Part shown: positions 1 to 64,000 of the stretch, piece after piece
Layout of the letters: every line of letters begins with the position of its first letter
Position numbering within the stretch: position 1 is the first letter of the stretch
NCBI RefSeq assembly: GCF_000242595.2
Contig: NC_017098.1
Location: 3,024,501-3,088,500 of the forward strand
Source: Spirochaeta africana DSM 8902
GTDB lineage: Bacteria > Spirochaetota > Spirochaetia > DSM-27196 > DSM-8902
Direction: 5' to 3'
Length of the DNA: 64,000 nucleotides
Notes under the pieces: generated by a model
Told to the model about the DNA's origin: nothing
The model's database searches: none
The model's input: the letters and a program-made list of their open reading frames with translations, nothing else
Translations under genes and position numbers: made by a program

Positions 1-356
1 TGCCGTACGCGGCTTTCAGCGACATGGTACTCAAGAAAAGCAAACTGTACGGCGGCATCCTCGGGAAGATAGGTACCGTTGCTACCCGTCTGGAGCGTGC
101 CGGCGAGGAACAGTTGTTCCAGTTTCTGCATAAAAATCTGGAAGAACTGCAGCTGATCCATCGCCGACTAACCGGGCTGGATGCCTTTTTCAAGACCGAG
201 GTATCCCCGGATCAACGCAAACAGGTACGCGGCATCAAGAATGACCTGACAACCCTCAAAAACACCATGGTGAACGCCAACCAGAAAAAGCATGACTATG
301 TTTCCAAGAAGGAAGAGATTGAACAGCTGAAAAAGCTGGGTATCCAGGACGTGTAG
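1..356 (+). CDS. C-terminal part of an unidentified charged, helical protein (5' end outside window)
   Basis: The reading frame is open from the left edge of the window (codons begin at base 3) and stops with TAG at 354-356. An ATG at 24 exists, but the frame continues upstream without a stop and no Shine-Dalgarno precedes that ATG, so this is probably the last ~117 residues of a longer protein. The visible part is rich in Lys, Glu, Leu and Gln and ends in a coiled-coil-like tail (KKEEIEQLKKLG). There is no signal peptide or membrane segment. I do not recognise the family. It converges on the prephenate dehydratase gene. Confidence 0.6.
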   Translation, partial: PYAAFSDMVLKKSKLYGGILGKIGTVATRLERAGEEQLFQFLHKNLEELQLIHRRLTGLDAFFKTEVSPDQRKQVRGIKNDLTTLKNTMVNANQKKHDYVSKKEEIEQLKKLGIQDV

Positions 357-377
357 TAGCGGCCCCGCAGCTGCCGA

Positions 378-2258
378 TTACACCCGAACCGGATACCGGC
401 CGATCAGTCGCACATCCTCTGCCTCCTGCGGCAGTGCCGCCAGGGCAGCCGCAAGCTGTTCTCCGCCAGGGGCAACCTCAACATCGACGTAAAACCGGTA
501 CTGCCAGGGCTTGCCGAAAATCGGCCGTGACTCGATCTTTTTCAGGTTCAGCCCGTGCTGAGCAAGGATACTCATACAACGCAGCAGTGCCCCCGGGGTG
601 TCCGGGGTACTGAACACCATGGATGCCTTGCTGGCCTCAGCGGGTTCCTGCTCATCCGCCCGTGCGATAACCGCAAACCTGGTAAAATTCAGGGGATTGT
701 TCTCGATACCCTCCCGTACTACCGCCATCCCGTATACCTCGGCAGCTGCAGCGCCGGCTATTGCCGCCTGGGAGGGATCCCCGGCCTCGGCTATATGCTG
801 TACCGATCCTGCAGTGTCATAAAAGGGGATGCGCTCCCAGGCGGGAAACTGCTGCAGGAACCTCGAACACTGTGCCAGCCCCTGTGGATGGGAATATACC
901 CGACGAATCTGCTCCAGCCGGCTGCCTGGCGGTACAATCAGGGCATGCTCAATGCGGATCTGCACCTCACCAATGATCTTGATATCACGGAACTGCAGGA
1001 AATGATCATAGTTCTCGTGTACCGAACCGGCCAGCGAATTCTCCAGGGGGATAATCCCGTAACGCACCCGGTGGTTCAACACCGACACAAATACATCATG
1101 GAAAGAAGCGCAGGGCAGGGGTTCCGCCTCCGACTCGCCGAAGTAGCGCCGCATGGCTGCCTCGGAATAGGCGCCGCGCTCTCCCTGAAACGCCACCATA
1201 TCCAGTCCGCTTGCTGCAGCTGCTGCCGGGTTACTGCCACTGCGGGGGCTTTTCTGATTCATGGCCGAGGTATCGGTGGTTGGCAGGTTATAACGTGACG
1301 GCGGACGTACCAGCTCCCGCTCCAGCGGCACCTCGAGCACCTCGATATCCAGCACCATGCGCTGAAACTGTTCGATAACCGCAGACAGCTGCTGATTGTC
1401 GGATGCAGCTGCATCAATCACAATCCCATCGGCACCGGCAGCAATCACCCCCAGAGCGATCCTGCCAAGCTGGGCACCATGCAGACCGAAGGCACCGGGA
1501 GCCACCAGCAACGGCCAGTCTACGGTGTTGAACAGGTGGGCAATGGCCACAATATCTATTCCGCGTCCGCTCGGGGTCGGGGCATGCTCCCCCTCCTCTA
1601 CCAGCACGATATGGCTGTTGCCGTTGCGCTTGATCTGTTCAGCAGCCGCCAGCCATTCCTGCAGGGTTGCCCCAGGATGGCGGCTCAGGAAAACCGGCAG
1701 CTTCTCGGCACCGACGGCAGCAAGCAGGGGCTCATTCTGCATATGCCAGTAGGGAACATGCAGCCCTGCCGCTGCCCCGGCAAACGCCGCAACCGAATCG
1801 GCGCTGCCGACAGGGACAATAACCCCCATAGCGGCCGCTGCACGCAAGCCCTCCAGTTCAGTCGGTGTTGGCAGGGTTTCCAGCAAGCCGGGCCTGCCGC
1901 AGCTTATCCAGCCCAGTACGGCGCCGGCATCCCGTGCGGCGGTCAAGGCTGCCGTCATCTGTTCGGTGGAGCCGCTCACCCGGATGATGGGCGAAATGCG
2001 GCCCCCACCGATACTGACACCGCCACAGCTGCAGACCGCATCCTCTGCGGTCTGTGCCACTGCGGTATCCAGCAGGGCAGACTCGGTCACCCCGTCCAGA
2101 TCCTGGATATGGCGGGCCGCCTCCGGCGACAGGCCATACACAACCCCGGTTGCAGTCGTCCCCGGCAGCGGCGAAAACAAGCCGCCACGCAGCGAGACCT
2201 CACGCTCAAGTGCCGCCCTGAACTCTGCCGAGGCTATGTGATTGATTACCAGTATCAT
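378..2258 (-). CDS. pheA: Prephenate dehydratase with ACT domain, fused to a degenerate DAHP-synthase-like N-terminal half
   Basis: 626 residues. Residues ~354-530 are prephenate dehydratase (FQGERGAYSEAA start, catalytic TRF in NFTRFAVIA), converting prephenate to phenylpyruvate. Residues ~545-626 are an ACT domain with the ESRP motif, expected to bind phenylalanine for feedback control. Residues 1-~65 resemble the ferredoxin-like N-domain and ~85-310 the barrel of Thermotoga-type DAHP synthase: MQN at 173-175, GATLQEWLAAAE at ~196-207 and IAAGADG at ~272-278 are retained. The GPCSxE, KPRTSP, KRG, CERGxRT and DPSHATG motifs are replaced, so DAHP synthase activity is unlikely. A linker at ~330-350 joins the halves. 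The ATG lies 10 nt after the upstream lytic transglycosylase gene. Confidence 0.9.
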   Translation of the reverse strand: MILVINHIASAEFRAALEREVSLRGGLFSPLPGTTATGVVYGLSPEAARHIQDLDGVTESALLDTAVAQTAEDAVCSCGGVSIGGGRISPIIRVSGSTEQMTAALTAARDAGAVLGWISCGRPGLLETLPTPTELEGLRAAAAMGVIVPVGSADSVAAFAGAAAGLHVPYWHMQNEPLLAAVGAEKLPVFLSRHPGATLQEWLAAAEQIKRNGNSHIVLVEEGEHAPTPSGRGIDIVAIAHLFNTVDWPLLVAPGAFGLHGAQLGRIALGVIAAGADGIVIDAAASDNQQLSAVIEQFQRMVLDIEVLEVPLERELVRPPSRYNLPTTDTSAMNQKSPRSGSNPAAAAASGLDMVAFQGERGAYSEAAMRRYFGESEAEPLPCASFHDVFVSVLNHRVRYGIIPLENSLAGSVHENYDHFLQFRDIKIIGEVQIRIEHALIVPPGSRLEQIRRVYSHPQGLAQCSRFLQQFPAWERIPFYDTAGSVQHIAEAGDPSQAAIAGAAAAEVYGMAVVREGIENNPLNFTRFAVIARADEQEPAEASKASMVFSTPDTPGALLRCMSILAQHGLNLKKIESRPIFGKPWQYRFYVDVEVAPGGEQLAAALAALPQEAEDVRLIGRYPVRV

Positions 2259-2268
2259 GCATCATGTT

Positions 2269-2985
2269 TTACACCGTAGGCGGAAAAGTTTCCAGGATAT
2301 ACGCACGAAACTCATCCATCATCTGATTACGATGCGACAGCACCCGTTGGACATAGCGAACCGTGCTTTCCGGAATCTGGTTACGCACCACCCGGGAACG
2401 TCCAGCGTTATACATTGCCAGGGCGCGCTCGACATCACCCATGCTGTCCAGGGTATAGCGCATGTAGCTGACCCCATGATAGGCATTGGTATCCGGATGG
2501 AAATAATCATCCAGACTCAGGTGGGGGAAGGACAGATTGTTCAACTGGAACAGACCTCGATCTGTAGAGGTCGGATTCTGATTGATTGCATCAATCCGGA
2601 ACGAGCTTTCTACGAACACCAGGGAAAACGCCAGAAACAACGGCACGTCCTGTCGCTCGGCATGGTACAGGATTGGCAAGGCCACCTCTTCGCTCCCTGC
2701 AAGCTCGATAAAAAAATCACGGACGTGGGCATGCGTAGCCGGATTCCGGTAGAGTTCCAGCCCCGGTGCATCACTGCGCAGGATTGTCTCGACCCACGGG
2801 TAGGTCAGCACCGGCTTGTTCTTGATCTCTCCCTCCTCCACCGAGGAGCGGGTGCGAATAGACTGGGCATACTCAGCCCGCAGTTTGCGATGGGCATGCA
2901 GCTGCTTGTCGGCAGTAAAACTGGAAGTACTGCAGCCCAAAAGTGCCATCAGGGCACATAACATAAATATTCGGTTCGGAATCAT
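2269..2985 (-). CDS. Lipoprotein with lytic transglycosylase (SLT) domain
   Basis: 238 residues. An N-terminal hydrophobic stretch ends in a lipobox (LLGC, Cys18), so the mature protein should be lipid-anchored. The C-terminal half has SLT-type lysozyme-fold motifs: catalytic Glu126 in FVESSF, GLFQLN at ~144-149 and AMYNAGRSRV at ~190-199. It would cleave peptidoglycan glycan strands at the cell surface or in the periplasm. It lies 10 nt upstream of pheA on the same strand, so the two may be co-transcribed without any obvious functional link. Confidence 0.88.
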   Translation of the reverse strand: MIPNRIFMLCALMALLGCSTSSFTADKQLHAHRKLRAEYAQSIRTRSSVEEGEIKNKPVLTYPWVETILRSDAPGLELYRNPATHAHVRDFFIELAGSEEVALPILYHAERQDVPLFLAFSLVFVESSFRIDAINQNPTSTDRGLFQLNNLSFPHLSLDDYFHPDTNAYHGVSYMRYTLDSMGDVERALAMYNAGRSRVVRNQIPESTVRYVQRVLSHRNQMMDEFRAYILETFPPTV

Positions 2986-3070
2986 TTCAGCATCTCTTCT
3001 CTTACTTGGGTTTTTCTATGGAAGATGCTCAGCAACAGTAGTACAGCGTCGGGCGTGCCTTATACCAAAC

Positions 3071-3086
3071 AACAGCCCGGGCTGTA
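3071..3086 (-). terminator. Possible weak terminator after the TylF-like gene
   Basis: A perfect 14-bp palindrome (ACAGCCCGGGCTGT) lies 30 nt beyond the stop of the minus-strand methyltransferase gene. It is followed on that strand by a short T-rich stretch (TGTTTGGT). The stem is short and the T-tract interrupted, so this is only a candidate. Confidence 0.3.
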
Positions 3087-3115
3087 AAGCTGTTTTCCGA
3101 AAAAACTGCCTGTTT

Positions 3116-3817
3116 TCAGAAATTTTTGCTTGCTTTTTTCAGCATTACCCCCTGTCCATTCAGGTTATAGGTAAAAATATAATCTACTGGAGCTTTTTGC
3201 GCACGCGCCAGCAGTTCGTTGCCCAAAGCAGTCACCCCCTCGCAGCCGAAAAACCCGTAATCGTCAAACACCACGACACCGCCGACCGCCAGGCGCGGCC
3301 ATACCCACTCCAGAACATCCAGTGCCGACTGATAGACATCGACATCAATGTGGCACATCCGCAATCGGCTTGCATCGATCCCGGTACCGGTCTCATCCGG
3401 GAAGATTCCCTCGAGTATGCGGACCCGTTCCCCCCCCACCGCAGCAATCAGCTGCTCTACCGTCTCGCGACTGGTATTGGCATGCTCACCGCCCTTGTAG
3501 TAGTCGTCCCGCGGACCAGCCTTGACCACACCGCGAAAGGTATCCGCCAGGTAGATGGTGCAGGTGGGATCGTCACGCAATGCCTGGGTAAGCAGAGCAC
3601 CGGTGCCGCCGCGCCATACGCCGACCTCCAGCACATCACCTTCGAGATGCCGCAGCTGCAATGCCAGCTGCCACAGCGAGTAGCAGCGGTATATATCAAC
3701 CAGGGTATTATCCTTGATGCGGTTGTAGGCTGTCAGAAAAGACCGGTCAGTATCCCATGGTGCGTAGTCGGCAATGGGCCGGAGTTCAGCATATCCAGCT
3801 GGCAGTTGCTTGTTCAT
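3116..3817 (-). CDS. TylF/MycF-family SAM-dependent O-methyltransferase
   Basis: 233 residues, cytosolic. The Rossmann SAM-binding motif is VLEVGVWRGGTG (~62-73). The family's metal-binding region is seen in HIDVDVYQSALDVLEW and VVFDDYGFFGCEG (~155-190), containing the paired acidic residues typical of macrocin O-methyltransferase relatives. These enzymes methylate sugar hydroxyls of macrolides or of surface glycans. No sugar biosynthesis genes lie nearby, so the substrate cannot be assigned. The gene stands alone; a 217-nt gap separates it from the divergent anti-sigma antagonist gene. Confidence 0.8.
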   Translation of the reverse strand: MNKQLPAGYAELRPIADYAPWDTDRSFLTAYNRIKDNTLVDIYRCYSLWQLALQLRHLEGDVLEVGVWRGGTGALLTQALRDDPTCTIYLADTFRGVVKAGPRDDYYKGGEHANTSRETVEQLIAAVGGERVRILEGIFPDETGTGIDASRLRMCHIDVDVYQSALDVLEWVWPRLAVGGVVVFDDYGFFGCEGVTALGNELLARAQKAPVDYIFTYNLNGQGVMLKKASKNF

Positions 3818-3941
3818 TTTGTACCCCTCGATGCCGCGAAAAGCACTCGCGCTTTTCTGTAAGGCATGGTAATATTATCCTCACAGAGTGCCCGAAAGGG
3901 CGCGCTAATGCAAGCAATACCGTGCAATCACCGGATTGACC

Positions 3942-3969
3942 TTGTTACTTGCAGGAAAAATGGTATACT
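3942..3969 (+). promoter_or_regulatory. Putative sigma70 promoter of the anti-sigma antagonist operon
   Basis: TTGTTA (3942-3947), a 16-nt spacer and TATACT (3964-3969). A TTGACC at 3936 would need a 22-nt spacer. The predicted start is near 3976, leaving a ~58-nt leader that ends in the AGGAG at 4024-4028. The rest of 3818-4034 shows nothing else I can assign. Confidence 0.5.
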
Positions 3970-4034
3970 GTGTAAAATGATCTTAAGGCTGCACCTTGCC
4001 TTACGACATGTTTGATCACTATTAGGAGAAGGGC

Positions 4035-4370
4035 ATGGAACTGAAGATTCGAAAACAAGGCGAAATCTACATCATTGACGTGAGTGGTGACATGGATCTT
4101 TATAATACGAACCAGCTGAAAGAGCTGTTCATGAAGATGCTCGCCAAAAATATTGAACGCTTTATTATCAATCTGGAGAACGTCAGCTATATCGATTCCA
4201 GTGGTGTTGGCACGCTTATCAACATCTTTTCTACCGTAAAGCAGAAAAACCTCAAGTTCTACCTGGCCAATGTTCACGGAACAACCAAGAAGGTACTTGA
4301 GCTTACCAAACTGATGGGTTTTTTCCCGATTGCGCCCAGCGTAGAGGAAGCCCTCGGAGCCATGCAATAA
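4035..4370 (+). CDS. STAS-domain anti-sigma factor antagonist (SpoIIAA/RsbV-like)
   Basis: 111 residues, a single STAS domain. The phosphorylatable serine is in the signature IDSSGVG (Ser55, the serine directly after Asp54). In the family the unphosphorylated antagonist binds the partner kinase and releases its target. AGGAG sits 6 nt before the ATG. The kinase-like partner follows after 25 nt with its own AGGAG, so the two form a partner-switching operon. No sigma factor or PP2C phosphatase gene is nearby. Confidence 0.9.
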   Translation: MELKIRKQGEIYIIDVSGDMDLYNTNQLKELFMKMLAKNIERFIINLENVSYIDSSGVGTLINIFSTVKQKNLKFYLANVHGTTKKVLELTKLMGFFPIAPSVEEALGAMQ

Positions 4371-4395
4371 TCCCCCAACAAGTCAGGAGTAAGCC

Positions 4396-4950
4396 ATGAT
4401 TGATAATTCACCCGATTTTAAAGAGATCAAGGTAGATGAAAACTCACCATTGTTCGACACCAAGAACATGTTCTACAAGGAATTCCCGAGCGATTTCCGT
4501 CAGATCCGCTACTTTACCCTGCTGGTGGTGCAGAAGGCGCCGCCCTCTATCAAGGAATTGAACCTGCTGGAGCAGCAGATCAGCGAGATTATCAAGAACG
4601 CGGTAAAGCACGGCAACAAGAACGATCCGAACAAGAAGGTAAAGGTCTGGTACTACTTCTCGGAGCACGAGGCCCGCATCATTGTCGAGGACGAGGGCGA
4701 AGGCTTTCAGGAAATCGACAAATGGAACGAATTCAACCGCAAGCGTATCGAGGCGTTTCAGAACCAGGACTTTATGGAGCTGGCAAACTACGTTTCGTAT
4801 CGTACCGCACGATCAGATGACAACGACGGCGGCAACGCCCTGTTTGCCGCACTCGAGTACTGGAACGCCGGTTATGTATTCAGCGAGAAACGCAACAAGG
4901 TTGGCGCCAAGAAGATCTTTCCCAAAAAGGCAATCGGCGTAGACGCCTGA
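4396..4950 (+). CDS. Anti-sigma regulatory kinase-like ATP-binding protein (RsbW/SpoIIAB-like)
   Basis: 184 residues with a GHKL/HATPase fold: N box EIIKNAVKHGN (~65-75), G1 box VEDEGEGF (~96-103) and a G2-like DDNDGGNALFAALEY (~139-153). It lacks a histidine-kinase dimerisation domain, as expected for a serine kinase of an antagonist. Its immediate upstream neighbour is the STAS antagonist, so phosphorylation of Ser55 there is the likely reaction. It is followed by a strong terminator, closing a two-gene operon. Confidence 0.85.
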   Translation: MIDNSPDFKEIKVDENSPLFDTKNMFYKEFPSDFRQIRYFTLLVVQKAPPSIKELNLLEQQISEIIKNAVKHGNKNDPNKKVKVWYYFSEHEARIIVEDEGEGFQEIDKWNEFNRKRIEAFQNQDFMELANYVSYRTARSDDNDGGNALFAALEYWNAGYVFSEKRNKVGAKKIFPKKAIGVDA

Positions 4951-4974
4951 TAACCCTGCCGCACCGATCATAGA

Positions 4975-5003
4975 AAAGCCGATCCTGAGGATCGGCTTTT
5001 TTT
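4975..5003 (+). terminator. Intrinsic terminator after the antagonist/kinase operon
   Basis: An 11-bp perfect stem (AAAGCCGATCC / GGATCGGCTTT) with loop TGA, followed by seven T. The A-rich left flank suggests it also serves the convergent gene ending at 5079. Confidence 0.93.
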
Positions 5004-5078
5004 GGCGCTACCGGAACAGCGAACCGGCCCGAACGCAGCCGGACCTGCAGGGACGCAGCCCGATTGATCCGGCACTCG

Positions 5079-6626
5079 CTACCAGGCCAGTTCCGGCGGG
5101 ACGGTTCTGGCTTCCAACTCGCGGAAATCCGCAGTATTCAAACTGCGCAGGGCTATCTCAACCCCCGGTTCCACCGGAAAGAACAGGCGATAGCGCAACA
5201 GATCCACACCATCGGCTGCTACGGTTACATATCCGGGATCAGGCTCAACCATGATCTCGAGATTCGTAAAGCTGTCGATTGGCTGCTCGACCGCTGCGTG
5301 CAGCACCTTTCGCATTGCTACATCATCGAACGAGGTATACACCTGAAGATAGGTCGTGTCGTCACCGTAGGCCCGTGCATCCCTGGTGATCCAGATCAAA
5401 AGACTCTGTCCGTGTCCATAGCCGCGCAGCTGCGACCCCGATGCCTGAACGTGAATACCATACCCGACCCAGCCGCTGCCGGTAGCTCGTGCCTGCAGGC
5501 GATACAGGGTTGGCCGGGAGTCCTGGGGTGCCGGCAGACGATACCGGGCAAACATGGCCCGCGGATCGCGCTGCTGCAGCACAGATCCCTGCCAGTCCCA
5601 GCGCCCGATGGTACCATCGCCCTCGCCTACCGGGATCTCTTCGGTAAACCGCTCACTCAGCACCCCGATAATCCCGTCCATACTCATTCTCGATATGAGT
5701 CGCTGCTCCAGCCGCTGATTGGCAGTTCTCAGCTCGGCGTAGCGCTCGCGCAGCTCGGCAAGCTCTGACTCAAGCGCTGCAACCCGCTGAGGATCGTCAG
5801 CCAGTCCAGCCGGCGGCTCGATACGCGCCGGAACGCCTGTATCACGAGGCTCCCGTAATTCAGCTCGCAGCTTTTCGATCTCGCTGCGGAGGGTCCGTAT
5901 CTCGTCAATCAGGACAGGATCGCTGTCACCGACCGGCCGATCGGCATCGCCCAGGCGGCGTTCGAGCTCCAGGATCTCTCGCTCCAACTCGTAATTCAGC
6001 CTCTCCAGGTCCTCTACCCGGTAGATCAGGGACTCGATCTCCTGGATATACTGCTGCTCAAGATCCTCGGCAGCTGCAAGGCGGGCGTATACACCCTCGA
6101 GTTCCTGCTGCGTCTCGTCAAGCTCCAGGCGGAGTCGCTCTCGCGCCTGCTCCTGGCGTGTCATCTCTGATTCGAGTACCAGCCGCAGGATGCCCTCAGC
6201 CCGTGATCCCGCGGCGGTATCAATCTCTCCTGCCGTCAGATCGCCCTGCAGAATCAAACGCTGCTCATCATCGAGAACAAGGGCTCCCCGCAGCACTTCA
6301 CCCTGATACAGCACCCCGTCTATGCTGAATCTATCAGCTCCGTCAAAACGAACCGAAGCCAGATCCCACACGATATCTGCATCCCACAAGCTTTCGTCTT
6401 CTACAATGATATCCGAAATGCGAAACCGTCCCTGTGTATCGGCCGCCAGCTGCAGCGCATAGTCAACCTCGCCAATGCGCACATTCCGGATCAGCAGACT
6501 GTCAGTGCCAGCCGGATGGACAGATGCACGAGAAAGGTCTATATCCTCTGTTGGCGGCAGTTCGCTCCCGAATACCAGAACGGCACTGAACAACAGGGGT
6601 ATAAGCAATACTATGCAGCGTTTCAT
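5079..6626 (-). CDS. Secreted coiled-coil protein with C-terminal beta-sandwich-like domain, function unknown
   Basis: 515 residues from the ATG at 6626, chosen because AGGAG lies 6 nt upstream and it begins a clean signal peptide (MKRCIVLLIPLLFSAVLVFGS). The frame opens 15 codons earlier without a ribosome site. The middle (~150-310) is a long Glu/Leu/Arg-rich coiled coil. The last ~180 residues are Trp/Tyr/Gly-rich with alternating hydrophobics, compatible with a LamG-like sandwich. Export to periplasm or cell surface is likely. I do not recognise a named family. Confidence 0.75.
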   Translation of the reverse strand: MKRCIVLLIPLLFSAVLVFGSELPPTEDIDLSRASVHPAGTDSLLIRNVRIGEVDYALQLAADTQGRFRISDIIVEDESLWDADIVWDLASVRFDGADRFSIDGVLYQGEVLRGALVLDDEQRLILQGDLTAGEIDTAAGSRAEGILRLVLESEMTRQEQARERLRLELDETQQELEGVYARLAAAEDLEQQYIQEIESLIYRVEDLERLNYELEREILELERRLGDADRPVGDSDPVLIDEIRTLRSEIEKLRAELREPRDTGVPARIEPPAGLADDPQRVAALESELAELRERYAELRTANQRLEQRLISRMSMDGIIGVLSERFTEEIPVGEGDGTIGRWDWQGSVLQQRDPRAMFARYRLPAPQDSRPTLYRLQARATGSGWVGYGIHVQASGSQLRGYGHGQSLLIWITRDARAYGDDTTYLQVYTSFDDVAMRKVLHAAVEQPIDSFTNLEIMVEPDPGYVTVAADGVDLLRYRLFFPVEPGVEIALRSLNTADFRELEARTVPPELAW

Positions 6627-6724
6627 ACAGTCTCCTGACTTGTTATTCGGCAAAAAAACGGCGCTACCCAAGGCAAAATTGAAAGGGGTGTTTTGATTGG
6701 CAATTCTTTACTATATTGGAAGGT

Positions 6725-8356
6725 ATGAGATCGAGATTCCATTCGCAGCAGACCGTTCTTCTTGTATGGGGTGTTATCCTGCTCCTGTCTCCAGTGTACC
6801 GCAGTTTTGCCAGCACGATCACCGCCCCGGACATTGACAGAACCCTGCGGGTCTCCAGCTTTCCAGGCGAGATCCAGCTCGATCCATTACGGACATACAC
6901 ATCCCTCGAGGCGCAGCTGTATACAGCGATCTACGAGGGACTGGTTACCCCCGATCCGGTAACCCTTCGCCCCATTCCCGGAATTGCCCGCACCTGGCAG
7001 ACCAGCGAAGGCGGGACGGTATACAGCTTCGAGCTGCGCCAAAGTGCCCGGTTTGCAGACGGCACCCGTATCACTGCCGAACATTTTCGGGATACCTTTC
7101 TTGCGCATCTGGACCCAGAGAACCCCAGCCCGTTTTCCGGTTTCCTGGACGTGGTACAGGGGGCGCGCGACTACCGGAACGGCAGGGGGTCGGCCGCAGA
7201 TGTTGGCATTATCGCCGAAACCCCTCAGCGATTGCGCGTTGAGCTGACACATCCGGCTCCGTATTTTCTAGACCTGCTGGCACACCAGAGCATGGTAGTG
7301 GTGCATCCTGCCGACCTGCCCGGTGCACAAAAGAACGAGGATACCCATCCGATCGGCAGCGGCCCCTTTAAGATTACCACATTCACCCCGGAAGAACTCA
7401 GGCTGAGCCGGAACCCGCACTACTGGGAGTACAACCGTATAGATCTGGAGGAAATCCTGATCAGCTTTACCGATGATACAGCAGCGGTCGCAGAGGACTT
7501 CAACAGCGGCAAGATCCAGTGGTCCATGGGGAACTTCAGCTATCTGGCGATCAACAACCCCGATTTCGTGATGGCCAACCCGCTGTTCAGTACCAGTTTC
7601 TTTTTCTTTAATCATCGCCAGCCCGAATATCGCGATCCGGCTGTTCGTCGGGCTCTGGCTCTGCTGATGCCGTGGGAGGAGCTTCGCAGCGAGCAGGTCT
7701 ACTTCAGCCCTACCAGTCAGCTCATTCCGGAAGTTCCGGGGTTTCCTGCCGTGTCCGGTATAGAAGAATCATCGATCGAGGATGCCCGGCGGCTGTTGCG
7801 TGAAGCCGGTCATCCCGATGGTGAAGGGCTGCCTGCACTGGTGATCCGGATTCCCTCCGGCGGGGAACACCGCCGACTTGCCGAGCTGATACAGGCCGCA
7901 ATAGCCGGCAACACCGGAATTCCGGTCGAACTCGAGATCATCCCGGGTGCAGAGGGATACTACGATCGACTTGACGACAGTGACTACACCATTGCCAGTA
8001 TTACCTGGATCGGTGACTACCTTGATCCCCTGACCTTCCTTATGCTGTTTATCTCGGACAGCGGCATCAATGAATCAGGGTATGACAACCCGGCGTATGA
8101 TGAGCTGATTGAACGGTCACACCGTGCCGACAGAGACCAGCGCCGCGAGCTGCTGGCCGAGGCGGAGCGCATGCTGCTGCAGGAGGGCACGGTATGGCCA
8201 ATCAGCCACACCGTAGCATTTCACCTGGTAAACACCCAGGAGCTGGAGGGATGGTTCCCCACCGCGCTGGATATTCATCCGTTCAAGTTCATGCGACGTA
8301 TAGAATTTTTACCGGGTCCAGGGATTACGCAGGGCTACCAGTTTGACGAACCATAG
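6725..8356 (+). CDS. Extracellular substrate-binding protein of a peptide-type ABC transporter (OppA/DppA family)
   Basis: 543 residues from the ATG at 6725; a TTG three codons upstream is the alternative. A signal peptide (VLLVWGVILLLSPVYRSFAS) leads into an SBP_bac_5 fold with typical phrases: YEGLVTPDP, YSFELRQSARFADGT, PIGSGPFKI and YDNPAYDELIERS. It should bind oligopeptides or similar ligands outside the membrane. No permease or ATPase genes adjoin it, so it is an orphan binding protein. A TATATT (6712-6717) ends 7 nt before the ATG, suggesting a leaderless mRNA. Confidence 0.88.
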   Translation: MRSRFHSQQTVLLVWGVILLLSPVYRSFASTITAPDIDRTLRVSSFPGEIQLDPLRTYTSLEAQLYTAIYEGLVTPDPVTLRPIPGIARTWQTSEGGTVYSFELRQSARFADGTRITAEHFRDTFLAHLDPENPSPFSGFLDVVQGARDYRNGRGSAADVGIIAETPQRLRVELTHPAPYFLDLLAHQSMVVVHPADLPGAQKNEDTHPIGSGPFKITTFTPEELRLSRNPHYWEYNRIDLEEILISFTDDTAAVAEDFNSGKIQWSMGNFSYLAINNPDFVMANPLFSTSFFFFNHRQPEYRDPAVRRALALLMPWEELRSEQVYFSPTSQLIPEVPGFPAVSGIEESSIEDARRLLREAGHPDGEGLPALVIRIPSGGEHRRLAELIQAAIAGNTGIPVELEIIPGAEGYYDRLDDSDYTIASITWIGDYLDPLTFLMLFISDSGINESGYDNPAYDELIERSHRADRDQRRELLAEAERMLLQEGTVWPISHTVAFHLVNTQELEGWFPTALDIHPFKFMRRIEFLPGPGITQGYQFDEP

Positions 8357-8371
8357 CGTTATCAATATACT
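8343..8371 (+). promoter_or_regulatory. Promoter of carD, predicted to give a leaderless mRNA
   Basis: TTGACG (8343-8348), a 17-nt spacer and TATACT (8366-8371), then only 6 nt to the ATG at 8378. The -35 lies inside the last codons of the oppA-like gene. No Shine-Dalgarno is present. Confidence 0.75.
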
Positions 8372-8377
8372 CGCCCT

Positions 8378-8959
8378 ATGAGCGCTTCTCAAACCAAAAA
8401 GAAACCGGCTGCATTCAAAGCTGGTCAGGAAATTGTATACCCTCTGCAGGGGGTTGGTACCATCCAGAAGATCGAAGAGCGTGAGTTTCAGGGCAATCCG
8501 ATGATGTACTACGTTATCTACCTGGAAGTTTCAGATATGACGGTGATGGTTCCGATCGATCGTGCCGAGGAACTCGGTATCCGTGCAATAGTCAGTGCTA
8601 AAGATGCCGAACACGCCATGCAGCTGGTTGGCGAGGCCAGCGACCCGATCCCCGCAGACTGGAAAATGCGATACCAGATGAACCTTGACCTGTTGAAGGA
8701 AGGCAGCGTCTCGGATATCGCCCGGGTAGTTCGCAGCCTGTATCATCGCAGCAAGATCAAGGAACTGCCAATACTGGAGCGCAAGCTGTTTGACAGCGCC
8801 CTGACGCTGCTGGTAGCCGAAACCGCCTCTGCACTGGGAAAAACCAAGAAAGAGATGGAAGAGGCGATCTTCACCCGACTGGAATCGGAGAAACCCGAGC
8901 TTGCCGAGGATGAAGAGGACACCATGACCGACGACCTCGATGAAGATCTTGAGGTATAG
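8378..8959 (+). CDS. CarD-family RNA polymerase-binding transcription regulator
   Basis: 193 residues. Residues ~14-75 match the CarD/CdnL Tudor-like RNA-polymerase-interacting domain (FKAGQEIVYPLQGVGTIQKIEE and MTVMVPIDRAEELGIR). The helical part (~95-165) includes LYHRSKIKELPILERKLFDSALTLLVAE, the conserved C-terminal DNA-contacting region. The tail is highly acidic. CarD proteins bind the polymerase beta subunit and stabilise open complexes, including at rRNA promoters. The gene has its own strong promoter and ends at a bidirectional terminator. Confidence 0.93.
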   Translation: MSASQTKKKPAAFKAGQEIVYPLQGVGTIQKIEEREFQGNPMMYYVIYLEVSDMTVMVPIDRAEELGIRAIVSAKDAEHAMQLVGEASDPIPADWKMRYQMNLDLLKEGSVSDIARVVRSLYHRSKIKELPILERKLFDSALTLLVAETASALGKTKKEMEEAIFTRLESEKPELAEDEEDTMTDDLDEDLEV

Positions 8960-9005
8960 CTCCACACAAACCGCCTGAACACCAGTTTCGTGCCTAACGG
9001 AAATA

Positions 9006-9035
9006 AAAAAAGCCGCCCCGTGGGCGGCTTTTTTT
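9006..9035 (+). terminator. Bidirectional intrinsic terminator between carD and the P-loop ATPase gene
   Basis: A perfect 13-bp stem (six A plus GCCGCCC pairing with GGGCGGC plus six T) and loop CGT, with A-tract on one side and T-tract on the other. It would end transcription from both convergent genes. Confidence 0.93.
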
Positions 9036-9047
9036 CAGGCCAGTGGA

Positions 9048-9752
9048 CTACTTGTCCTCGGCTACCAGCAGGCTCTTGGCGTCAAGCATCAAATGCGGAT
9101 CTTCCGGATGATCGTGCTCGTGATCCTTCACCAGTCGCAGGCAGATATGGTCGCCGCCATCATCCAGGGTTACCAGTACGCTGATCTGCTCCATCAGGCC
9201 TTCCAGCAGTGCAGGTGCCTGACCGGGCTGAAACTTCTGGTCAGCCGGAACTGAAGCGCTGAACCACACCGCAAGCTTGTCTTCGCTCAGAAACTCCCTG
9301 AGCTGGACCAATTCGTCGGTGCTGGATCGGGAAAAATCAAACCCGTCGACAATGATCATGTCGGCTGCAAAATCGCCCTCCTCGATCATTGCCCGGACAC
9401 TCTTGATCATTTTTTCGATCGGCACCTCACCCTGGGTAAAGTTCATGATGACGCGGTTCTTCACCACCTCGTCGTGAACATCCATAGCATTTTCCAGGTT
9501 TTTAGTGCGCGCAATCTCGGAGTAGATGTCTTCGTACCACGCGATAATGTGGTCGGTTTTCTCGGAGAACGAAACATGGATAACATGTTTGTCCTGCAGC
9601 AGCTTGTCAGTGGCAAGATGCACCAGCACCGCGGTCTTGCCAACACCCTCGGGAGCCGCGATCACCCCGATATTTCCGGTGCCCAGACCGCCGTGAATCG
9701 ATTTTTCCAGTATTCGCAGCGGGCTACGCTGCACCAATTCGGATTTAACCAT
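9048..9752 (-). CDS. RecA/KaiC-like P-loop ATPase, function unknown
   Basis: 234 residues. Walker A is APEGVGKTA (~33-41) and Walker B is MIIVDGFD (~136-143); the order and spacing resemble RecA/KaiC/DnaB-type ATPases, but no KaiC, RadA or helicase signature is complete. It is soluble, with no signal peptide. It starts 11 nt after fusA and has a G-rich ribosome site inside that gap, so it is co-transcribed with the elongation factor. A role connected to translation or motility would be guesswork. Confidence 0.75.
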   Translation of the reverse strand: MVKSELVQRSPLRILEKSIHGGLGTGNIGVIAAPEGVGKTAVLVHLATDKLLQDKHVIHVSFSEKTDHIIAWYEDIYSEIARTKNLENAMDVHDEVVKNRVIMNFTQGEVPIEKMIKSVRAMIEEGDFAADMIIVDGFDFSRSSTDELVQLREFLSEDKLAVWFSASVPADQKFQPGQAPALLEGLMEQISVLVTLDDGGDHICLRLVKDHEHDHPEDPHLMLDAKSLLVAEDK

Positions 9753-9763
9753 TACATTCCCCC

Positions 9764-11854
9764 TTACTTGCCCTGCTCAGCTTTCTGCTTCTCGAGGTAT
9801 TCCTTGCGGAGTTCCTCGGTGATGCTCTGCGGAACCTTGCCATACTTCAAGAATTCCATACTAAACTCAGCTTTGCCCTGTGTCAAAGAGCGCAGGTTAG
9901 TGGAATACCCGAACATCTCGCTCAGTGGAACCTCGGCCTCGACAACCGAGAATGCACCATCCTCGTTGGAAGACAGAATCACCCCGCGACGCTGATTGAT
10001 GGTCGCGAAGATATTCCCCTGGAACTCGGTCGGGCCTTCGACGGTCACCTTCATGATCGGTTCCATTACCACCGGGCCGGCCTTCTCGTACGAACCGCGG
10101 AACGCACCCAGACCGGCAGCCTGGAAAGCCATATCCGAGGAGTCTACCGGGTGGGTAGATCCATCGTTGATAACCGCTCGTACATTGACAATCGGGAAGC
10201 CGATCAGGGTACCCTTTTCCATTGCCTTCTGAAAGCCTTTGTCAACGGAAGGAATGTATTCCTGCGGGATCACCCCGCCCTTGATGTTGTCAACAAACTC
10301 GTAGTTCTCGTCCTCGAGCGGCTCGAAGTAGCCGGCAACCCGACCAAACTGACCGGAACCACCGGTCTGCTTTTTGTGGGTGTAGTTGAACTCGACCTTC
10401 TTGCTGATGGTCTCGCGGTAGGCAACCTGCGGCATACCGGTTTCCACCTCGGCCTTGTACTCACGCTTCATTCGCTCGATGTAGACATCGAGGTGCAACT
10501 CGCCCATACCCTGAATGATGGTCTGGTTGGACTCCGGGTCGACATAACTGGTAAAGGTCGGATCCTCTTTGGTGAAGCGATTCAAGGCTTTTCCCATATT
10601 ATCCGAGGCCTTCTTGTCCTTGGGGAACACTGCCAGCGAGATAACCGGAGCCGGTACGTACATCGAGGTCATGGAGTAATTCAGCCCGGGAGAGGTAAAG
10701 GTGTCGCCCGAGGCGCAATCCACGCCAAACAGGGCAACGATGTCCCCGGGGCCAGCATAATCGATATCATCCATGTCATTGGCGTGCATGCGGATCAGGC
10801 GACCAACCTTGAATTTCTTGCGTGAGCGGGTGTTGTACAGCTCAGCGCCCTTCTGGACACTGCCCTGATAGATACGGATGTAGGTCAGCTGTCCGTACTG
10901 TCCGTCCTCGAGCTTGAATGCCAGGGCAACCGTCTTCTCGCTTTCAACCGGCTTCAGCGGAACCGGGGCCTCGTCGTTATCCAGATCCAGGGCAACGTTC
11001 TCGACCTGGGTCGGGCTGGGCAGGTAGTCAACCACTGCATCCAGCAGGCTCTGCACACCCTTGTTCTTGTAGGCAGAACCGACAAATACCGGCAGCAGTT
11101 CGCGCTTGAGAGTACCGGTCCGGATAGCATTCTTCAGCATGGTTTCATCAACCTCGCCCTCCAGGAAGGCCTCGGCCAGCTCATCCGAGAACATCGACGC
11201 GGCATCGATCAGCTCCTCGCGGCGCTGCTCGGCCTCGGCCTGCATGTCAGCGGGGATGTCGTCGATGCGGATATCGCGACCGTCGTCGCCCTCGTAGTAG
11301 TACGCCTTCATGGTGACCAGGTCTACCAGACCGCTCAGCTTGTCTTCCAGACCGATCGGCATCTGCATCATCACCGCATTGTGACCCAACTTGTCGATCA
11401 ACTGATCCTTTACCCGGAACGGATTGGCCCCGGTACGGTCACATTTGTTGATGAACGCGACAAACGGTACGTTGTAGCGAGCCAGCTGGCGGTCAACCGT
11501 GATCGACTGGGACTGAACACCGCCAACAGAGCAGAGCACCAGAATGGCGCCATCCAGGACGCGCAGCGAGCGCTCTACCTCGATGGTAAAGTCAACGTGA
11601 CCGGGGGTGTCAATAACATTGATGGGAGTATCTTTCCAGGTTACGTTGGTCGATGCCGAGGCAATGGTGATACCGCGCTCGCGCTCCAGCTCCATCGAGT
11701 CCATGGTGGCCCCGACGCCGTCCTTTCCGCGCACCTCGTGCACGGCATGAATCTTTTCACAGTAGAAAAGGATACGCTCGGTCAGCGTGGTCTTACCGGA
11801 ATCGATATGAGCACTGATCCCGATATTACGCATTTTTTCAATATCGAACTTCAT
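9764..11854 (-). CDS. fusA: Translation elongation factor G, spirochaete/mitochondrial type
   Basis: 696 residues, full length for EF-G. Domain I has G1 [13 protein letters not shown], switch I with [14 protein letters not shown]3 DTPGHVDF and G4 NKCD. Later domains carry [15 protein letters not shown] and [18 protein letters not shown] and the [10 protein letters not shown] stretch resemble mitochondrial EF-G1 and the spd-type EF-G1 rather than canonical EF-G (AHIDAGKTT, MDWMEQE). It drives ribosomal translocation with GTP. AGGGAAG precedes the ATG. It heads an operon with the P-loop ATPase. Confidence 0.95.
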
Positions 11855-11971
11855 ACATTTCTTCCCTTTTTATGCATACTTGCAGATTATGTATCCTGTT
11901 AGTGTGCGCAGATGATACTTGAATGAGTATCTTTATTCAACCAAGCAGCTCGGAAATTTCCCGAACCGGTT

Positions 11972-12757
11972 TCAGGAGCGCCAGATACCGTCCCATCCTC
12001 TGGGGCAGATGCTGCCGCGGGTTCGCTGGCGCATTCTGCCGGCAGGCAGCAATTCGCTGCATCGCAGGAACCCGTCATACGCAGAGGGCCAGTCCCCGCT
12101 GTAGTAGTGTTGCAAAGCCTCACGATAGGCCGCGATCTGTTCGGCAACTGCCGTATCCACCGAATCGCGTCGCACCGGCCAGTACAAGCGCTGCGGCTCG
12201 CCGCACACCTCGGCATGATCCAGCTCCAGAAGGATGTAGGAACCGGGACTCTTGCCCATTGCCTCGCCGACCGCCGCTGAACAGATTACCGGCACCGGCC
12301 AGCCAAGATCCGGCAAGGCCTCGGCCAGCGGCACCACCTCTCCGATCAGGCCGCGAGCCACTCCGCGACAAGGTCCGACATCACCCCAGAACGCCGGCCC
12401 GGCTGTCAGTCCGGTTCGTGTTCCGGGACAAAGCTCCTGCAGCCGGTATCCAGCTGCGACAGCCCGCCGCTCGCGCACACCCTTCCGGCCAGCGAACACC
12501 GCCAGCAGCTCCCGACCAACAAAGGAGGCGATCTCCCCCTTCTGTTCCAGGATTGCCGCGACCGCTGCATCAGCCAGCTTCAACGGATCCTCGACGCCGC
12601 TCTCCACGGTTGCCGGTAGAATCGCTGCAAGGATACTCACCTGCCGATACCCCCGCGTATCCGGTTCCGCCCGCCGCAAGAACCGCGGTCCCACCCTGGA
12701 GATCCGGCTCAACACCCGCAGAATCATAGCGGCAACCCGCCGTATATACTCCACCAT
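11972..12757 (-). CDS. Class III nucleotide cyclase-like protein lacking the metal-binding residues
   Basis: 261 residues. Although GC-rich with competing frames, this frame shows a recognisable cyclase layout: beta1 region VSILAAILP where FxDIxGFT is expected, SFVGRELLAVFAG where KxxGDxxxAVFG is expected, GEVVPLAEALP, a LELDHAEVCGEPQRLYWP tail, and a C-terminal AYREALQHYYSGDWPSAYDGF helix pair typical after cyclase domains. Both metal-coordinating aspartates are absent, so catalysis is unlikely. GGGAG lies 7 nt upstream of the ATG. It is divergent from thrH. Confidence 0.7.
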   Translation of the reverse strand: MVEYIRRVAAMILRVLSRISRVGPRFLRRAEPDTRGYRQVSILAAILPATVESGVEDPLKLADAAVAAILEQKGEIASFVGRELLAVFAGRKGVRERRAVAAGYRLQELCPGTRTGLTAGPAFWGDVGPCRGVARGLIGEVVPLAEALPDLGWPVPVICSAAVGEAMGKSPGSYILLELDHAEVCGEPQRLYWPVRRDSVDTAVAEQIAAYREALQHYYSGDWPSAYDGFLRCSELLPAGRMRQRTRGSICPRGWDGIWRS

Positions 12758-12781
12758 AACCTACTCCCTGTAATCCACGGC

Positions 12782-12810
12782 TTGATTGCCGAGGGAACAA
12801 TCATCATAAT
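12782..12810 (+). promoter_or_regulatory. Promoter of thrH, predicted leaderless
   Basis: TTGATT (12782-12787), a 17-nt spacer and CATAAT (12805-12810), then 8 nt to the ATG at 12819. No Shine-Dalgarno. Confidence 0.65.
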
Positions 12811-12818
12811 ACCAAGCT

Positions 12819-13439
12819 ATGACTGTACTATGCTTGGATTTGGAAGGGGTATTGATCCCCGAGATTTGGCTGGGGGTGGCCGAGACCACCGGTATCGATG
12901 ATCTGAGACTCACTACCCGTGACATCCCTGATTACGACGAACTGATGCGCACCCGTCTGCGTATCCTGGACGACAACGGTATCGATTCCAGGGTTCTGAC
13001 CGAGGTAGCCCACTCGATTCAGCCGCTGCCCGGTGCCCGGGAATTCCTGGATCGCATGCGCCGCACTACGCAGGTCGTAATCCTGAGCGACACCTTTCGC
13101 CAGTTTGCCGGCCCCGCCATGGCTCAGCTCGGTTACCCGACCATCTTCTGTAACGATCTGATATTCGACGATGCCGGCAAGCTGACAGACTACAAGCTGC
13201 GCCAGCAGGATGGCAAGCGCCATGCCGTACTGGGATTTCGCAGCATGAATCTGAAGGTACTGGCTGCCGGCGACTCCTACAATGATCTTTCCATGATTCT
13301 GGAAGCAGACTACGGCGCTTTTTTCCGACCGCCGCAGAGCATCACCACCGAACACCCGGAACTGCCGGTTTTTACCGAGTATCAACCGTTCGGGGATGCC
13401 CTTACACAGGCTGTGCAGGAGCTTGACCGCTCGAACTGA
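12819..13439 (+). CDS. thrH: ThrH-type phosphoserine phosphatase / phosphoserine:homoserine phosphotransferase
   Basis: 206 residues, HAD superfamily. The sequence closely follows Pseudomonas ThrH: CLDLEGVLIPEIW with nucleophile Asp7 and Glu9, TTRDIPDYDELM, VILSDTF (motif II) and AAGDSYND (motif IV). ThrH dephosphorylates phosphoserine and can transfer the phosphate to homoserine. With serC elsewhere in this window and no classical serB seen, it may supply the last step of serine synthesis. Its 3' end overlaps the convergent cNMP-binding gene by 38 nt. Confidence 0.93.
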   Translation: MTVLCLDLEGVLIPEIWLGVAETTGIDDLRLTTRDIPDYDELMRTRLRILDDNGIDSRVLTEVAHSIQPLPGAREFLDRMRRTTQVVILSDTFRQFAGPAMAQLGYPTIFCNDLIFDDAGKLTDYKLRQQDGKRHAVLGFRSMNLKVLAAGDSYNDLSMILEADYGAFFRPPQSITTEHPELPVFTEYQPFGDALTQAVQELDRSN

Positions 13440-15474
13440 AGATCTCGCTTAGGATATGCCGGGTGATTGCGTACAGCGGAGGGACCCCCTCCGCTGGCCC
13501 CATCCTGGCGGCCAGACTTGAGCCGTGATCCATCGGCAGGTCCGATACATAATAGAAAAACCTCAGGTCAACATCTTCGGGGATGACCCCGATCTGGGTT
13601 GACTCCAGCACCTGACGGTAGTAGTGGGTCCCCTCCATCTCGATACCGGTACATCCCCATATACTGTGATAGAAGTGCAGCATCATGCTGTTTTGCAGCA
13701 AGGTACCCTCCACCGTGAGCATCGGACCGGGGTGCACCTGGCGCCCGGGGAGTCGGTGTTGCAGATCCTTCAGCGCTGCCTGGGATGGGGCCGGCACCGG
13801 CTGAAACATATCGGATGTCTGCTCGATGAACGCGGTCGGTGCCAGTACATCCCCGCGGCGCCCAAGCAGCGCGCCGGCCTTACCCAGAAAATTGATGCTG
13901 CACACATTACGACCAAACAGGATCGCCAGGTTGCGCATGATATGCTCAGCCTGTTCGCCAAATGCATAATCTATGTTGACAATAAAGTCCTTACTGCCGG
14001 CTGGAACCGGGGTAACATCGGGATCGATGCCGATTCCCGCCAGACGCGAACAGTCAATCAGCTGTACCTGGATACCGGTCGACGCCGTCTCCCGCAGGCT
14101 CAGGATGCCATGCCGGCGCCCCTCAGCCTGATAGGCCTGCTGCTGCTCCGGACAAGCCCGAAAATACTCGCGCACCAGGGCATACAGCTGATCACCGGCA
14201 TGCTCCCAGGACTCCCCCAGCACCGGATGCGCTACCGACTCTGCCCAGTCAAGTATCTCCTGAGCGTTCCGGGGGAACCATGGACTCAAACAGTTGGAAA
14301 CCGAATGGGTGTTGCTGCTGATTATGTGCACCCGGATGTCCTCGGCCATCTCCGAGGGATCGCATCCCAGCAGCTCGCGGGTGGCCTGCGCCACCTGCGC
14401 AGTCCACAGATCTGTCCGGCGACTGTTCCAGTTATTGGTCTGCTTGCGGACATCTATACTGAACATCTCGCGATGCCGCAGGACATCCGAGAGCCGCGAC
14501 ACCGTATCCTCCTGCCATATCTGCAGCAGTCCGGCAGCCTCGTCGGGACGAAAGGCCAGCCCCTCCAGAAAGCCCTGGATAGCCTGCAGATCCCGGGTTT
14601 CGGGATTATCCGTCAGCCAGGCATCGATCGCAGCCAGCATCTCCGGTCGATCCAGCCGGTCGCGAATCTTCTCGGCCTCCACCGCGTACAGACAGAGACA
14701 GGTCAGCATGTCGGTCAGATCTGACAGCCCGCTGCGCAAGAGCACCAGATTCTTGCCCGGCAGCAGCTCCCAGATATCGCGCCGTCGGGCAGCGGTATCA
14801 ATTGCCGGAAAATATTTTTCGGGATGTTGATACACCGCCGGCAGCTCATCAGTAAGCAGCAGCGCAAAGGTACGAGTCAGATTCGCCGGCAGCCGTCGTA
14901 CGGCGTAGTTCAGGGCAGCGATATCGATGCAGCGACGATCGGCAAGTCGGGGATGCAGGGCTGGTTCCAGCTCACGGTAGTACCCCACCATGGCCGCTAC
15001 GGAAATATGCCCCTTGTCCACCGAGCGCAGCAGCGCGGTCTTGAAACGATCAAAGGCGGCGAAGATCCCCTGCTTGTCGCGCAGGGTAGTCCCGAATGCC
15101 AGAGAAAACTCGGCTGAGTCCTGCAGAATCTGCAGAAAAGTATCCCCATCCAGGCGGTAACAGACGGTGTGCTCACGTGCCGTAATCCGCAGTCGTCGCG
15201 GAATGCGAAACAACGGCTCCCATTCACCGAAGTAATGATCGGTATGGATCGAGTTCACCCGAACTGTGCCGCCGTCGGTTATATCAAGGGCATCTACCGA
15301 GCCCGATTCGATCAGATACACGCTTGCGTCGGTTGTGTCATGCTGCTGAATGATGATATCGCCGGCATGATACTCCTCGCGTACCAGTCGCTCAGCCAGA
15401 TACTGCTTGTACTCCACCGGAAGAAACCGGAAAGGGATCACCCGTCGCAACAGCTGAATCACGTGTTCGTTCAT
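13402..15474 (-). CDS. Cyclic-nucleotide-binding-domain protein with a large uncharacterised C-terminal region
   Basis: 690 residues. Residues ~20-125 form a cNMP-binding domain (GDIIIQQHDTTDASVYLIESGSV, YFGEWEPLF), though the phosphate-binding cassette is atypical. The next ~250 residues are helical and unassigned. The last ~230 contain MMLHFYHSIWGCTGIEMEGTHYYRQVLES and FYYVSDLPMDHGSSLA, reminiscent of nucleoside-phosphorylase-like folds (GxEMEG). It has no HTH, kinase or membrane segment. It is transcribed divergently from a DUF1707 protein from its own leaderless-type promoter. Confidence 0.75.
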   Translation of the reverse strand: MNEHVIQLLRRVIPFRFLPVEYKQYLAERLVREEYHAGDIIIQQHDTTDASVYLIESGSVDALDITDGGTVRVNSIHTDHYFGEWEPLFRIPRRLRITAREHTVCYRLDGDTFLQILQDSAEFSLAFGTTLRDKQGIFAAFDRFKTALLRSVDKGHISVAAMVGYYRELEPALHPRLADRRCIDIAALNYAVRRLPANLTRTFALLLTDELPAVYQHPEKYFPAIDTAARRRDIWELLPGKNLVLLRSGLSDLTDMLTCLCLYAVEAEKIRDRLDRPEMLAAIDAWLTDNPETRDLQAIQGFLEGLAFRPDEAAGLLQIWQEDTVSRLSDVLRHREMFSIDVRKQTNNWNSRRTDLWTAQVAQATRELLGCDPSEMAEDIRVHIISSNTHSVSNCLSPWFPRNAQEILDWAESVAHPVLGESWEHAGDQLYALVREYFRACPEQQQAYQAEGRRHGILSLRETASTGIQVQLIDCSRLAGIGIDPDVTPVPAGSKDFIVNIDYAFGEQAEHIMRNLAILFGRNVCSINFLGKAGALLGRRGDVLAPTAFIEQTSDMFQPVPAPSQAALKDLQHRLPGRQVHPGPMLTVEGTLLQNSMMLHFYHSIWGCTGIEMEGTHYYRQVLESTQIGVIPEDVDLRFFYYVSDLPMDHGSSLAARMGPAEGVPPLYAITRHILSEIFSSSGQAPAQPV

Positions 15475-15480
15475 ATCCCG

Positions 15481-15509
15481 AGTATAATCAGCGACTGCCG
15501 TTGCCGCAA
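15481..15509 (-). promoter_or_regulatory. Promoter of the cNMP-binding protein gene, predicted leaderless
   Basis: On the minus strand TTGCGG (15509-15504), a 17-nt spacer and TATACT (15486-15481), then 6 nt to the ATG at 15474. No Shine-Dalgarno. Confidence 0.7.
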
Positions 15510-15520
15510 TCCTGCCATGC

Positions 15521-15549
15521 TTGACCAGCCACCCGGTTCACTCTACTAT
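15521..15549 (+). promoter_or_regulatory. Promoter of the DUF1707 protein gene, predicted leaderless
   Basis: TTGACC (15521-15526), a 17-nt spacer and TACTAT (15544-15549), then 6 nt to the ATG at 15556. It is back to back with the minus-strand promoter 12 nt away. Confidence 0.7.
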
Positions 15550-15555
15550 TCTGAT

Positions 15556-16119
15556 ATGGCTGAACTGAACGGCTCCGCTTCACCGCTGACGGAGCGCAGG
15601 GAGCAGGCGATTGATCTGCTGACCCGCTGTTATGCAGACGAGTATCTCGATACCGAAGAGTTTGAACACCGGATCGACCGGGTGAATGCTGCCGGTTCAA
15701 TACGCCGGCTGGAACAGGAACTCGCCGATCTGCCGTCGCAGTATCAGCTGCCGGTTGTCGGCGGGCAGCGGGCGGCAGCAGCGACCGGGATCCCGCAGAG
15801 CGTCACCAACGTAATGGGCGATCGCCATTGCGGGAGCGAGCTGATTGAATCGGCCCATGTCAACACCTTCAATCTGATGGGCGACACCGTGTTCGACCTG
15901 CGTGAACTGCCGATTCCACCCGGAGAGATGCGCCTGAATGTGACCTGCATTATGGGGGACATCAAGATTCTGCTGCCCCAGGGGGTAGGTCTGGACAATC
16001 GGATCAACACCTTGATGGCTGACTTCAAGGTAAAGGGCAACGCTGGCGAAACCGGCAGCAGCAGTCTCTGCCTGACCGGCTTTGCGCTGATGTCGGATAT
16101 CAAGGTACGCTATTACTGA
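15556..16119 (+). CDS. DUF1707 (SHOCT-like) plus LiaF-like C-terminal domain protein
   Basis: 187 residues from the ATG at 15556; the ATG at 15517 would lie upstream of the predicted transcription start. Residues ~10-60 match DUF1707 (LTERREQAIDLLTRCYADEYLDTEEFEHRI). The C-terminal ~110 residues are repeated beta strands with NVMGD/NLMGD/CIMGDIKILLP motifs, as in LiaF/DUF2154 cell-envelope-stress proteins. There are no transmembrane segments, unlike full-length LiaF. A sensory or scaffold role in envelope stress is inferred from the family only. Confidence 0.8.
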   Translation: MAELNGSASPLTERREQAIDLLTRCYADEYLDTEEFEHRIDRVNAAGSIRRLEQELADLPSQYQLPVVGGQRAAAATGIPQSVTNVMGDRHCGSELIESAHVNTFNLMGDTVFDLRELPIPPGEMRLNVTCIMGDIKILLPQGVGLDNRINTLMADFKVKGNAGETGSSSLCLTGFALMSDIKVRYY

Positions 16120-17054
16120 TTCAGGGTATACATGTACTGTGAACGGATGCGACGCATAATCCGGATACAGTGCAGGTAGTCACAGCCGTCAGTCAGCCGG
16201 AAAAAATCCACCTCACGATCATCGTCCATGACCACTACCGGGAACTTGACCAGATTCAGGATGACAGATTTCGACACCCCGTGCTCCATAAGATAGCGCG
16301 CAAACGACAGATCCTCGAACGCGATATTACTGCCGTTGGCGGTGTACAGGTACCCCAGGCCATCGCGAAGCTGATCCATCGGCCCCTTGGAGTAATGGAA
16401 TATTCGCCCCAGCGGCTCGGTGGGCTTGAGATAGCCCATCTCGACCAGTGAATCCCTCACCTGCTCCACCGTTGCTGCAAACTCCGGATAACTCAGTCGG
16501 GTACGAAACATCAGCACTGCAATATCGGTGGTTCGGGAATGCTTGTGCAGCAGAGCAGGGATGTTGTAGTTCACCACATAGTTGCCCCCCACCCGTTTGA
16601 TGATCTGCCCGTTGATTTCCAGCAGATCAGCCGGATCCACCCAGAGCTTGAAAAGCTCCTCCGGGGAAAGCCGGAAGACACGCAAGGCGGTAAAGGCGCC
16701 ATAGATGTTGGCCTGATCAAAATCGACTTGAAAGTAGCGGGAAAACACATACTTCATGTGCGGGGTAAAGGCATTCCGGCCATGCACCGCAAAGTGCAGC
16801 TGAACCTGATAATGGTTCTCCACCACATGATTCGCCATCATGAATTCCCCGGGGAGATTGGCCATATACGCCAGGGTGAGATCGGTCTTGTAGCTTGGCT
16901 GCTGGCTGAACACCTTCAGAATGGCGCTCTCGATCTGAACCCCGTTGGATTCAGGCCGGAGATACACGAATATATCCTGCCACCCGGCATCAACCGGACC
17001 GGGATACGGGATCAGCACACTCGGAAGGCCCGCACTCATATTACTTTGCTGCAC
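16113..17054 (-). CDS. Conserved-looking hypothetical protein
   Basis: 313 residues from a GTG start; an ATG five codons later is the alternative, and neither has a Shine-Dalgarno. The protein is soluble with mixed alpha/beta content. Notable stretches are HFAVHGRNAFTPHMKYVF, FRLSPEELFKLWVDPADLL and VVMDDDREVDFFRLTDGCDYLH. I recognise no catalytic motif or named family. Its end overlaps the DUF1707 gene by 7 nt in convergent orientation; pheT lies 46 nt upstream on the same strand. Confidence 0.7.
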   Translation of the reverse strand: MQQSNMSAGLPSVLIPYPGPVDAGWQDIFVYLRPESNGVQIESAILKVFSQQPSYKTDLTLAYMANLPGEFMMANHVVENHYQVQLHFAVHGRNAFTPHMKYVFSRYFQVDFDQANIYGAFTALRVFRLSPEELFKLWVDPADLLEINGQIIKRVGGNYVVNYNIPALLHKHSRTTDIAVLMFRTRLSYPEFAATVEQVRDSLVEMGYLKPTEPLGRIFHYSKGPMDQLRDGLGYLYTANGSNIAFEDLSFARYLMEHGVSKSVILNLVKFPVVVMDDDREVDFFRLTDGCDYLHCIRIMRRIRSQYMYTLNQ

Positions 17055-17100
17055 ACTCTAAGGGTAGTATGAGTACCGGTATTTTGCCAGCCCTTTCCGG

Positions 17101-18813
17101 TTACAGCCGGTCCAGGCATATCTCACCAGCCGTGATCGGGACATGCACACCCCAGGCATCCAGCACACGCGGATGGAGTTCACCTACCACGCCGACAGCC
17201 CGTCCGTCTACCATTACCGTGCCGGCCCGGCCATGAATAAAACGCGGGTCATCACTCGGCTCAAGATGGTGTTCCTTGCCCAGATAGTACAGCAACGCTG
17301 CCAGCTGCGAACTCACCTGGGTAAAGTCGGTATCCGCCTCGGTATGCACCCAGCCCAGGGTGTTTTCGGTAACCGAACCCTGCACGTCGGCTGCGTCACG
17401 ACGGGCAACCTTGCCAACCTCGAAGATACGGTGCGGATACGCGGCGCTTGCCGAGATCGATTCCGCCCCCAGCAGGCTGGGGAGAATAGAGGGCCGCACA
17501 ACCGCGTAGTTTTCGGACATCGGATTGGCAATATGTACCGCACCGGCACGAGCACCCCCCAGAGCCTCCTCCGGATACATCCGCAGGAAGTAGTCCTTGT
17601 CTGACCCGAGGTAGTTGAAGATCATCTCCTGGAACCCGAGGCCGACCATCAACATCTTTACCTTGCGCGCAAGTTCCTCTGCAGGGGTCAGTCTCCCGAC
17701 AGAAAAATCACGCGGCATTTCCGGAGTGAAAAAATCCATCCCCTTGCCGATCATTATGTCCTCGGCAATATCCACGCCATGCAGAAAATCGTTGCGATAC
17801 TCAGGCGGTCGCACCTCCAGGACAGTACCGGACACGCTGGCCGGTACCCCCATGCGTCCCAGGGCTGCAACGGCATCTTCCCCGGACAGGGTAACCCCCA
17901 GCAGGCGGTTAGCGGCATCAAGCTCAATGGTCTGGGGCTGCTGAAAGTACATCGGCACCTGAATTTCCCGCCCGAACGGGGTGTCATAGGGATATTCAAC
18001 CACCGACGGGTGTATCGTAAAGCCGGAATCAGCCAGATCGCAGGCAACAATCGAGGCCGCCAGCAGCAGGGAATGCAGATCGGTGCCGGTAAGCTCAACA
18101 AACAACTCACGATCACCTGTCTCTACCGCCCCGATACGATTGCTGTTGATCACCGGTGGAAAGCTGAGAATTTCTCCCCCGGCATCGGTGAGCAGCGGGA
18201 ATTTCGGATAATCCGCCACGATATGCCCGAACTCCTGCCCCTTGGGATGCTCGGAAAGCATCTCGCGCATGCTGAGTTCCGACTCCAGTCCCAGCGGCTG
18301 AAACCGGGTGGTATCCGGATCTACCGCCGTATACTGTACCGGGAAGGTAATCAGATCACGACGATATACCCCCATCGCGATCGCACGACGCTTCTGCCCG
18401 AAGTTCCAGCACAGCTTCTCCTGGGTCTGGATAAGGTCATTCAACGAAGCCTCGTCGATAGGCGCCCCGCTGACCGCAAACCCGACAACAAAAGGACGGA
18501 TATCGCCAACGGCCGGATCGACCTGGATCCGGTATCCCGCCTGCGGGGCATCCCCCGGTCGGGCAAAGAAATTATAGCCCGGCAGCCGTGCACGGGTACC
18601 GGAGTACACCGCCAGCTGTCGCGCCAGACCGGCAGTAGACCACAGATCGGGGCGATTGGTATCATTGAGCTCGATCTTGAACAGATCGTTCTCATTGTCG
18701 ACACCATCCAGTTCTGCCTTGGCGCACTCGAGCAGGCTTTCCAGCTCATCGTTGCTCAATTTCTTTCCCAGTCGGGCAAAGAGTTCACTCTGAAATACTT
18801 CAATTTTTGGCAT
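17101..18813 (-). CDS. pheT: Phenylalanine-tRNA ligase beta subunit, archaeal/eukaryotic type
   Basis: 570 residues, much shorter than the ~800-residue standard bacterial PheT because the tRNA-binding OB-fold and C-terminal anticodon domains are absent. This is the archaeal/eukaryotic form known from spirochaetes. Visible motifs are NDTNRPDLWS (~49-58), PEYRNDFLHGVDIAEDI (B5 region) and NPMSENYAVVRPSILPSLL. It forms the alpha2beta2 enzyme with PheS; the start lies 3 nt after the pheS stop, so the pair is translationally coupled. Confidence 0.95.
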   Translation of the reverse strand: MPKIEVFQSELFARLGKKLSNDELESLLECAKAELDGVDNENDLFKIELNDTNRPDLWSTAGLARQLAVYSGTRARLPGYNFFARPGDAPQAGYRIQVDPAVGDIRPFVVGFAVSGAPIDEASLNDLIQTQEKLCWNFGQKRRAIAMGVYRRDLITFPVQYTAVDPDTTRFQPLGLESELSMREMLSEHPKGQEFGHIVADYPKFPLLTDAGGEILSFPPVINSNRIGAVETGDRELFVELTGTDLHSLLLAASIVACDLADSGFTIHPSVVEYPYDTPFGREIQVPMYFQQPQTIELDAANRLLGVTLSGEDAVAALGRMGVPASVSGTVLEVRPPEYRNDFLHGVDIAEDIMIGKGMDFFTPEMPRDFSVGRLTPAEELARKVKMLMVGLGFQEMIFNYLGSDKDYFLRMYPEEALGGARAGAVHIANPMSENYAVVRPSILPSLLGAESISASAAYPHRIFEVGKVARRDAADVQGSVTENTLGWVHTEADTDFTQVSSQLAALLYYLGKEHHLEPSDDPRFIHGRAGTVMVDGRAVGVVGELHPRVLDAWGVHVPITAGEICLDRL

Positions 18814-18816
18814 GGA

Positions 18817-20364
18817 TCAGTTCCCCCTTCGCAGTCGGATGTTCTCGATATTCCCGGAAAACAGCTCGCGCAAATCATTCAGACCAAGGTGCATCAATGC
18901 CATGCGATCAATCCCCAGACCCCATGCCAGTACCGGCACATCGATACCCATAGGTTTGGTTACCTCCGGGCGAAAAATCCCGCTGCCGCCCAGCTCGAAC
19001 CACCCCAGCACCGGATGTTTGATATGAACCTCCACCGACGGTTCGGTAAACGGAAAGTACCCCGGAACATACTTGACCTCGGTTGCACCGGCAATCTCGG
19101 TTGCGAACATCTCCAGCAATCCCAGCAGGTTGCGCAGGTTCACCTCTTCACCCAGTACAATACCTTCGGTCTGATAGAAGTCCGACAGATGGGTTGCGTC
19201 GACCTGGTCATAGCGGAAACAACGGGCAATCCCGAAGTATTTGCCGGGAATCTTGGCGTCTCGCAGCTGCTTGGCTGACAGCACTGTCCCCTGGCTGCGC
19301 ATAACCAGGCGCTTGGTAAAGTCATGATCGAACTGGTATCCCCAGCCGCGGCTGCCGGAATCCCCCCCGTTCTCATGCACCCGGGCAACATTATCCAGAA
19401 ACGGCTGTTCTATCTCGCGTGCGTGAGTCGGTTCCTGTACATAGTACACATCGTGGATATCACGGGCACTGTGAAACTGCGGCATGAACAGGGCGTCCCC
19501 GTTCCAGAACTCTGTCTCTACCAGCGGGCCGTCAAACTCCTCGAACCCCAGGGCAGTCAGGCGATCCTTCACCCAGTCAAGATATTCGCAGTACGGATTA
19601 CGCCGCCCAAGCAGCACCCGTGCCGGGGGTGTGTTCACGTTATAGCCCCGAAAACGCTTGTTCTTCCAGCTACCGGACTTCAACATCTGCGGGGTCAGGG
19701 TGCCGATCTCGTCACCAGTGATCCCTTGCTGCTGCAGCTCCGCGACCGCTGCTGCACCGGTATCGGACAGGGCATATACGACCTCTTCACGCTCCACAAT
19801 CCGGAACGCTACCGCAGACGCACCCCGCTTCTTGCTGATGCCGGCAATCGCCTGCTGCTCCTCATCACTCAACTGATCATGTTCCAGTCGCTGCTCGGGA
19901 GCTGCCGTATCCAGTAACCCGCGGATAACATCGCAGTACGGCGGCAGGCTGTCAGCAGCAATCGAGATGCGCTTCTCGCCATCCATCTGCAGAACCCCGG
20001 CCTTGGACAGTGCGCCAAAGGCCGATCCGATATCCTTGGCCTCCAGGCCGACTGCCTTGGCAGCCTCCGGCAGACGTTGCGGCCCCTGTTCCTTGACGCA
20101 GCGAAACAGCCGTTCCTCGGGAAACCCGTCAGCACGATAGGCGGCCCCAAGCTCGGTCAGTTCATAACTCACCTTTACCGTACGGTCCTTCTCGTTCAGA
20201 TACGCTTTTTGGACCAGCCAGCTCACGGCCTGGTTCGCCTGCCCGAGGTTGAACCCGAGCTGCTCCACTATGCGTTCGGGGGTAATATTACCACCGCTGG
20301 AGAAACCCAGCAGCACCTTTACCTCAAGTGGATGCAGGGTGGTCACGGAATGTTCTGTCGCCAT
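18817..20364 (-). CDS. pheS: Phenylalanine-tRNA ligase alpha subunit, archaeal/eukaryotic type
   Basis: 515 residues, longer than standard bacterial PheS (~330). Residues ~1-230 are winged-helix-like N-terminal domains characteristic of the archaeal/eukaryotic subunit. The class II catalytic core follows: motif 2 KYFGIARCFRYDQVDATHLSDFYQTEG-like region and motif 3 GLGIDRMALMHLG near the C terminus. GGAG lies 9 nt before the ATG. Together with pheT it charges tRNA-Phe. It sits downstream of the large TPR gene on the same strand after a 79-nt gap containing CATAAT as a possible -10. Confidence 0.95.
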   Translation of the reverse strand: MATEHSVTTLHPLEVKVLLGFSSGGNITPERIVEQLGFNLGQANQAVSWLVQKAYLNEKDRTVKVSYELTELGAAYRADGFPEERLFRCVKEQGPQRLPEAAKAVGLEAKDIGSAFGALSKAGVLQMDGEKRISIAADSLPPYCDVIRGLLDTAAPEQRLEHDQLSDEEQQAIAGISKKRGASAVAFRIVEREEVVYALSDTGAAAVAELQQQGITGDEIGTLTPQMLKSGSWKNKRFRGYNVNTPPARVLLGRRNPYCEYLDWVKDRLTALGFEEFDGPLVETEFWNGDALFMPQFHSARDIHDVYYVQEPTHAREIEQPFLDNVARVHENGGDSGSRGWGYQFDHDFTKRLVMRSQGTVLSAKQLRDAKIPGKYFGIARCFRYDQVDATHLSDFYQTEGIVLGEEVNLRNLLGLLEMFATEIAGATEVKYVPGYFPFTEPSVEVHIKHPVLGWFELGGSGIFRPEVTKPMGIDVPVLAWGLGIDRMALMHLGLNDLRELFSGNIENIRLRRGN

Positions 20365-20443
20365 GAGTGCGCTCCTTCCAGAGTCTGGTACATCGAATTA
20401 TGATGCTGATTGTATACATGCTTGACGGCTTCGTCTGGAAAGC

Positions 20444-23400
20444 CTATGTATCCCGTCCGGCAGACTCTATCCGCTCCAGTATTCGGCGAACACGGGCGCC
20501 CAGAGCCTCACCAATCCGGTGATCGGGATAGGATACCGACATATCTTGTATGAATTTGAATGTCTCTGCAAGGCTTTTGGTAGACACATGCGGCTTTTTT
20601 ACCCCGGATACCGGTTGCTCGGGATCTACCGGGGTAAACCTGGTACCCTGCATCGCCTGTCGCAGCCCGGGCTTGCCGAGCAGGCGATTACGCACGGACT
20701 CTATCTTGAGCGGCACATCGCTCTCTATAAAGGCCCGGTGCTTGTCCTGTGGCAGAGCATCGGTCAGATTCATCAGATATTCCAGCATGCGCGCCTGCGG
20801 CACCCCGGGGCTGGCAGCACCCGAATCCGGCGCAGGTTCCGGCGAAGCCGGTTGCGCGTCCTGCGAGAACGGCGGTACGTCAGAGGCACTCCCCGGTGAC
20901 TCGTACTCCAGCGATCCGGTTGAACTTTCCTCTTCGGGGTACTGCGGCACATGAGCCGCCGCGGCTGCGGCAGCTTCTGTATCATCCATCAGCCAGTCAT
21001 CATCCGCGAATGGAGAATCATCCGGTGCTGACGAGGCGACATCCTCCGGCATTTCCTCCATAGTCTCGTCCGCAGACCCGTCCGACCACTCCGCCTCTTC
21101 AGGTTCATTCCCCGCAGTCTCCTCCGGCAAGGCCTGAGGTTCCGGAAATATATCCTGCATCTCCGGAGGAAGCTTGCCGCTCTCGACCGCAGGATCAGGC
21201 GCATCTTTTTCGTCGACGGCATCTTCTGCTTCTTCTGACTCAACATCCCCAGGTTCTGATCCTGCGTCGCTTTTCAGCTCGCTCTCCGGGGCACTGAACT
21301 CCGGCTCCCATTCGTCCGGATGCTGTTCCGACAACTCCGGCTGCGCCGCCTCCCGCATTTCGTGCGGATCTGTCGATTCTGGCTGCGACGATGCGTGCTC
21401 AGGCTGCATCGGTTCGGCCGGCTCTGGCCACTGCTGCCGGGACGCCTGCTGGTCAGGCTGCTGTTGGGGCGGCTGTGGCTGTGGTTGCTGGGGTTGCGGT
21501 GGCACCTGGGGCGGCATCTGGGGTTGCGGCTGCGGTGGCGCCTGGGGCGGCATCTGGGCCTGAGGCGGCGGTTCCCACGCCGGCGACGGCTGAGGCGGCG
21601 GGGCCTGAGGCTGCGGGACCGGCGGCGGCGCGGCACTCTGCATCGGCGCAGCCTGCGCTGGCGGCTGCTGATACGACTGCGGCTGCGGTGGCATCTGTGG
21701 TGGGGGATACTGCGGCGGGTACGGCGACACCGGTCGCTGCGGCGGCGCTGTGACATCGGGTTTGCTGTCCGATGCCGCCGTCTTGCCGTCATCCGCGGCA
21801 GTACCTGCTGCATCATCCGCGTCGGCGTCCTGACCGAGTCCGGCATCGGCAGCGGCAGCATCCTCCAACAGCTCCATCAGGCTCCCGGGACGGTCCTCCG
21901 CTGCTGTTGATTCATCATCCAGGTCTTCTGCAGCCGGTTGCGGAGCACCACCGCCCGAGGAATCCCCGGATACCGGGGATCCGGCATAGGCAGGCATCCC
22001 TGCCTCGGCATATTCCTCGACCCACTCCTGAGGCGGCTCGTCGATCTCTTCATCCGCCTCGTCTGCTGCCTCCGGTGCTTCAATATCAAAGTCTTCGTTC
22101 AGAAAGTTCTGCTCGAAATCCAGAATCGGCACCGCATCATCGGCTTCCAGATTCTCTCCGTACTCGGCCTCCAGCTCCTGTGCCTGTGCTGGTCGCTCTC
22201 CCGACAGGGCGGCCAGGCGCCCAAGCTTCTCGATATTGCGCTGCCATGACTCTGCCAGTTCATCCTGGAAAGACGACACGATATCCTCGTACAGATCCAG
22301 GCTTTCATTCAGTGCCGAGATATCATCAGGATTGGCCCGATTCCCCTGCAGGCTGATCAGCTCCTCGGCTGCCGACATGGCGCGTTCCTTGTTGCCGCGC
22401 TGCGACTCGAATCGTGCCAGCAGCGACAAGAGATAGGCATCGCCGGGATATCGCTTCAGCTGCTGTTCGATGTGTGAGATCGCCTCTTCCAGTTTGTCCT
22501 GGGCAGCCAGTATTTCACCCAGCAGACCGTGGGCCTGCATATCATCCGGATGCTGCGCAAGATAGCCCTGAATCCGTTGTCGAGCCTCGGTGTAGCGCTG
22601 GAGCTCCAGCTCTATGCGGGCGAATTCCAGCTGGAACTCCCCTGTCGCTGCCCCCTGTTTCTCCAGGATCCGGATACAGTCAGCCGACTCGTCATTCAGG
22701 CCGAGGCGAAAGGCCACCTTGGCCAGCAGCTGCAAGGCCGCAATGTGCTCATCCTCGAGCTCCAGCAGCTCGCGCAGCTGGGTACGCGCCTCTTCGTAGT
22801 GCTCCAGACGGTTCAGCAGATCAGCCAGCTGGTATCGCAGGTCGGTGTTCTGAGGACTGAGCGCTGACAGCTTGCGCAGCTCCTCCAGATACCCCCTCCC
22901 GTCGGTGCGGGCCAGAACCTGCCCCAGATTGGCAGCAGCCTTGCGATACGATGGATCCCTGCGCAGAGATCGTCGCAGATACTCACCTGCCTCTTCATAC
23001 TTGCCCAGATGAGAGAGGATGCTGGCGATGTTGTTCAGCGCCCGCGGATTCTCGGACTCGATCGACAGTATTTCTTCAAATACCCGCTGTGCTTCCTCGT
23101 ACTCCTCCAGCCGCTGCAGCACGATCCCCAGATTGTTCAGCGCATCCACCCAGCCGGGACGTGAGCGCAGGGCACGCACAAACGAATCACGCGCATCCTC
23201 CAGACGGCCAAGTTCCAACTGGGATATACCCAGATTATAGCGCAGGGTCGGATGGTTCTCGTCATGCTCCAGTCCTGCCTCAAGCATCCGGACCGCTTCC
23301 GGATGCTGTCCGCTGTGCTCATAGAGCGTCCCGAGATTATTGTAGGCCATTACAAATCCGGGATCGCGATGGATAGCATCGGAATAGGCAGCACGCGCCG

Positions 23401-23767
23401 CATCAATATCCCCGGAACGCTTCAGAATGTTCCCGAGGTTATACAGGATATCCGCACGCTCCGGCGCAAACGACAGCGCTGTACGGGCAAGCTCCAGGGC
23501 ATGCTCAAGCCTGTCCTGGTGGCGATAGAGCACCGCCAGATTGTTGTACCCCTCTGCATTCTCCGGCTGCAGCTTGATAGCCGTGCGAAACGAGTTCTCT
23601 GCCTTTTCAAACGCACGCTGCTGGGTATAGATCGTGCCCAGCATCATGTGAGCGTGCCATGAATACGGATACTCCTCTACCAGCTCCAGTGACAATCGCT
23701 CGGCAGCATCGTAATCCTGCAGGGTGAACGCCCGCAATGCACGGGCACGCTTTTCTTCGCTCTTCAT
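20444..23767 (-). CDS. Very large TPR protein with acidic and Pro/Gln-rich linker and a conserved-looking C-terminal domain
   Basis: About 1107 residues from the ATG at 23767, preceded by AGGCGG; a TTG two codons earlier is less likely. Residues ~1-500 hold around a dozen TPR units (e.g. AEGYNNLAVLYRHQDRLEHAL, MAYNNLGTLYEHSGQHPEAV). Residues ~540-670 are strongly acidic, ~670-785 are low-complexity Pro/Gln/Ala, and ~790-985 acidic again. The last ~115 residues are ordered-looking (MLEYLMNLTDALPQDKHRAF). No signal peptide. TPRs suggest a scaffold. It starts 2 nt after the secreted LamG/FN3 gene. Confidence 0.85.
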   Translation of the reverse strand: MKSEEKRARALRAFTLQDYDAAERLSLELVEEYPYSWHAHMMLGTIYTQQRAFEKAENSFRTAIKLQPENAEGYNNLAVLYRHQDRLEHALELARTALSFAPERADILYNLGNILKRSGDIDAARAAYSDAIHRDPGFVMAYNNLGTLYEHSGQHPEAVRMLEAGLEHDENHPTLRYNLGISQLELGRLEDARDSFVRALRSRPGWVDALNNLGIVLQRLEEYEEAQRVFEEILSIESENPRALNNIASILSHLGKYEEAGEYLRRSLRRDPSYRKAAANLGQVLARTDGRGYLEELRKLSALSPQNTDLRYQLADLLNRLEHYEEARTQLRELLELEDEHIAALQLLAKVAFRLGLNDESADCIRILEKQGAATGEFQLEFARIELELQRYTEARQRIQGYLAQHPDDMQAHGLLGEILAAQDKLEEAISHIEQQLKRYPGDAYLLSLLARFESQRGNKERAMSAAEELISLQGNRANPDDISALNESLDLYEDIVSSFQDELAESWQRNIEKLGRLAALSGERPAQAQELEAEYGENLEADDAVPILDFEQNFLNEDFDIEAPEAADEADEEIDEPPQEWVEEYAEAGMPAYAGSPVSGDSSGGGAPQPAAEDLDDESTAAEDRPGSLMELLEDAAAADAGLGQDADADDAAGTAADDGKTAASDSKPDVTAPPQRPVSPYPPQYPPPQMPPQPQSYQQPPAQAAPMQSAAPPPVPQPQAPPPQPSPAWEPPPQAQMPPQAPPQPQPQMPPQVPPQPQQPQPQPPQQQPDQQASRQQWPEPAEPMQPEHASSQPESTDPHEMREAAQPELSEQHPDEWEPEFSAPESELKSDAGSEPGDVESEEAEDAVDEKDAPDPAVESGKLPPEMQDIFPEPQALPEETAGNEPEEAEWSDGSADETMEEMPEDVASSAPDDSPFADDDWLMDDTEAAAAAAAHVPQYPEEESSTGSLEYESPGSASDVPPFSQDAQPASPEPAPDSGAASPGVPQARMLEYLMNLTDALPQDKHRAFIESDVPLKIESVRNRLLGKPGLRQAMQGTRFTPVDPEQPVSGVKKPHVSTKSLAETFKFIQDMSVSYPDHRIGEALGARVRRILERIESAGRDT

Positions 23768-23769
23768 GG

Positions 23770-25245
23770 TCAATCCGCCTGTTCAACTCGTGCCGGCCGT
23801 ACGCGCACCTCGCGACTGAAGCCGCTTTCCAGTCCCTGATCATTGCGGTCGTAGGACACAACCGTGATGTAGTATAATACATCCGGCTCAAGGCCTGCCA
23901 ACACTACCCTCGTGTCGAGCCCGACATCAACCGGGCTGTCTCCGGCATCCGCGCCGGTGCCAAAGTAACCACCGGGCTCTGTGCCGTAATACACCAGGTA
24001 CCCGCCTACGGTTTCATCGTACACCCGATTCCATTCCACCTGGATATTTCCTGCCTCGGTTTCGGCACGGACACCGGCAGGAGGGATGGGCGGCGGCATC
24101 GGCCGATGCCGTACCACTGCCTGTCGTACCGACGGTGACCGCCCTTCGCCATCCGGCAGCAGATCAAATCTGAGCTGCACAAAGCGGGCAGCCGGTTGCC
24201 CGGGGATCCGACCATCACCCGGCAACTCCTGCCAGGCAGCGTCAATCTCGCCATCGGTCCGCAATCGGTGGCCGGCACGGTACTGAACCCGCACCGCGGT
24301 GTCGCCCGGGGTTTCAGTCTCCGCCTGAATTTGCTCCAGTCGTCGGCGCGAATCTCCCAGGTCGATCGGTGCGGTAACAGCATAGCCGGGGGTACGCCCT
24401 GCCGTCGAAGGCGGCGATTCCTGCGTGGACTGCTGACTGATATACAGATCATCCAGCAATCCGACAAACCGGCGCCCGACCTGTACACGCCTGCCGGACA
24501 GCTCACCGATCATCAATGGAAATCCGCCCCCGTCCTCGCGTCCGGCGGCAGTTACCCACGCCAGGTCATGCAGCACCCCGTCTACCAGGTACTCCAGCAA
24601 TCCGTTCTCGGCGCTGTACCGGACCAGGTGATGCGACCAGCGGCGCGGCAGCAGCCCCTGGTAGCCTGCCAGTTCGACACTGACCGGTTCCAGCTCATCA
24701 CTCAGAAACATATTGTCAAAGGAGATCTGCAGCCGGCGGTTGCGGACTGAAATGCGGAGTTCCTGCAGCAGATTGCGTTCACCGCTGCGATGCATACCCT
24801 GCCAGTGCAGCACCTCCTCGCCGTCCTGCAGCCGGGGAGAATACAGCCAGAATGAAATAGTAAACCCGTGGGAATGGCTGCCCGGGGTAAACAGATCGGC
24901 ACCCTGATTGGAAAGGATTACCGGCTCGCCCTGAAAGGCTCCTGCAGCCCCCCCATGACGGAACTCGCTGCGGCTGAGGTGCTCCAACCCACGCTCCACC
25001 GCAAACCGCCCGCTTTCATCGACCAGCGGCAGCGAATCAAACCTCAGCAGCAGCTGGGTGTGGGCATCGGGCTGAATCCTCGGCTGCATCAGCTCAAGCC
25101 GCCCGGTGGCGGCGCTCTCTTCCACCCCGGAGGTGCGGGCAAACCCGCCCCAGCCGGCCGCAGCACCGATTTCAACCGTGTCCCGGGCCGCCAGGTGAAG
25201 AATTACCGAGAAAAATAGGCACAGTATGGTGACGTTTCGTTTCAT
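23770..25245 (-). CDS. Secreted protein with LamG-like and fibronectin type III-like domains
   Basis: About 491 residues from the ATG at 25245, which opens a signal peptide (MKRNVTILCLFFSVILHLAA); the frame extends 24 codons further without one. Residues ~60-270 look like a concanavalin/LamG jelly roll (HSHGFTISFWLYSP, WSHHLVRYSAENGLLEYLVDG, GLLDDLYIS). The C terminus (~385-485) has FN3 strands ending YYITVVSYDRNDQGLESGFS. Export and carbohydrate or protein binding at the cell surface are plausible. It is divergent from uvrC with only 25 nt between starts, and is co-transcribed with the TPR gene. Confidence 0.8.
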   Translation of the reverse strand: MKRNVTILCLFFSVILHLAARDTVEIGAAAGWGGFARTSGVEESAATGRLELMQPRIQPDAHTQLLLRFDSLPLVDESGRFAVERGLEHLSRSEFRHGGAAGAFQGEPVILSNQGADLFTPGSHSHGFTISFWLYSPRLQDGEEVLHWQGMHRSGERNLLQELRISVRNRRLQISFDNMFLSDELEPVSVELAGYQGLLPRRWSHHLVRYSAENGLLEYLVDGVLHDLAWVTAAGREDGGGFPLMIGELSGRRVQVGRRFVGLLDDLYISQQSTQESPPSTAGRTPGYAVTAPIDLGDSRRRLEQIQAETETPGDTAVRVQYRAGHRLRTDGEIDAAWQELPGDGRIPGQPAARFVQLRFDLLPDGEGRSPSVRQAVVRHRPMPPPIPPAGVRAETEAGNIQVEWNRVYDETVGGYLVYYGTEPGGYFGTGADAGDSPVDVGLDTRVVLAGLEPDVLYYITVVSYDRNDQGLESGFSREVRVRPARVEQAD

Positions 25246-25270
25246 CTCTTGGTATTGTTTATCGGCACGT

Positions 25271-27259
25271 ATGGCTGAATCACAAGCATTTGATCGAGAA
25301 ACACTTCGCGAAAGCATTGCCTCATTCCCGCTCCTTCCCGGGGTCTATATCATGCGGAACCGGGAGGACACCATCCTGTATGTCGGCAAGGCCAAACAGC
25401 TGCGCAACCGGGTACGCTCCTACTTTTCCCACAGCGGTCAGCATATCAAGACCGCTGTTCTGATGAAACACGTCCGACGGATCGAATACATCGTAACCAG
25501 CACCGAGCACGAGGCGCTGCTGCTGGAGAACAGCCTGATAAAACAGCACCAGCCACGCTACAACATCAACCTGAAAGACAGCAAAAGCTACCCCGTGATC
25601 CGCATCACCAACGAGGACTTTCCTCGGGTGTTCCGTACCCGGCGGATCGTACAGGACGGCAGCGAGTACTTTGGCCCCTTCCCCAATGTCCACGCAATCG
25701 ACCTGTATCTTGAGCTGATCGAGAAACTCTATCCACTGCGAAAATGCCGCGGCGCGGTGCGAAACAGACCCAAACCATGTTTGTACTACCATATCGGGCG
25801 CTGCGCCGGCGTCTGTGCCGGCAAGACCGACAAATCAGCCTACGCAGACCGGGTGGCACAGATCCGTCGACTGCTGAACGGCGATACGGCAATGGTCAGC
25901 CGGGAGCTCCAGCATCGCATGGAAAACGCCGCTCAAGAGCTGCGCTTCGAGGAAGCCGCCTGGTGCCGGGATGTACTGAACGCGGTGGACGAGCTCAACA
26001 GTCGCCAGTCAGTCGTCGATTTTGATCCAGAGACCCGTGATTATATCGCCCTGCATCGCAACAATGAGCTGTGTGTCTTCACGGTCTTCCAGATGCGCGG
26101 CGGTAAACTGCTGGGTAGCGAGAGCTTCCGATCGCGCTCGGTAGAGGATGATCGCGATGCGGTTGCCGAATTTCTTGGCAGATACTATACCACCCTGAAA
26201 CAGCCGCCACGCCGCATTTTCTGCCAGATGCTGCTGGACTCCGGGATCGCCACAGAGCTGCTGATGCCTGCCCGCCCCGACGATGCCACGTATGCCCCTG
26301 ACACCGCTGAAGCCGCCGCTTCTCCTGCCGCTAATGACGCTGATGCGTATGCCGCAAATGACGCAGCCGAACCCGGACCGGCGTACGGGCCGCAGCCCGG
26401 TCAACTTTCCCCTCCCCTCAGCCCGGAACTCCTGATCCCGACCGCGAAACGGGATTCCGCTATCATGAACATGGCAACGGAGAATGCCCGCCAGGAACTT
26501 GCCACCTGGATGCGCAGTGAGGGTGATATCCAGGCACTGCAGGAACTGGCTGCGGTGCTTGACCTGCCAGCTCCACCGCTGCGGATCGAGGGATTCGATA
26601 TCGCCCAGCTGCATGGCAAGCATACCGTGGCCGCCATGGTCAGCTTCAGTCGCGGGGCTCCCGACAAGTCCCGGTATCGCCGATACCATATCCGGACAAC
26701 CGCCGGCAAGATCGATGATTACGCCGCGATGCGGGAGGTAGTAGCCCGGCGCTACACCCGCCTGGCCAACGAAGAGCTGCCAATGCCGGATCTCATCCTG
26801 ATTGATGGGGGCCGCGGGCAGGTAAATGCTGCCCGACAGGTCCTGCGCGCACTGGATCTTGAGCGTATCCCGGTGGTTGGCCTGGCAAAGCAGTTCGAGG
26901 AACTCATTCTGCCGGAACAGCCCGAACCGCTGCGCCTGCCGGACGGCTCACCCCCACTGCGCATCCTTCAGTATGTCCGCGACGAGGCCCACCGTTTTTC
27001 AACCGGGTTCAACCAGCTGCTGCGCGGCAAGGACATCGGCCTGAACATCCTGGAGAGTGTTGACGGGATCGGCCCGCAGAAGAGTCAGAAACTGCTCAAG
27101 ACCTTTGGCTCCCTGCGCGGGATTGCTGCCGCCGAGCCGGCGGATCTGCAAAACTGTGTCGGGATTCGCGAGTCGGCAGCACTGCAGCTCAAGCTGCTGG
27201 CTGGCGAGGCGGTTGAACATACCGAAGCTACGTCAGACGATACACAAACAGGGTCATAA
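25271..27259 (+). CDS. uvrC: UvrABC system protein C
   Basis: 662 residues from the ATG at 25271. GIY-YIG nuclease domain at ~17-100 (PLLPGVYIM, ILYVGKAKQLRNRV), UVR motif at ~215-250, RNase H-like nuclease domain at ~430-580 (IEGFDIAQLHGKHTVAAMVSF, DLILIDGGRGQVNAA) and tandem HhH at the C terminus (VDGIGPQKSQKLLKTFGS). It makes the dual incisions of nucleotide excision repair. An Ala/Asp/Pro-rich stretch at ~335-395 is an extra insertion. No Shine-Dalgarno; TATTGT ends 12 nt upstream. The end overlaps holA by 32 nt. Confidence 0.95.
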   Translation: MAESQAFDRETLRESIASFPLLPGVYIMRNREDTILYVGKAKQLRNRVRSYFSHSGQHIKTAVLMKHVRRIEYIVTSTEHEALLLENSLIKQHQPRYNINLKDSKSYPVIRITNEDFPRVFRTRRIVQDGSEYFGPFPNVHAIDLYLELIEKLYPLRKCRGAVRNRPKPCLYYHIGRCAGVCAGKTDKSAYADRVAQIRRLLNGDTAMVSRELQHRMENAAQELRFEEAAWCRDVLNAVDELNSRQSVVDFDPETRDYIALHRNNELCVFTVFQMRGGKLLGSESFRSRSVEDDRDAVAEFLGRYYTTLKQPPRRIFCQMLLDSGIATELLMPARPDDATYAPDTAEAAASPAANDADAYAANDAAEPGPAYGPQPGQLSPPLSPELLIPTAKRDSAIMNMATENARQELATWMRSEGDIQALQELAAVLDLPAPPLRIEGFDIAQLHGKHTVAAMVSFSRGAPDKSRYRRYHIRTTAGKIDDYAAMREVVARRYTRLANEELPMPDLILIDGGRGQVNAARQVLRALDLERIPVVGLAKQFEELILPEQPEPLRLPDGSPPLRILQYVRDEAHRFSTGFNQLLRGKDIGLNILESVDGIGPQKSQKLLKTFGSLRGIAAAEPADLQNCVGIRESAALQLKLLAGEAVEHTEATSDDTQTGS

Positions 27260-28181
27260 GGTGATGATGTATCCCGCTGCGGTCGGAGCGCAGGGCACCA
27301 TCAGCCTCCGCTGTCAGGCGGAGCCGCTCCTGGAGCTCGGGCAGTGAAAAGGCCCGTGCCGCACGCAGCATCTGCTCCTGGTTGCGCTTACCGCGGATCT
27401 TGAGCTCGGCCCAGACATCTGCGGGGGCCTGCCCGCGCTGCAGCCGTTCCTTGGCAGACAGCAAGCGCCGCAGCTGCCAAGAAACACCGGCAACGATCTG
27501 GAAGGGTTTCATATCCTGGAGCTCCAGCAGGGTGTGGAGAATTTCCAGGGAATGCTCACGATCACGCTGCCCGATTGCCCGGAACAGGGTAAAAACCGAC
27601 TCCTGCTTGCTGTGGAACAGGAAGGCATCAACGCCCTCCTCGGTAATTACCGAGTCACGGGGAAAAAGCGACAGCAGCAGATCACAGGCCGATCGCATCT
27701 GATCCGTGGTGTTCTCGATTGTCTCCAGCAGCAGCAGCAGGGCATCCTGCTCGATGCGGCGCCCGTGGTCGCGCAGATACCGCTGTATGAACTGTTCCTT
27801 CTGGTTTTCAAACAGTTCCCAGAAAATCTTTACCTGACTCTTGGGTACCGCACCTTCAACCTTGCGTGATACCTTGGTCTCGGCAGACAGCAGTACCAGG
27901 GTTCCCTCCGGCGACGGGGATTTGGCATACCGGGCCAACAGTGCCAGATCATCCTGGGACTTGATCGACTCGGCACCGTAAAACAGTAACAGCTGATGCG
28001 GATTAAACAGTGATCCGTTGCGCAGCAGGGTCACCGCATCGCCAATGCTTTGCTCACCAGCATACATGGTGACCCGGTCCGGGGCCTGACCCAGACGCTT
28101 TGTCAGTCCGGCCTGAAGGGCCTGCAGATATTCCTGTTTCTTGCCGTCCTCCGGCCCCAGCAGCAGATGCAGTGCCGACAT
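27228..28181 (-). CDS. holA: DNA polymerase III delta subunit
   Basis: 317 residues. The pattern is that of HolA: N-terminal LHLLLGPEDGKKQEYLQAL, FNPHQLLLFYGAESIKSQDD, LVLLSAETKVSRK, a middle helical domain with DQMRSACDLLLSLFP and a C-terminal collar domain with FQIVAGVSWQLRRLLSAKERLQRG. It is a clamp-loader subunit that opens the beta clamp. It starts directly after the lexA stop and is the last gene of the long minus-strand operon, converging on uvrC with a 32-nt overlap. Confidence 0.88.
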   Translation of the reverse strand: MSALHLLLGPEDGKKQEYLQALQAGLTKRLGQAPDRVTMYAGEQSIGDAVTLLRNGSLFNPHQLLLFYGAESIKSQDDLALLARYAKSPSPEGTLVLLSAETKVSRKVEGAVPKSQVKIFWELFENQKEQFIQRYLRDHGRRIEQDALLLLLETIENTTDQMRSACDLLLSLFPRDSVITEEGVDAFLFHSKQESVFTLFRAIGQRDREHSLEILHTLLELQDMKPFQIVAGVSWQLRRLLSAKERLQRGQAPADVWAELKIRGKRNQEQMLRAARAFSLPELQERLRLTAEADGALRSDRSGIHHHLMTLFVYRLT

Positions 28182-28793
28182 TCAGCTATAACTCCGGAGA
28201 ATGTGAGCCAGCTTCCCCAGAACACGCACATCCTGGGTATAGATTGGCGGGTACTGGGGATTGGCAGACTTGAGCATGATACGATTGGTTTCCTTGTAGA
28301 AATGCTTGAGTGTAGCAGCGTCATCCAGTAATGCCACCACAATGTCGCCGTTGCGGGCCGTCGACTGCTGCTGCACCACGGCGACATCCCCGCTGTGAAT
28401 ACCGGCATCGATCATACTGTCGCCACGCACACGCAGTGCAAAGAACCTGCCGCGACCCAGCATCGATGCCGGCAGCGACAGCATGGTCTCGCAGTTCTCT
28501 TCTGCCAGCAGCGGCTTCCCGGCTGCCACATCACCCAGCAGCGGTACCTCGATAACCTCGGGTGCGGTTTGCTCGGGCTCACGCTTCACCAGCAGCTCCA
28601 GCGAGCGCGACTGGTGAGCAGCTCGCCGCACCCATCCCTTGCGCTGCAGCGAATCGATGTGGTCATAGGCTGCCTTGACCGATATCGACAGCGCCTCTGC
28701 AACCTCCCGCATGGTCGGGGGGTAACTGTGCGACGCGATAAATGCCTCTATGCACGCGAAGACTTCCTGCTGTCGCCTGGTCAATTCCTGCAT
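28182..28793 (-). CDS. lexA: LexA repressor
   Basis: 203 residues. The N-terminal winged helix (LTRRQQEVFACIEAFI, PPTMREVAEALSISVKAAYDHI) is followed by a peptidase S24 domain with cleavage site Ala91-Gly92, catalytic Ser126 in RGDSMID and Lys163 in TLKHFY. It represses the SOS regulon and self-cleaves with RecA filament. The start overlaps the ntrX stop as TAATG and the stop abuts holA. No SOS-box-like operator was evident inside the operon, so autoregulation cannot be read here. Confidence 0.95.
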   Translation of the reverse strand: MQELTRRQQEVFACIEAFIASHSYPPTMREVAEALSISVKAAYDHIDSLQRKGWVRRAAHQSRSLELLVKREPEQTAPEVIEVPLLGDVAAGKPLLAEENCETMLSLPASMLGRGRFFALRVRGDSMIDAGIHSGDVAVVQQQSTARNGDIVVALLDDAATLKHFYKETNRIMLKSANPQYPPIYTQDVRVLGKLAHILRSYS

Positions 28794-30151
28794 TATTTAC
28801 CCACATGAATTCGCAATTTGCGAATTTTCCCGTGCAGATTGCTTGGATACACCCCAAGCGCCTGCGCCGTCTGCGAAATGTTGTTATCGTGCTGCTGCAA
28901 CTTCTTCTCGATCAGTTCACGCTCAAACTGCTCCCGCGCCTCTCCAAGGGTCATACCCTCGAAACGCGCAAGCAGATCCTCCACCGGGTCTTCGCCGGAG
29001 CCCATTGAGGCCTCGACCTCGGCGACCCCGACATCAACATCCTCTGCCATTATAGTAATACGCTCCAGCATATTTTTCAATTCGCGGATGTTTCCCGGCC
29101 AGTGATACTCGCGCATCCGCTGCATGCCCGGTCTGGATATCCGGGGTCTCGGCCGGGCGTGCTGGGAAGAGAACATATCGAGAAAATGATCAGTCAGCAG
29201 CTCGATATCATCCTGGCGCTCACGCAGCGGCGGAACATGAATCGGGACCACATTCAGGCGAAAAAACAGGTCTTCCCGGAAATTGCCGGCCTCGATCTCG
29301 GCGCGGATATCCTTGTTGGTTGCGGCGATAACCCGGACATCGGCAGTAATCGATTCCTCACCCCCGACCCGCTCGAAGCGGAACTCCTGAACCGCCCGCA
29401 GAACCTTGGCCTGGGCACTCATTGACATGTCAGCAACCTCGTCCAGAAAGAGGGTACCGCCGTCGGCCAGCTCAAAACGCCCGCGACGCTTGCCGACCGC
29501 ACTGGTAAAGGCTCCCTTTTCATGGCCAAACAGCTCGCTTTCGATAAGGCTGTCCGGGATGGCAGCACAGTTCACCTCGATAAACGGCCGCCGTGCACGG
29601 CGGCTGCGCTGATGTATCTCCCGTGCCACCAGCTCCTTGCCGGTGCCGTTTTCGCCGGTAATCAGGATTCGGCTGTCGGTGCCGGCGGCCTGTTCTATGA
29701 TGTGACGCACCTGCGCGATACCGGGGCTGTTACCCAGGATCTCCTGATGTCCGCCCTGCAGCTTGAGCTGGGTATTTTCCCGTCGCAGCTGCTCGAACTT
29801 GTAGGCATTCCCGGCTACCGTCAGCACCCGATCCAGGCCTAGCGGCTTCTCCAGAAAATCAAAAGCACCCATCTTGACTGCCCGCACCGCCATGTCGATA
29901 TTGCCGTGCCCCGATATCACGATAACCTCAATCTCGGGATACTCCTGCTTGATCTCCTGCAACACCTCTATCCCGCCCTTGTTCGGCAGCCAGACATCCA
30001 GGAAAACAACATCAATCGGCTCGGTCTTCAGCATCCGCAAGCCCACGATACCGTCCTCGGCAGCCAGCACCTCATGCCCCTCATCACGCAGAATATCGGA
30101 AAGAACCTCGCGGATGCCCTGTTCATCGTCGATTACCAGGAATCGTGCCAT
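28793..30151 (-). CDS. NtrC-family sigma54-type response regulator (NtrX-like)
   Basis: 452 residues. The receiver domain at 1-~120 has phosphoacceptor Asp52 in FLDVWLP. The AAA+ domain at ~140-375 has Walker A GENGTGKE and Walker [13 protein letters not shown], but the sigma54-contact loop reads GAFTSA instead of GAFTGA. A Fis-type HTH ends the protein ([22 protein letters not shown]). It follows the NtrY-like kinase by 2 nt and shares an operon with rpoN, so it is the likely partner of that kinase. Confidence 0.92.
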
Positions 30152-30153
30152 CG

Positions 30154-31908
30154 TTACTCCAGTGGAAAATCCATAAAGAATGTGGTTCCGTCTCCGGGCT
30201 GTGTCTCAAACCAGATCGATCCATTGTGATCAAACAGGATACGCTCAACTATCGCCAGCCCCAGTCCGGTGCCATGCGGCTTGGTGGTAAAATACGGGTG
30301 AAAAACCTTCTCCTGCTCTTCCGGCCTGATTCCCGGCCCGGTATCCTGCACCTGAATTCGAGCATAGCTGCTGCGACCCTTTTTTACAACATCGGCGCGC
30401 ACCAGTATCCGCCCCTCACCGTTCATTGCTTCCACCGCGTTGCGCCAGAGATTGGCAAACACCCGACGTAGCATGTCGGGGTCGGCTTGCAACTCGAAAT
30501 CCACCGGCACCTCGCTGAAATCAAACTGCACCCCGGCCTCATGCCGATAGAGGTCACTGGCCTCCTCCAGCAGCCCCAGCAGTGCGAAGGTCCGAACGGT
30601 GGGCTTGGGAAGGGTGCTGAAATTGCGAAACTCGGTGAGCATCGCCGCCAGACCATTCACCTCGCGGATAATCGAACCGACCGACCGCTCCAGTGTTTCG
30701 GAGAAGTTTTCATCGCCACGCCGGTATTTCTGCAGCAGACGCTCCGCTGAAAGCTGTATCGGGGTCAACGGATTCTTGATCTCATGCGCCAGTCGCTGGG
30801 CGATCTCCTGCCAGGCAGCGACCTTTTCGGTCTGCCGGATCTTCCGACGGGTGGTATCCAGCTCCTGTATCATGCTGTTAAAGGAATCTACCAGATGGGA
30901 GATATCACCACCGGAACGCGAAAGAATCCGGTAGCTGTAATCACCCGCGGCAACCCGGCGGGTCGCCTCCTCAAGGCTCTCGATCGGTCGCATGATCTCA
31001 TCGCTCAGGGTAAAGCTTACCAGCAGCGACAGCAGGATCAGCGGCACGGCGAAAGCCAGGTAGAAAATCATTACCCCCAGCAGAAACAGCGGTTGAAAGC
31101 GCTCCACCTGGGAGAATGTTTCCAGGGTCCGGGTAAGGCGCTCCGCATTCTGATCGAATCCGGACGGCAGCCGGAGTGCCAGCATTGCCCGATGATCACT
31201 GAACGGCCCGGTTGGTACAATTATGCGAAGGAAGCTGACCTCACCGGCACTTTCCTTGGCCACAAACCCGGCTCGCGCAAGCCGCAGCTGCTCCTCACCG
31301 ATACGTACCTCGGGTACCCCGGCATGGAACAGCTCTTCGCCCTGCGGCCCCCACACCTGGATCGCATCCAGACGCGGGGAAAGTGACTGCAGGTTCTCCC
31401 AGGCCCGCTCCGGCTCGGAAAGGGCTGAACTCAGCAGTCCCTGCACCACCGGACTGTCGGCAAATGACTCAAGATCATCAACCCGTTCGCTGTAGTAGCC
31501 GATCGAAATAGCCAGTCCGCCCCGGATCGCCTGTACCGACTCGGGATTGAACCAGGTATCCATTGCCCCGGCCATAAAGGTTATCGACATGATCCCCTGC
31601 GGGATTGCGGCCAGGAGCACAATAAAGACATTTGCCGCCAGGAATCTCAGTCGCAGCCCGCTGCCGGGGCGCTGCTGGATGCGATCCTGTACCAACCGCA
31701 CCATATTGACGATCACCAGGATCAGCAGCCCTATCGGAAACAGCACCACAATAATCACCAGCAGTGCACTCGGGGCAGAACCGAGAAAAGTCACATCGAT
31801 CAGAATCCGGCGTGCCAGCGCCACCACCATCGCGGTAGCGGCTACGTACATGAGGATCAGGCTGGCAATCCCGGTCATCGACGCACCGGTTGTTCGCCGC
31901 GCTCTCAT
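30154..31908 (-). CDS. NtrY-like membrane sensor histidine kinase
   Basis: 584 residues from the ATG at 31908, chosen because GGTGGAG lies just upstream and the first hydrophobic helix follows; the frame extends 37 codons more. Two N-terminal helices at ~10-60 and another pair around ~85 and ~300 frame an extracytoplasmic region. HAMP (~325-375), HisKA with LAHEIKNPLTPIQ, and HATPase with NLWRNAVEAM, DTGPGI and GTGLGLAIV follow. It should phosphorylate the adjacent NtrX-like regulator. The start overlaps the DUF4390 stop as ATGA. Confidence 0.92.
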   Translation of the reverse strand: MRARRTTGASMTGIASLILMYVAATAMVVALARRILIDVTFLGSAPSALLVIIVVLFPIGLLILVIVNMVRLVQDRIQQRPGSGLRLRFLAANVFIVLLAAIPQGIMSITFMAGAMDTWFNPESVQAIRGGLAISIGYYSERVDDLESFADSPVVQGLLSSALSEPERAWENLQSLSPRLDAIQVWGPQGEELFHAGVPEVRIGEEQLRLARAGFVAKESAGEVSFLRIIVPTGPFSDHRAMLALRLPSGFDQNAERLTRTLETFSQVERFQPLFLLGVMIFYLAFAVPLILLSLLVSFTLSDEIMRPIESLEEATRRVAAGDYSYRILSRSGGDISHLVDSFNSMIQELDTTRRKIRQTEKVAAWQEIAQRLAHEIKNPLTPIQLSAERLLQKYRRGDENFSETLERSVGSIIREVNGLAAMLTEFRNFSTLPKPTVRTFALLGLLEEASDLYRHEAGVQFDFSEVPVDFELQADPDMLRRVFANLWRNAVEAMNGEGRILVRADVVKKGRSSYARIQVQDTGPGIRPEEQEKVFHPYFTTKPHGTGLGLAIVERILFDHNGSIWFETQPGDGTTFFMDFPLE

Positions 31909-32453
31909 AACTCCACCTGTGATTCTATTTTCAGTACAGTCCAGGGTCCGGTGTGCCGCAATCCGGGACGGAACAGGCGCAGAAACCGGAAACCCGGAAT
32001 AAGCAGCACCGGATCCCATACCGCACGTACACGCAGCTCACTGCCGACAGCCGGCACCTCCGCAAGGGGAACCGCCGCCCGACGAAAGGCATCGAACCAG
32101 GCCGCATCGGTCAGATCGATCCGATCGCCGGATGGGACATCCATATAAACCGCATTCCTGAACGGGTCTCTGCTGATGGTGTGGGTATGGGTGGTGCTGG
32201 AGGTCTCCCGCATGCGCCAGCGGCCTGGCTCAAACACCCGCACCTCGAATCGCAACATGCTGCGCAGACCATCTTCAAGGGTTTGCAGGACGACGTCACG
32301 GGAAACCCCATGGGCCTCAAGAATCAGCATGTCACCACGCAGCAGCGCTGACACCTCCAGGGCATCGCCATGTGCCAGTGCCGCCGCAAACAGCAGCACC
32401 GCAGCCAGGCTACTCCTCTTCGAACTTTTTCTCGAACAGTCCGACAATCGCAT
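31905..32453 (-). CDS. DUF4390 domain protein, exported
   Basis: 182 residues from the ATG at 32453; the frame opens 11 codons earlier. The N terminus carries basic residues then a hydrophobic core (LAAVLLFAAALA), a signal peptide. The remainder matches the DUF4390 layout (LEVSALLRGDMLILEAHG, a central SRDPFRNAVYMDVPSGDRI and terminal WTVLKIESQVEL). The function is unknown; this family commonly precedes ntrYX-like genes, as here. The start lies inside the HPr gene (44-nt overlap). Confidence 0.78.
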   Translation of the reverse strand: MRLSDCSRKSSKRSSLAAVLLFAAALAHGDALEVSALLRGDMLILEAHGVSRDVVLQTLEDGLRSMLRFEVRVFEPGRWRMRETSSTTHTHTISRDPFRNAVYMDVPSGDRIDLTDAAWFDAFRRAAVPLAEVPAVGSELRVRAVWDPVLLIPGFRFLRLFRPGLRHTGPWTVLKIESQVEL

Positions 32454-32676
32454 CAACTGCTTCCGACTCATCATCGCCCTCCGCACTTACGGTCAGTACA
32501 GTCTGATACCCGGCTCCCAGGGTAATGATGCCCATTATGGATTTCGCGTTTATCTTTTCGTCTTCACGACTCAGGTGAATCGAGGACTGAAACTTGCTGG
32601 CAGTCTGCACGATCATCGCTGCCGGCCGCGCATGTATACCGGCACGGTTTTGTATGGTCACGTCTTTTTCTGTCAT
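32410..32676 (-). CDS. HPr-family phosphocarrier protein
   Basis: 88 residues. The phosphoacceptor His15 is in the signature RAGIHARPA, and the regulatory serine for HPr kinase is Ser46 in AKSIMGI. It would carry phosphate from enzyme I and serve as the substrate of HprK encoded directly upstream, 12 nt away. No enzyme I, ptsN or sugar permease gene is in the window, so a regulatory rather than transport role is likely, by analogy with the HPr/HprK systems of other spirochaetes and proteobacteria. Confidence 0.93.
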   Translation of the reverse strand: MTEKDVTIQNRAGIHARPAAMIVQTASKFQSSIHLSREDEKINAKSIMGIITLGAGYQTVLTVSAEGDDESEAVDAIVGLFEKKFEEE

Positions 32677-32688
32677 TCAACATCCCTT

Positions 32689-33669
32689 CTAGAGATTATT
32701 TTTCTGAAAATACAGGCGCCTGGCATTCTCGGTCTCCAGCCACTTCAACACGCTCTGGTTGAACTCCTTGGCCGAGAAATACCCCATCTTTTTCAGACGC
32801 TCGTTCATCGCTGCAGTCTCGATAATTATCGGGATGTTCCGCCCCGGCTTCACCGGCACCTGCAGGCTTGGTACCTTTACCCCGAGAATATCCTCGTACT
32901 GCTCCTCCGCACCGATGCGGTCGTACTCTTTGGTGTTATCCCAGGCCTCAAGGCGAACCAGCAGCTGAATCTGCTTGGAGTCCCGGATGGCGCCCACCCC
33001 GAACAGGTGGGTTATATTGATGATCCCCAACCCGCGAATCTCCATGTGATGCCCCAGGGCCTTATTGGCACCCGAACCCAGCAGAACATTGCCGCTGACG
33101 TTGCGCACCTCGACCGCATCATCGGCAACAAGTCGATGCTTGCGTTCAACCAGTTCCAGCGCAGCCTCACTCTTCCCGACCCCACTGTCGCCAAGCAGCA
33201 GCACCCCGATCCCGAACACCTCAACCAGCACCCCGTGCATTGTCTGACGTGGCGCAAACACACTCGAAAGGGCCCGGATTATCCGTGCCACAAAGGTGGA
33301 TGTCGTCAGATCGGACTGCAGTACCGGGGTTTCGGACTCCTCGGCCAGACGCAGGAAAACATCGGTCGGCTGCAGGGAATGGGTAAAAATCGCACAGGGG
33401 AAGGTCCGGCTGAACAACTCCTTCAGGGTATCATCACGCCCCTCACGCTCCAGCATCTGCAGATAGGCGTGCTCGCCGCGACCAAACACCTGAATCCGGT
33501 TGAAACCGAAGTTGTCAAAAAACCCGCTCAGAGCCAGACCCGGTCGGTTAAGATCGGGCATGGTGATCTCTCTGGTCAGCCCGGGGCGCCCCCCGAGACA
33601 GACCAGATTGAGGGCATTGTGTTCCTTCAAGTCCAGATCAACCAGATCGAGTACCGTGAACTTCTTCAT
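32689..33669 (-). CDS. hprK: HPr kinase/phosphorylase
   Basis: 326 residues. An N-terminal domain at ~1-130 is followed by the catalytic domain with Walker A LLGDSGVGKSE (~156-166) and the family signature LGHHMEIRGLGIINI (~205-220). It phosphorylates and dephosphorylates the regulatory serine of HPr. It overlaps the hpf stop by one base (TAATG) and precedes its substrate gene, a classical arrangement next to rpoN. Confidence 0.95.
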   Translation of the reverse strand: MKKFTVLDLVDLDLKEHNALNLVCLGGRPGLTREITMPDLNRPGLALSGFFDNFGFNRIQVFGRGEHAYLQMLEREGRDDTLKELFSRTFPCAIFTHSLQPTDVFLRLAEESETPVLQSDLTTSTFVARIIRALSSVFAPRQTMHGVLVEVFGIGVLLLGDSGVGKSEAALELVERKHRLVADDAVEVRNVSGNVLLGSGANKALGHHMEIRGLGIINITHLFGVGAIRDSKQIQLLVRLEAWDNTKEYDRIGAEEQYEDILGVKVPSLQVPVKPGRNIPIIIETAAMNERLKKMGYFSAKEFNQSVLKWLETENARRLYFQKNNL

Positions 33670-33959
33670 TAGTGTTCCTGGATGATCTCCTTCTCCTTGG
33701 TGACCTTTTCCTTGGTCTTGGAGATCAGTTTCTCAAGCCCGGGGCGCAGATGATGATCCTCGACCCGCAGATGGGCGACCTTGCCCCAGCGGAAGTGAAT
33801 ATTCGTCTCGAGGACATAGCCCTTCGGCTGCTGCGTCAGGGTAAAGTGCAGCTCAATGATCTTGTCCCTGGCGAAATCAATCTTGTGCAGCTTGGTTTCG
33901 ATGAATTCCTTGATGTCGTCCGGGACGTTAAAATGAACACCCTTGATGTCGATTAGCAT
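33669..33959 (-). CDS. hpf: Short-form ribosome hibernation promoting factor
   Basis: 96 residues, the length of short HPF/YfiA. The beta-alpha-beta-beta-beta-alpha layout is visible: LIDIKGVHFNVPDDIKEFIETKL, IELHFTLTQQPKGYVLETNIHF and DHHLRPGLEKLISKTKEKV. It would bind the 30S decoding region and inactivate ribosomes in stationary phase. It follows rpoN by 20 nt with a good AGGAGG, the usual rpoN-hpf linkage. Confidence 0.9.
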   Translation of the reverse strand: MLIDIKGVHFNVPDDIKEFIETKLHKIDFARDKIIELHFTLTQQPKGYVLETNIHFRWGKVAHLRVEDHHLRPGLEKLISKTKEKVTKEKEIIQEH

Positions 33960-33979
33960 AGCAGCCTCCTTCGTTGTTT

Positions 33980-35350
33980 CTATCGCTCGTATGACGAGTC
34001 GATATCAAGTTCCTTACGATACTTTGCAACGGTCCGCCGGGCGATCGTAATCCCGCGTTTCTGCAGCAGATCGGAAATCTTCTGGTCGCTGAGCCGGCTT
34101 CCGGCTGCTTCATCCAGGATCTCCTTGATTATCTGCTTGACCCCTTCCTTCGAATATGGGGAATCCTTGCTGCTTCCGCCAACCGAATTCGAGAAAAAGT
34201 ACTTCAGCTCGTAGATGCCCCACTCCGTCTGAACGTACTTGGAGGAGGTGATCCGACTCACTGTTGTCTCATGCACCTCAATCTCGTCCGCGATGTCCTT
34301 CAGGGTGAGTGGGCGAAGATACTTGGCCCCCCGGAAAAAGAACTCGCGCTGAAAATCCACGATGGCACGCGCCACCTTGAACAGGGTCTGGTTCCGCAGC
34401 TCGATACTATTAATAAACCATTGCGCATTTTTAACATACCCTTTGGCGAAGGATTTGTCACCCTTGCTTCCCTGTCGTCCGAGCTCGGAAAAAAAATCAT
34501 TCACTCCCAGAACCGGTACCACATCGTCGTTCATCACAATCACCAGCTCGCCGTCACGATTCTCGATACTGAGATCGGGAATAATGTAACGGGGGGTGTC
34601 GGCGCTGTAGAGCCGTCCAGGGAAGGGATTCAGGGTCTTGATGATCGCTACCGATCGCATCACGGTTTCCTCGTCACTGCGCAGTTTTCGTGCCAGCTCG
34701 CTGAACCGCTGTTTCTGCACCATGTCCAGATGTGAACCAACGATCTCGGCTGCGATAGCCGGCACCTCATCGAGCATAGCTAGCTGTACCTGCAGCGACT
34801 CCCGATAATTCATTACACAGGTACCAAGGGGATCCAGCTGCGACACCAGTGCCTGCGCCTCCCCGATGTAGGGCTGCAGCTCTGCCGGCACAATCTTTTC
34901 CGGCGATTCGCGTAAAAAACCGTTCTCATCCAGGGAATGAATCAGGAGTTCTGCGACCGCTGCAACATCGTCATTCACCGGCTGCAGCCGCAGCTGCTGC
35001 ACCAGATGGTCCTGCAGGCTTTCCGGGCGAGCCAGGGCCCCCTCGATAAAGCTGTGCTTGTTGTCCCGTCCTTCAAAATCATAGCCGCCGCCATAGGAAA
35101 CGTCGTAGCTGACATCGTCACGGAATATTGTCGGATCCCCGTCGGCACCATCTGCACGATCCGGTCGATCCTCCAGCGAAACCGTATTGCCATCCCTTAC
35201 AAGCTCGAGTGCCGGATTGGCTTCCAGTTCGTCTGCAATCCGCTGTCGCAGATCCACCAGCGGCAGCGCCATCAGCTGTATGCTCTGATACAACTGTGGA
35301 CTGAGCTTGAGACGCTGCTGCTGCACCAGAACCGGACGCTGACTCTGCAC
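33980..35350 (-). CDS. rpoN: RNA polymerase sigma-54 factor
   Basis: 456 residues. Region I at ~1-50 is Gln/Leu-rich (QQQRLKLSPQLYQSIQLMALP). The core-binding region is at ~110-290. The DNA-binding part has a helix-turn-helix (LTLKDIADEIEVHETTVSRI) and a C-terminal RpoN box, ARRTVAKYRKEL. It directs transcription that needs AAA+ activators such as the NtrX-like protein in the same operon. GGAGG precedes the ATG, and a separate TTGACA promoter lies in the 86-nt gap after lptB. Confidence 0.96.
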   Translation of the reverse strand: MQSQRPVLVQQQRLKLSPQLYQSIQLMALPLVDLRQRIADELEANPALELVRDGNTVSLEDRPDRADGADGDPTIFRDDVSYDVSYGGGYDFEGRDNKHSFIEGALARPESLQDHLVQQLRLQPVNDDVAAVAELLIHSLDENGFLRESPEKIVPAELQPYIGEAQALVSQLDPLGTCVMNYRESLQVQLAMLDEVPAIAAEIVGSHLDMVQKQRFSELARKLRSDEETVMRSVAIIKTLNPFPGRLYSADTPRYIIPDLSIENRDGELVIVMNDDVVPVLGVNDFFSELGRQGSKGDKSFAKGYVKNAQWFINSIELRNQTLFKVARAIVDFQREFFFRGAKYLRPLTLKDIADEIEVHETTVSRITSSKYVQTEWGIYELKYFFSNSVGGSSKDSPYSKEGVKQIIKEILDEAAGSRLSDQKISDLLQKRGITIARRTVAKYRKELDIDSSYER

Positions 35351-35368
35351 GACTTCCCTCCAGTATTA

Positions 35369-35398
35369 ATTCTGCGCCAGAGTCGGCGGCTTTGTCAA
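35369..35398 (-). promoter_or_regulatory. Internal promoter before rpoN
   Basis: On the minus strand TTGACA (35398-35393), an 18-nt spacer and CAGAAT (35374-35369), followed by GGAGGG and the rpoN ATG. It would allow rpoN-hpf-hprK-HPr expression independent of pyrG and lpt. Confidence 0.55.
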
Positions 35399-35436
35399 AC
35401 CGGAAGACCCACCCGACACATCGGTAGAGCCGGGAT

Positions 35437-36162
35437 CTACATCTGAAAGGTGTCGCCCAGATACACCCGGCGGGCAACCTCACTCTGCATCACCTCATCC
35501 CGGCTGCCGGACACCATTATCTGACCATCCTTCAGCACATAGCTGCGGTTGGTAATCTCCAGGGTGTCACGAACATTATGGTCGGTGATCAGCACGCCGA
35601 TATTCTTCCGGGTCAGGTCGCGGATAATCTGTTTGATTTCATAGACCGCTATCGGATCAATCCCGGCGAAGGGTTCATCCAGCAGCAGAAACTTTGGCTC
35701 GATTGCCAGGGCACGAGCTATCTCGGTACGTCTGCGCTCTCCGCCAGACAGGGTAAAAGCCTTCTGGTGACGGACAGCCTGGATGCCAAGCTCATCCAGG
35801 AGCAGCTCCAGCCGGTCACGTTTACCGGAATAATCCAGATCCTTTCTGGTTTCCAGGATAGCCCAGACGTTCTGCTCTACACTCATCTTGCGAAACACCG
35901 AAGGCTCCTGGGGCAGGTAGGATATCCCGGCGCGGGCCCGCTGATACATTGGTCGATGGGTAATATCATGATCATTCAACAGAATAGTGCCGGCACTGGG
36001 CCGGATAAATCCAACGATCATGTAAAAGCAGGTGGTTTTCCCGGCACCGTTCGGTCCCAGAAAGCCCACGATCTCACCGGCCTCCATGTGCATATCGACA
36101 CCGCGAACTACTTCTTTTTTTCCGAATGATTTGTGCAGATCGCTTACTGCCAGCCGGCTCAT
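35437..36162 (-). CDS. lptB: LPS-export-type ABC transporter ATP-binding protein
   Basis: 241 residues. Walker A GPNGAGKTT (~37-45), Q-loop with LPQEPSVFRKM, signature LSGGERRR, Walker B FLLLDEPFAGIDPIAV and switch His in ITDHNVRDTL: the LptB pattern. It powers lipid transport to the outer membrane with LptF/LptG (not in this window), LptC and LptA (directly upstream). The start overlaps the lptA stop as ATGA. Confidence 0.95.
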   Translation of the reverse strand: MSRLAVSDLHKSFGKKEVVRGVDMHMEAGEIVGFLGPNGAGKTTCFYMIVGFIRPSAGTILLNDHDITHRPMYQRARAGISYLPQEPSVFRKMSVEQNVWAILETRKDLDYSGKRDRLELLLDELGIQAVRHQKAFTLSGGERRRTEIARALAIEPKFLLLDEPFAGIDPIAVYEIKQIIRDLTRKNIGVLITDHNVRDTLEITNRSYVLKDGQIMVSGSRDEVMQSEVARRVYLGDTFQM

Positions 36163-36830
36163 TCCTCGCCCCCTTGCTGACGCGGACTCACGGTGCCCTG
36201 CACCGAACCCTGCAGCAGTATCTCATCGTTTTCCAGATCAAGCTGAATTCGCGAGGCCCGGTATTCATCGCCATTCATAAACACCACCGGCAGCCCCGAC
36301 AACTCCAGGATGTCCTCGACCCGAAGAAACCGGGCGAACTCGGCACGGGCAGTCATATCTTCACGAAAGATTCGCACATTTACCTGGACCAGGATGACAT
36401 CCTCCTCGCCCAGACTCTCAAGGAAACCGCCGCGCACTACCACCTCGTTGATGGTGTCTTCCATGTACACCGCCCCGACAGCACGGGAGACATCCAGTTC
36501 CCGGTCGTAGAAAAACTGCCGCGCGGTAAGCTCGATACCACGGCTCTCATCAACAACCCTGAGGTTCCCGGAGGCTTCGGCAAACCTGAAGGACTCCCCG
36601 TAGACCTCGATCACATTGGCGGTTATCACGATATCCTCGGTCTGGATACGGGCATTACCCTCCAGCCGGGTGCGTTCCCGCCCCTCCCGGAGTACGGTGG
36701 ATGACCGGTCACTGCTGAAGGTAAAACTGCGCGAACGCTGCTCTGCGCCGAGGGTGCCGGCTGCCAGCAGCAGCAGGAGAATCAGCAGCTGCATCCGATA
36801 CAGATGCCCCCGAGGCCGGAAACCCTGCAT
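36159..36830 (-). CDS. lptA: LptA/OstA-like periplasmic protein
   Basis: 223 residues from the ATG at 36830, one base after the lptC stop and with GAGG 9 nt upstream; an earlier in-frame ATG at 36875 would overlap lptC by 44 nt. A signal peptide (MQLLILLLLLAAGTLGAEQ) is followed by repeating beta strands (ARIQTEDIVITANVIEVYG, GIELTARQFFYDRELDVSRAVG), as in the OstA beta-jellyroll bridge. Its role is to carry lipid or LPS-like molecules across the periplasm with LptB and LptC. Confidence 0.85.
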   Translation of the reverse strand: MQGFRPRGHLYRMQLLILLLLLAAGTLGAEQRSRSFTFSSDRSSTVLREGRERTRLEGNARIQTEDIVITANVIEVYGESFRFAEASGNLRVVDESRGIELTARQFFYDRELDVSRAVGAVYMEDTINEVVVRGGFLESLGEEDVILVQVNVRIFREDMTARAEFARFLRVEDILELSGLPVVFMNGDEYRASRIQLDLENDEILLQGSVQGTVSPRQQGGEE

Positions 36831-36831
36831 T

Positions 36832-37419
36832 TCAGGGATCCTCTGCTGCGGCTGCGGAATCGTCTGACGTGCCATTGTCTACAAAGGCCCCCTCGACCTG
36901 GCTGCGAAACTCCAGCGAACGATGCCGCATATCCGCCAGAAATCCGCTGCCGTAAATCGTGCTGCCATCGTCGCGGATTATCGACACCCGCTCACCGTCC
37001 CGACCCTGGAGTCGGCGGTTTTCGCTGTTCCATTCGAGGAATTCGGCATGAATACCGGCCTCTTCCTGGTGGCTGTACAGCTGGATCCCGCCGCTGAAGG
37101 TGATGTCCTCACTTTCCAGCTCAACCTCGGCCTGATCGGCCCGCCCCTCGGATGCCACCGCACCATCACGGTCAAACTCCCAGAAGTACACATCAATCAG
37201 TTCCTGACGGCGCTCACCCTGAAAGGTACGACTGTGTTCGGCATGCACCTGCAGCTGAATCCTGCCGGATCGCACCACCGTATGCTGCAATCGGCTCAGC
37301 TCGAGCTCGGGGCGGCCGTTGGCATCGCCGTCATCCAGCATATCGTATTCCAGTGAGCAGGCGCCCAGCACCAGCAGCATGGCTGCCGTGAACAACCAGG
37401 CATGGCGGATTTGTATCAT
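36832..37419 (-). CDS. lptC: LptC-like lipoprotein
   Basis: 195 residues. A lipobox (VLGAC, Cys21) marks it as a lipoprotein, unlike the transmembrane-anchored E. coli LptC. The body follows the LptC fold: LSRLQHTVVRSGRIQLQVHAEH, LIDVYFWEFDRDG and ADQAEVELESEDITFSGGI. It should link the LptBFG complex to LptA. The start overlaps the pyrG stop as ATGA, so pyrG is the first gene of the operon. Confidence 0.82.
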   Translation of the reverse strand: MIQIRHAWLFTAAMLLVLGACSLEYDMLDDGDANGRPELELSRLQHTVVRSGRIQLQVHAEHSRTFQGERRQELIDVYFWEFDRDGAVASEGRADQAEVELESEDITFSGGIQLYSHQEEAGIHAEFLEWNSENRRLQGRDGERVSIIRDDGSTIYGSGFLADMRHRSLEFRSQVEGAFVDNGTSDDSAAAAEDP

Positions 37420-39062
37420 GCGCCCTCATCCGGTTTGGGAGCGCCCTCACTCCCCGGCTTGAACGGCTTGGCTGCTACCGCCGCCGCAATAAACCCGGCG
37501 AACAGGGGGTGCGGCCGTGTAGGCTGCGATTTGAACTCGGGATGAAACTGCACCCCGACACCCCAGCTGTGCTGCGGCCACTGCACCGATTCGACCAGTT
37601 TGGTGTCGGTGGTTGTGGCGCCAACGATCAGCCCCGCCTCAGCCAGCTGATCCCGATACCGGTTGTTTACCTCGTACCGATGCCGGTGGCGTTCCGAGAT
37701 CACCTCCGCGCCGTAGGCCTGTCGTATCAGGGTGCCATCGTTCAGCAGGCTGTCATTGCTGCCCAGCCGCATGGTACCACCATAGTTCTGAATATCCACC
37801 TGATCCTCGAGCAGACTGATCACCGGATAGGCACAGTCGGGCGCAAACTCGCTCGAGTCGGCATCAGGCAGCCCCAGTACGTTGCGGGCGTACTCGATCA
37901 CCATGATCTGCATCCCCAGGCAGATACCGAAATACGGTATCCCGTGGGTACGGGCGAACTCCGCAGTCTGGATCATACCCAGCACCCCGCGTCCGCCGAA
38001 TCCTCCCGGCACCAGTATTCCGGAGATTCCGGCGAAGACCTTCCCCAGGTCTGCCTCCTTCTCCAGTTTTTCGGAATCCAGCTTTACCAGCTCAACCTGG
38101 GTCGAGTTCGCGATCCCGCCGTGATACAGGGCCTCATCCACCGATTTGTACGAATCCTGCAGATCGATATATTTGCCGACCACCGCGATCCGGATCTTCT
38201 TCTTTGCCGAGGTAAGGGTGTGCACCATCTTTTCCCAGGGGGCAATCGCTGCTGGCCCGCACGACAGCCCAAGCCGATCGATTATCAGCTGGTCGGCACC
38301 CTGCTCATGAAAGGCCAGGGGCACCTGATAGATAGTCGGCACATCATAGGCACTGATAACCGCATCGGGATCCACATTGGTAAAGAGCGCAATCTTGCGT
38401 CGCATGTCCTCGTCCAGCACATGCGGGGCACGGCACAACAGTACATCCGGCTGAATACCGATCGCCCGCATCTCCTTGACCGAGTGCTGAGTAGGTTTGG
38501 TCTTGAGCTCATCCCCGGGCAATACCGGTACAAGGGTTACATGCACCGAAATCACATTGGCGTGTCCCAGTTCATGCACCATCTGCCGGGCAGCCTCGAT
38601 GAACGGATAGGACTCGATATCCCCGACAGTTCCCCCAATCTCGACGATGGTTACATCAACATCCTGACCCTCACCAACGGCGTAGATACGATGCTTGATG
38701 CGATCGGTGATATGAGGGATTACCTGCACGGTTCGCCCGAGATAGCGACCCTCACGTTCGCGCTGAATGACTTCCTGATAGATCTGTCCGGTGGTAATGG
38801 AGTTGGATCGCGATAACGGCGAACTGGTGAAGCGGGCATAGTTTCCCAGATCCAGGTCGGTTTCGGCCCCGTCATCGGTAACATATACCTCGCCATGCTG
38901 ATACGGACTCATGGTCCCGGCATCAACATTGATGTACGGATCGATCTTGATCAGCTGGACAGTCAGTCCGCGACTTTCCAGCAGACTGCCCAGAGCTGAT
39001 GCCGAAATACCTTTTCCCAGAGAGGAGCATACACCCCCGGTCACGATTATATACTTCTTCAT
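37416..39062 (-). CDS. pyrG: CTP synthase
   Basis: 548 residues. The synthetase domain starts KKYIIVTGGVCSSLGKGISASALG with its P-loop, followed by SPYQHGEVYVTDDGAETDLDLG. The class I glutamine amidotransferase domain is at ~295-535 with LVPGGFGGRG, nucleophile Cys in GICLGMQ and VQFHPEF. It converts UTP to CTP. It heads the long minus-strand operon from a promoter predicted to give a leaderless mRNA. Confidence 0.97.
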   Translation of the reverse strand: MKKYIIVTGGVCSSLGKGISASALGSLLESRGLTVQLIKIDPYINVDAGTMSPYQHGEVYVTDDGAETDLDLGNYARFTSSPLSRSNSITTGQIYQEVIQREREGRYLGRTVQVIPHITDRIKHRIYAVGEGQDVDVTIVEIGGTVGDIESYPFIEAARQMVHELGHANVISVHVTLVPVLPGDELKTKPTQHSVKEMRAIGIQPDVLLCRAPHVLDEDMRRKIALFTNVDPDAVISAYDVPTIYQVPLAFHEQGADQLIIDRLGLSCGPAAIAPWEKMVHTLTSAKKKIRIAVVGKYIDLQDSYKSVDEALYHGGIANSTQVELVKLDSEKLEKEADLGKVFAGISGILVPGGFGGRGVLGMIQTAEFARTHGIPYFGICLGMQIMVIEYARNVLGLPDADSSEFAPDCAYPVISLLEDQVDIQNYGGTMRLGSNDSLLNDGTLIRQAYGAEVISERHRHRYEVNNRYRDQLAEAGLIVGATTTDTKLVESVQWPQHSWGVGVQFHPEFKSQPTRPHPLFAGFIAAAVAAKPFKPGSEGAPKPDEGA

Positions 39063-39070
39063 GGAGTTTC

Positions 39071-39099
39071 ATTATTGCGACGCTGTGGCTGTCTGTCAA
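39071..39099 (-). promoter_or_regulatory. Promoter of the pyrG-lpt-rpoN operon, predicted leaderless
   Basis: On the minus strand a perfect TTGACA (39099-39094), a 17-nt spacer and AATAAT (39076-39071), then 8 nt to the pyrG ATG. No Shine-Dalgarno. The -35 overlaps the stop of the gene upstream. Confidence 0.75.
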
Positions 39100-39632
39100 C
39101 GAGCCTGCCCGGCGCTGTGCCAGGAGGACAGAGCCGGAAACGGGATAACGTTGGCGGTCGCGGCTACCGGACCTCCGGTCGCCGACCCTCCCGCAGCGGC
39201 ATCCCCGGACACCTCACCCCCGAACGAGCCAGGCACACTGCCAAAGCCCCGCAGCCCGGCCTCGGTTACCAGCAACGGGATCTGCCCTGCTATCGAGAGG
39301 GCGACCCCGTCACCCGGATCCAGGGTCAGCAGATGCGGGCCATCCTCGGCATGATACTCCAGACAAGCAGCCAGACTCCCCTGAACATCATCCAGACACA
39401 CATCCGCAGGTTCGGTGGCATGCAGATCCAGCAGCGCCCCGATTACCCCGTACAGGCTCGACACCTCGGGGCCGTCCTGCTGCAGACAGGCAGCGATCAG
39501 GGCATTGGCCTTGGTAATCTCCATCGGCAGCAGAATCCGCCGGGAATGCCCCTCTACCCCCAGTACGAACAGCGGCTGGGCCTGGGCATGCTCAAGTATC
39601 ATGCTGTGCGGATAGCAGTAATATCTTCCCAT
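39096..39632 (-). CDS. Bifunctional nuclease (DUF151)-like protein
   Basis: 178 residues from the ATG at 39632, supported by a -10 ending 8 nt upstream; the frame extends to a TTG at 39674 that lies upstream of the predicted transcript start. The core resembles the DUF151/BFN fold (LFVLGVEGHSRRILLPMEITKANALIAA, DVQGSLAACLEYH, GDGVALSIAGQIPLLV). The tail is a Gly/Ala/Ser low-complexity extension. Nuclease activity is known for plant BFN proteins; in this lineage the function is open. Confidence 0.65.
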   Translation of the reverse strand: MGRYYCYPHSMILEHAQAQPLFVLGVEGHSRRILLPMEITKANALIAACLQQDGPEVSSLYGVIGALLDLHATEPADVCLDDVQGSLAACLEYHAEDGPHLLTLDPGDGVALSIAGQIPLLVTEAGLRGFGSVPGSFGGEVSGDAAAGGSATGGPVAATANVIPFPALSSWHSAGQAR

Positions 39633-39640
39633 ACCTTTCG

Positions 39641-39669
39641 AATATAGCGCAGCATTTCTCGATTGACAG
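39641..39669 (-). promoter_or_regulatory. Promoter of the DUF151-like gene
   Basis: On the minus strand CTGTCA (39669-39664), a 17-nt spacer and TATATT (39646-39641), then 8 nt to the ATG. The -35 shares five base pairs with the -35 of the divergent cheR promoter. Confidence 0.6.
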
Positions 39670-39692
39670 GGCAATCACAAAATACCTATGAT
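39663..39692 (+). promoter_or_regulatory. Promoter of cheR-cheB, predicted leaderless
   Basis: A perfect TTGACA (39663-39668), an 18-nt spacer and TATGAT (39687-39692), then 8 nt to the ATG at 39701. No Shine-Dalgarno. Confidence 0.75.
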
Positions 39693-39700
39693 TGTAAGTA

Positions 39701-40516
39701 ATGTCGGATTTTTTACACGATAACGATTTCGAGCGCTTTCGCAACCTCATCTACGATGAAAGCGGCATACATTTCTCCACCACCAATCGGTCTATTCTGG
39801 AGAGCAGGCTCAAGGAGCGCCTGAAGCGTTCCGGGCTCGACAGCATTGACGACTACTTCCAGCTGATCCGACGCAACGAGGAAGAACTCAAGATACTGCT
39901 TGATTCGGTAACCACCAATCTGACCAGATTCTTCCGCAACACCGCTCATTTTCAGACCTTTGAACATTTTGTGATTCCCGATCTGCTTGAGTACAAGCGT
40001 GCTCGCGGGGACCGCAAACTCCGCATCTGGAGTGCCGGCTGCTCCACCGGGGAGGAACCCTACACCATCGCCATGATCCTGCGGGAAATTCTGCCCGCAG
40101 ATTTCTCCTTCGAGATCGTTGCCTCCGACATCAGCCTGAAATCTGTCATGATCGGCAAGGAAGGCTACTACTCCGATAACCGCATGAACGGTGTGCCCCC
40201 GGGTTATCTGGCCAAGTACTTTACCCGCATGGAAGGCGGGTATCAGGTCTCCGATGAGATCAAGCAGCACATAAGGTTTGACTATCACAACCTGAAGAAT
40301 GACAGTGGGCTGCGCAATCTGGACATCGTGTTCTGCCGCAACGTCCTGATCTATTTTGATGAAGCAGCACAAAAGGCGGTGGTCAACCGCTTCTGGGACA
40401 CCCTGGCTGGCTACGCCTATCTCTACATCGGCCACTCGGAGTCCCTGTTCGGCATGGGTACCAGTTTCGAGTTTGTAAAAACCGACTGGGCCTGCGTATA
40501 CCGCAAGAAGGTCTGA
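39701..40516 (+). CDS. cheR: Chemotaxis protein methyltransferase
   Basis: 271 residues. An N-terminal helical domain at ~1-85 is followed by the SAM-dependent domain with GCSTGEEPYTIAM (~111-123), a central NRMNGVPPGYLAKYF and FCRNVLIYFD (~210-219). It methylates glutamates of chemoreceptors using SAM. cheB follows 25 nt downstream, giving the antagonistic adaptation pair in one operon. No receptor or cheA gene is in the window. Confidence 0.95.
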   Translation: MSDFLHDNDFERFRNLIYDESGIHFSTTNRSILESRLKERLKRSGLDSIDDYFQLIRRNEEELKILLDSVTTNLTRFFRNTAHFQTFEHFVIPDLLEYKRARGDRKLRIWSAGCSTGEEPYTIAMILREILPADFSFEIVASDISLKSVMIGKEGYYSDNRMNGVPPGYLAKYFTRMEGGYQVSDEIKQHIRFDYHNLKNDSGLRNLDIVFCRNVLIYFDEAAQKAVVNRFWDTLAGYAYLYIGHSESLFGMGTSFEFVKTDWACVYRKKV

Positions 40517-40541
40517 TGCAGTTACAAGGAGTACCAGCCTG

Positions 40542-41825
40542 ATGGACACCATTTCCGTACTGGTTGTTGACGACTCTGCCCTGATGCGGAATCTGATCAC
40601 CCGAATGATAGAACAGTCGCCGGACATGAAGGTCGTCGGCAAAGCCATGAACGGGGATTTCGCCCTGCAGAAGATTCCGATCCTGAAGCCGGACATCATT
40701 ATCCTGGACCTCGAGATGCCAAAGATGAACGGGCTCGAGTTCCTCGAAGCCCGACGCAAACAAGGAATCGATGTACCGGTAATAATTTTGTCTTCCATCG
40801 CTCGTAAGGGGGCCAAGGTTACCATGGACGCACTGGCCATGGGTGCCGCCGATTTTGTTACCAAACCTTCCGGCTCAATCTCGACCGATATTCATGTAGT
40901 AGCCGACCAGGTACAGGCCCTCATCCGGGCTTATGGCGGGAAGTACGCCCGCTCGATCGGCAAAACCATTCCCGACCCCCCGGTCGGGAATGCGGAAACC
41001 CAGGCCGGCTACCGGGAAGCCCCGCCAGCCGAACACATCTCCACGGAAAAACCAGCGCCCCCCCGCACCCCGGCAGCAGACAGCCCCGCCGCACCTCCCC
41101 CGCGGCAGCTTAACCGCGCAGTGGAAGCCCCGCGCGGGCTTGAACCGCTGCAACCCGGTACGCTGCCCAAACAGATCGACCTGATTGTAATCGGTATCTC
41201 GACCGGGGGACCGAACGCCCTGCGCAAGATGTTTGCCGCCATCAGTCGTGATCTGCCGGTGCCGATCGTGGTTGTGCAGCATATGCCGGCCGGGTTCACC
41301 TATGAGTTTGCCAAAAGTCTGGATCGCATCTGTCCGCTGGTGGTAAAAGAGGCCGAGGATGGCGAGGATCTGAAGCCCGGCCACATATACATCGCCCCCG
41401 GCGACACCCATGTGCAGGTGCATGCACCCGGCAGCCCGGGCGGCTCCGGCGCTTCGGGAGCTTCCGATGATGACCCCGGTGCTACTGGCAGCTCCCGCAG
41501 CATGGGGACCATCCGCCTGAACCGTGAAGCCCCGGAAAACGGCCACCGCCCCTCTGCTGACGTCCTGTTCCGATCCGCTGCCAAACAGTTTGGCAACCGC
41601 TGCCTCGCGGTAATCATGACCGGCATGGGCCGGGACGGCGCCCGGGAAATCGGCACCCTGTACGCCAACGGTGCAGCTACCATCGGACAGGATCCCGGCT
41701 CCTGCGTGGTATACGGCATGCCCAAGGTCGCCTACGACGCCGGGTATCTGTATCAGCAGGTACCGCTTTCTCATATGGCCGACACCATCGCTGCTATTAC
41801 CGCCGACCCGCAGTCGCTGGCCTGA
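40542..41825 (+). CDS. cheB: Chemotaxis response regulator protein-glutamate methylesterase
   Basis: 427 residues, longer than the usual ~350. The receiver domain at 1-~125 has phosphoacceptor Asp in IILDLEMPKMNG. A Pro/Ala-rich linker spans ~130-205. The catalytic domain has Ser in GISTGGPNALRKM, His in QHMPAGFT and Asp in MTGMGRDGA. A Gly/Ser/Asp-rich insert sits inside the catalytic domain at ~300-325. It demethylates and deamidates receptors. AAGGAG precedes the ATG. Confidence 0.95.
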   Translation: MDTISVLVVDDSALMRNLITRMIEQSPDMKVVGKAMNGDFALQKIPILKPDIIILDLEMPKMNGLEFLEARRKQGIDVPVIILSSIARKGAKVTMDALAMGAADFVTKPSGSISTDIHVVADQVQALIRAYGGKYARSIGKTIPDPPVGNAETQAGYREAPPAEHISTEKPAPPRTPAADSPAAPPPRQLNRAVEAPRGLEPLQPGTLPKQIDLIVIGISTGGPNALRKMFAAISRDLPVPIVVVQHMPAGFTYEFAKSLDRICPLVVKEAEDGEDLKPGHIYIAPGDTHVQVHAPGSPGGSGASGASDDDPGATGSSRSMGTIRLNREAPENGHRPSADVLFRSAAKQFGNRCLAVIMTGMGRDGAREIGTLYANGAATIGQDPGSCVVYGMPKVAYDAGYLYQQVPLSHMADTIAAITADPQSLA

Positions 41826-41848
41826 GCTGGCGCAAGCTGTTGCCTCGG

Positions 41849-42682
41849 CTACTCCGCCGCTTTCTCCGGCTGCTGCGCCGGCACATCCACCGAAATCCGC
41901 CGTATCGACTCGGCCCGTCCGTCCGGGGCCAGCTGCAGAAACACCCCCTGCAGCTTGACATCCCCCCAGGCATCCTCGGACTTGAGGTGCAGCCCGTGGG
42001 TGAACTGCCGGATCTCCGGCTCCGGCTTGAAGCCGGCCACCGAGGTATGGCTCCCGGTCCGCCCGATATCGGTGATCACCGCCGCCCCGCGCGGCAGCAC
42101 CCGCTCATCGGCCGTCTGCACCCGGGTCCCGGTACCGATCACCGCGCTCACCATCCCGTCAGCATGCCAGAACATGGTATTTTTCTCGGCAGTAGTTGTT
42201 GCATGAAACTCGACACAGATCATCGGGGTCTCGGACTTGATCTTGTCCACCAGCACCGGCAGGTAGGTAAACGGGTTGTTGCCGTGCATCCGGGAAAACC
42301 CGGACTGCCCCAGAAACGAGATGATCGCCACCTTCTGCCCGCCCGTCGATCCGCTGCCCTCATCGCCGACCGACTTGATGATCCAACCCCGACCCGGGCT
42401 CTCCGGCGGCAGGTTGGCCGGTCGCAGAATGAACCGCGCCCCGTTGATGTGCTGAACCATATCCTTTTTGAAGTACGCCTGATCGCCCAGGGTCACCACA
42501 TCCACCCCCAGCTTGCGCAGATACATCGAATGGTTCTTGCCCAGCCCATAGCCGTTGGTCGCTCCATCGGCATTGGCCACCACCAGATCCGGCTCCAGCT
42601 CCTTGCGCAGCTGCGGCAGCGCCGTCTTGAGGGCATACATCCCGGCCTTGCTTACTATCTCGCTAATCCACAAAATCTTCAC
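41849..42682 (-). CDS. YmdB-family (TIGR00282) metallophosphoesterase homologue with most metal ligands lost
   Basis: 277 residues from a GTG at 42682, 7 nt after a TACACT -10; a TTG two codons upstream is the alternative. The fold is clear from ILWISEIVSKAG, LLRPANLP-like ILRPANLPPESPGRGW, EFHATTTAEK, VQTADERVLPRGAAVITDIG and the terminal strands. Compared with the YmdB pattern, the GDIVG Asp, the NGEN Glu, the GNH Asn-His and both His of GTHTHVQTADE are replaced (SEIVS, NADG, GDQ, GTGTRVQTADE). Phosphodiesterase activity is therefore doubtful. It converges on cheB. Confidence 0.82.
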   Translation of the reverse strand: MKILWISEIVSKAGMYALKTALPQLRKELEPDLVVANADGATNGYGLGKNHSMYLRKLGVDVVTLGDQAYFKKDMVQHINGARFILRPANLPPESPGRGWIIKSVGDEGSGSTGGQKVAIISFLGQSGFSRMHGNNPFTYLPVLVDKIKSETPMICVEFHATTTAEKNTMFWHADGMVSAVIGTGTRVQTADERVLPRGAAVITDIGRTGSHTSVAGFKPEPEIRQFTHGLHLKSEDAWGDVKLQGVFLQLAPDGRAESIRRISVDVPAQQPEKAAE

Positions 42683-42888
42683 GCGCAACAGTGTACCAGA
42701 GAATCAAACGGAAGTATATTAGACCCAGGTTCGCCGAACAGGGAACCGGCGGCTGCCCGTTGGGAGCCGCACGACGCCAGCCAGTGCAGCCGTGACAGCC
42801 AGCCCGACCTGGTCTGCCACCGCAGTCCGCCGCTGCGTCACACATCCGGCCGCCGCACATGCGGGGCCCAAACACAGGAGGTGCTGCC

Positions 42889-43428
42889 ATGAAACAGCAC
42901 GACTTTATCGACCTGGGCAAACTGATGGACGACATCTTTGCCGCCGCTGAGGATTTTACCTCGGTATTCACCGACAGCATGTCGTGGGGATCCAACCGCC
43001 GCGACTTCTACCCCAACTACGCCTATCCCCCGACCAACGTCTACATCACCGAGGACAAACACCTCGTGTTCGAGTTTGCCCTGGCCGGATTCCGGGAACA
43101 GGACATCAGCCTCGAGTTCAAGGGCGAACACATGATCTTCTCGGCGTCCCTGCCCGACGACCTGCACCGACCCGAGAACGCCAGGTTCTTCAAACAGCGC
43201 CTCAAGATGAAACCCATCGAAGCCCAGAAATACTACGTCCCCCGCGACAAGTTCGACCGCGACCAGGTATCCGCCATACTGAAAAACGGCATCCTGCGCG
43301 TCACCGTCCCCCCGCGGGATGAACCCGAAACCCAGGACGGCGTCAAGATCAAGATCGTCCGGGACGCCGGCTCCGCCAGTGTATCCACCAAGGGCAGCAC
43401 CAAAAAAGGTGAACCCGCCCAGGAATAA
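42889..43428 (+). CDS. Small heat shock protein (Hsp20/alpha-crystallin family)
   Basis: 179 residues from the ATG at 42889, with AGGAGG 6 nt upstream; an in-frame ATG at 42859 has none. The alpha-crystallin domain spans ~45-150 (PPTNVYITEDKHLVFEFALAGF, DISLEFKGEHMIFSA, ILKNGILRVTVPPRDE) between an N-terminal arm and a charged tail. It is an ATP-independent chaperone that holds unfolding proteins. No CIRCE or other heat-shock operator is visible in the 206 nt upstream. Confidence 0.9.
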   Translation: MKQHDFIDLGKLMDDIFAAAEDFTSVFTDSMSWGSNRRDFYPNYAYPPTNVYITEDKHLVFEFALAGFREQDISLEFKGEHMIFSASLPDDLHRPENARFFKQRLKMKPIEAQKYYVPRDKFDRDQVSAILKNGILRVTVPPRDEPETQDGVKIKIVRDAGSASVSTKGSTKKGEPAQE

Positions 43429-43601
43429 CCCGGAACCGGAATCTTTTTCAGATTGAGTCAGAGCGGGGCGGGACGCGGCCGTGGCCATGAGCCCGCCCCC
43501 ACTGCCCAGGCTGCCCGGACCGCAGCGTACCGGCAGTGCTGCCGCCCCGCCGGGCACAACCGCGTCCCGCCCCGTGCCGCAGACTGCCGGTGCGCCCGGT
43601 T

Positions 43602-43623
43602 CCCCGGCCAGTACAGGCCGGGG
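43602..43623. repeat. Inverted repeat between hsp20 and the MATE gene
   Basis: A perfect 8-bp GC-only stem (CCCCGGCC / GGCCGGGG) with loop AGTACA lies 16 nt beyond the stop of the minus-strand MATE gene, without a T-tract. It could act as a terminator or mRNA 3' end. The rest of 43429-43639 is very GC-rich with no gene I can support. Confidence 0.5.
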
Positions 43624-43639
43624 TCAGGCCGGGCAGCAC

Positions 43640-45109
43640 CTAAATCTCCGGGATCTCCAGCGGAACCGCCCGCCAGGCATCCTCGTAGGGATCGGAGGGC
43701 AGCCCGTCGCGCGAGGGATACTCCAGCAGCCGGATCGACTCCCAGCGTCCGGTCCGGTAGCGCAGGATCATCCCGACCCCGATCACGATCAGGCTGCCGA
43801 TAAACAGCCCCCACATAACCAGCGGATCCAGCCGCAGCCACACGATCCCGACCACTGCCAGCACCGCCATCAGCCAGTGCAGGCTGGAGTTGATCACCAT
43901 CACCGCCCGGGTATCTCCGGCCCCGCGCAGCGAACCGGCAAACACCAGCTGCGTGGCATCGGCCATGGTGTACAGCGCCGCCATCCGCAGCATAATCCGG
44001 GCCAGGGCCTCGACCTCGCGCGAGAAGGCGTCGCTGCCGGGGGCGAACAGGGCCGTCAGCCAGGGTGCCCCGAACACGAACACCAGCCCCATCAGAATGG
44101 CGTAGCCCAGGGTCATCCGCAGCGCCAGGCGGGTAACCTTGCGCGCCCCCTCCGGGCGACCGGCCCCCTGCTCCTGCCCCACCAGGGCCGAAACCGCCAC
44201 CCCCATACCCACCATCGGAATGAACGACACGATGTCGAAGCTGAACACGATCGTGATCGCTGCCGCCACCAGCTCGCTGTAGGCATGCATCAGCTGCAGA
44301 AACAGATTAAAGGCGAAGACATTCAGAAACATCTCGAACCCCACCGGGAACCCGAAACGCAGCAGACGCCCGAACAGATCGCGCCGGAAGCGCAGCAGAC
44401 CCGACAGCCCCTCTTCCCGACGCACCGTCCGCACCTCCGGGCGGCGCAGAAACGCGACAATCAGCACCCCGGCAGCGGTCGCACTGCCGCCGATGGTTCC
44501 CAGCGCCGCTCCGACAATCCCCAGTTCGGGAAACGGACCGACACCGAAGATCAGCAGCCAGTTCAGCGGGACATTGATCACCATCCCGGTCGCATTGGCA
44601 GCCAGCACCAGCCGGGTATGGCCAATCCCGGTAAAGTACCCGGCAAACACCGAACGCAGCAGCACAAAGATGCTGCCGCTCATCAACAGCCCGAAGTACG
44701 GGGTCTCCAGGGCAACCTGCGCCGGGCTGTGCCCGATCACCCGGAACAGCGGAGATATCAGCGGAATCAGCAGCAGGATGATCGGGTAGGCTCCCAGCGC
44801 CAGATACAGCCCCTGGGAAGCGGCATGCACCCCGTCCTCGCGCCGTCCCGAGCCGTAGCAATGGGCTACCAGGGTGTTCATGTAGCCGGCCATGCCGATA
44901 AACACCGCCCCGAACACGAAGCTGGCCAGCCCCCCGGACATCCCGGCGGCCAGATGCACCAGGCTGACCCGTGACAGGAACAGCCGGTCGGCAAACATCA
45001 TAACGGTTTCGGTGGCCTGTGAAAGTATGATCGGCACCGCCATCGCCAGCAAGCGGCGCGTGCTTACCGGCGGCAGCGGCTTCTGCCGCAGATCGGTTCT
45101 GGACTGCAT
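43640..45109 (-). CDS. MATE-family multidrug/Na+ efflux transporter
   Basis: 489 residues with about twelve hydrophobic helices in two halves, as in MATE exporters. Family-like stretches include MAVPIILSQATETVMMFADRLFLSRVS (helix 1), FAGYFTGIGHTRLVLAANATGMVINVPLNWLLIFG and GMGVAVSALVGQEQGAGRPEGA (helix 8 region). It is an inner-membrane cation-coupled antiporter; the substrate cannot be told from sequence. GGGAG is 6 nt before the ATG. It is divergent from the sensor kinase gene. Confidence 0.92.
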   Translation of the reverse strand: MQSRTDLRQKPLPPVSTRRLLAMAVPIILSQATETVMMFADRLFLSRVSLVHLAAGMSGGLASFVFGAVFIGMAGYMNTLVAHCYGSGRREDGVHAASQGLYLALGAYPIILLLIPLISPLFRVIGHSPAQVALETPYFGLLMSGSIFVLLRSVFAGYFTGIGHTRLVLAANATGMVINVPLNWLLIFGVGPFPELGIVGAALGTIGGSATAAGVLIVAFLRRPEVRTVRREEGLSGLLRFRRDLFGRLLRFGFPVGFEMFLNVFAFNLFLQLMHAYSELVAAAITIVFSFDIVSFIPMVGMGVAVSALVGQEQGAGRPEGARKVTRLALRMTLGYAILMGLVFVFGAPWLTALFAPGSDAFSREVEALARIMLRMAALYTMADATQLVFAGSLRGAGDTRAVMVINSSLHWLMAVLAVVGIVWLRLDPLVMWGLFIGSLIVIGVGMILRYRTGRWESIRLLEYPSRDGLPSDPYEDAWRAVPLEIPEI

Positions 45110-45209
45110 CGGTTACTCCCTGCTGCATCTTACCCAAAGCCGCATTCCGGGGGAACCTCCTGCTGCTGACACCTGCCGGCAGGCACTCCCCGCAGCTGCC
45201 AGCTGCAAC

Positions 45210-45238
45210 TTGCACCTCTCCTCAGGCCGCATCATACT
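45210..45238 (+). promoter_or_regulatory. Promoter of the HisKA_2 sensor kinase gene, predicted leaderless
   Basis: TTGCAC (45210-45215), a 17-nt spacer and CATACT (45233-45238), then 6 nt to the ATG at 45245. No Shine-Dalgarno. Confidence 0.7.
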
Positions 45239-45244
45239 AAGGGA

Positions 45245-46948
45245 ATGAGTTTCCGGTCTGTATCGATCCGCCAGCTTCTGCTGCTCACCACCTGTATAGC
45301 GGTCTTGCCGGCACTGACAATCATCATCTGGGCCGGGATCGAACACGGCACCACCCTGGAGCAGGATGTGCGCAACCGCAGTCAGCGCGAGGTGGAGCTG
45401 CTTACCCTGCTGCAGGAAACCATCAGCACCTCCATCTCCCAGACCCTGACCACCCTGGCAGCACTACCCGCCTTTCAGCAAGCAGAGCTGGAGCGCCAGC
45501 CGGAAATCCTGCGCTCGGTCCTGGAACGGAACCCCGGGTATGTAAATATCGCCTATACCGATACGCAGGGGATCGTACAGACCTCGGCGCTGCTGGATGT
45601 CGGAACGGATCTGTCTGAGCGGCGGCATGTGCGCCAGGCCCTGGCAGGTCAGGAACCGGCTGCCGGCGAGTATGTGCTGGCATTCGTCGGGGAGGTTCCC
45701 TCGCTGCCGTATGCCGTACCGGTGCGCAATCCTGAGGGAGAGATCATCGGCGCCCTGACAGCGGTGTATCGCCTGACCGAGTATGCCCGGGCACTGCCTT
45801 CCTTTGAACTGCCGGAATCCTCGCTGCTGTTGATACTGGACCATGCCGGTACGGTACTGTACAGCTCGCACCCGGAGGTAGCACCCGGCACCCGCGGCTG
45901 CGCCGAACTGCTGAACGGGGTAGACAGCCGCATCATGCCCAGTCTCGAGATCGATGAGACCGGCACCAGGCGGTTCTTCTCGGCCCGTTCGCTGCAGCTG
46001 CCCGGAGACCCGGAGCCCTATCTGCACATAATCCTTGGCATCCCGGAGGATATCGCCCGCCGCCCGGTACGACGCACGATTCTGCGTAACAGCCTGCTGA
46101 TGCTGGCAGCCGGGCTGGCCAGTATCTGGATTGCCCTGCGCATCAGCGACCGCCTGATCGGCAGCGGACTGCGCCGGCTGCAGCATGCGGTCAGGGAGCT
46201 GGAACGGGGCAACCTCTCGGCTCGGCCGCGACGCATTCCCGGGCCGCGCGAGCTGGTGCAGGTAGCAGACGGCATCCACCGCATGGCTATAGCCCTGGAG
46301 CAGCGCAGCCAGGAACGCGACGAAACCGAGGAGGCTCTGGCAAAAACCCTCGGGGAAAACCGAACCCTGCTGCGCGAGGTCCATCATCGCGTAAAGAACA
46401 ACATGCAGCTTATTCTGAGCATGGTCTATCTGGAGCGCGAAACCAGCACCGACTTTGACAGCTTCATTACCCAGCTCGGCGGCCGGATCGCCGCCATGGC
46501 CGGGGTACACGAACTGCTGTACGAATCACGCTCGCTGTCCCGGGTAGAGATATCCTCGTTTCTCGGACGGCTGACCGAACTCACCACCGACCTGTACAGC
46601 CAGCTGGAGGTCGAAACCCGCACCGAGCAGCATGCCGTCGAGCTCGAACAGGCCGTTCCGCTGGCCCTGATCACCAACGAACTGCTCACCAATGCCGCCA
46701 AATACGGGCGCTCAGCCGACGGGACCGCACACATTGTACTGAGTTTCCTGATACGCAACGATCTGGCCGAGCTTCGCATCCGCGACCGGGGCCCGGGGCT
46801 GCCAGACGACATCGCCAGCCCCGCCACCAGAAGCCTCGGGGTTACCCTGCTGCAGATGCTGGCCGGACAGCTGGGCGGTACGGTGGTGTTTGGCGGTGAC
46901 GACAGCGGTGCCGACATCACCATACGCTACCCGGTTCATCCGGATTAG
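45245..46948 (+). CDS. Membrane sensor histidine kinase, HisKA_2 family, with extracellular sensor domain
   Basis: 567 residues. TM1 at ~10-30 and TM2 at ~275-300 flank a ~245-residue extracytoplasmic region with a Cache-like pattern (NIAYTDTQGIVQTSALLDVGTDLSERRHVRQAL). HAMP follows at ~300-350. The phosphoacceptor His is in LLREVHHRVKNNMQLI (~375-390), the HisKA_2/HWE-like signature. HATPase motifs are LITNELLTNAAKYG and RDRGPGLP. It has no linked response regulator. The last 4 nt overlap the convergent TSUP gene. Confidence 0.92.
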   Translation: MSFRSVSIRQLLLLTTCIAVLPALTIIIWAGIEHGTTLEQDVRNRSQREVELLTLLQETISTSISQTLTTLAALPAFQQAELERQPEILRSVLERNPGYVNIAYTDTQGIVQTSALLDVGTDLSERRHVRQALAGQEPAAGEYVLAFVGEVPSLPYAVPVRNPEGEIIGALTAVYRLTEYARALPSFELPESSLLLILDHAGTVLYSSHPEVAPGTRGCAELLNGVDSRIMPSLEIDETGTRRFFSARSLQLPGDPEPYLHIILGIPEDIARRPVRRTILRNSLLMLAAGLASIWIALRISDRLIGSGLRRLQHAVRELERGNLSARPRRIPGPRELVQVADGIHRMAIALEQRSQERDETEEALAKTLGENRTLLREVHHRVKNNMQLILSMVYLERETSTDFDSFITQLGGRIAAMAGVHELLYESRSLSRVEISSFLGRLTELTTDLYSQLEVETRTEQHAVELEQAVPLALITNELLTNAAKYGRSADGTAHIVLSFLIRNDLAELRIRDRGPGLPDDIASPATRSLGVTLLQMLAGQLGGTVVFGGDDSGADITIRYPVHPD

Positions 46949-47691
46949 GTAAAAAAGAACAGTCGTATCGCCATTCCCAGCACCGCAGTGGCCAGCACCA
47001 CCCGAATCCAGCGCTCCCCGCCGCTCACGGTAAAATGCGCCCCCAGCCAGGCACCGCCCGCCTGGCCACAGGCCAGTACAGCCCCGGCCGCCCAGGCGAT
47101 CTGTCCGTTCACGGCAAACACCACCACCGCCGGGATGGTATACACCAGCACCACCAGCACCTTGACCGCATTGGTAAGTACCAGACTGGCAGAACTGATC
47201 CGGGAAAAGGCCCCCATAATCAGAAATCCGACACCAGCCTGGATGAACCCCCCATAGATCCCGATCAGGAAAAACGTCGGCAGCAGCAGCGGCCAGTTGC
47301 GAATCTCGTCTGTACTGCCCGCCGCGCGCCGCCTCGAGAAGGTCAGGATCAGCACCAGCACCATTACCGCCGACAGGATGCGATTGAACAGCGGCTCGGC
47401 AATCTCCACCGCAACCAGGCTGCCAATCACCGACCCCAAGGCCGCTGCCAGCCCCAGCAGCAGCCCCGCCCGCAGCGGAAATATCCCCCGGGCGCGAAAC
47501 CGCCAGGCCGCCATGCTGTTCTGACTCAGCTGGGCAATGCGGTTGGTCCCGTTGGCCATTGCCGACGGCATCCCCAGAAAGATCATTACCGGCACGGTAA
47601 TCAGTGACCCGCCCCCGGCAACCACATTTATAAACCCGGCCGCCAGACCGGCCAATGCGATCAACGGCAGCATCTGCAGTGACAGTTCCAC
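46945..47691 (-). CDS. TSUP-family (TauE/SafE) membrane permease
   Basis: 248 residues from a GTG at 47691, chosen because GGAGGAGG lies 4 nt upstream; the frame extends 12 codons further. Seven to eight hydrophobic helices in two repeats have the family signature GLAAGFINVVAGGGSLITVPVMIFLGMP and GIYGGFIQAGVGFLIM. Members move sulfite, sulfoacetate, thiosulfate or related anions; the substrate here is unknown. It converges on the sensor kinase. Confidence 0.9.
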   Translation of the reverse strand: MELSLQMLPLIALAGLAAGFINVVAGGGSLITVPVMIFLGMPSAMANGTNRIAQLSQNSMAAWRFRARGIFPLRAGLLLGLAAALGSVIGSLVAVEIAEPLFNRILSAVMVLVLILTFSRRRAAGSTDEIRNWPLLLPTFFLIGIYGGFIQAGVGFLIMGAFSRISSASLVLTNAVKVLVVLVYTIPAVVVFAVNGQIAWAAGAVLACGQAGGAWLGAHFTVSGGERWIRVVLATAVLGMAIRLFFFT

Positions 47692-47733
47692 AGAACCTCC
47701 TCCATTGCTATACTGACACGGGAGCACCGCGGG

Positions 47734-48225
47734 ATGTCCAGTACACCGTTCGATGAATCACTGCTGCAGGATGAACTCACCCGTTTCGCACAGCTGCAGC
47801 GCCTGGTGGCCGACAGCTCCAGCCTGATCTACCTGGACCGGCTTGGCCAGCTGCAGTCGGTCATGCAGGTACTGGAGCTGGTAAGCGTCCCCGGCGTCGC
47901 CGAAGAAACCGGGTTTGCCCTGGATCTGCCACTGTTTACCGATCTGCCTGCCGGAGCCAGCGTAGACCAGCGGATCATCGCCGCCGCCAGGCAGCAGCAG
48001 CTGCCGGTACTCAGCGATGACCGCCATATCCTCCGCGCCGCCGAGGGTTCCGGTACCGGCTTCTACAACACCGGCATGATCCTCTGCTATCTGCGGTACC
48101 GCGGCAGGCTGGACGCCCCCCGAGCGCAGGCAGCCTGGCAGCAGCTGGAATCATTCGCCAGATATGCCGGCCCGATCCGCGCCTACTGCCGACAGCTACT
48201 GCAGCACCTGGACAAATGCAGCTGA
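47734..48225 (+). CDS. PIN-like domain protein (predicted nucleic-acid-binding)
   Basis: 163 residues. The layout resembles the PIN fold: VADSSSLIYLDRLGQLQSV with the first Asp, VPGVAEE with Glu, and AARQQQLPVLSDDRHILRAA with the later acidic residues. It lacks an adjacent antitoxin gene, so a toxin-antitoxin role is not supported. TATACT at 47709-47714 is a possible -10, ~20 nt before the ATG. It is divergent from the TSUP gene and abuts the stop of the DUF2279-like gene. Confidence 0.65.
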   Translation: MSSTPFDESLLQDELTRFAQLQRLVADSSSLIYLDRLGQLQSVMQVLELVSVPGVAEETGFALDLPLFTDLPAGASVDQRIIAAARQQQLPVLSDDRHILRAAEGSGTGFYNTGMILCYLRYRGRLDAPRAQAAWQQLESFARYAGPIRAYCRQLLQHLDKCS

Positions 48226-48684
48226 CTACAGCCCGAACGCAAACAGTAAGTACCCGGTACCAGCCCCCACCGTGTTGGCTACCATATCGCGCCAGCTGAA
48301 AAACCGCCCGTCATAATGATCGTACAACTCCTTGGCAGCCCCGACCGACAAGGTGCCTGCCGCCGCAGCCCAGGCAGCTGTATCCGGCTCCATACCCAGC
48401 CGGCTTACCCCGAAGTGGTAGGACGACCCGTACAGCAGCGCACTCACCGCCCAGTGCAGAAACTTGTCGCGGCCCAGCCACGGATCATGCCGCTCGCCCC
48501 TCGCGCTACCCAGGGGCTGAAGCACCTCCGTCGCACTGAACCGCTGCACCGCGATCACCTCGCCAGCCAGTTCCGGTGCGGCACCTGCCGCCGCCCTCAT
48601 ATCTACACCGTATACAACACCGGACACACCCGGCAGCAGCACACATAACACAATTCCTGCTATCGATCGCATGGCCAGCATCAT
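48226..48684 (-). CDS. Small exported DUF2279-like protein
   Basis: 152 residues. An N-terminal hydrophobic segment (MRSIAGIVLCVLLPGVSGVVYG) looks like a signal peptide. The C-terminal half has the YfiM/DUF2279-like pattern DKFLHWAVSALLYGSSYH, GTLSVGAAKELYDHYDGRFFSWRDMVANTVGAGTGYLL. The start is ambiguous: the ATG at 48684 follows a G-rich stretch, whereas a TATGAT ends 7 nt before the ATG at 48672. The function is unknown. Confidence 0.72.
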   Translation of the reverse strand: MMLAMRSIAGIVLCVLLPGVSGVVYGVDMRAAAGAAPELAGEVIAVQRFSATEVLQPLGSARGERHDPWLGRDKFLHWAVSALLYGSSYHFGVSRLGMEPDTAAWAAAAGTLSVGAAKELYDHYDGRFFSWRDMVANTVGAGTGYLLFAFGL

Positions 48685-48738
48685 ACCACACCCCCTGCCA
48701 CAACCTGCAGCATCAGCCTCAATTTTTCCGCACCCGTC

Positions 48739-48767
48739 TTGACTTTTTTTTGCTCCACATGTATATC
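48739..48767 (+). promoter_or_regulatory. Promoter of tRNA-Leu
   Basis: TTGACT (48739-48744), a 17-nt spacer and TATATC (48762-48767), giving a start ~7 nt before the mature tRNA 5' end. Confidence 0.65.
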
Positions 48768-48780
48768 TATCAGCACGCCA

Positions 48781-48864
48781 GCCCAGGTGGCGGAATTGGT
48801 AGACGCGCTAGATTCAGGTTCTAGTGGGGGCAACCCCGTGGAGGTTCAAGTCCTCTTCTGGGCA
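48781..48864 (+). tRNA. tRNA-Leu, anticodon CAG
   Basis: 84 nt. It folds as a class II tRNA: acceptor GCCCAGG pairs with the 3' TCTGGGC (one G-U), anticodon stem CTAGA/TCTAG with loop TTCAGGT (anticodon CAG), a long variable arm closed by GGGG/CCCC, and a T-arm GGAGG-TTCAAGT-CCTCT. The discriminator is A, and CCA is not encoded. A terminator follows after 2 nt. Confidence 0.97.
48848..48864 (+). repeat. 17-bp direct repeat, copy 1 (tRNA-Leu 3' end)
   Basis: AAGTCCTCTTCTGGGCA, from the T-loop to the discriminator base of tRNA-Leu, is repeated exactly at 49031-49047, 183 bp downstream. Flanking bases differ at both ends. Confidence 0.95.
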
Positions 48865-48865
48865 T

Positions 48866-48903
48866 AAAAAGTCCGGTGACCTTTAGGTTGCCGGACTTTT
48901 TTT
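48866..48903 (+). terminator. Intrinsic terminator directly after tRNA-Leu
   Basis: Stem AAAAAGTCCGG...CCGGACTTTTT with inner GACC/GGTT pairing and loop TTTA, followed by seven T. Confidence 0.93.
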
Positions 48904-48918
48904 ATGCACAACAGGAAA

Positions 48919-49037
48919 AGGACTTGAAACGGAGCGACGGGCGCGAGCCGGCGAGCGCAAAACCACAGGATGTGGTTTTAGGAGCGCAGGCGGCCTGGAG
49001 GGAAGCAGCACGATGCTGCTGACCGGAAGGAAGTCCT
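48919..49037 (+). ncRNA. Candidate structured RNA module in the tRNA-Leu tail
   Basis: AGGACTT (48919-48925) pairs with AAGTCCT (49031-49037), the start of the repeated tRNA end, to close a ~119-nt domain. Inside are a perfect 9-bp hairpin (AAAACCACA-GGA-TGTGGTTTT, 48959-48979), a perfect 7-bp hairpin (AGCAGCA-CGA-TGCTGCT, 49004-49020) and a GC-rich 48930-48958 stretch. There is no coding potential in 48904-49050. Transcription would need read-through of the first terminator. The function is unknown. Confidence 0.45.
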
Positions 49038-49047
49038 CTTCTGGGCA
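49031..49047 (+). repeat. 17-bp direct repeat, copy 2 (duplicate of tRNA-Leu 3' end)
   Basis: An exact copy of the last 17 nt of the tRNA-Leu gene, with no other tRNA-like sequence before it. It is followed 3 nt later by a second terminator. Confidence 0.95.
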
Positions 49048-49050
49048 CAC

Positions 49051-49090
49051 AAAGCTTTCAGTCCTTCTTCAGGGCTGAAAGCTTTTTTTT
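49051..49090 (+). terminator. Second intrinsic terminator of the tRNA-Leu tail
   Basis: An 11-bp stem AAAGCTTTCAG / CTGAAAGCTTT with a TCC...GGG-containing loop, followed by a run of nine T. Confidence 0.93.
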
Positions 49091-49169
49091 TGCTCACAGA
49101 CATGATCATTGCCGAAACACGAGCAGACAGCACGCCTACAGAGTACGTGCACTTTCCGACCGCTTCATC

Positions 49170-49175
49170 TATACT
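49170..49175 (+). promoter_or_regulatory. -10 element of the ATPase-domain gene, predicted leaderless
   Basis: TATACT ends 6 nt before the ATG at 49182. The -35 region 17 nt upstream (GTGCAC) is poor. No Shine-Dalgarno. Confidence 0.5.
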
Positions 49176-49181
49176 CACAAT

Positions 49182-50075
49182 ATGGAACTCACCGCCTCAA
49201 TTCATTTATCCGAAGCACAGTTCAACCTGCTGATGATGCACAGTGCACTGAATGTACTGAACGTACTGATGTTCGAGATCGTGATGCTGGAAGAATCCTA
49301 CGGGGCATCCAGCCAATCGGCTCAGCTTACCGATGACCTGCACCAGGCAGCGCGCTCCCTGTCAGACCAGGCTGCCTCCACCATGCTGGTACGCAATATC
49401 GATGATTTCATCGGGAAGGGGGAGCGGCTACTGGCAGAGTGGAAAGCCACCCTCACGGATCATCTTGAAGAATTCGAGACGAGCGAGCGCAATATTACCG
49501 AGATTTTTGATATCCTGCGCATCCGTGCCCGGGAGCTGGCGACCCGGGCCGACAACCCCGATGCCTGGGAAGACTTCGATCTGGTAACCCTGCATCACAA
49601 CTATGTAAAGGTACTGCGCGCCATCGAGCAAAACAGCAAGGGGCGCTACCGGATTGTCTACAACCTGGCGGAGCATGACCAGGGTGCCTATCTGGTCCAT
49701 TTTGTAGTAACCAGCCACAACAACAAGACCATATACATGCCGGCTGTCCTGCAGGACATTATCCGGGACCTGCTGGCCAACGCGCGTAAATATACTGATC
49801 CCGGCGGCAGTATCGAGGCAGGGCTGTATGACAGCGGAAGCGAGATTCGCTTTGTGATAACCGATACCGGTCATGGCATCCCTGCCGGCGAGATCAAACA
49901 GGTGATCGCCTTCGGTCAGCGCGGCAGCAATGCCCAGACCCCTACTCGAGGCGGCGGGTTCGGGCTGACCAAGGCGTACTGGTACACCCGGCATTTCGGG
50001 GGGCGTTTCTGGATCGATTCCGAGCCGGAAAAGGGTACCCGGATTGAACTGCGGATCCCCCGCATGCAGCAGTAA
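49182..50075 (+). CDS. Soluble protein with histidine-kinase-type ATPase domain
   Basis: 297 residues. Residues ~1-150 are helical without a recognisable H-box or sensor domain. The C-terminal ~110 residues are a complete HATPase_c: N box LQDIIRDLLANARKYTDPGG, G1 DTGHGIP, G2 GGGFGLTKAY, and the last strand GTRIELRIP. The phosphoacceptor cannot be assigned, so it may be an unorthodox kinase or a GHKL switch protein. It has no transmembrane segments. The DUF389 gene follows after 21 nt. Confidence 0.82.
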   Translation: MELTASIHLSEAQFNLLMMHSALNVLNVLMFEIVMLEESYGASSQSAQLTDDLHQAARSLSDQAASTMLVRNIDDFIGKGERLLAEWKATLTDHLEEFETSERNITEIFDILRIRARELATRADNPDAWEDFDLVTLHHNYVKVLRAIEQNSKGRYRIVYNLAEHDQGAYLVHFVVTSHNNKTIYMPAVLQDIIRDLLANARKYTDPGGSIEAGLYDSGSEIRFVITDTGHGIPAGEIKQVIAFGQRGSNAQTPTRGGGFGLTKAYWYTRHFGGRFWIDSEPEKGTRIELRIPRMQQ

Positions 50076-50096
50076 GCAGACCGAAGGGAGCAGGAT

Positions 50097-51113
50097 ATGC
50101 CGCTGCGACTGATAGATGTGTATCTTCCGGCCTCGGCCGAGGACAGTATCCGCGACTCGGTAGCAGACAATCGCAACTGGCGGATTCTCGGCGTGTGGAG
50201 TACCGACCTGGGCGACCAGCGCTGTATCGTGAAGATACTGGTAGATGTCGAACAGACCGAAGCGATTACCGACCACCTGAGCGGTCAGTTCAGTCACGAC
50301 GAGAGCTTCCGGATTATCGTGATGCCGGTCGAGACCTCGATCCCTGTGCCCCGGGACGACGAGTCCGCCGACCCGGAGCCGCGCGAAAAAACTGGCCCCT
50401 CGCCCGGCCGGGTGAGCCGCGAGGAGTTGTACGCAGAGCTCCAGGACTCGGCCCGCGTCACCCCGGTCTACATCACCCTGGTATTGCTGTCCACCATCGT
50501 AGCAGCGGTCGGCCTGGCGCGGAGCAACACCGCCGTAATTATTGGCGCCATGGTGATCGCACCGCTGCTGGGACCAACCATCGCTATGGCGTTCGCGGCC
50601 ATGCTTGGCGACGGTTCTCTGGCGCGCCGGGCCGGCAGAGCGCTGGGCCTGGGGCTGCTGCTGGCGTTTGCGGTGTCCATCCCGATCGGCATGGTGCTGA
50701 ATATCGATCCCGGAGGAACCGAGATCGCGCTGCGCACCGAGGTCAGCGCACTGGATATCGTGCTGGGTCTGGCCGCCGGCGGTGCCGGGGCGGTATCGAT
50801 GACCGCTGCGGTGCCGGGTGCGGTTATCGGGGTAATGGTAGCAGTCGCCTTGCTGCCCCCGCTTGCCGCCTCGGGGATGCTGCTTGGTGCCGGTGCCTGG
50901 CAGGCGGCATCCGGCGCGCTGCTGCTTCTGGCGATCAATCTGATCTGTATTCATCTCTCGGCCATGCTCACCTTTCTGGCGCAGGGAATCCGCCCATCTA
51001 CATGGTGGGAGGCACGGAAGGCGCGCACCGCAATGCTGCAGTCGCTGGCAGCCAGCGTCCTGATCCTGCTGCTGCTGGCTGGTCTGCTGTATACAGCCTA
51101 CTATCGGGCCTGA
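50097..51113 (+). CDS. DUF389 (TIGR00341-like) integral membrane protein
   Basis: 338 residues. A soluble N-terminal domain at ~1-120 (MPLRLIDVYLPASAEDSIRD) is followed by at least six hydrophobic helices. The family core is TPVYITLVLLSTIVAAVGLARSNTAVIIGAMVIAPLLGPTIAM and AVPGAVIGVMVAVALLPPLAASGMLL. The function of DUF389 proteins is unknown. AAGGGAG lies upstream, and it probably shares a transcript with the ATPase-domain gene. Confidence 0.9.
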   Translation: MPLRLIDVYLPASAEDSIRDSVADNRNWRILGVWSTDLGDQRCIVKILVDVEQTEAITDHLSGQFSHDESFRIIVMPVETSIPVPRDDESADPEPREKTGPSPGRVSREELYAELQDSARVTPVYITLVLLSTIVAAVGLARSNTAVIIGAMVIAPLLGPTIAMAFAAMLGDGSLARRAGRALGLGLLLAFAVSIPIGMVLNIDPGGTEIALRTEVSALDIVLGLAAGGAGAVSMTAAVPGAVIGVMVAVALLPPLAASGMLLGAGAWQAASGALLLLAINLICIHLSAMLTFLAQGIRPSTWWEARKARTAMLQSLAASVLILLLLAGLLYTAYYRA

Positions 51114-51127
51114 GCAGCAGAAAAAAA

Positions 51128-51156
51128 TTGTCCTTGGACCGTGCGGACACTACATT
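51128..51156 (+). promoter_or_regulatory. Promoter of msrB, predicted leaderless
   Basis: TTGTCC (51128-51133), a 17-nt spacer and TACATT (51151-51156), then 7 nt to the ATG at 51164. No Shine-Dalgarno. Confidence 0.65.
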
Positions 51157-51163
51157 ATGCAGT

Positions 51164-51586
51164 ATGAATAACGACCACCATCGCTCACCGGAGCGCAGTC
51201 CCGAGGAATGGAAACAGTTGCTCGATCCGGCTACCTATCATGTAACCCGCGAGGCCGGTACCGAACCCCCCTTTAGCGGCCGCTACTGGCAGCATGACGA
51301 GCCAGGAACCTATCTGTGTATCTGCTGCAAAACGCCACTGTTCAGCTCACAGACCAAATATGCATCGGGTTGTGGATGGCCGTCATTCTACGATGGCATG
51401 GATCCCGGCAAAATTGAGGAGCATCGCGACACCTCTCACGGGATGCTGCGGACCGAAGTCCGGTGCAGGACCTGCGGTGCCCACCTGGGGCATGTATTCG
51501 AAGACGGCCCCCCGCCAACCGGTTTGCGCTACTGTATCAATTCACTGTCGCTGGAGTTTTCGCCAGCAGAGGAGTCACACGCATGA
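51164..51586 (+). CDS. msrB: Peptide-methionine (R)-S-oxide reductase
   Basis: 140 residues, the size of stand-alone MsrB. Zinc ligands CICC and CRTC, the CGWPSFYDG motif, HLGHVFEDGPPPTGLRYCINS and the catalytic Cys in RYCIN are all present. It reduces methionine-R-sulfoxide in proteins. It overlaps the GDPD gene by 4 nt (ATGA). It stands near two sulfur-transport-like genes and ahpCF-oxyR, an oxidative stress neighbourhood. Confidence 0.96.
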   Translation: MNNDHHRSPERSPEEWKQLLDPATYHVTREAGTEPPFSGRYWQHDEPGTYLCICCKTPLFSSQTKYASGCGWPSFYDGMDPGKIEEHRDTSHGMLRTEVRCRTCGAHLGHVFEDGPPPTGLRYCINSLSLEFSPAEESHA

Positions 51587-52482
51587 CAAAACCCCGCATT
51601 ATTGCCGCCGCCGTCGCGGCAGTCATTATCGGAATCTATCTTTTCGCGGCCCTGCGACCGGCCCCCGATGCCAGAACCTTCTTTCGCAGTCTGCCACAGG
51701 ATCGCACCCTGGTGATTGCACATCGCGGCGGTGCCGAGATCTTCCCGGAGAATACCCTGTACGCTTTTCGCCGGGCGGATGATCTGGGTGCAGATATCCT
51801 GGAGATGGATGTTCACGCCACTGCCGACGGTGTTCCGGTGGTGATCCATGACGAGACTGTCGACAGAACAACCAACGGCAGTGGACTGGTGAGCTCATTT
51901 ACCCTGGAGGAGCTGCAGCAGCTGGATGCCGGCTACTGGTTTGAACAGCCTGCCGGGAGCGATGAATTCCCGTACCGCTATCGCGATCTGCAGATCCCGA
52001 CCCTGCGCGAGGTTTTCCAGGCCTTTCCTGATGCACACATGATTGTCGAGACCAAGGAAAACAATCCGGCCCTTGCTGCGGCAATGATCGAGCTGGTGCA
52101 GGAGTACGGGCGCGAAGAACGAACCATGCTGGCCAGTTTCCATCATGAAATGCTGGTGTATTTTCGTGAGCACCTGCCGACAACCGTAACCCATGCATCA
52201 TCCGATGAGGTTATCCCGTTTCTGATTGCCTCCTGGCTGCGGCTGGAGGGGCTGCTCTCACCGCAGCATGAAGCCTTTGTAGTCCCGATCCGCCATGGGC
52301 GCTTACCGGTGATCACGCGACGGTTTCTGGCCGCCGCTGATGCCCGCGGACTGGCCACCGCGGCATGGACAATCAACACCCCGGAGCAGCTGCTGCAGCT
52401 TGCAGAAAAGGGGGCATGGGGACTGATTACCGATCGCCCGGACCTGGCCCATACGATTGTGCGCCAGGCCGGCCTGGACTGA
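51583..52482 (+). CDS. Membrane-anchored glycerophosphodiester phosphodiesterase
   Basis: 299 residues from the ATG at 51583, with GAGGAG upstream. An N-terminal hydrophobic anchor (IIAAAVAAVIIGIYLFAAL) precedes a GDPD TIM barrel: IAHRGGAEIFPENTLYAF with catalytic His and Glu, EMDVHATADGVPVVIHDE with metal ligands, MIVETKENN, and a C-terminal AWTINTPEQLLQLAEKGAWGLITDRPD. It hydrolyses glycerophosphodiesters to glycerol-3-phosphate and an alcohol, probably outside the cytoplasmic membrane. Confidence 0.93.
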   Translation: MTKPRIIAAAVAAVIIGIYLFAALRPAPDARTFFRSLPQDRTLVIAHRGGAEIFPENTLYAFRRADDLGADILEMDVHATADGVPVVIHDETVDRTTNGSGLVSSFTLEELQQLDAGYWFEQPAGSDEFPYRYRDLQIPTLREVFQAFPDAHMIVETKENNPALAAAMIELVQEYGREERTMLASFHHEMLVYFREHLPTTVTHASSDEVIPFLIASWLRLEGLLSPQHEAFVVPIRHGRLPVITRRFLAAADARGLATAAWTINTPEQLLQLAEKGAWGLITDRPDLAHTIVRQAGLD

Positions 52483-52495
52483 CCTCTTCATGGTA

Positions 52496-52527
52496 TTGCC
52501 TCTATATTGTAAATTCAGTATATTACA
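52496..52527 (+). promoter_or_regulatory. Promoter and operator-like repeat of the YeeE/YedE pair
   Basis: TTGCCT (52496-52501), a 17-nt spacer and TATATT (52519-52524). An inverted repeat TGTAA (52508-52512), N10, TTACA (52523-52527) covers the spacer and -10, placed as for a repressor operator. Confidence 0.55.
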
Positions 52528-52554
52528 GAAACAATACTTTTGAGGAGGCAGGCA

Positions 52555-53105
52555 TGAAGCTTGAAGCTCGTTATCGTCCGTACCTGTTCGGTGCGTTATC
52601 CGGTCTGTTGCTGACCGCCAGCGCCGGAATTGCCGGACAGTTCTTTGGTACATCCACTACCTTTCCCCGGGCCGCGTCGCTGTTTGTACAGATGTTCGGT
52701 GTGGACCTCTCACAGATCGAGTTCTACGCTGTACGCGAAGGCACCTTTACCGCAGCGGTATTTCCCAACTGGCAGCTGCTGTTCGTACTCGGCATCGGTG
52801 TGGGGGCATTTCTTTCCGCCAGACTCTCCGGCAGTTTCGCAACCGAGAAGCTGCCCCCGATGTGGGTTGAACGCTTCGGCAGCAAGACCAGCACCCGTGT
52901 GTGGTTCTCGCTTGCCGGCGGGGTACTGGCTATGATTGGCGCCCGCATGGCCGGCGGCTGTCCCAGCGGCCACGGGGTCAGCGGGGTAAGCCAGCTGGGG
53001 GTAAGCAGCCTGATCGCCGTAGCGATGTTCTTTATCGGCGGGATTGTGACTGCACGGCTGCTCTACGGTCGATCGACACAGACAGAAAAAGGAGGCGAGG
53101 TATGA
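52555..53105 (+). CDS. YeeE/YedE-family (DUF395) membrane protein, first of a pair
   Basis: 183 residues from the ATG at 52555, with GAGGAGG upstream. Four to five hydrophobic helices and the family signature GARMAGGCPSGHGVSGVSQLG (with its Cys) near ~137-157. YeeE-type proteins import thiosulfate in E. coli; split half-size pairs like this one are common. It overlaps the second half-gene by 4 nt (ATGA). Confidence 0.9.
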
Positions 53106-53626
53106 CATTGATCTACGGACTGATCACCGGAATCCTGTTCGGGGTGTTTCTGCAGCAGGCAAAGGTTCTGCGCTTCGAGAAACAGGTTGGCGCTATGCGA
53201 CTGCAGGACATGACCATCGTAAAATATATGCTGACCACCATCATCGTCGGCGCAATCGGGATCCACTTCCTGAGCGATATCGGGTTAATAGAGTTCTCGC
53301 CACGCGGGCTGAGCCTGGGTCTCCAGATCGTGGGCGGCCTGCTGTTCGGAATCGGCTGGGCCATTATCGGATACTGCCCCGGAACCAGCATCGGCTCGTT
53401 CAGTGAGGGCCGGTTCCACACCATATACCCGATTGCCGGCATGCTGCTCGGCGGCCTGATCTACGCCTTTATCTATCCGGCAGTACAGAGCTTTATTGCC
53501 CCGATCGGGTCTTTCGGCAGCGTCTCACTCCCGCAGCTGCTCAATCTGAATCACTGGGTAGTCATCGCTGCCTTGGCAGTTGGCGGGTTTTTCCTGTTCC
53601 GCTTTTTCGAGCGCAAGGGGTTGTAG
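53102..53626 (+). CDS. YeeE/YedE-family membrane protein, second of a pair
   Basis: 174 residues from the ATG at 53102, overlapping the preceding stop. Hydrophobic helices and the signature GWAIIGYCPGTSIGSFSEGR supply the second conserved Cys. Together with the upstream protein it corresponds to the two halves of full-length YeeE, so they should form one sulfur-compound transporter. GGAGG lies just before the start. A terminator follows. Confidence 0.9.
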   Translation: MTLIYGLITGILFGVFLQQAKVLRFEKQVGAMRLQDMTIVKYMLTTIIVGAIGIHFLSDIGLIEFSPRGLSLGLQIVGGLLFGIGWAIIGYCPGTSIGSFSEGRFHTIYPIAGMLLGGLIYAFIYPAVQSFIAPIGSFGSVSLPQLLNLNHWVVIAALAVGGFFLFRFFERKGL

Positions 53627-53635
53627 CCTGCAAAC

Positions 53636-53670
53636 AAAACCGCCGGAGGAAACCCTCCGGCGGAATTTTC
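53636..53670 (+). terminator. Intrinsic terminator after the YeeE/YedE pair
   Basis: A 10-bp perfect stem CCGCCGGAGG / CCTCCGGCGG with an AAAC loop, then AATTTTCT; A-rich upstream, so probably also used by the convergent ahpF. Confidence 0.85.
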
Positions 53671-53703
53671 TGATGTTTTACGAATCAACCAAATCAGTAT
53701 TCA

Positions 53704-55401
53704 TTACACCGCCGCTGACGGCAGCACCACCCCGGTTCCGCGTACACGGTCCTCGAATGCGGCCAGTGCGGCCTTGCTGCCCTCGCCCATCGCTACCACG
53801 ATCTGTTTGTAGGGTGTAGTGGTTACGTCCCCGGCAGCATAGATCCCCGGTACCGAGGTACGACAGTGGGTGTCCACCTCGATCTCGCCAAATCGATTGG
53901 TGTGCAGGATTTCGGCAACCGGCTCACTGTTGGGCAGCAGACCGATCTGCACGAACACCCCGTCCAGCTCGAGCTCGCGATTATTATCGGCAGTCGCGGT
54001 GTCGCCGCCATTGTCTGCAGCATCGCCGGCCTGGCGATCCTCCCAGCGGATTGCGGTTACCGCGCTGCCGTTACCGACTATCTCTGTAGTTCGGGCCGAG
54101 GTTATCACCCGGACATTGGGCAGTTTGTGCAGGGCATCCTGCAGCACGGTGTCGGCGTTCAGCTGATCAGCAAACTCGAACAGGGTGACCCGGGCACAGG
54201 TTCCGGCCAGATCGATAGCTGCCTCGACACCGGAGTTACCACCGCCGATCACGGCGACATGCTTGCCGGCAAAGAACGGGCCGTCGCAGTGCGGGCAGAA
54301 GGCCACCCCGCGACCGATGTACTCGGCCTCTCCGGGAACCCCCAGCTCGCGCCACTTGGCACCGGTCGCAACTACCAGGGCAGGGGCAGCAAACTGCTCG
54401 CCGCCTTTGGCCCTTATGGTGTGCAGCCCGGAAGCTGAACTCTCTGCCGGCACCACCTCCAGAACGCTGCGGTTTTCCAGCAGCTCGATCGGATAGTCTT
54501 CCATGTGGCGGCGCAGATCGGCCGCAAGTTTCGGCCCCTCGGTGGATGGCACCGAAATCAGGTTCTGAATCCCCATGGTGTCATTGACCTGCCCGCCGAT
54601 GCGTTTGGCCACAACAGCTGTTTTCAGCCCCTTGCGGGCGCTGTAGATAGCGGCTGCTGCTCCAGCAGGACCACCGCCCAGCACCAGCACATCGTACTGT
54701 CGCGGCTCGGCGGCAGTACCGGCATCCCCGGATGCCGCCTGCCGGTCTGAGGCAGTGTCTGCTGCACCGGCAGACGCACCGGCTGCCGGCGCATCTGCCG
54801 CGCCGCCAAAGCGTTCCTCAAGCTTTTCCAGCAGTGATCCGAAGTCGGAGCGGCCGGAGTGCAGCATTTCGTCGCCAACAAACACCGCCGGCACCCCGCG
54901 GATCCCCAGCCGTTCGACCTCCTCGGGAACCAGGGCGCCATCCACAATGGTATGGCGCAGGTTGCCGTGCATCAGCGCCATCTGATCCAGGGCCTGCACG
55001 ATATCCGGACAGTTGGTACAGGACAGCGAGATAAAGCTGCGCAGCTCGATCGGTCCCTGCAGGGCGGCGACCCGACGCTGCAGAGCCTGGTCCGGCATAC
55101 GCCCCTGGCCGCCGGCGTTCAGCACTGCCAGTACCAGACTGGTAAACTCGTGCCCGCCGGGGATACAGTCAAAGGTGATGCCGGTGGAGTGGCCGCCGCG
55201 AATCACGGTGAAGGACGGGATGTCCGACTCGGCCCCCTCTACCCGCACCTCGATCTTCTCACTGGTTTCGGCCAGGCCCTGCAGCAGATCCCGCAGTTCC
55301 TGCTGTTTTTCGTGTTCGCTCGGCCGCACCGACAGCAGGATGGTTTCCTGCAGCGGTGCAAACACCTCGCGAAGCTGTTTCTGAATAGCTGGATCGAGCA
55401 T
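53704..55401 (-). CDS. ahpF: Alkyl hydroperoxide reductase subunit F
   Basis: 565 residues. The N-terminal double thioredoxin-like domain has SCTNCPDIVQALDQM (~127-141, the CxxC that passes electrons to AhpC). After an Ala/Gly/Asp-rich linker (~205-235) comes the flavoprotein core: VLVLGGGPAGAAAAIYSA, the redox pair in AFCPHCDGPFF, and NADH-site GGGNSGVEAA. A second Asp/Gly-rich insert lies at ~455-475. It reduces AhpC with NADH. It starts 4 nt after ahpC. Confidence 0.96.
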   Translation of the reverse strand: MLDPAIQKQLREVFAPLQETILLSVRPSEHEKQQELRDLLQGLAETSEKIEVRVEGAESDIPSFTVIRGGHSTGITFDCIPGGHEFTSLVLAVLNAGGQGRMPDQALQRRVAALQGPIELRSFISLSCTNCPDIVQALDQMALMHGNLRHTIVDGALVPEEVERLGIRGVPAVFVGDEMLHSGRSDFGSLLEKLEERFGGAADAPAAGASAGAADTASDRQAASGDAGTAAEPRQYDVLVLGGGPAGAAAAIYSARKGLKTAVVAKRIGGQVNDTMGIQNLISVPSTEGPKLAADLRRHMEDYPIELLENRSVLEVVPAESSASGLHTIRAKGGEQFAAPALVVATGAKWRELGVPGEAEYIGRGVAFCPHCDGPFFAGKHVAVIGGGNSGVEAAIDLAGTCARVTLFEFADQLNADTVLQDALHKLPNVRVITSARTTEIVGNGSAVTAIRWEDRQAGDAADNGGDTATADNNRELELDGVFVQIGLLPNSEPVAEILHTNRFGEIEVDTHCRTSVPGIYAAGDVTTTPYKQIVVAMGEGSKAALAAFEDRVRGTGVVLPSAAV

Positions 55402-55405
55402 AGGC

Positions 55406-55972
55406 TTAAATCTTGCCTACCAGATCGAGACCCGGCTTGAGGGTTTCCTCACCAGGGGTCCATTTCGCCGGGCACACCTCATCCGGATTGGCAGCAACCC
55501 ACTGGGCGGCCTGTACCTTGCGCAGCAGCTCGGCTGCGTTGCGTCCGATACCGTTGTCATGGATCTCGCACAGCTTGATCTCGCCGCCGGGGGCAATCAG
55601 AAAGGTACCCCGATAGGCGATGCCCTCTTCCTCGATGTGCACCCCGAGGGCACGGGTCAGAATCCCTCGGGGGTCAGCCAGCATCGGGTACTCGATCTTC
55701 TTGATGGTGTCGCTGGCATCGTGCCAGGCCTTGTGTACAAAATGGGTATCGGTGCTGACCGAGTAGATCTCGACATCCATCTCGCGAAAATTGGCATACA
55801 GATCGGCCATATCTCCCAGCTCGGTCGGGCACACAAAGGTAAAGTCAGCCGGATAGAAAAACAGTACCGACCAGGTTTTGGCCACGTCCTCGTTGGTTAC
55901 GGTGCGAAACTCGCCGTTCTGGTACGCCTGAACCGAGAACTCGGGCAGTCGGGAATTGATGATTGTCTGCAT
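55406..55972 (-). CDS. ahpC: Alkyl hydroperoxide reductase subunit C (2-Cys peroxiredoxin)
   Basis: 188 residues. Peroxidatic Cys48 in DFTFVCPTEL and resolving Cys167 in EVCPAKWTPG. It reduces hydrogen peroxide and organic hydroperoxides and is recycled by AhpF downstream. GGAG lies 8 nt before the ATG. The divergent oxyR gene and a CTAT-N7-ATAG element in the 120-nt gap suggest OxyR control. Confidence 0.97.
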   Translation of the reverse strand: MQTIINSRLPEFSVQAYQNGEFRTVTNEDVAKTWSVLFFYPADFTFVCPTELGDMADLYANFREMDVEIYSVSTDTHFVHKAWHDASDTIKKIEYPMLADPRGILTRALGVHIEEEGIAYRGTFLIAPGGEIKLCEIHDNGIGRNAAELLRKVQAAQWVAANPDEVCPAKWTPGEETLKPGLDLVGKI

Positions 55973-56036
55973 GGTGTTACTCCTCTGTAGCAGTTATTGT
56001 TGGCGGCAATCTATCACAGGAGAAAAATCCTGCCCA

Positions 56037-56062
56037 ATCGTTTGTTTCTATCGGATTGATAG
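56037..56062. promoter_or_regulatory. Candidate OxyR operator between ahpC and oxyR
   Basis: CTAT-N7-ATAG (56048-56062) matches the centre of the OxyR consensus, and the left half-site (56037-56051) fits 8 of 10 conserved positions; the right half-site is poor beyond ATAG. It overlaps the -35 of the oxyR promoter, as expected for autorepression. Confidence 0.5.
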
Positions 56063-56085
56063 GATCTGCCGAACAATGCTACTAT
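56056..56085 (+). promoter_or_regulatory. Promoter of oxyR, predicted leaderless
   Basis: TTGATA (56056-56061), an 18-nt spacer and TACTAT (56080-56085), then 7 nt to the ATG at 56093. No Shine-Dalgarno. Confidence 0.65.
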
Positions 56086-56092
56086 CCCGGCC

Positions 56093-56998
56093 ATGAATCT
56101 GCGCGATCTGCACTATTTTACCGCGGTAGCCGAGCTCGGCCACTTCGGCCAGGCAGCCGAACGCTGCTGTGTGAGCCAGCCCACCCTGAGCGGTCAGCTG
56201 CGTAAGCTCGAGGAACATCTGGGGCATCCGCTGTTCGAACGAACCACCCGCTCGGTCACCCTGACCCCGTTCGGTCAGGAGGCCCTGGCCCTGGCCCGCC
56301 GGGTTATCCGGGACTGCGACGCCATCCAGCGCAAGGCCCGCGAACTGGACGACCCATATGCCGGGCCGCTGACCCTGGGGGCATTTCCCACCATCGGCCC
56401 CTGGCTGCTGCCGCGGATCACCCCGTACCTGAGCCAGGCCTTTCCCAAAACCTTTTTTTACCTGCTGGAGGAAAAGTCGCCGGTACTACAGTCGCAACTG
56501 GAGAACGAGCAGCTGGATGCCGCCATCCTGTCGCTGCCCCAGGAACACCCTGCGCTGACCAGTATTCCACTGTTCAGCGAACCCTTTCTGGCAGCGGTAC
56601 CGGAAGACCACCCCTGGGCTGAACGCGACACCCTCAACACCGTCGAGATATCCGGCGAACGGCTGCTCCTGCTGGCGGACGGGCACTGCCTGCGCGACCA
56701 GGCCCTGGAGCTGTGCAGCCTGCAGCGCATAGACAGCGAGGCCGGTTTTCAGGCAACCAGCCTGGAAACCCTGCGCCAGATGGTGCGACTGGGTGCCGGA
56801 ATCACCCTGGTTCCGAAGCTGGCGGTACCCGAGATACCCGAACCCGGCATCCGCTACATCCCGCTTGCCGACGATTCTGCCAGACGGGAGATTGCCCTGT
56901 GCTTCCGGGAAACCCATCCCCGCGAACGCTTTTTGCAGGAGCTTGGTTCCGAGATCCGCGCCCATTACCGCGAACCGCTGTTTGCCGCAGGCTGCTGA
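56093..56998 (+). CDS. oxyR: Hydrogen peroxide-sensing LysR-family regulator OxyR
   Basis: 301 residues. LysR-type HTH at ~1-60 (MNLRDLHYFTAVAELGHFGQAAERC). The peroxide-sensing cysteines fall at the same positions as in E. coli, Cys199 and Cys208, in DGHCLRDQALELC, followed by FQATSLETLRQMVRLGAGITLVP. Oxidation to a disulfide should activate ahpCF. It is divergent from ahpC with a candidate operator between them. Confidence 0.95.
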   Translation: MNLRDLHYFTAVAELGHFGQAAERCCVSQPTLSGQLRKLEEHLGHPLFERTTRSVTLTPFGQEALALARRVIRDCDAIQRKARELDDPYAGPLTLGAFPTIGPWLLPRITPYLSQAFPKTFFYLLEEKSPVLQSQLENEQLDAAILSLPQEHPALTSIPLFSEPFLAAVPEDHPWAERDTLNTVEISGERLLLLADGHCLRDQALELCSLQRIDSEAGFQATSLETLRQMVRLGAGITLVPKLAVPEIPEPGIRYIPLADDSARREIALCFRETHPRERFLQELGSEIRAHYREPLFAAGC

Positions 56999-57017
56999 AC
57001 AAATGCCGCAAAAGCAG

Positions 57018-57023
57018 TAGTAT
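57018..57023 (+). promoter_or_regulatory. -10 element of the two-helix membrane protein gene
   Basis: TAGTAT ends 6 nt before the ATG at 57030; the -35 17 nt upstream is CTGAAC. No Shine-Dalgarno. Confidence 0.4.
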
Positions 57024-57029
57024 TACCGG

Positions 57030-57671
57030 ATGAAATCCAGCGAGTATCTGCAAAAACTGTTTGCCCGTAATCCGGAAACCGGTGGGTATGTAATCGAGAT
57101 CCTGCTCGAAAAATATCGCTATGTATTCAACGAGTGGGACAGCTCATACTTTCAGCGACGCGAGCTGGATCCGGATCTGATTCAGTACCTGGAAAGCTGT
57201 GCTACCGAGATCCCGCGCAAACACCGCCTGGAGCTATTGTTCACTGTCTCCGAAAATCAAGACCCGGATAAGGAGCGCCTGCTGAGCAGCAGCATGCGCA
57301 ACGCCTTCCGGTTTAATATTGTGCTGCAAAAAAAACTTCTGGCAAGAATATATCGGCGAGCCCTGATGTATGTAATCCTGTCGTGCGGATTTCTTTTGAG
57401 TGCAGTTCTGTTGGAACCGCGGGCAGATGAAATGGTGTATATCCGGGCCGCACTCGAGGGATTATTCATTGGGGGATGGGTATTCCTCTGGGAGGCTATT
57501 TCCCAGATTTCCTTCAACCGGGCGACGCACGCCGACAGAATCCGGGAATACAAGCGGATGCTGCAGGCCGATTTCCGGTTTGTCTATCATCAGAACCCGC
57601 TCAGTCTGGAGGTTCAGGCCCCGGCCAATTCCGGAGCCCGTAAAAAAGATGCCATAGACCAGGCGCCGTAG
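57030..57671 (+). CDS. Hypothetical protein with two membrane helices
   Basis: 213 residues. Soluble N-terminal ~105 residues, then two hydrophobic segments (MYVILSCGFLLSAVLL, ~112-127, and AALEGLFIGGWVFLWEAI, ~139-156), then a basic C-terminal tail with ADRIREYKRMLQADFRFVYH. The membrane part resembles small two-helix proteins of unknown function; I do not recognise a family. It is a stand-alone gene 31 nt after oxyR and convergent with the DUF302 gene. Confidence 0.7.
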   Translation: MKSSEYLQKLFARNPETGGYVIEILLEKYRYVFNEWDSSYFQRRELDPDLIQYLESCATEIPRKHRLELLFTVSENQDPDKERLLSSSMRNAFRFNIVLQKKLLARIYRRALMYVILSCGFLLSAVLLEPRADEMVYIRAALEGLFIGGWVFLWEAISQISFNRATHADRIREYKRMLQADFRFVYHQNPLSLEVQAPANSGARKKDAIDQAP

Positions 57672-57718
57672 CCAGCACCGCATGCAGACTGCGGCGACCC
57701 CGAAGGCGTGACAGCCCA

Positions 57719-58201
57719 TCAGCTATCGAGCACCCTGGATATGACCACCTCGGTTTCCACTGCGGCAACCTGCATGACCTCGTTGATAACCCCGCCGAAT
57801 GGCCGCGCCATCAGCTCGCTGTTCATCCGCGAGATATAGGTTCTGCCGTTGCTTTTTTCGTAGATGGAAACCCGACACGGCATGAGGGGCGAGATAATCC
57901 GCTCATCATCCAGCACCAGGATCTCGGCCGAGTACTGCGAGGAGCACAGCTCGTAGATCTTGATAGCATCGACTTGATGTCCGTGCCCATCCAGTACAGC
58001 CTGCATGTCATGGACGGTCAGCACCGACCAGCCGCCAGCGGCAACCTCCTGTTCGAATCGCTCAATCGTGGTAGCAAAATCGTACGGGCTTTCATCCTCG
58101 AGCATCATCATTCCCGGCATGCTGAAGAAACCGATCACCAGCGCTACAGCTGCGCCCACCACCAGGGCACCGGCCCCGACCATAACAGTAATTTTGTTCA
58201 T
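57719..58201 (-). CDS. DUF302 domain protein with N-terminal membrane anchor
   Basis: 160 residues. One hydrophobic N-terminal helix (VMVGAGALVVGAAVALVIGFFS) anchors or exports the protein. The rest is DUF302: SPYDFATTIERFEQEVAAGGWSVLTVHDMQ, VDAIKIYELCSSQYSAEILVLDDERIISPLMPCRVSIYEK. Two Cys flank the core; the biochemical function is unknown. AGGAGG lies 6 nt before the ATG and a strong AT-rich promoter precedes it. Confidence 0.88.
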   Translation of the reverse strand: MNKITVMVGAGALVVGAAVALVIGFFSMPGMMMLEDESPYDFATTIERFEQEVAAGGWSVLTVHDMQAVLDGHGHQVDAIKIYELCSSQYSAEILVLDDERIISPLMPCRVSIYEKSNGRTYISRMNSELMARPFGGVINEVMQVAAVETEVVISRVLDS

Positions 58202-58227
58202 GTATACCTCCTGTGTATTTCTTGTTT

Positions 58228-58256
58228 AATATATTGTATTTATAATATATAGTCAA
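58228..58256 (-). promoter_or_regulatory. Strong promoter of the DUF302 gene
   Basis: On the minus strand TTGACT (58256-58251), a 17-nt spacer and TATATT (58233-58228), within ~35 bp of nearly pure A/T. A conventional leader with AGGAGG follows. Confidence 0.75.
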
Positions 58257-58274
58257 GGCTCCGCTCCAGAGTAT

Positions 58275-58304
58275 TTGCCTCACGCGGCAATTGAGTCATA
58301 TACT
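58275..58304 (+). promoter_or_regulatory. Promoter of the mscS-like gene, predicted leaderless
   Basis: TTGCCT (58275-58280), an 18-nt spacer and TATACT (58299-58304), then 6 nt to the ATG at 58311. No Shine-Dalgarno. Confidence 0.7.
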
Positions 58305-58310
58305 TGCGTC

Positions 58311-59207
58311 ATGGAAACAGTATTTCAGATAGAGTTTTGGAGCGATCTGCTGAACCAGGCTGCAGACTGGGCATTCAGCGAATTGCCGGCGATCCTGGTC
58401 ATTCTGGCATTTTTCCTGATAGTCCTGCGCATAGTAGCCGGTATCTTTCGAAAGTCCCAGGCTGTGCTGCTGCACAAGGCCGAGAAGAGCCCTGCAGTGG
58501 ATACGGTCGAAGCCGGCAAGCGAATAACCACCCTGATCGGGATCGCCCGCGGTGTGGTCAAACTGCTGCTGTGGTTTGTGGTTATCCTTATGCTGCTGCA
58601 GCGATTCGGGGTAAATATCGCCCCCATCCTGGCCAGTGCCGGTATTCTCGGTCTGGCCGTCGGGTTTGGCGCCCAGGAGCTGGTTCGCGATGTCATATCC
58701 GGCTTTTTTATGCTGCTGGAGAACCAGATCAGGGCCGGGGATGTGGCCATCATCAATGGCACCGGCGGGGTGGTCGAGAAGATTGAGCTCCGCACCACCA
58801 CCCTGCGGGACTCTGCCGGAGTGGTACATGTATTCCAGAACGGCAAGATCGGCAGCCTGTCGAACATGACCAAAGAATGGTCAGCAATTGTGCTGGATAT
58901 CGGGGTTGCCTACAAAGAGAATACCTCACGGGTAATGAATGTGATGCAGCAGGTCGGCGATGAGCTGCAGGCCGACCCGGATTTTGCCGAAAAAATTATT
59001 GCCCCGATGGAGGTTATGGGGGTTGATGCCTTTGATGACAGCGCCATTATTATCCGTGGACGGATCAAGACCCGCCCGATTATGCAGTGGTCAGTAGGGC
59101 GCGAATACCGTAAGCGCCTGAAAGAGACGTTCGATCGCGAAGGTATCGAGATTCCATTCCCCCACCGCACCGTGTTTCTGCACACCGAACAGGAACCGCT
59201 GAGCTGA
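58311..59207 (+). CDS. Small-conductance mechanosensitive channel (MscS family)
   Basis: 298 residues from the ATG at 58311; the frame reaches a TTG at 58275 that overlaps the -35. Three hydrophobic helices at ~25-45, ~85-102 and ~105-135, the last with the pore signature ILASAGILGLAVGFGAQELVRDVISGFFMLLENQ, then the beta domain (GDVAIINGTGGVVEKIELRTTTLRD) and a C-terminal alpha/beta domain. It opens on membrane tension to release solutes in hypo-osmotic shock. Confidence 0.95.
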   Translation: METVFQIEFWSDLLNQAADWAFSELPAILVILAFFLIVLRIVAGIFRKSQAVLLHKAEKSPAVDTVEAGKRITTLIGIARGVVKLLLWFVVILMLLQRFGVNIAPILASAGILGLAVGFGAQELVRDVISGFFMLLENQIRAGDVAIINGTGGVVEKIELRTTTLRDSAGVVHVFQNGKIGSLSNMTKEWSAIVLDIGVAYKENTSRVMNVMQQVGDELQADPDFAEKIIAPMEVMGVDAFDDSAIIIRGRIKTRPIMQWSVGREYRKRLKETFDREGIEIPFPHRTVFLHTEQEPLS

Positions 59208-59212
59208 TACTA

Positions 59213-59281
59213 CCCTCCCCTTGGCCACTGCCGGCAGCATTGGCATGCCTGCCGGTGGATTCCACCGGCCTACCGGGAGGG
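59213..59281. repeat. Compound inverted repeat between the mscS-like gene and the secreted-protein gene
   Basis: Outer arms CCCTCCC (59213-59219) and GGGAGGG (59275-59281) enclose GCCGGTGG-ATT-CCACCGGC (59251-59269) and CCGGCAG/CTGCCGG (59231-59237, 59249-59255), which compete. There is no T-tract. It may form the 3' end of the mscS-like mRNA or be a REP-like element. Confidence 0.6.
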
Positions 59282-59302
59282 CCACCATTCTATCTGCAGG
59301 AT

Positions 59303-59331
59303 TTGCATACCTGCCGGCGCTCCGCTATCAT
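59303..59331 (+). promoter_or_regulatory. Promoter of the secreted-protein/HIT operon
   Basis: TTGCAT (59303-59308), a 17-nt spacer and TATCAT (59326-59331), then a short leader with AAGGAGG 7 nt before the ATG at 59359. Confidence 0.6.
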
Positions 59332-59358
59332 AGCCTCGTTACCATAAGGAGGTAAAAT

Positions 59359-60465
59359 ATGGAGTGGATTTCTTGCAATCGCCTGCGGACTGGTGCAGCG
59401 ATACTCATTCTGGCCGTGCTTTCCGTACCCGCATTCGCCAGCGAATTTGGATTCCTGCCTGCCAGTATTCAGGCGCAGATCGAGGAGGCAGAAACTGCCA
59501 GAAGAGCCTGGGAGCAGCGCAGCCGGGAGGTCGCAGCCGAGATCTCGATCCAGCCCTATGAACACCAGGACGAGTTCGCCGAGCGACTGCAGCGGGCGAT
59601 CGATCGCGGCGCCGGTCGTGAACGACGATATCTGGAGTTTCAACTGAGCGAGCTGGCCATGCCCGAGCATCAGGTTGCTGCAGACGATATCTCGGTTACC
59701 GCCCGGCGCACCCCGTCGCGAGAACGACCGGTTCTGCTGGAGATCAGCACCGACCTGGGTATGCTCCCGGAACAGGACAGCTTCGAGGTTATGTATCCGG
59801 CACCGCGTGCCGCCGGTGCCCAGACAGCACTGGATCGGGGGGTACAGCGCAACAACCTGCAGGCGGTAATCACCTACTCACTTTCCGGCACCCTGTACGG
59901 GGAGTATTCTCTAGTACTGACCGGCGTGCAGCTGACCAACCCCGATGATCCGCAGATATCGCTGCCGCGGCTCCCGATGAACCGTCGCTATGTATTCGCC
60001 GAGGGTCAGCCCATCACCCTCGGCACTCCGGGGGGAAGTTATCATTTCGAGAGCGGACAGCTGCCGACCAGCTTCGCCCTGGAGGGGGATGCGGACTGGT
60101 TTGTCAGCGATCGCTATGCCTACACCGGCGCCTACTCGCTGCAGTCCGGCCCTATCTCGCACAGCAGTGAAAGCGTACTGTTGTATACCGACATGGTTCC
60201 TGCGGGCGCGAGAATCAGCGGCATACAGTTTGCGCTGCGAACCTCCACCGAGCGTCGCTACGATACCCTGGACTTCTTCATCAATGGGCGCCACATGGAT
60301 TCCTGGTCGGGAGAAACAGACTGGACCGAGGTCCAGTTCGAAACCGATCTGCAGTCCGGCGAGATGTTTGAACTGATGTGGGTCTATGACAAGGATGGCA
60401 GTGTGAGCGATGGCGATGATGCCGTCTGGATTGACAGCATCGAGTTAATCTTTGAGGGAGAATAG
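59359..60465 (+). CDS. Secreted protein with C-terminal adhesin-like beta-sandwich, function unknown
   Basis: 368 residues. Signal peptide (TGAAILILAVLSVPAFA, cleavage ~28). A charged helical region at ~30-105, then beta-rich sequence. The last ~140 residues (FALEGDADWFVSDRYAYTGAYSLQSG, YDTLDFFINGRHMDSWSGETDW, DGDDAVWIDSIEL) follow the pattern of cleaved-adhesin/MAM-like jelly rolls. Export to the periplasm or surface is likely; the ligand is unknown. The HIT gene follows after 4 nt. Confidence 0.75.
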   Translation: MEWISCNRLRTGAAILILAVLSVPAFASEFGFLPASIQAQIEEAETARRAWEQRSREVAAEISIQPYEHQDEFAERLQRAIDRGAGRERRYLEFQLSELAMPEHQVAADDISVTARRTPSRERPVLLEISTDLGMLPEQDSFEVMYPAPRAAGAQTALDRGVQRNNLQAVITYSLSGTLYGEYSLVLTGVQLTNPDDPQISLPRLPMNRRYVFAEGQPITLGTPGGSYHFESGQLPTSFALEGDADWFVSDRYAYTGAYSLQSGPISHSSESVLLYTDMVPAGARISGIQFALRTSTERRYDTLDFFINGRHMDSWSGETDWTEVQFETDLQSGEMFELMWVYDKDGSVSDGDDAVWIDSIELIFEGE

Positions 60466-60469
60466 CAGC

Positions 60470-60808
60470 ATGACGATCTTTGACAAGATCCTGGCCGGAG
60501 AGATTCCGGCCGACAGGGTGTACGAGAACGATGATGTGCTGGCATTCCGGGATATAAACCCCCAGGCACCGGTACATGTACTGGTTATACCCAAGACCAG
60601 ATGGAGCAGTCTTATCGGCCTGGCCGATGCAGACCCCGCCGCTGCAGGTCGATTCATGGCCGGAGTCGCCGCAACAGCGCGCGAACTCGGGCTGGAAGAA
60701 TCCGGGTACCGCACGGTTTTCAACACCGGGGATGATGCCCAGCAGACCGTCCGGTATCTGCATGCCCATATCCTGGGCGGCCGAAAAATGAACTGGCCGC
60801 CGGGCTGA
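60470..60808 (+). CDS. HIT-family protein (Hint/PKCI-like) with a variant triad
   Basis: 112 residues from the ATG at 60470, with GAGGGAG 9 nt upstream. It matches the Hint branch: MTIFDKILAGEIPADRVYENDDVLAFRDINPQAPVHVLVIPK and the terminal GGRKMNWPPG. The catalytic triad reads Y-L-H-A-H instead of H-x-H-x-H: the nucleophilic middle His and the third His are kept, the first is Tyr. Hint proteins hydrolyse nucleotide phosphoramidates. Confidence 0.93.
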   Translation: MTIFDKILAGEIPADRVYENDDVLAFRDINPQAPVHVLVIPKTRWSSLIGLADADPAAAGRFMAGVAATARELGLEESGYRTVFNTGDDAQQTVRYLHAHILGGRKMNWPPG

Positions 60809-60841
60809 TGACTGCCAGGATGCACAGGTAAGGGCTGGGAT

Positions 60842-60932
60842 TTGTTACTGACGCCAAATTTGTTGTTTGCCCTCTGAGACAGCGACAGCTGCCCCCTGAG
60901 GCCCCGAACAACAAAACTGGCGTCAGTACAAG
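60842..60932. repeat. Long imperfect hairpin upstream of serC
   Basis: Left arm 60842-60868 (TTGTTACTGACGCCA... TTGTTGTT) pairs with right arm 60907-60932 (AACAACAAAA...TGGCGTCAGTACAA) over ~24 bp with one bulge and a few mismatches. The enclosed 38 nt hold CCTC/GAGG and CAGC-GACA-GCTG sub-stems. It precedes the serC promoter. Confidence 0.7.
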
Positions 60933-60964
60933 GGTTTGACCAACCCTGAATAATTCGATAAAAA
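60931..60964 (+). promoter_or_regulatory. serC promoter with a short operator-like inverted repeat
   Basis: TTGACC (60936-60941), a 17-nt spacer and TAAAAA (60959-60964). AGGGTT-TGACC-AACCCT (60931-60947) is centred on the -35, suggesting a regulator site. AAGGAG follows before the ATG at 60989. Confidence 0.45.
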
Positions 60965-60988
60965 GATACCCAAAGGAGAAGGCAAACT

Positions 60989-62065
60989 ATGCGAAAATAC
61001 AATTTTTCCGCCGGCCCATCCACGCTGCCGGTCAGCGTGCTGGAGGCACTACAGAAGGACCTGGTCGAGTATCAGGGCATGGGGCTCTCGCTGATCGAGG
61101 CCAGCCACCGCAGTCCGGAGTACGACGCTGTACACTCCACGACCCTGGCGCTGGTGAAGGAATTGCTGCAGGTGCCCGATACCCACGAGGTACTGCTGCT
61201 GCAAGGCGGCGCCACCCTGCAGTTTGGCATGATCCCGCTGAACTTTATGGGACAAGGCGGCAGCTGTGACGCCGTCATGAGCGGCTCATGGGCCAAGAAG
61301 GCGATCGCCGACTCCGCCAAGGTGGGGACCGTAAACAAGGTTTTTGACGGGAAGGATTCATCCTATACAACCCTGCCGGACAATGTAACCACCACTGCCG
61401 GGGCAGCATATCTGCACATCACCAGCAACGAGACCATCGAGGGTGTTCAGTGGAAGAACTTTCCGGACACCGGTGATGTACCGCTGATTGCCGATGCATC
61501 CAGCGATATCATGAGCCGTCCGCTGCCAATCGCCAAATTTGGCATGATCTATGCCGGAGCCCAGAAGAATCTCGGTCCTGCCGGGGTAACCCTGGTAATT
61601 ATCCGCAAGGACCTGCTGGAGCGCTGCCCGGACAGCCTCCCTGCATACCTGAACTACAAGACCCATGCCGACAAGGATTCCCTCTACAACACCCCACCGG
61701 TATTTGCCATCTGGGCCATGGGTGAGGTACTGAAATGGATCAAGTCCAATGGCGGGCTCGACGGGGTACAGAAGCTGAACGAGCAGAAAGCACAGCTTGT
61801 GTATGATACTATCGCTGCCCACGGCGATTTCTATCGCTGCCCGGTTGATCCCGAGGTACGCTCCACCATGAATGTGGTGTTCCGCCTGCCGACCGAAGAA
61901 CTGGAGAAACAGTTTATTGCCGCGGCAAAGGACAAGGGAATGATCGGGCTCAAGGGCCACCGATCGGTTGGCGGCTGCCGTGCATCGCTGTACAACGCAA
62001 TGCCGCTGGAAGGCGCCCAGGCACTGGCAGATTTCATGACGGAATTTGCCAAGGCACACGGATAA
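60989..62065 (+). CDS. serC: Phosphoserine aminotransferase
   Basis: 358 residues, class V PLP aminotransferase. SAGPSTLPVSVLEALQKDL at the N terminus, ASHRSPEYDAVH, LQGGATLQF, the PLP-binding Lys in YAGAQKNLGPAG (~190-200) and KGHRSVGGCRASLYNAM at the C terminus are all typical of SerC. It converts 3-phosphohydroxypyruvate to phosphoserine; ThrH, encoded 48 kb away in this window, could remove the phosphate. AAGGAG lies ~10 nt before the ATG. Confidence 0.96.
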   Translation: MRKYNFSAGPSTLPVSVLEALQKDLVEYQGMGLSLIEASHRSPEYDAVHSTTLALVKELLQVPDTHEVLLLQGGATLQFGMIPLNFMGQGGSCDAVMSGSWAKKAIADSAKVGTVNKVFDGKDSSYTTLPDNVTTTAGAAYLHITSNETIEGVQWKNFPDTGDVPLIADASSDIMSRPLPIAKFGMIYAGAQKNLGPAGVTLVIIRKDLLERCPDSLPAYLNYKTHADKDSLYNTPPVFAIWAMGEVLKWIKSNGGLDGVQKLNEQKAQLVYDTIAAHGDFYRCPVDPEVRSTMNVVFRLPTEELEKQFIAAAKDKGMIGLKGHRSVGGCRASLYNAMPLEGAQALADFMTEFAKAHG

Positions 62066-62081
62066 ACCGCCGCAGATTTGT

Positions 62082-62110
62082 TTGACAAACCGCCCGGGCG
62101 GGAGTAGAAT
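62082..62110 (+). promoter_or_regulatory. Strong promoter of the candidate ncRNA, with a palindromic spacer
   Basis: A perfect TTGACA (62082-62087), a 17-nt spacer and TAGAAT (62105-62110), start near 62117. The spacer contains the 12-bp palindrome CCGCCCGGGCGG (62090-62101). Confidence 0.8.
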
Positions 62111-62129
62111 TCTATACAAGGAGTTCGTT

Positions 62130-62168
62130 ATGGCATGTACTGATGGACCACCTTGGAGGAAGGGCTGA
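62130..62168 (+). CDS. Possible 12-codon peptide within the candidate RNA
   Basis: ATG GCA ... TGA encodes MACTDGPPWRKG, with AAGGAG 6 nt before the ATG. The ribosome site is as good as those of real genes here, but the codons also form the 5' strand of the long RNA helix, so translation and folding would compete. It may be a leader peptide or chance. Confidence 0.25.
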   Translation: MACTDGPPWRKG

Positions 62169-62268
62169 CATATGATGTCAGCTGCCCGCACGGGAAGCTG
62201 GGTACTATGTACCCCAACACACAAGATCACCGATCGCCCCGCCACCAGTGGTGCTCCGGGGGACGGTT

Positions 62269-62298
62269 AAAAAAGCCGGCTTGATGCCGGCTTTTTTG
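62269..62298 (+). terminator. Intrinsic terminator of the candidate ncRNA
   Basis: A perfect 12-bp stem (AAAAAAGCCGGC / GCCGGCTTTTTT) with loop TTGAT. Confidence 0.95.
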
Positions 62299-62345
62299 TT
62301 GCCTGCCTTCTGCGTGTGGCACAGCCTCGACCTCCACAACCGCGC

Positions 62346-62374
62346 TTGACCACCTGTCGCATCTCGATCACAAT
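62346..62374 (+). promoter_or_regulatory. Promoter of the TrmB-like regulator gene, predicted leaderless
   Basis: TTGACC (62346-62351), a 17-nt spacer and CACAAT (62369-62374), then 8 nt to the ATG at 62383. No Shine-Dalgarno. Confidence 0.5.
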
Positions 62375-62382
62375 TACTGCCT

Positions 62383-63204
62383 ATGTCGATCATTGATGAA
62401 CTGGAACGGTTCCAGTTTTCCCGGATGGAGGCGCAAGTCTATGTCTGCCTGGTGCAGCATGGACGGCTGAACGGCAGCCAGATAGCCCGACAGCTGCACT
62501 GCTCGCGGTCATCGGTCTATTCTGCCCTGAACAATCTTTACTCCCGCGGGGCGGTTACCATGCTGACCGGCGAGCCAACCGAGTATGCTGCCGAGGACCC
62601 TGACGCCCTCTTTTCCCTGCTGCAGCAGCAGTATACCCGGGCCTTAACCCGGGTACGCAGTGAACTCAAGCAGAGCATGCAGGGAGCCGCGGAGCAGCAG
62701 TATCACAACCTGCGCGGCAGTGAGAACTGCCTGCAGAAGGCCCGCGAACTCATCAGCCGCTCACGTTCCGAGGTTCTGCTGCACACTAACCTCGATATTA
62801 ATCTGCTGGCTGACGCAATCAGGACAACCGCAGAACACGGCACCAGGGTTGTAGTGTTCAGCTTTATCCCGCTGCAGCGCAGCGACCTGCCAATAGAACT
62901 GTATCTTGATACCAAATTCGGGGTGGACAAAACCCCGGACAAGCGCCTGCTGCTGGTCTGCGACCACCGCAGCGCCCTGATAGCCGGCGGACAGCCGGAA
63001 GGGAGCTTTGTCGGCACCTTCTCTGGCAATCCACTGCTGGTTTCGATTATTGCAGAACACATCCACCACGATGTCTATCTGTACAAGCTGTCCAGACAAC
63101 TGGGCAGAAATGTCGTGGATCCGTCAATCCAGCTGGACTCACTGCTGGAACGGAATTTCAAAGGGTGGCTGGATCGAGCCCACGAGATCAGCGATCAGCG
63201 CTGA
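62383..63204 (+). CDS. TrmB-family transcriptional regulator
   Basis: 273 residues. An N-terminal winged helix at ~1-75 (FSRMEAQVYVCLVQHGRLNGSQIARQLHCSRSSVYSALNNLYSRGAV) is followed by a coiled linker with LKQSMQGAAEQQ. A C-terminal domain (~110-250) with SRSEVLLHTNLDINLLADAI and DHRSALIAGG has the PLD-like effector fold of TrmB regulators, which often sense sugars. The target is unknown. The end overlaps the convergent citrate synthase gene by 10 nt. Confidence 0.85.
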   Translation: MSIIDELERFQFSRMEAQVYVCLVQHGRLNGSQIARQLHCSRSSVYSALNNLYSRGAVTMLTGEPTEYAAEDPDALFSLLQQQYTRALTRVRSELKQSMQGAAEQQYHNLRGSENCLQKARELISRSRSEVLLHTNLDINLLADAIRTTAEHGTRVVVFSFIPLQRSDLPIELYLDTKFGVDKTPDKRLLLVCDHRSALIAGGQPEGSFVGTFSGNPLLVSIIAEHIHHDVYLYKLSRQLGRNVVDPSIQLDSLLERNFKGWLDRAHEISDQR

Positions 63205-64000
63205 TCAATCGGGATATAGGGCTCTTCCAGAGTGCCAGTATAGAAGGCACGCGGTCGGAATATCCGGTTGTGCGCCAGGTACTCCAGCACCCGCGAGGTC
63301 CAGCCGGCAACACGCGACACCGCGAAAATGGTGGTGTACAGATCGGTGGGAATCCCCATGCTGCGATAGACAATCCCTGAGTAGAAGTCGACATTGGGGT
63401 AGATCCCCTTCTCGCTCCCGAGCGAGGCAATAACCTGCTTCTCCAGCTCGGTGGCTGTATCGAACAGGCCGCGCAGCTGCTCGTTCTCTTCTGCCAGCAG
63501 TCCGGCCATCGGACCGAGAATGCGGGCGCGCGGGTCGTACGACTTGTACACCCGGTGACCGAAACCGGTAATCTTTTTGCCCTCGCCGCGTGCCTTCTTG
63601 TACCAGGAAGCAACCTTTTTGGGTCCGCCAATAGTCTCCAGCATCTTGACCACCTCGACATTTGCGCCGCCATGCAGCGGTCCGCTCAGTGCCGCAATAC
63701 CGGATCCGATGGCAAAATAGATGTCCGACAGGGTCGATGCTACCACCAGCGAGGCAAAGGTGCTGGCATTCATCCCGTGATCAGCATGGAGTATCAGGTT
63801 GATATCCATAACCCGCTCTTCCAGCCGGGTGGGCTTGCGACCGGTCAGCATGTACAGATAATTTCCAGCCAGGCTCAGATCCGGCAGCGGTTCCAGCGGG
63901 ATATGGCCTTCGCGTACCCGGCCAATGGTTGCAGCGATGCTCGGAACCCCGGCAATCAGCTTGTAACAGCTCTCGATCTCCTCGGCACTGACCAGGTTCT
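63195..64000 (-). CDS. gltA: Citrate synthase (C-terminal part; 5' end beyond window)
   Basis: The frame is open to base 64000, giving the last ~268 residues. Visible are IAGVPSIAATIGRVREG, SLAGNYLYMLTGRKPT, catalytic His in LILHADHGMNASTFA, SGPLHGGANVEV, ITGFGHRVYKSYDPRA and NVDFYSGIVYRSMGIP, the standard citrate synthase catalytic His/Asp set. It condenses oxaloacetate with acetyl-CoA. The 3' end overlaps the TrmB-like regulator in convergent orientation. Confidence 0.96.
   Translation of the reverse strand, partial: NLVSAEEIESCYKLIAGVPSIAATIGRVREGHIPLEPLPDLSLAGNYLYMLTGRKPTRLEERVMDINLILHADHGMNASTFASLVVASTLSDIYFAIGSGIAALSGPLHGGANVEVVKMLETIGGPKKVASWYKKARGEGKKITGFGHRVYKSYDPRARILGPMAGLLAEENEQLRGLFDTATELEKQVIASLGSEKGIYPNVDFYSGIVYRSMGIPTDLYTTIFAVSRVAGWTSRVLEYLAHNRIFRPRAFYTGTLEEPYIPIDQR

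Follow-up and report, generated by a model that had tools for sequence, protein, structure and literature searches.

A conserved family of folded repeats behind tRNA genes of Spirochaetia, with ends matched to the tRNA that each repeat follows

To our knowledge, the question of why repeats in the tail of a tRNA gene carry the end of that same tRNA has been open since the tyrT repeats of E. coli were described. The tRNA-Leu(CAG) gene of Spirochaeta africana DSM 8902 (host genome in one contig of 3,285,855 bp) raises it again. It lies in the 64,000-nt stretch of DNA analysed here, referred to as the window, and its 3' end recurs a short distance downstream. An earlier note on this stretch had pointed out the duplication, a closing stem between the copies and a terminator behind each, and had proposed a likeness to the E. 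coli tyrT locus, a remnant of site-specific integration at a tRNA gene or a repeat family attached to tRNA genes. Here, we describe the module as one unit of a conserved family, as established by homology and covariation. The antisense relation to the tRNA, the distribution over many genomes and the tailoring to other tRNAs all go beyond what that note contained.

The host gene, detected by ARAGORN and the Rfam tRNA model, occupies 48781-48864 on the + strand, as do the features that follow it, with T54 at 48845, C56 at 48847 and the last encoded base, N73, at 48864. Its last 17 nt (nt 57-73, AAGTCCTCTTCTGGGCA, 48848-48864) recur exactly at 49031-49047 with a spacing of 183, and an exact 17-nt match at so short a distance is far beyond chance. 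The first copy is followed by the intrinsic terminator of tRNA-Leu(CAG) (about 48866-48903, inverted repeat AAAAAGTCCGG.../...CCGGACTTTTTTT) and the second by another intrinsic terminator (about 49051-49091, inverted repeat plus T-run), which is probably the displaced original terminator of the tRNA gene. The stem initially spotted, AGGACTT (48919-48925) with AAGTCCT (49031-49037), is present and belongs to a longer antisense that reads GAAAAGGACTTGAA (48915-48928) and is complementary at 13 of 14 positions to the T-arm of the gene itself (48845-48858). This antisense forms the left arm, and the sense copy at 49031-49047 the right arm, of a closing stem (P1) around a conserved structured body (48929-49030), which is supported by covariance model match and covariation and contains P2, consisting of two hairpins (48941-48958 and 48959-48979), and P3, a single hairpin (about 49004-49020). 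The 183-bp interval contains no gene of any kind, and hence no integrase gene between the direct repeats. The region folds better than every one of 200 shuffles as RNA (z -4.5), and as single-stranded DNA it likewise exceeds all shuffles (z -5.1).

A BLAST search of the region against 60 relatives recovered the body (query 140-256) also at loci other than tRNA-Leu(CAG), and the bodies followed tRNA-Leu, Pro, Met, Gly, Arg and Val. Most of the complete units among them were flanked by matches to their own tRNA, with an antisense of its T-arm on the near side and its 3' end on the far side. A covariance model built from 29 units, named R1, matches 48919-49037 with 110 bits and finds three units in the genome of the window, behind Leu(CAG), Pro(GGG) and Gly(CCC). 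At the order level, R1 units occur in 30 of 46 genomes. Across the class Spirochaetia they occur in at least 113 of 297 genomes and at least 56 of 112 genera, counts that are lower bounds given that few candidates were scored per genome. Presence is patchy and the copy number ranges from 0 to 27 per genome, the highest number being found in a complete genome (G001) where most units are arranged in tandem at periods of 180-230 bp. Within tandem arrays, adjacent units can differ in subtype. A same-strand tRNA gene lies upstream of 158 of the 184 distinct units, while others follow tmRNA or displaced tRNA halves. Among the 119 first units, the hosts represent 25 isoacceptors and the closing stem begins 27-122 nt past the tRNA, mostly at 48-60 nt. 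Two units (L387:7038-7159 and L388:2799-2922) follow tmRNA, which also possesses a T-arm; their body is longer and their ends match the T-arm of the tmRNA. Several units without an intact tRNA have a tRNA 3' half upstream, as expected if a later island had entered the anticodon region and displaced the units. The proposal of a repeat family attached to tRNA genes is thereby borne out, and its occurrence across genomes, together with covariation, rules out chance duplication. The spirochaete family was previously uncatalogued, and no description of it was found in openly licensed papers. Pattern matches on non-spirochaete genome contigs (Methylobacterium, Sphingopyxis and others) failed R1. A phage or plasmid origin was likewise rejected, as the window segment gave no useful matches and the sole pattern match on a viral contig (L191) failed R1. 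In a raw tally of the first units, many of the hosts read four-codon boxes with C34 or G34 in the anticodon (Leu CAG/GAG, Pro GGG/CGG, Gly CCC) and are possibly dispensable isoacceptors.

Each unit is composed of three parts: a T-arm antisense (about nt 54-65), a three-branched fold of ~100 nt and a sense copy of nt 56-73. The antisense and the sense copy both derive from the unit's own tRNA and pair with each other, closing the fold. This match to the cognate tRNA, which the earlier note had suggested looking for at the 3' end, holds family-wide: the antisense matches on average 12.7 of 16 positions of the cognate tRNA versus 9.6 for other tRNAs, and the sense copy 15.5 of 17 versus 8.5. The antisense matches its own tRNA at 0.92-0.99 over nt 54-62, after which the match falls to 0.68 at nt 65, 0.52 at nt 66 and 0.20-0.30 at nt 69-73 in the acceptor strand. 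This decay through the acceptor stem disfavours mimicry of a tRNA minihelix. The sense copy, in contrast, has a sharp onset between nt 55 and 56: in 98 well-preserved units, identity is 0.02 at nt 54, 0.05 at nt 55 and 0.90 at nt 56, remains at 0.95-1.0 up to nt 73 and then drops to about 0.58, against a background of 0.29. Bodies at the Arg and Trp loci, or at the Leu and Met loci, of single genomes are 82-88% identical, and their ends are specific for their own tRNA.

The proposed stems are supported by strong covariation. When the R1 structure is applied to the 29 units, 87.7% of the cells are paired; shuffles give 68.8%, and sliding the structure gives no more than 41%. Double changes are seen in 187 cells versus 58. 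A further 81 distinct units, drawn largely from other families within the class, have 92.4% of the cells paired and 723 with double changes versus 207, in an alignment that is itself fitted to R1. In alignments A2 and A3, G.T accounts for 2.5% of the standard pairs in the units and for 9.1% in the T-stems of the same tRNAs, and the non-canonical pairs are mostly G.A and hardly ever T.C. Taken together, the few G.T pairs and the excess of G.A over T.C point to the tRNA-sense (+) strand as the folded strand, the rarity of G.T being an indirect sign that other causes could account for. In the same alignments, intermediates between compensatory states are rare despite the many double changes. A CsrA/RsmZ-like sponge was rejected, with only weak sub-threshold PrrB_RsmZ matches and with GGA absent from many hairpin loops.

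How the units relate to enterobacterial rtT (RF00391) depends on whether anatomy or covariance model is considered. Behind E. coli tyrV, three units follow the tRNA, with GGGGAAGGAT about 58 nt past the tRNA, then a fold and then ATCCTTCCCCCACCACCA, the two ends pairing with each other. In both groups, units thus lie behind a tRNA, begin with an antisense of the T-stem and inner acceptor, continue into a folded body and finish with the 3' end of their own tRNA in sense orientation; both also form tandem arrays, with units of about 178 bp in the E. coli tyrT operon. They differ in the onset of the sense copy, which is about nt 58 for E. coli tyrV and nt 56 for the spirochaete units, and in that the latter mostly follow a terminator. 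RF00391 gave no match in the window at the gathering score and none in nine unit loci at E up to 1, whereas the E. coli tyrTV units score 133-138 bits, and the covariance model therefore does not place the family in Rfam rtT. Conversely, R1 scores rtT with only 7-10 bits, though largely at the right places. The likeness to tyrT drawn in the earlier note accordingly holds for the anatomy, as tandem units behind a tRNA that carry the 3' end of that tRNA, and does not extend to the model. Judged by their sequences, the spirochaete units and rtT share the same design, with bodies that are not recognisable as homologous. In E. coli and Salmonella, RF00391 units also occur behind tRNA-Pro, and in E. 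coli and Providencia behind tRNA-Lys; weaker rtT-type units stand between tRNA-Arg genes of Klebsiella aerogenes. In each case they have copies from their own tRNA ends. In these Enterobacterales records (L407-L411), the tailoring of rtT-type units extends beyond tRNA-Tyr to tRNA-Pro, tRNA-Lys and tRNA-Arg.

Several observations bear on whether the units move. On the tree of the bodies, bacterial family requires 69 changes against 110 when shuffled, and the amino acid of the tRNA 58 changes against 87 when shuffled, or 74 when shuffled within genomes; both signals indicate that units stay within lineages, yet have switched hosts many times. A terminator-like hairpin precedes the antisense in 98 of the 119 first units (82%) and follows the sense copy in 63 of 119, compared with 12 of 109 control windows, which places most bodies beyond the terminator of the tRNA. 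Some units (L333 and L339) start ~8 nt past the tRNA without a terminator and would be co-transcribed. At the tRNA-Met locus of the window's genome, a decayed array persists as a relic (L480, G000:C1:1126134-1126222, minus strand), in which antisense and copy can still form the closing stem, while the body has lost its match and the terminator is present a second time behind it. Among the Treponema-like genomes compared, no informative pair of an empty and a filled site was found.

We consider it about an even bet (probability roughly 0.5) that 48848-49047 contains a single unit of a small mobile element, tailored to its target, whose attachment sites are T-arm genes (tRNA, tmRNA). The position of the terminators, the host changes, the patchiness, the relics and the few G.T pairs favour a mobile element folding as a single strand over a transcribed RNA; they favour, and do not prove, mobility, insertion rather than another route, and folding as DNA. 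Insertion of such a body, about 110 bp long, would take place between nt 55 and 56 in the T-loop, leaving the gene with an intact 3' end alongside and a sense copy of nt 56-73 beyond the body. With its left end, antisense to host nt 54-65, the body would pair with the displaced copy and close a three-branched fold on the tRNA-sense strand, and this closed fold may be the form recognised by a putative trans-acting or host recombinase. Tandem arrays could then arise from repeated insertion or unequal crossing-over. More tentatively, and at somewhat less than even odds, the units may represent a new class of gene-less mobile elements with both ends tailored to the target, which would recognise the T-arm common to all tRNA and tmRNA genes, gain host-specific antisense and sense copies and close a single-strand fold for a host or trans-acting recombinase, with enterobacterial rtT as a relative by design.

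Alternatively, the units could specify an rtT-type host RNA, read through with the tRNA and processed to a ~120 nt RNA closed by the antisense/copy stem, with a role in regulation or tRNA maturation and with an antisense that may switch its pairing partner from the tRNA to the copy and back. The anatomy is that of E. coli rtT, where a small RNA (RttR) is annotated, the tRNA-sense strand covaries strongly, the Klebsiella aerogenes units sit between tRNA genes of one operon and some spirochaete units have no preceding terminator. We regard an RNA of this kind as the main rival of the mobile element but as less likely, since 82% of the first units stand behind a terminator-like hairpin, presence is patchy, host tRNAs vary, relics and arrays occur, G.U pairs are very few for an RNA and the closing stem by itself needs no host-tRNA sequence.

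A T-loop breakpoint with duplication up to the tRNA end is produced by tyrosine integrases, and the units display these features: as in tyrosine-recombinase integrative elements, direct repeats that start in the T-loop and run to the 3' end of the tRNA flank the unit and the gene is intact on one side. They might be attL/attR-like scars of conventional tRNA-targeting integrative elements that have lost their genes, and integrase genes or fragments do lie downstream of some units (L193, L195). The spirochaete unit differs from such elements in being only about 180 bp long and gene-free, with no integrase between the repeats in the window or in the other units, and ordinary genes lie downstream of most units. 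Moreover, the body is conserved, covarying and constant in length, which already disfavours scars, and a host-tailored antisense is not part of att sites. Of the integration remnant suggested in the earlier note, the T-loop-like breakpoint stands, whereas the antisense and the conserved fold are left unexplained, and we judge scars improbable. Still far less probable is local tandem duplication only, by slippage or unequal crossing-over without spread. Array neighbours such as L104 and L105 can agree almost completely, even in the terminator, and 13 of the 98 well-preserved units show identity runs of at least 20 nt past N73, again with the terminator; yet unrelated tRNA loci and genera share homologous bodies that show strong compensatory change. 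This homology across tRNAs refutes duplication as the sole cause, while duplication may still account for the growth of arrays.

Comparison with other known systems brings out likenesses of part of the design. Like integron attC sites and gene cassettes, the units are tandem and their paired ends form a folded single-strand site, but the spirochaete fold is branched and without cassettes, and the attC end boxes RYYYAAC/GTTRRRY are not found in the expected order in the P1 arms (alignments A1-A3). In three genomes (loci L243, L244 and L245 in G022, G002 and G001, respectively), units at tRNA-Leu or tRNA-Val are followed within 2 kb by an IntI gene in convergent orientation. Full-length IntI is encoded in 11 of 46 genomes, several of which have no units, and the majority of the order's unit-bearing genomes have no full-length IntI. 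An IntI cassette system was rejected, as the distribution of IntI does not follow that of the units and the end boxes misfit. REP/RAYT elements are likewise short, repeated, intergenic, folding and non-coding, whereas the spirochaete units occupy a fixed site in T-arm genes; Y1 transposase is missing from several unit-bearing genomes, including unit-rich ones, and this system was rejected accordingly (PF01797 is absent from G000 and from G001 with its 27 units). A retroelement (SINE-like or group II-derived) was rejected because reverse transcriptase (PF00078) is missing from unit-rich genomes, being absent from G264 (17 units), G019, G025, G013 and G067. As each is missing from some unit-bearing genomes, neither reverse transcriptase, Y1 transposase nor full-length IntI is needed for units.

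The recurrence of an rtT-like design across a bacterial class, where its breakpoint is precise, its fold covaries and its hosts comprise tmRNA and 25 isoacceptors, makes the question of why repeats carry their own tRNA's end directly testable. It suggests that either a kind of mobile element that adapts to its target or a class of RNAs in tRNA tails has been overlooked. The family also accounts for many unannotated repeats behind tRNA genes and is a candidate for a new Rfam family.

Other folded sequences were observed in similar positions. In the window's genome, a second, different hairpin structure stands behind the tRNA-Pro(GGG) unit (L111/L193, G000:C1 from about 847,500); its two ends look like the tRNA acceptor strand in antisense and in sense orientation, and a 140-aa reading frame that resembles an N-terminal integrase fragment follows. 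On a contig from a viral collection (L475, IMGVR_UViG_3300031555_010910), tRNA-Arg(CCG) precedes an antisense, a segment that folds and contains GGAGCG...AAAAAACAG/CTGTTTTTAGC, and a repeat of the tRNA's own 3' end; the design is similar to that of the spirochaete units, at an R1 score of only 5.9 bits. Finally, another small hairpin repeat, about CGTACCGCAG...GAGGAACG, occurs in or beside tRNA copies and bodies (L108, L383, L390, L391, L046 and L048) and is possibly another mobile module.
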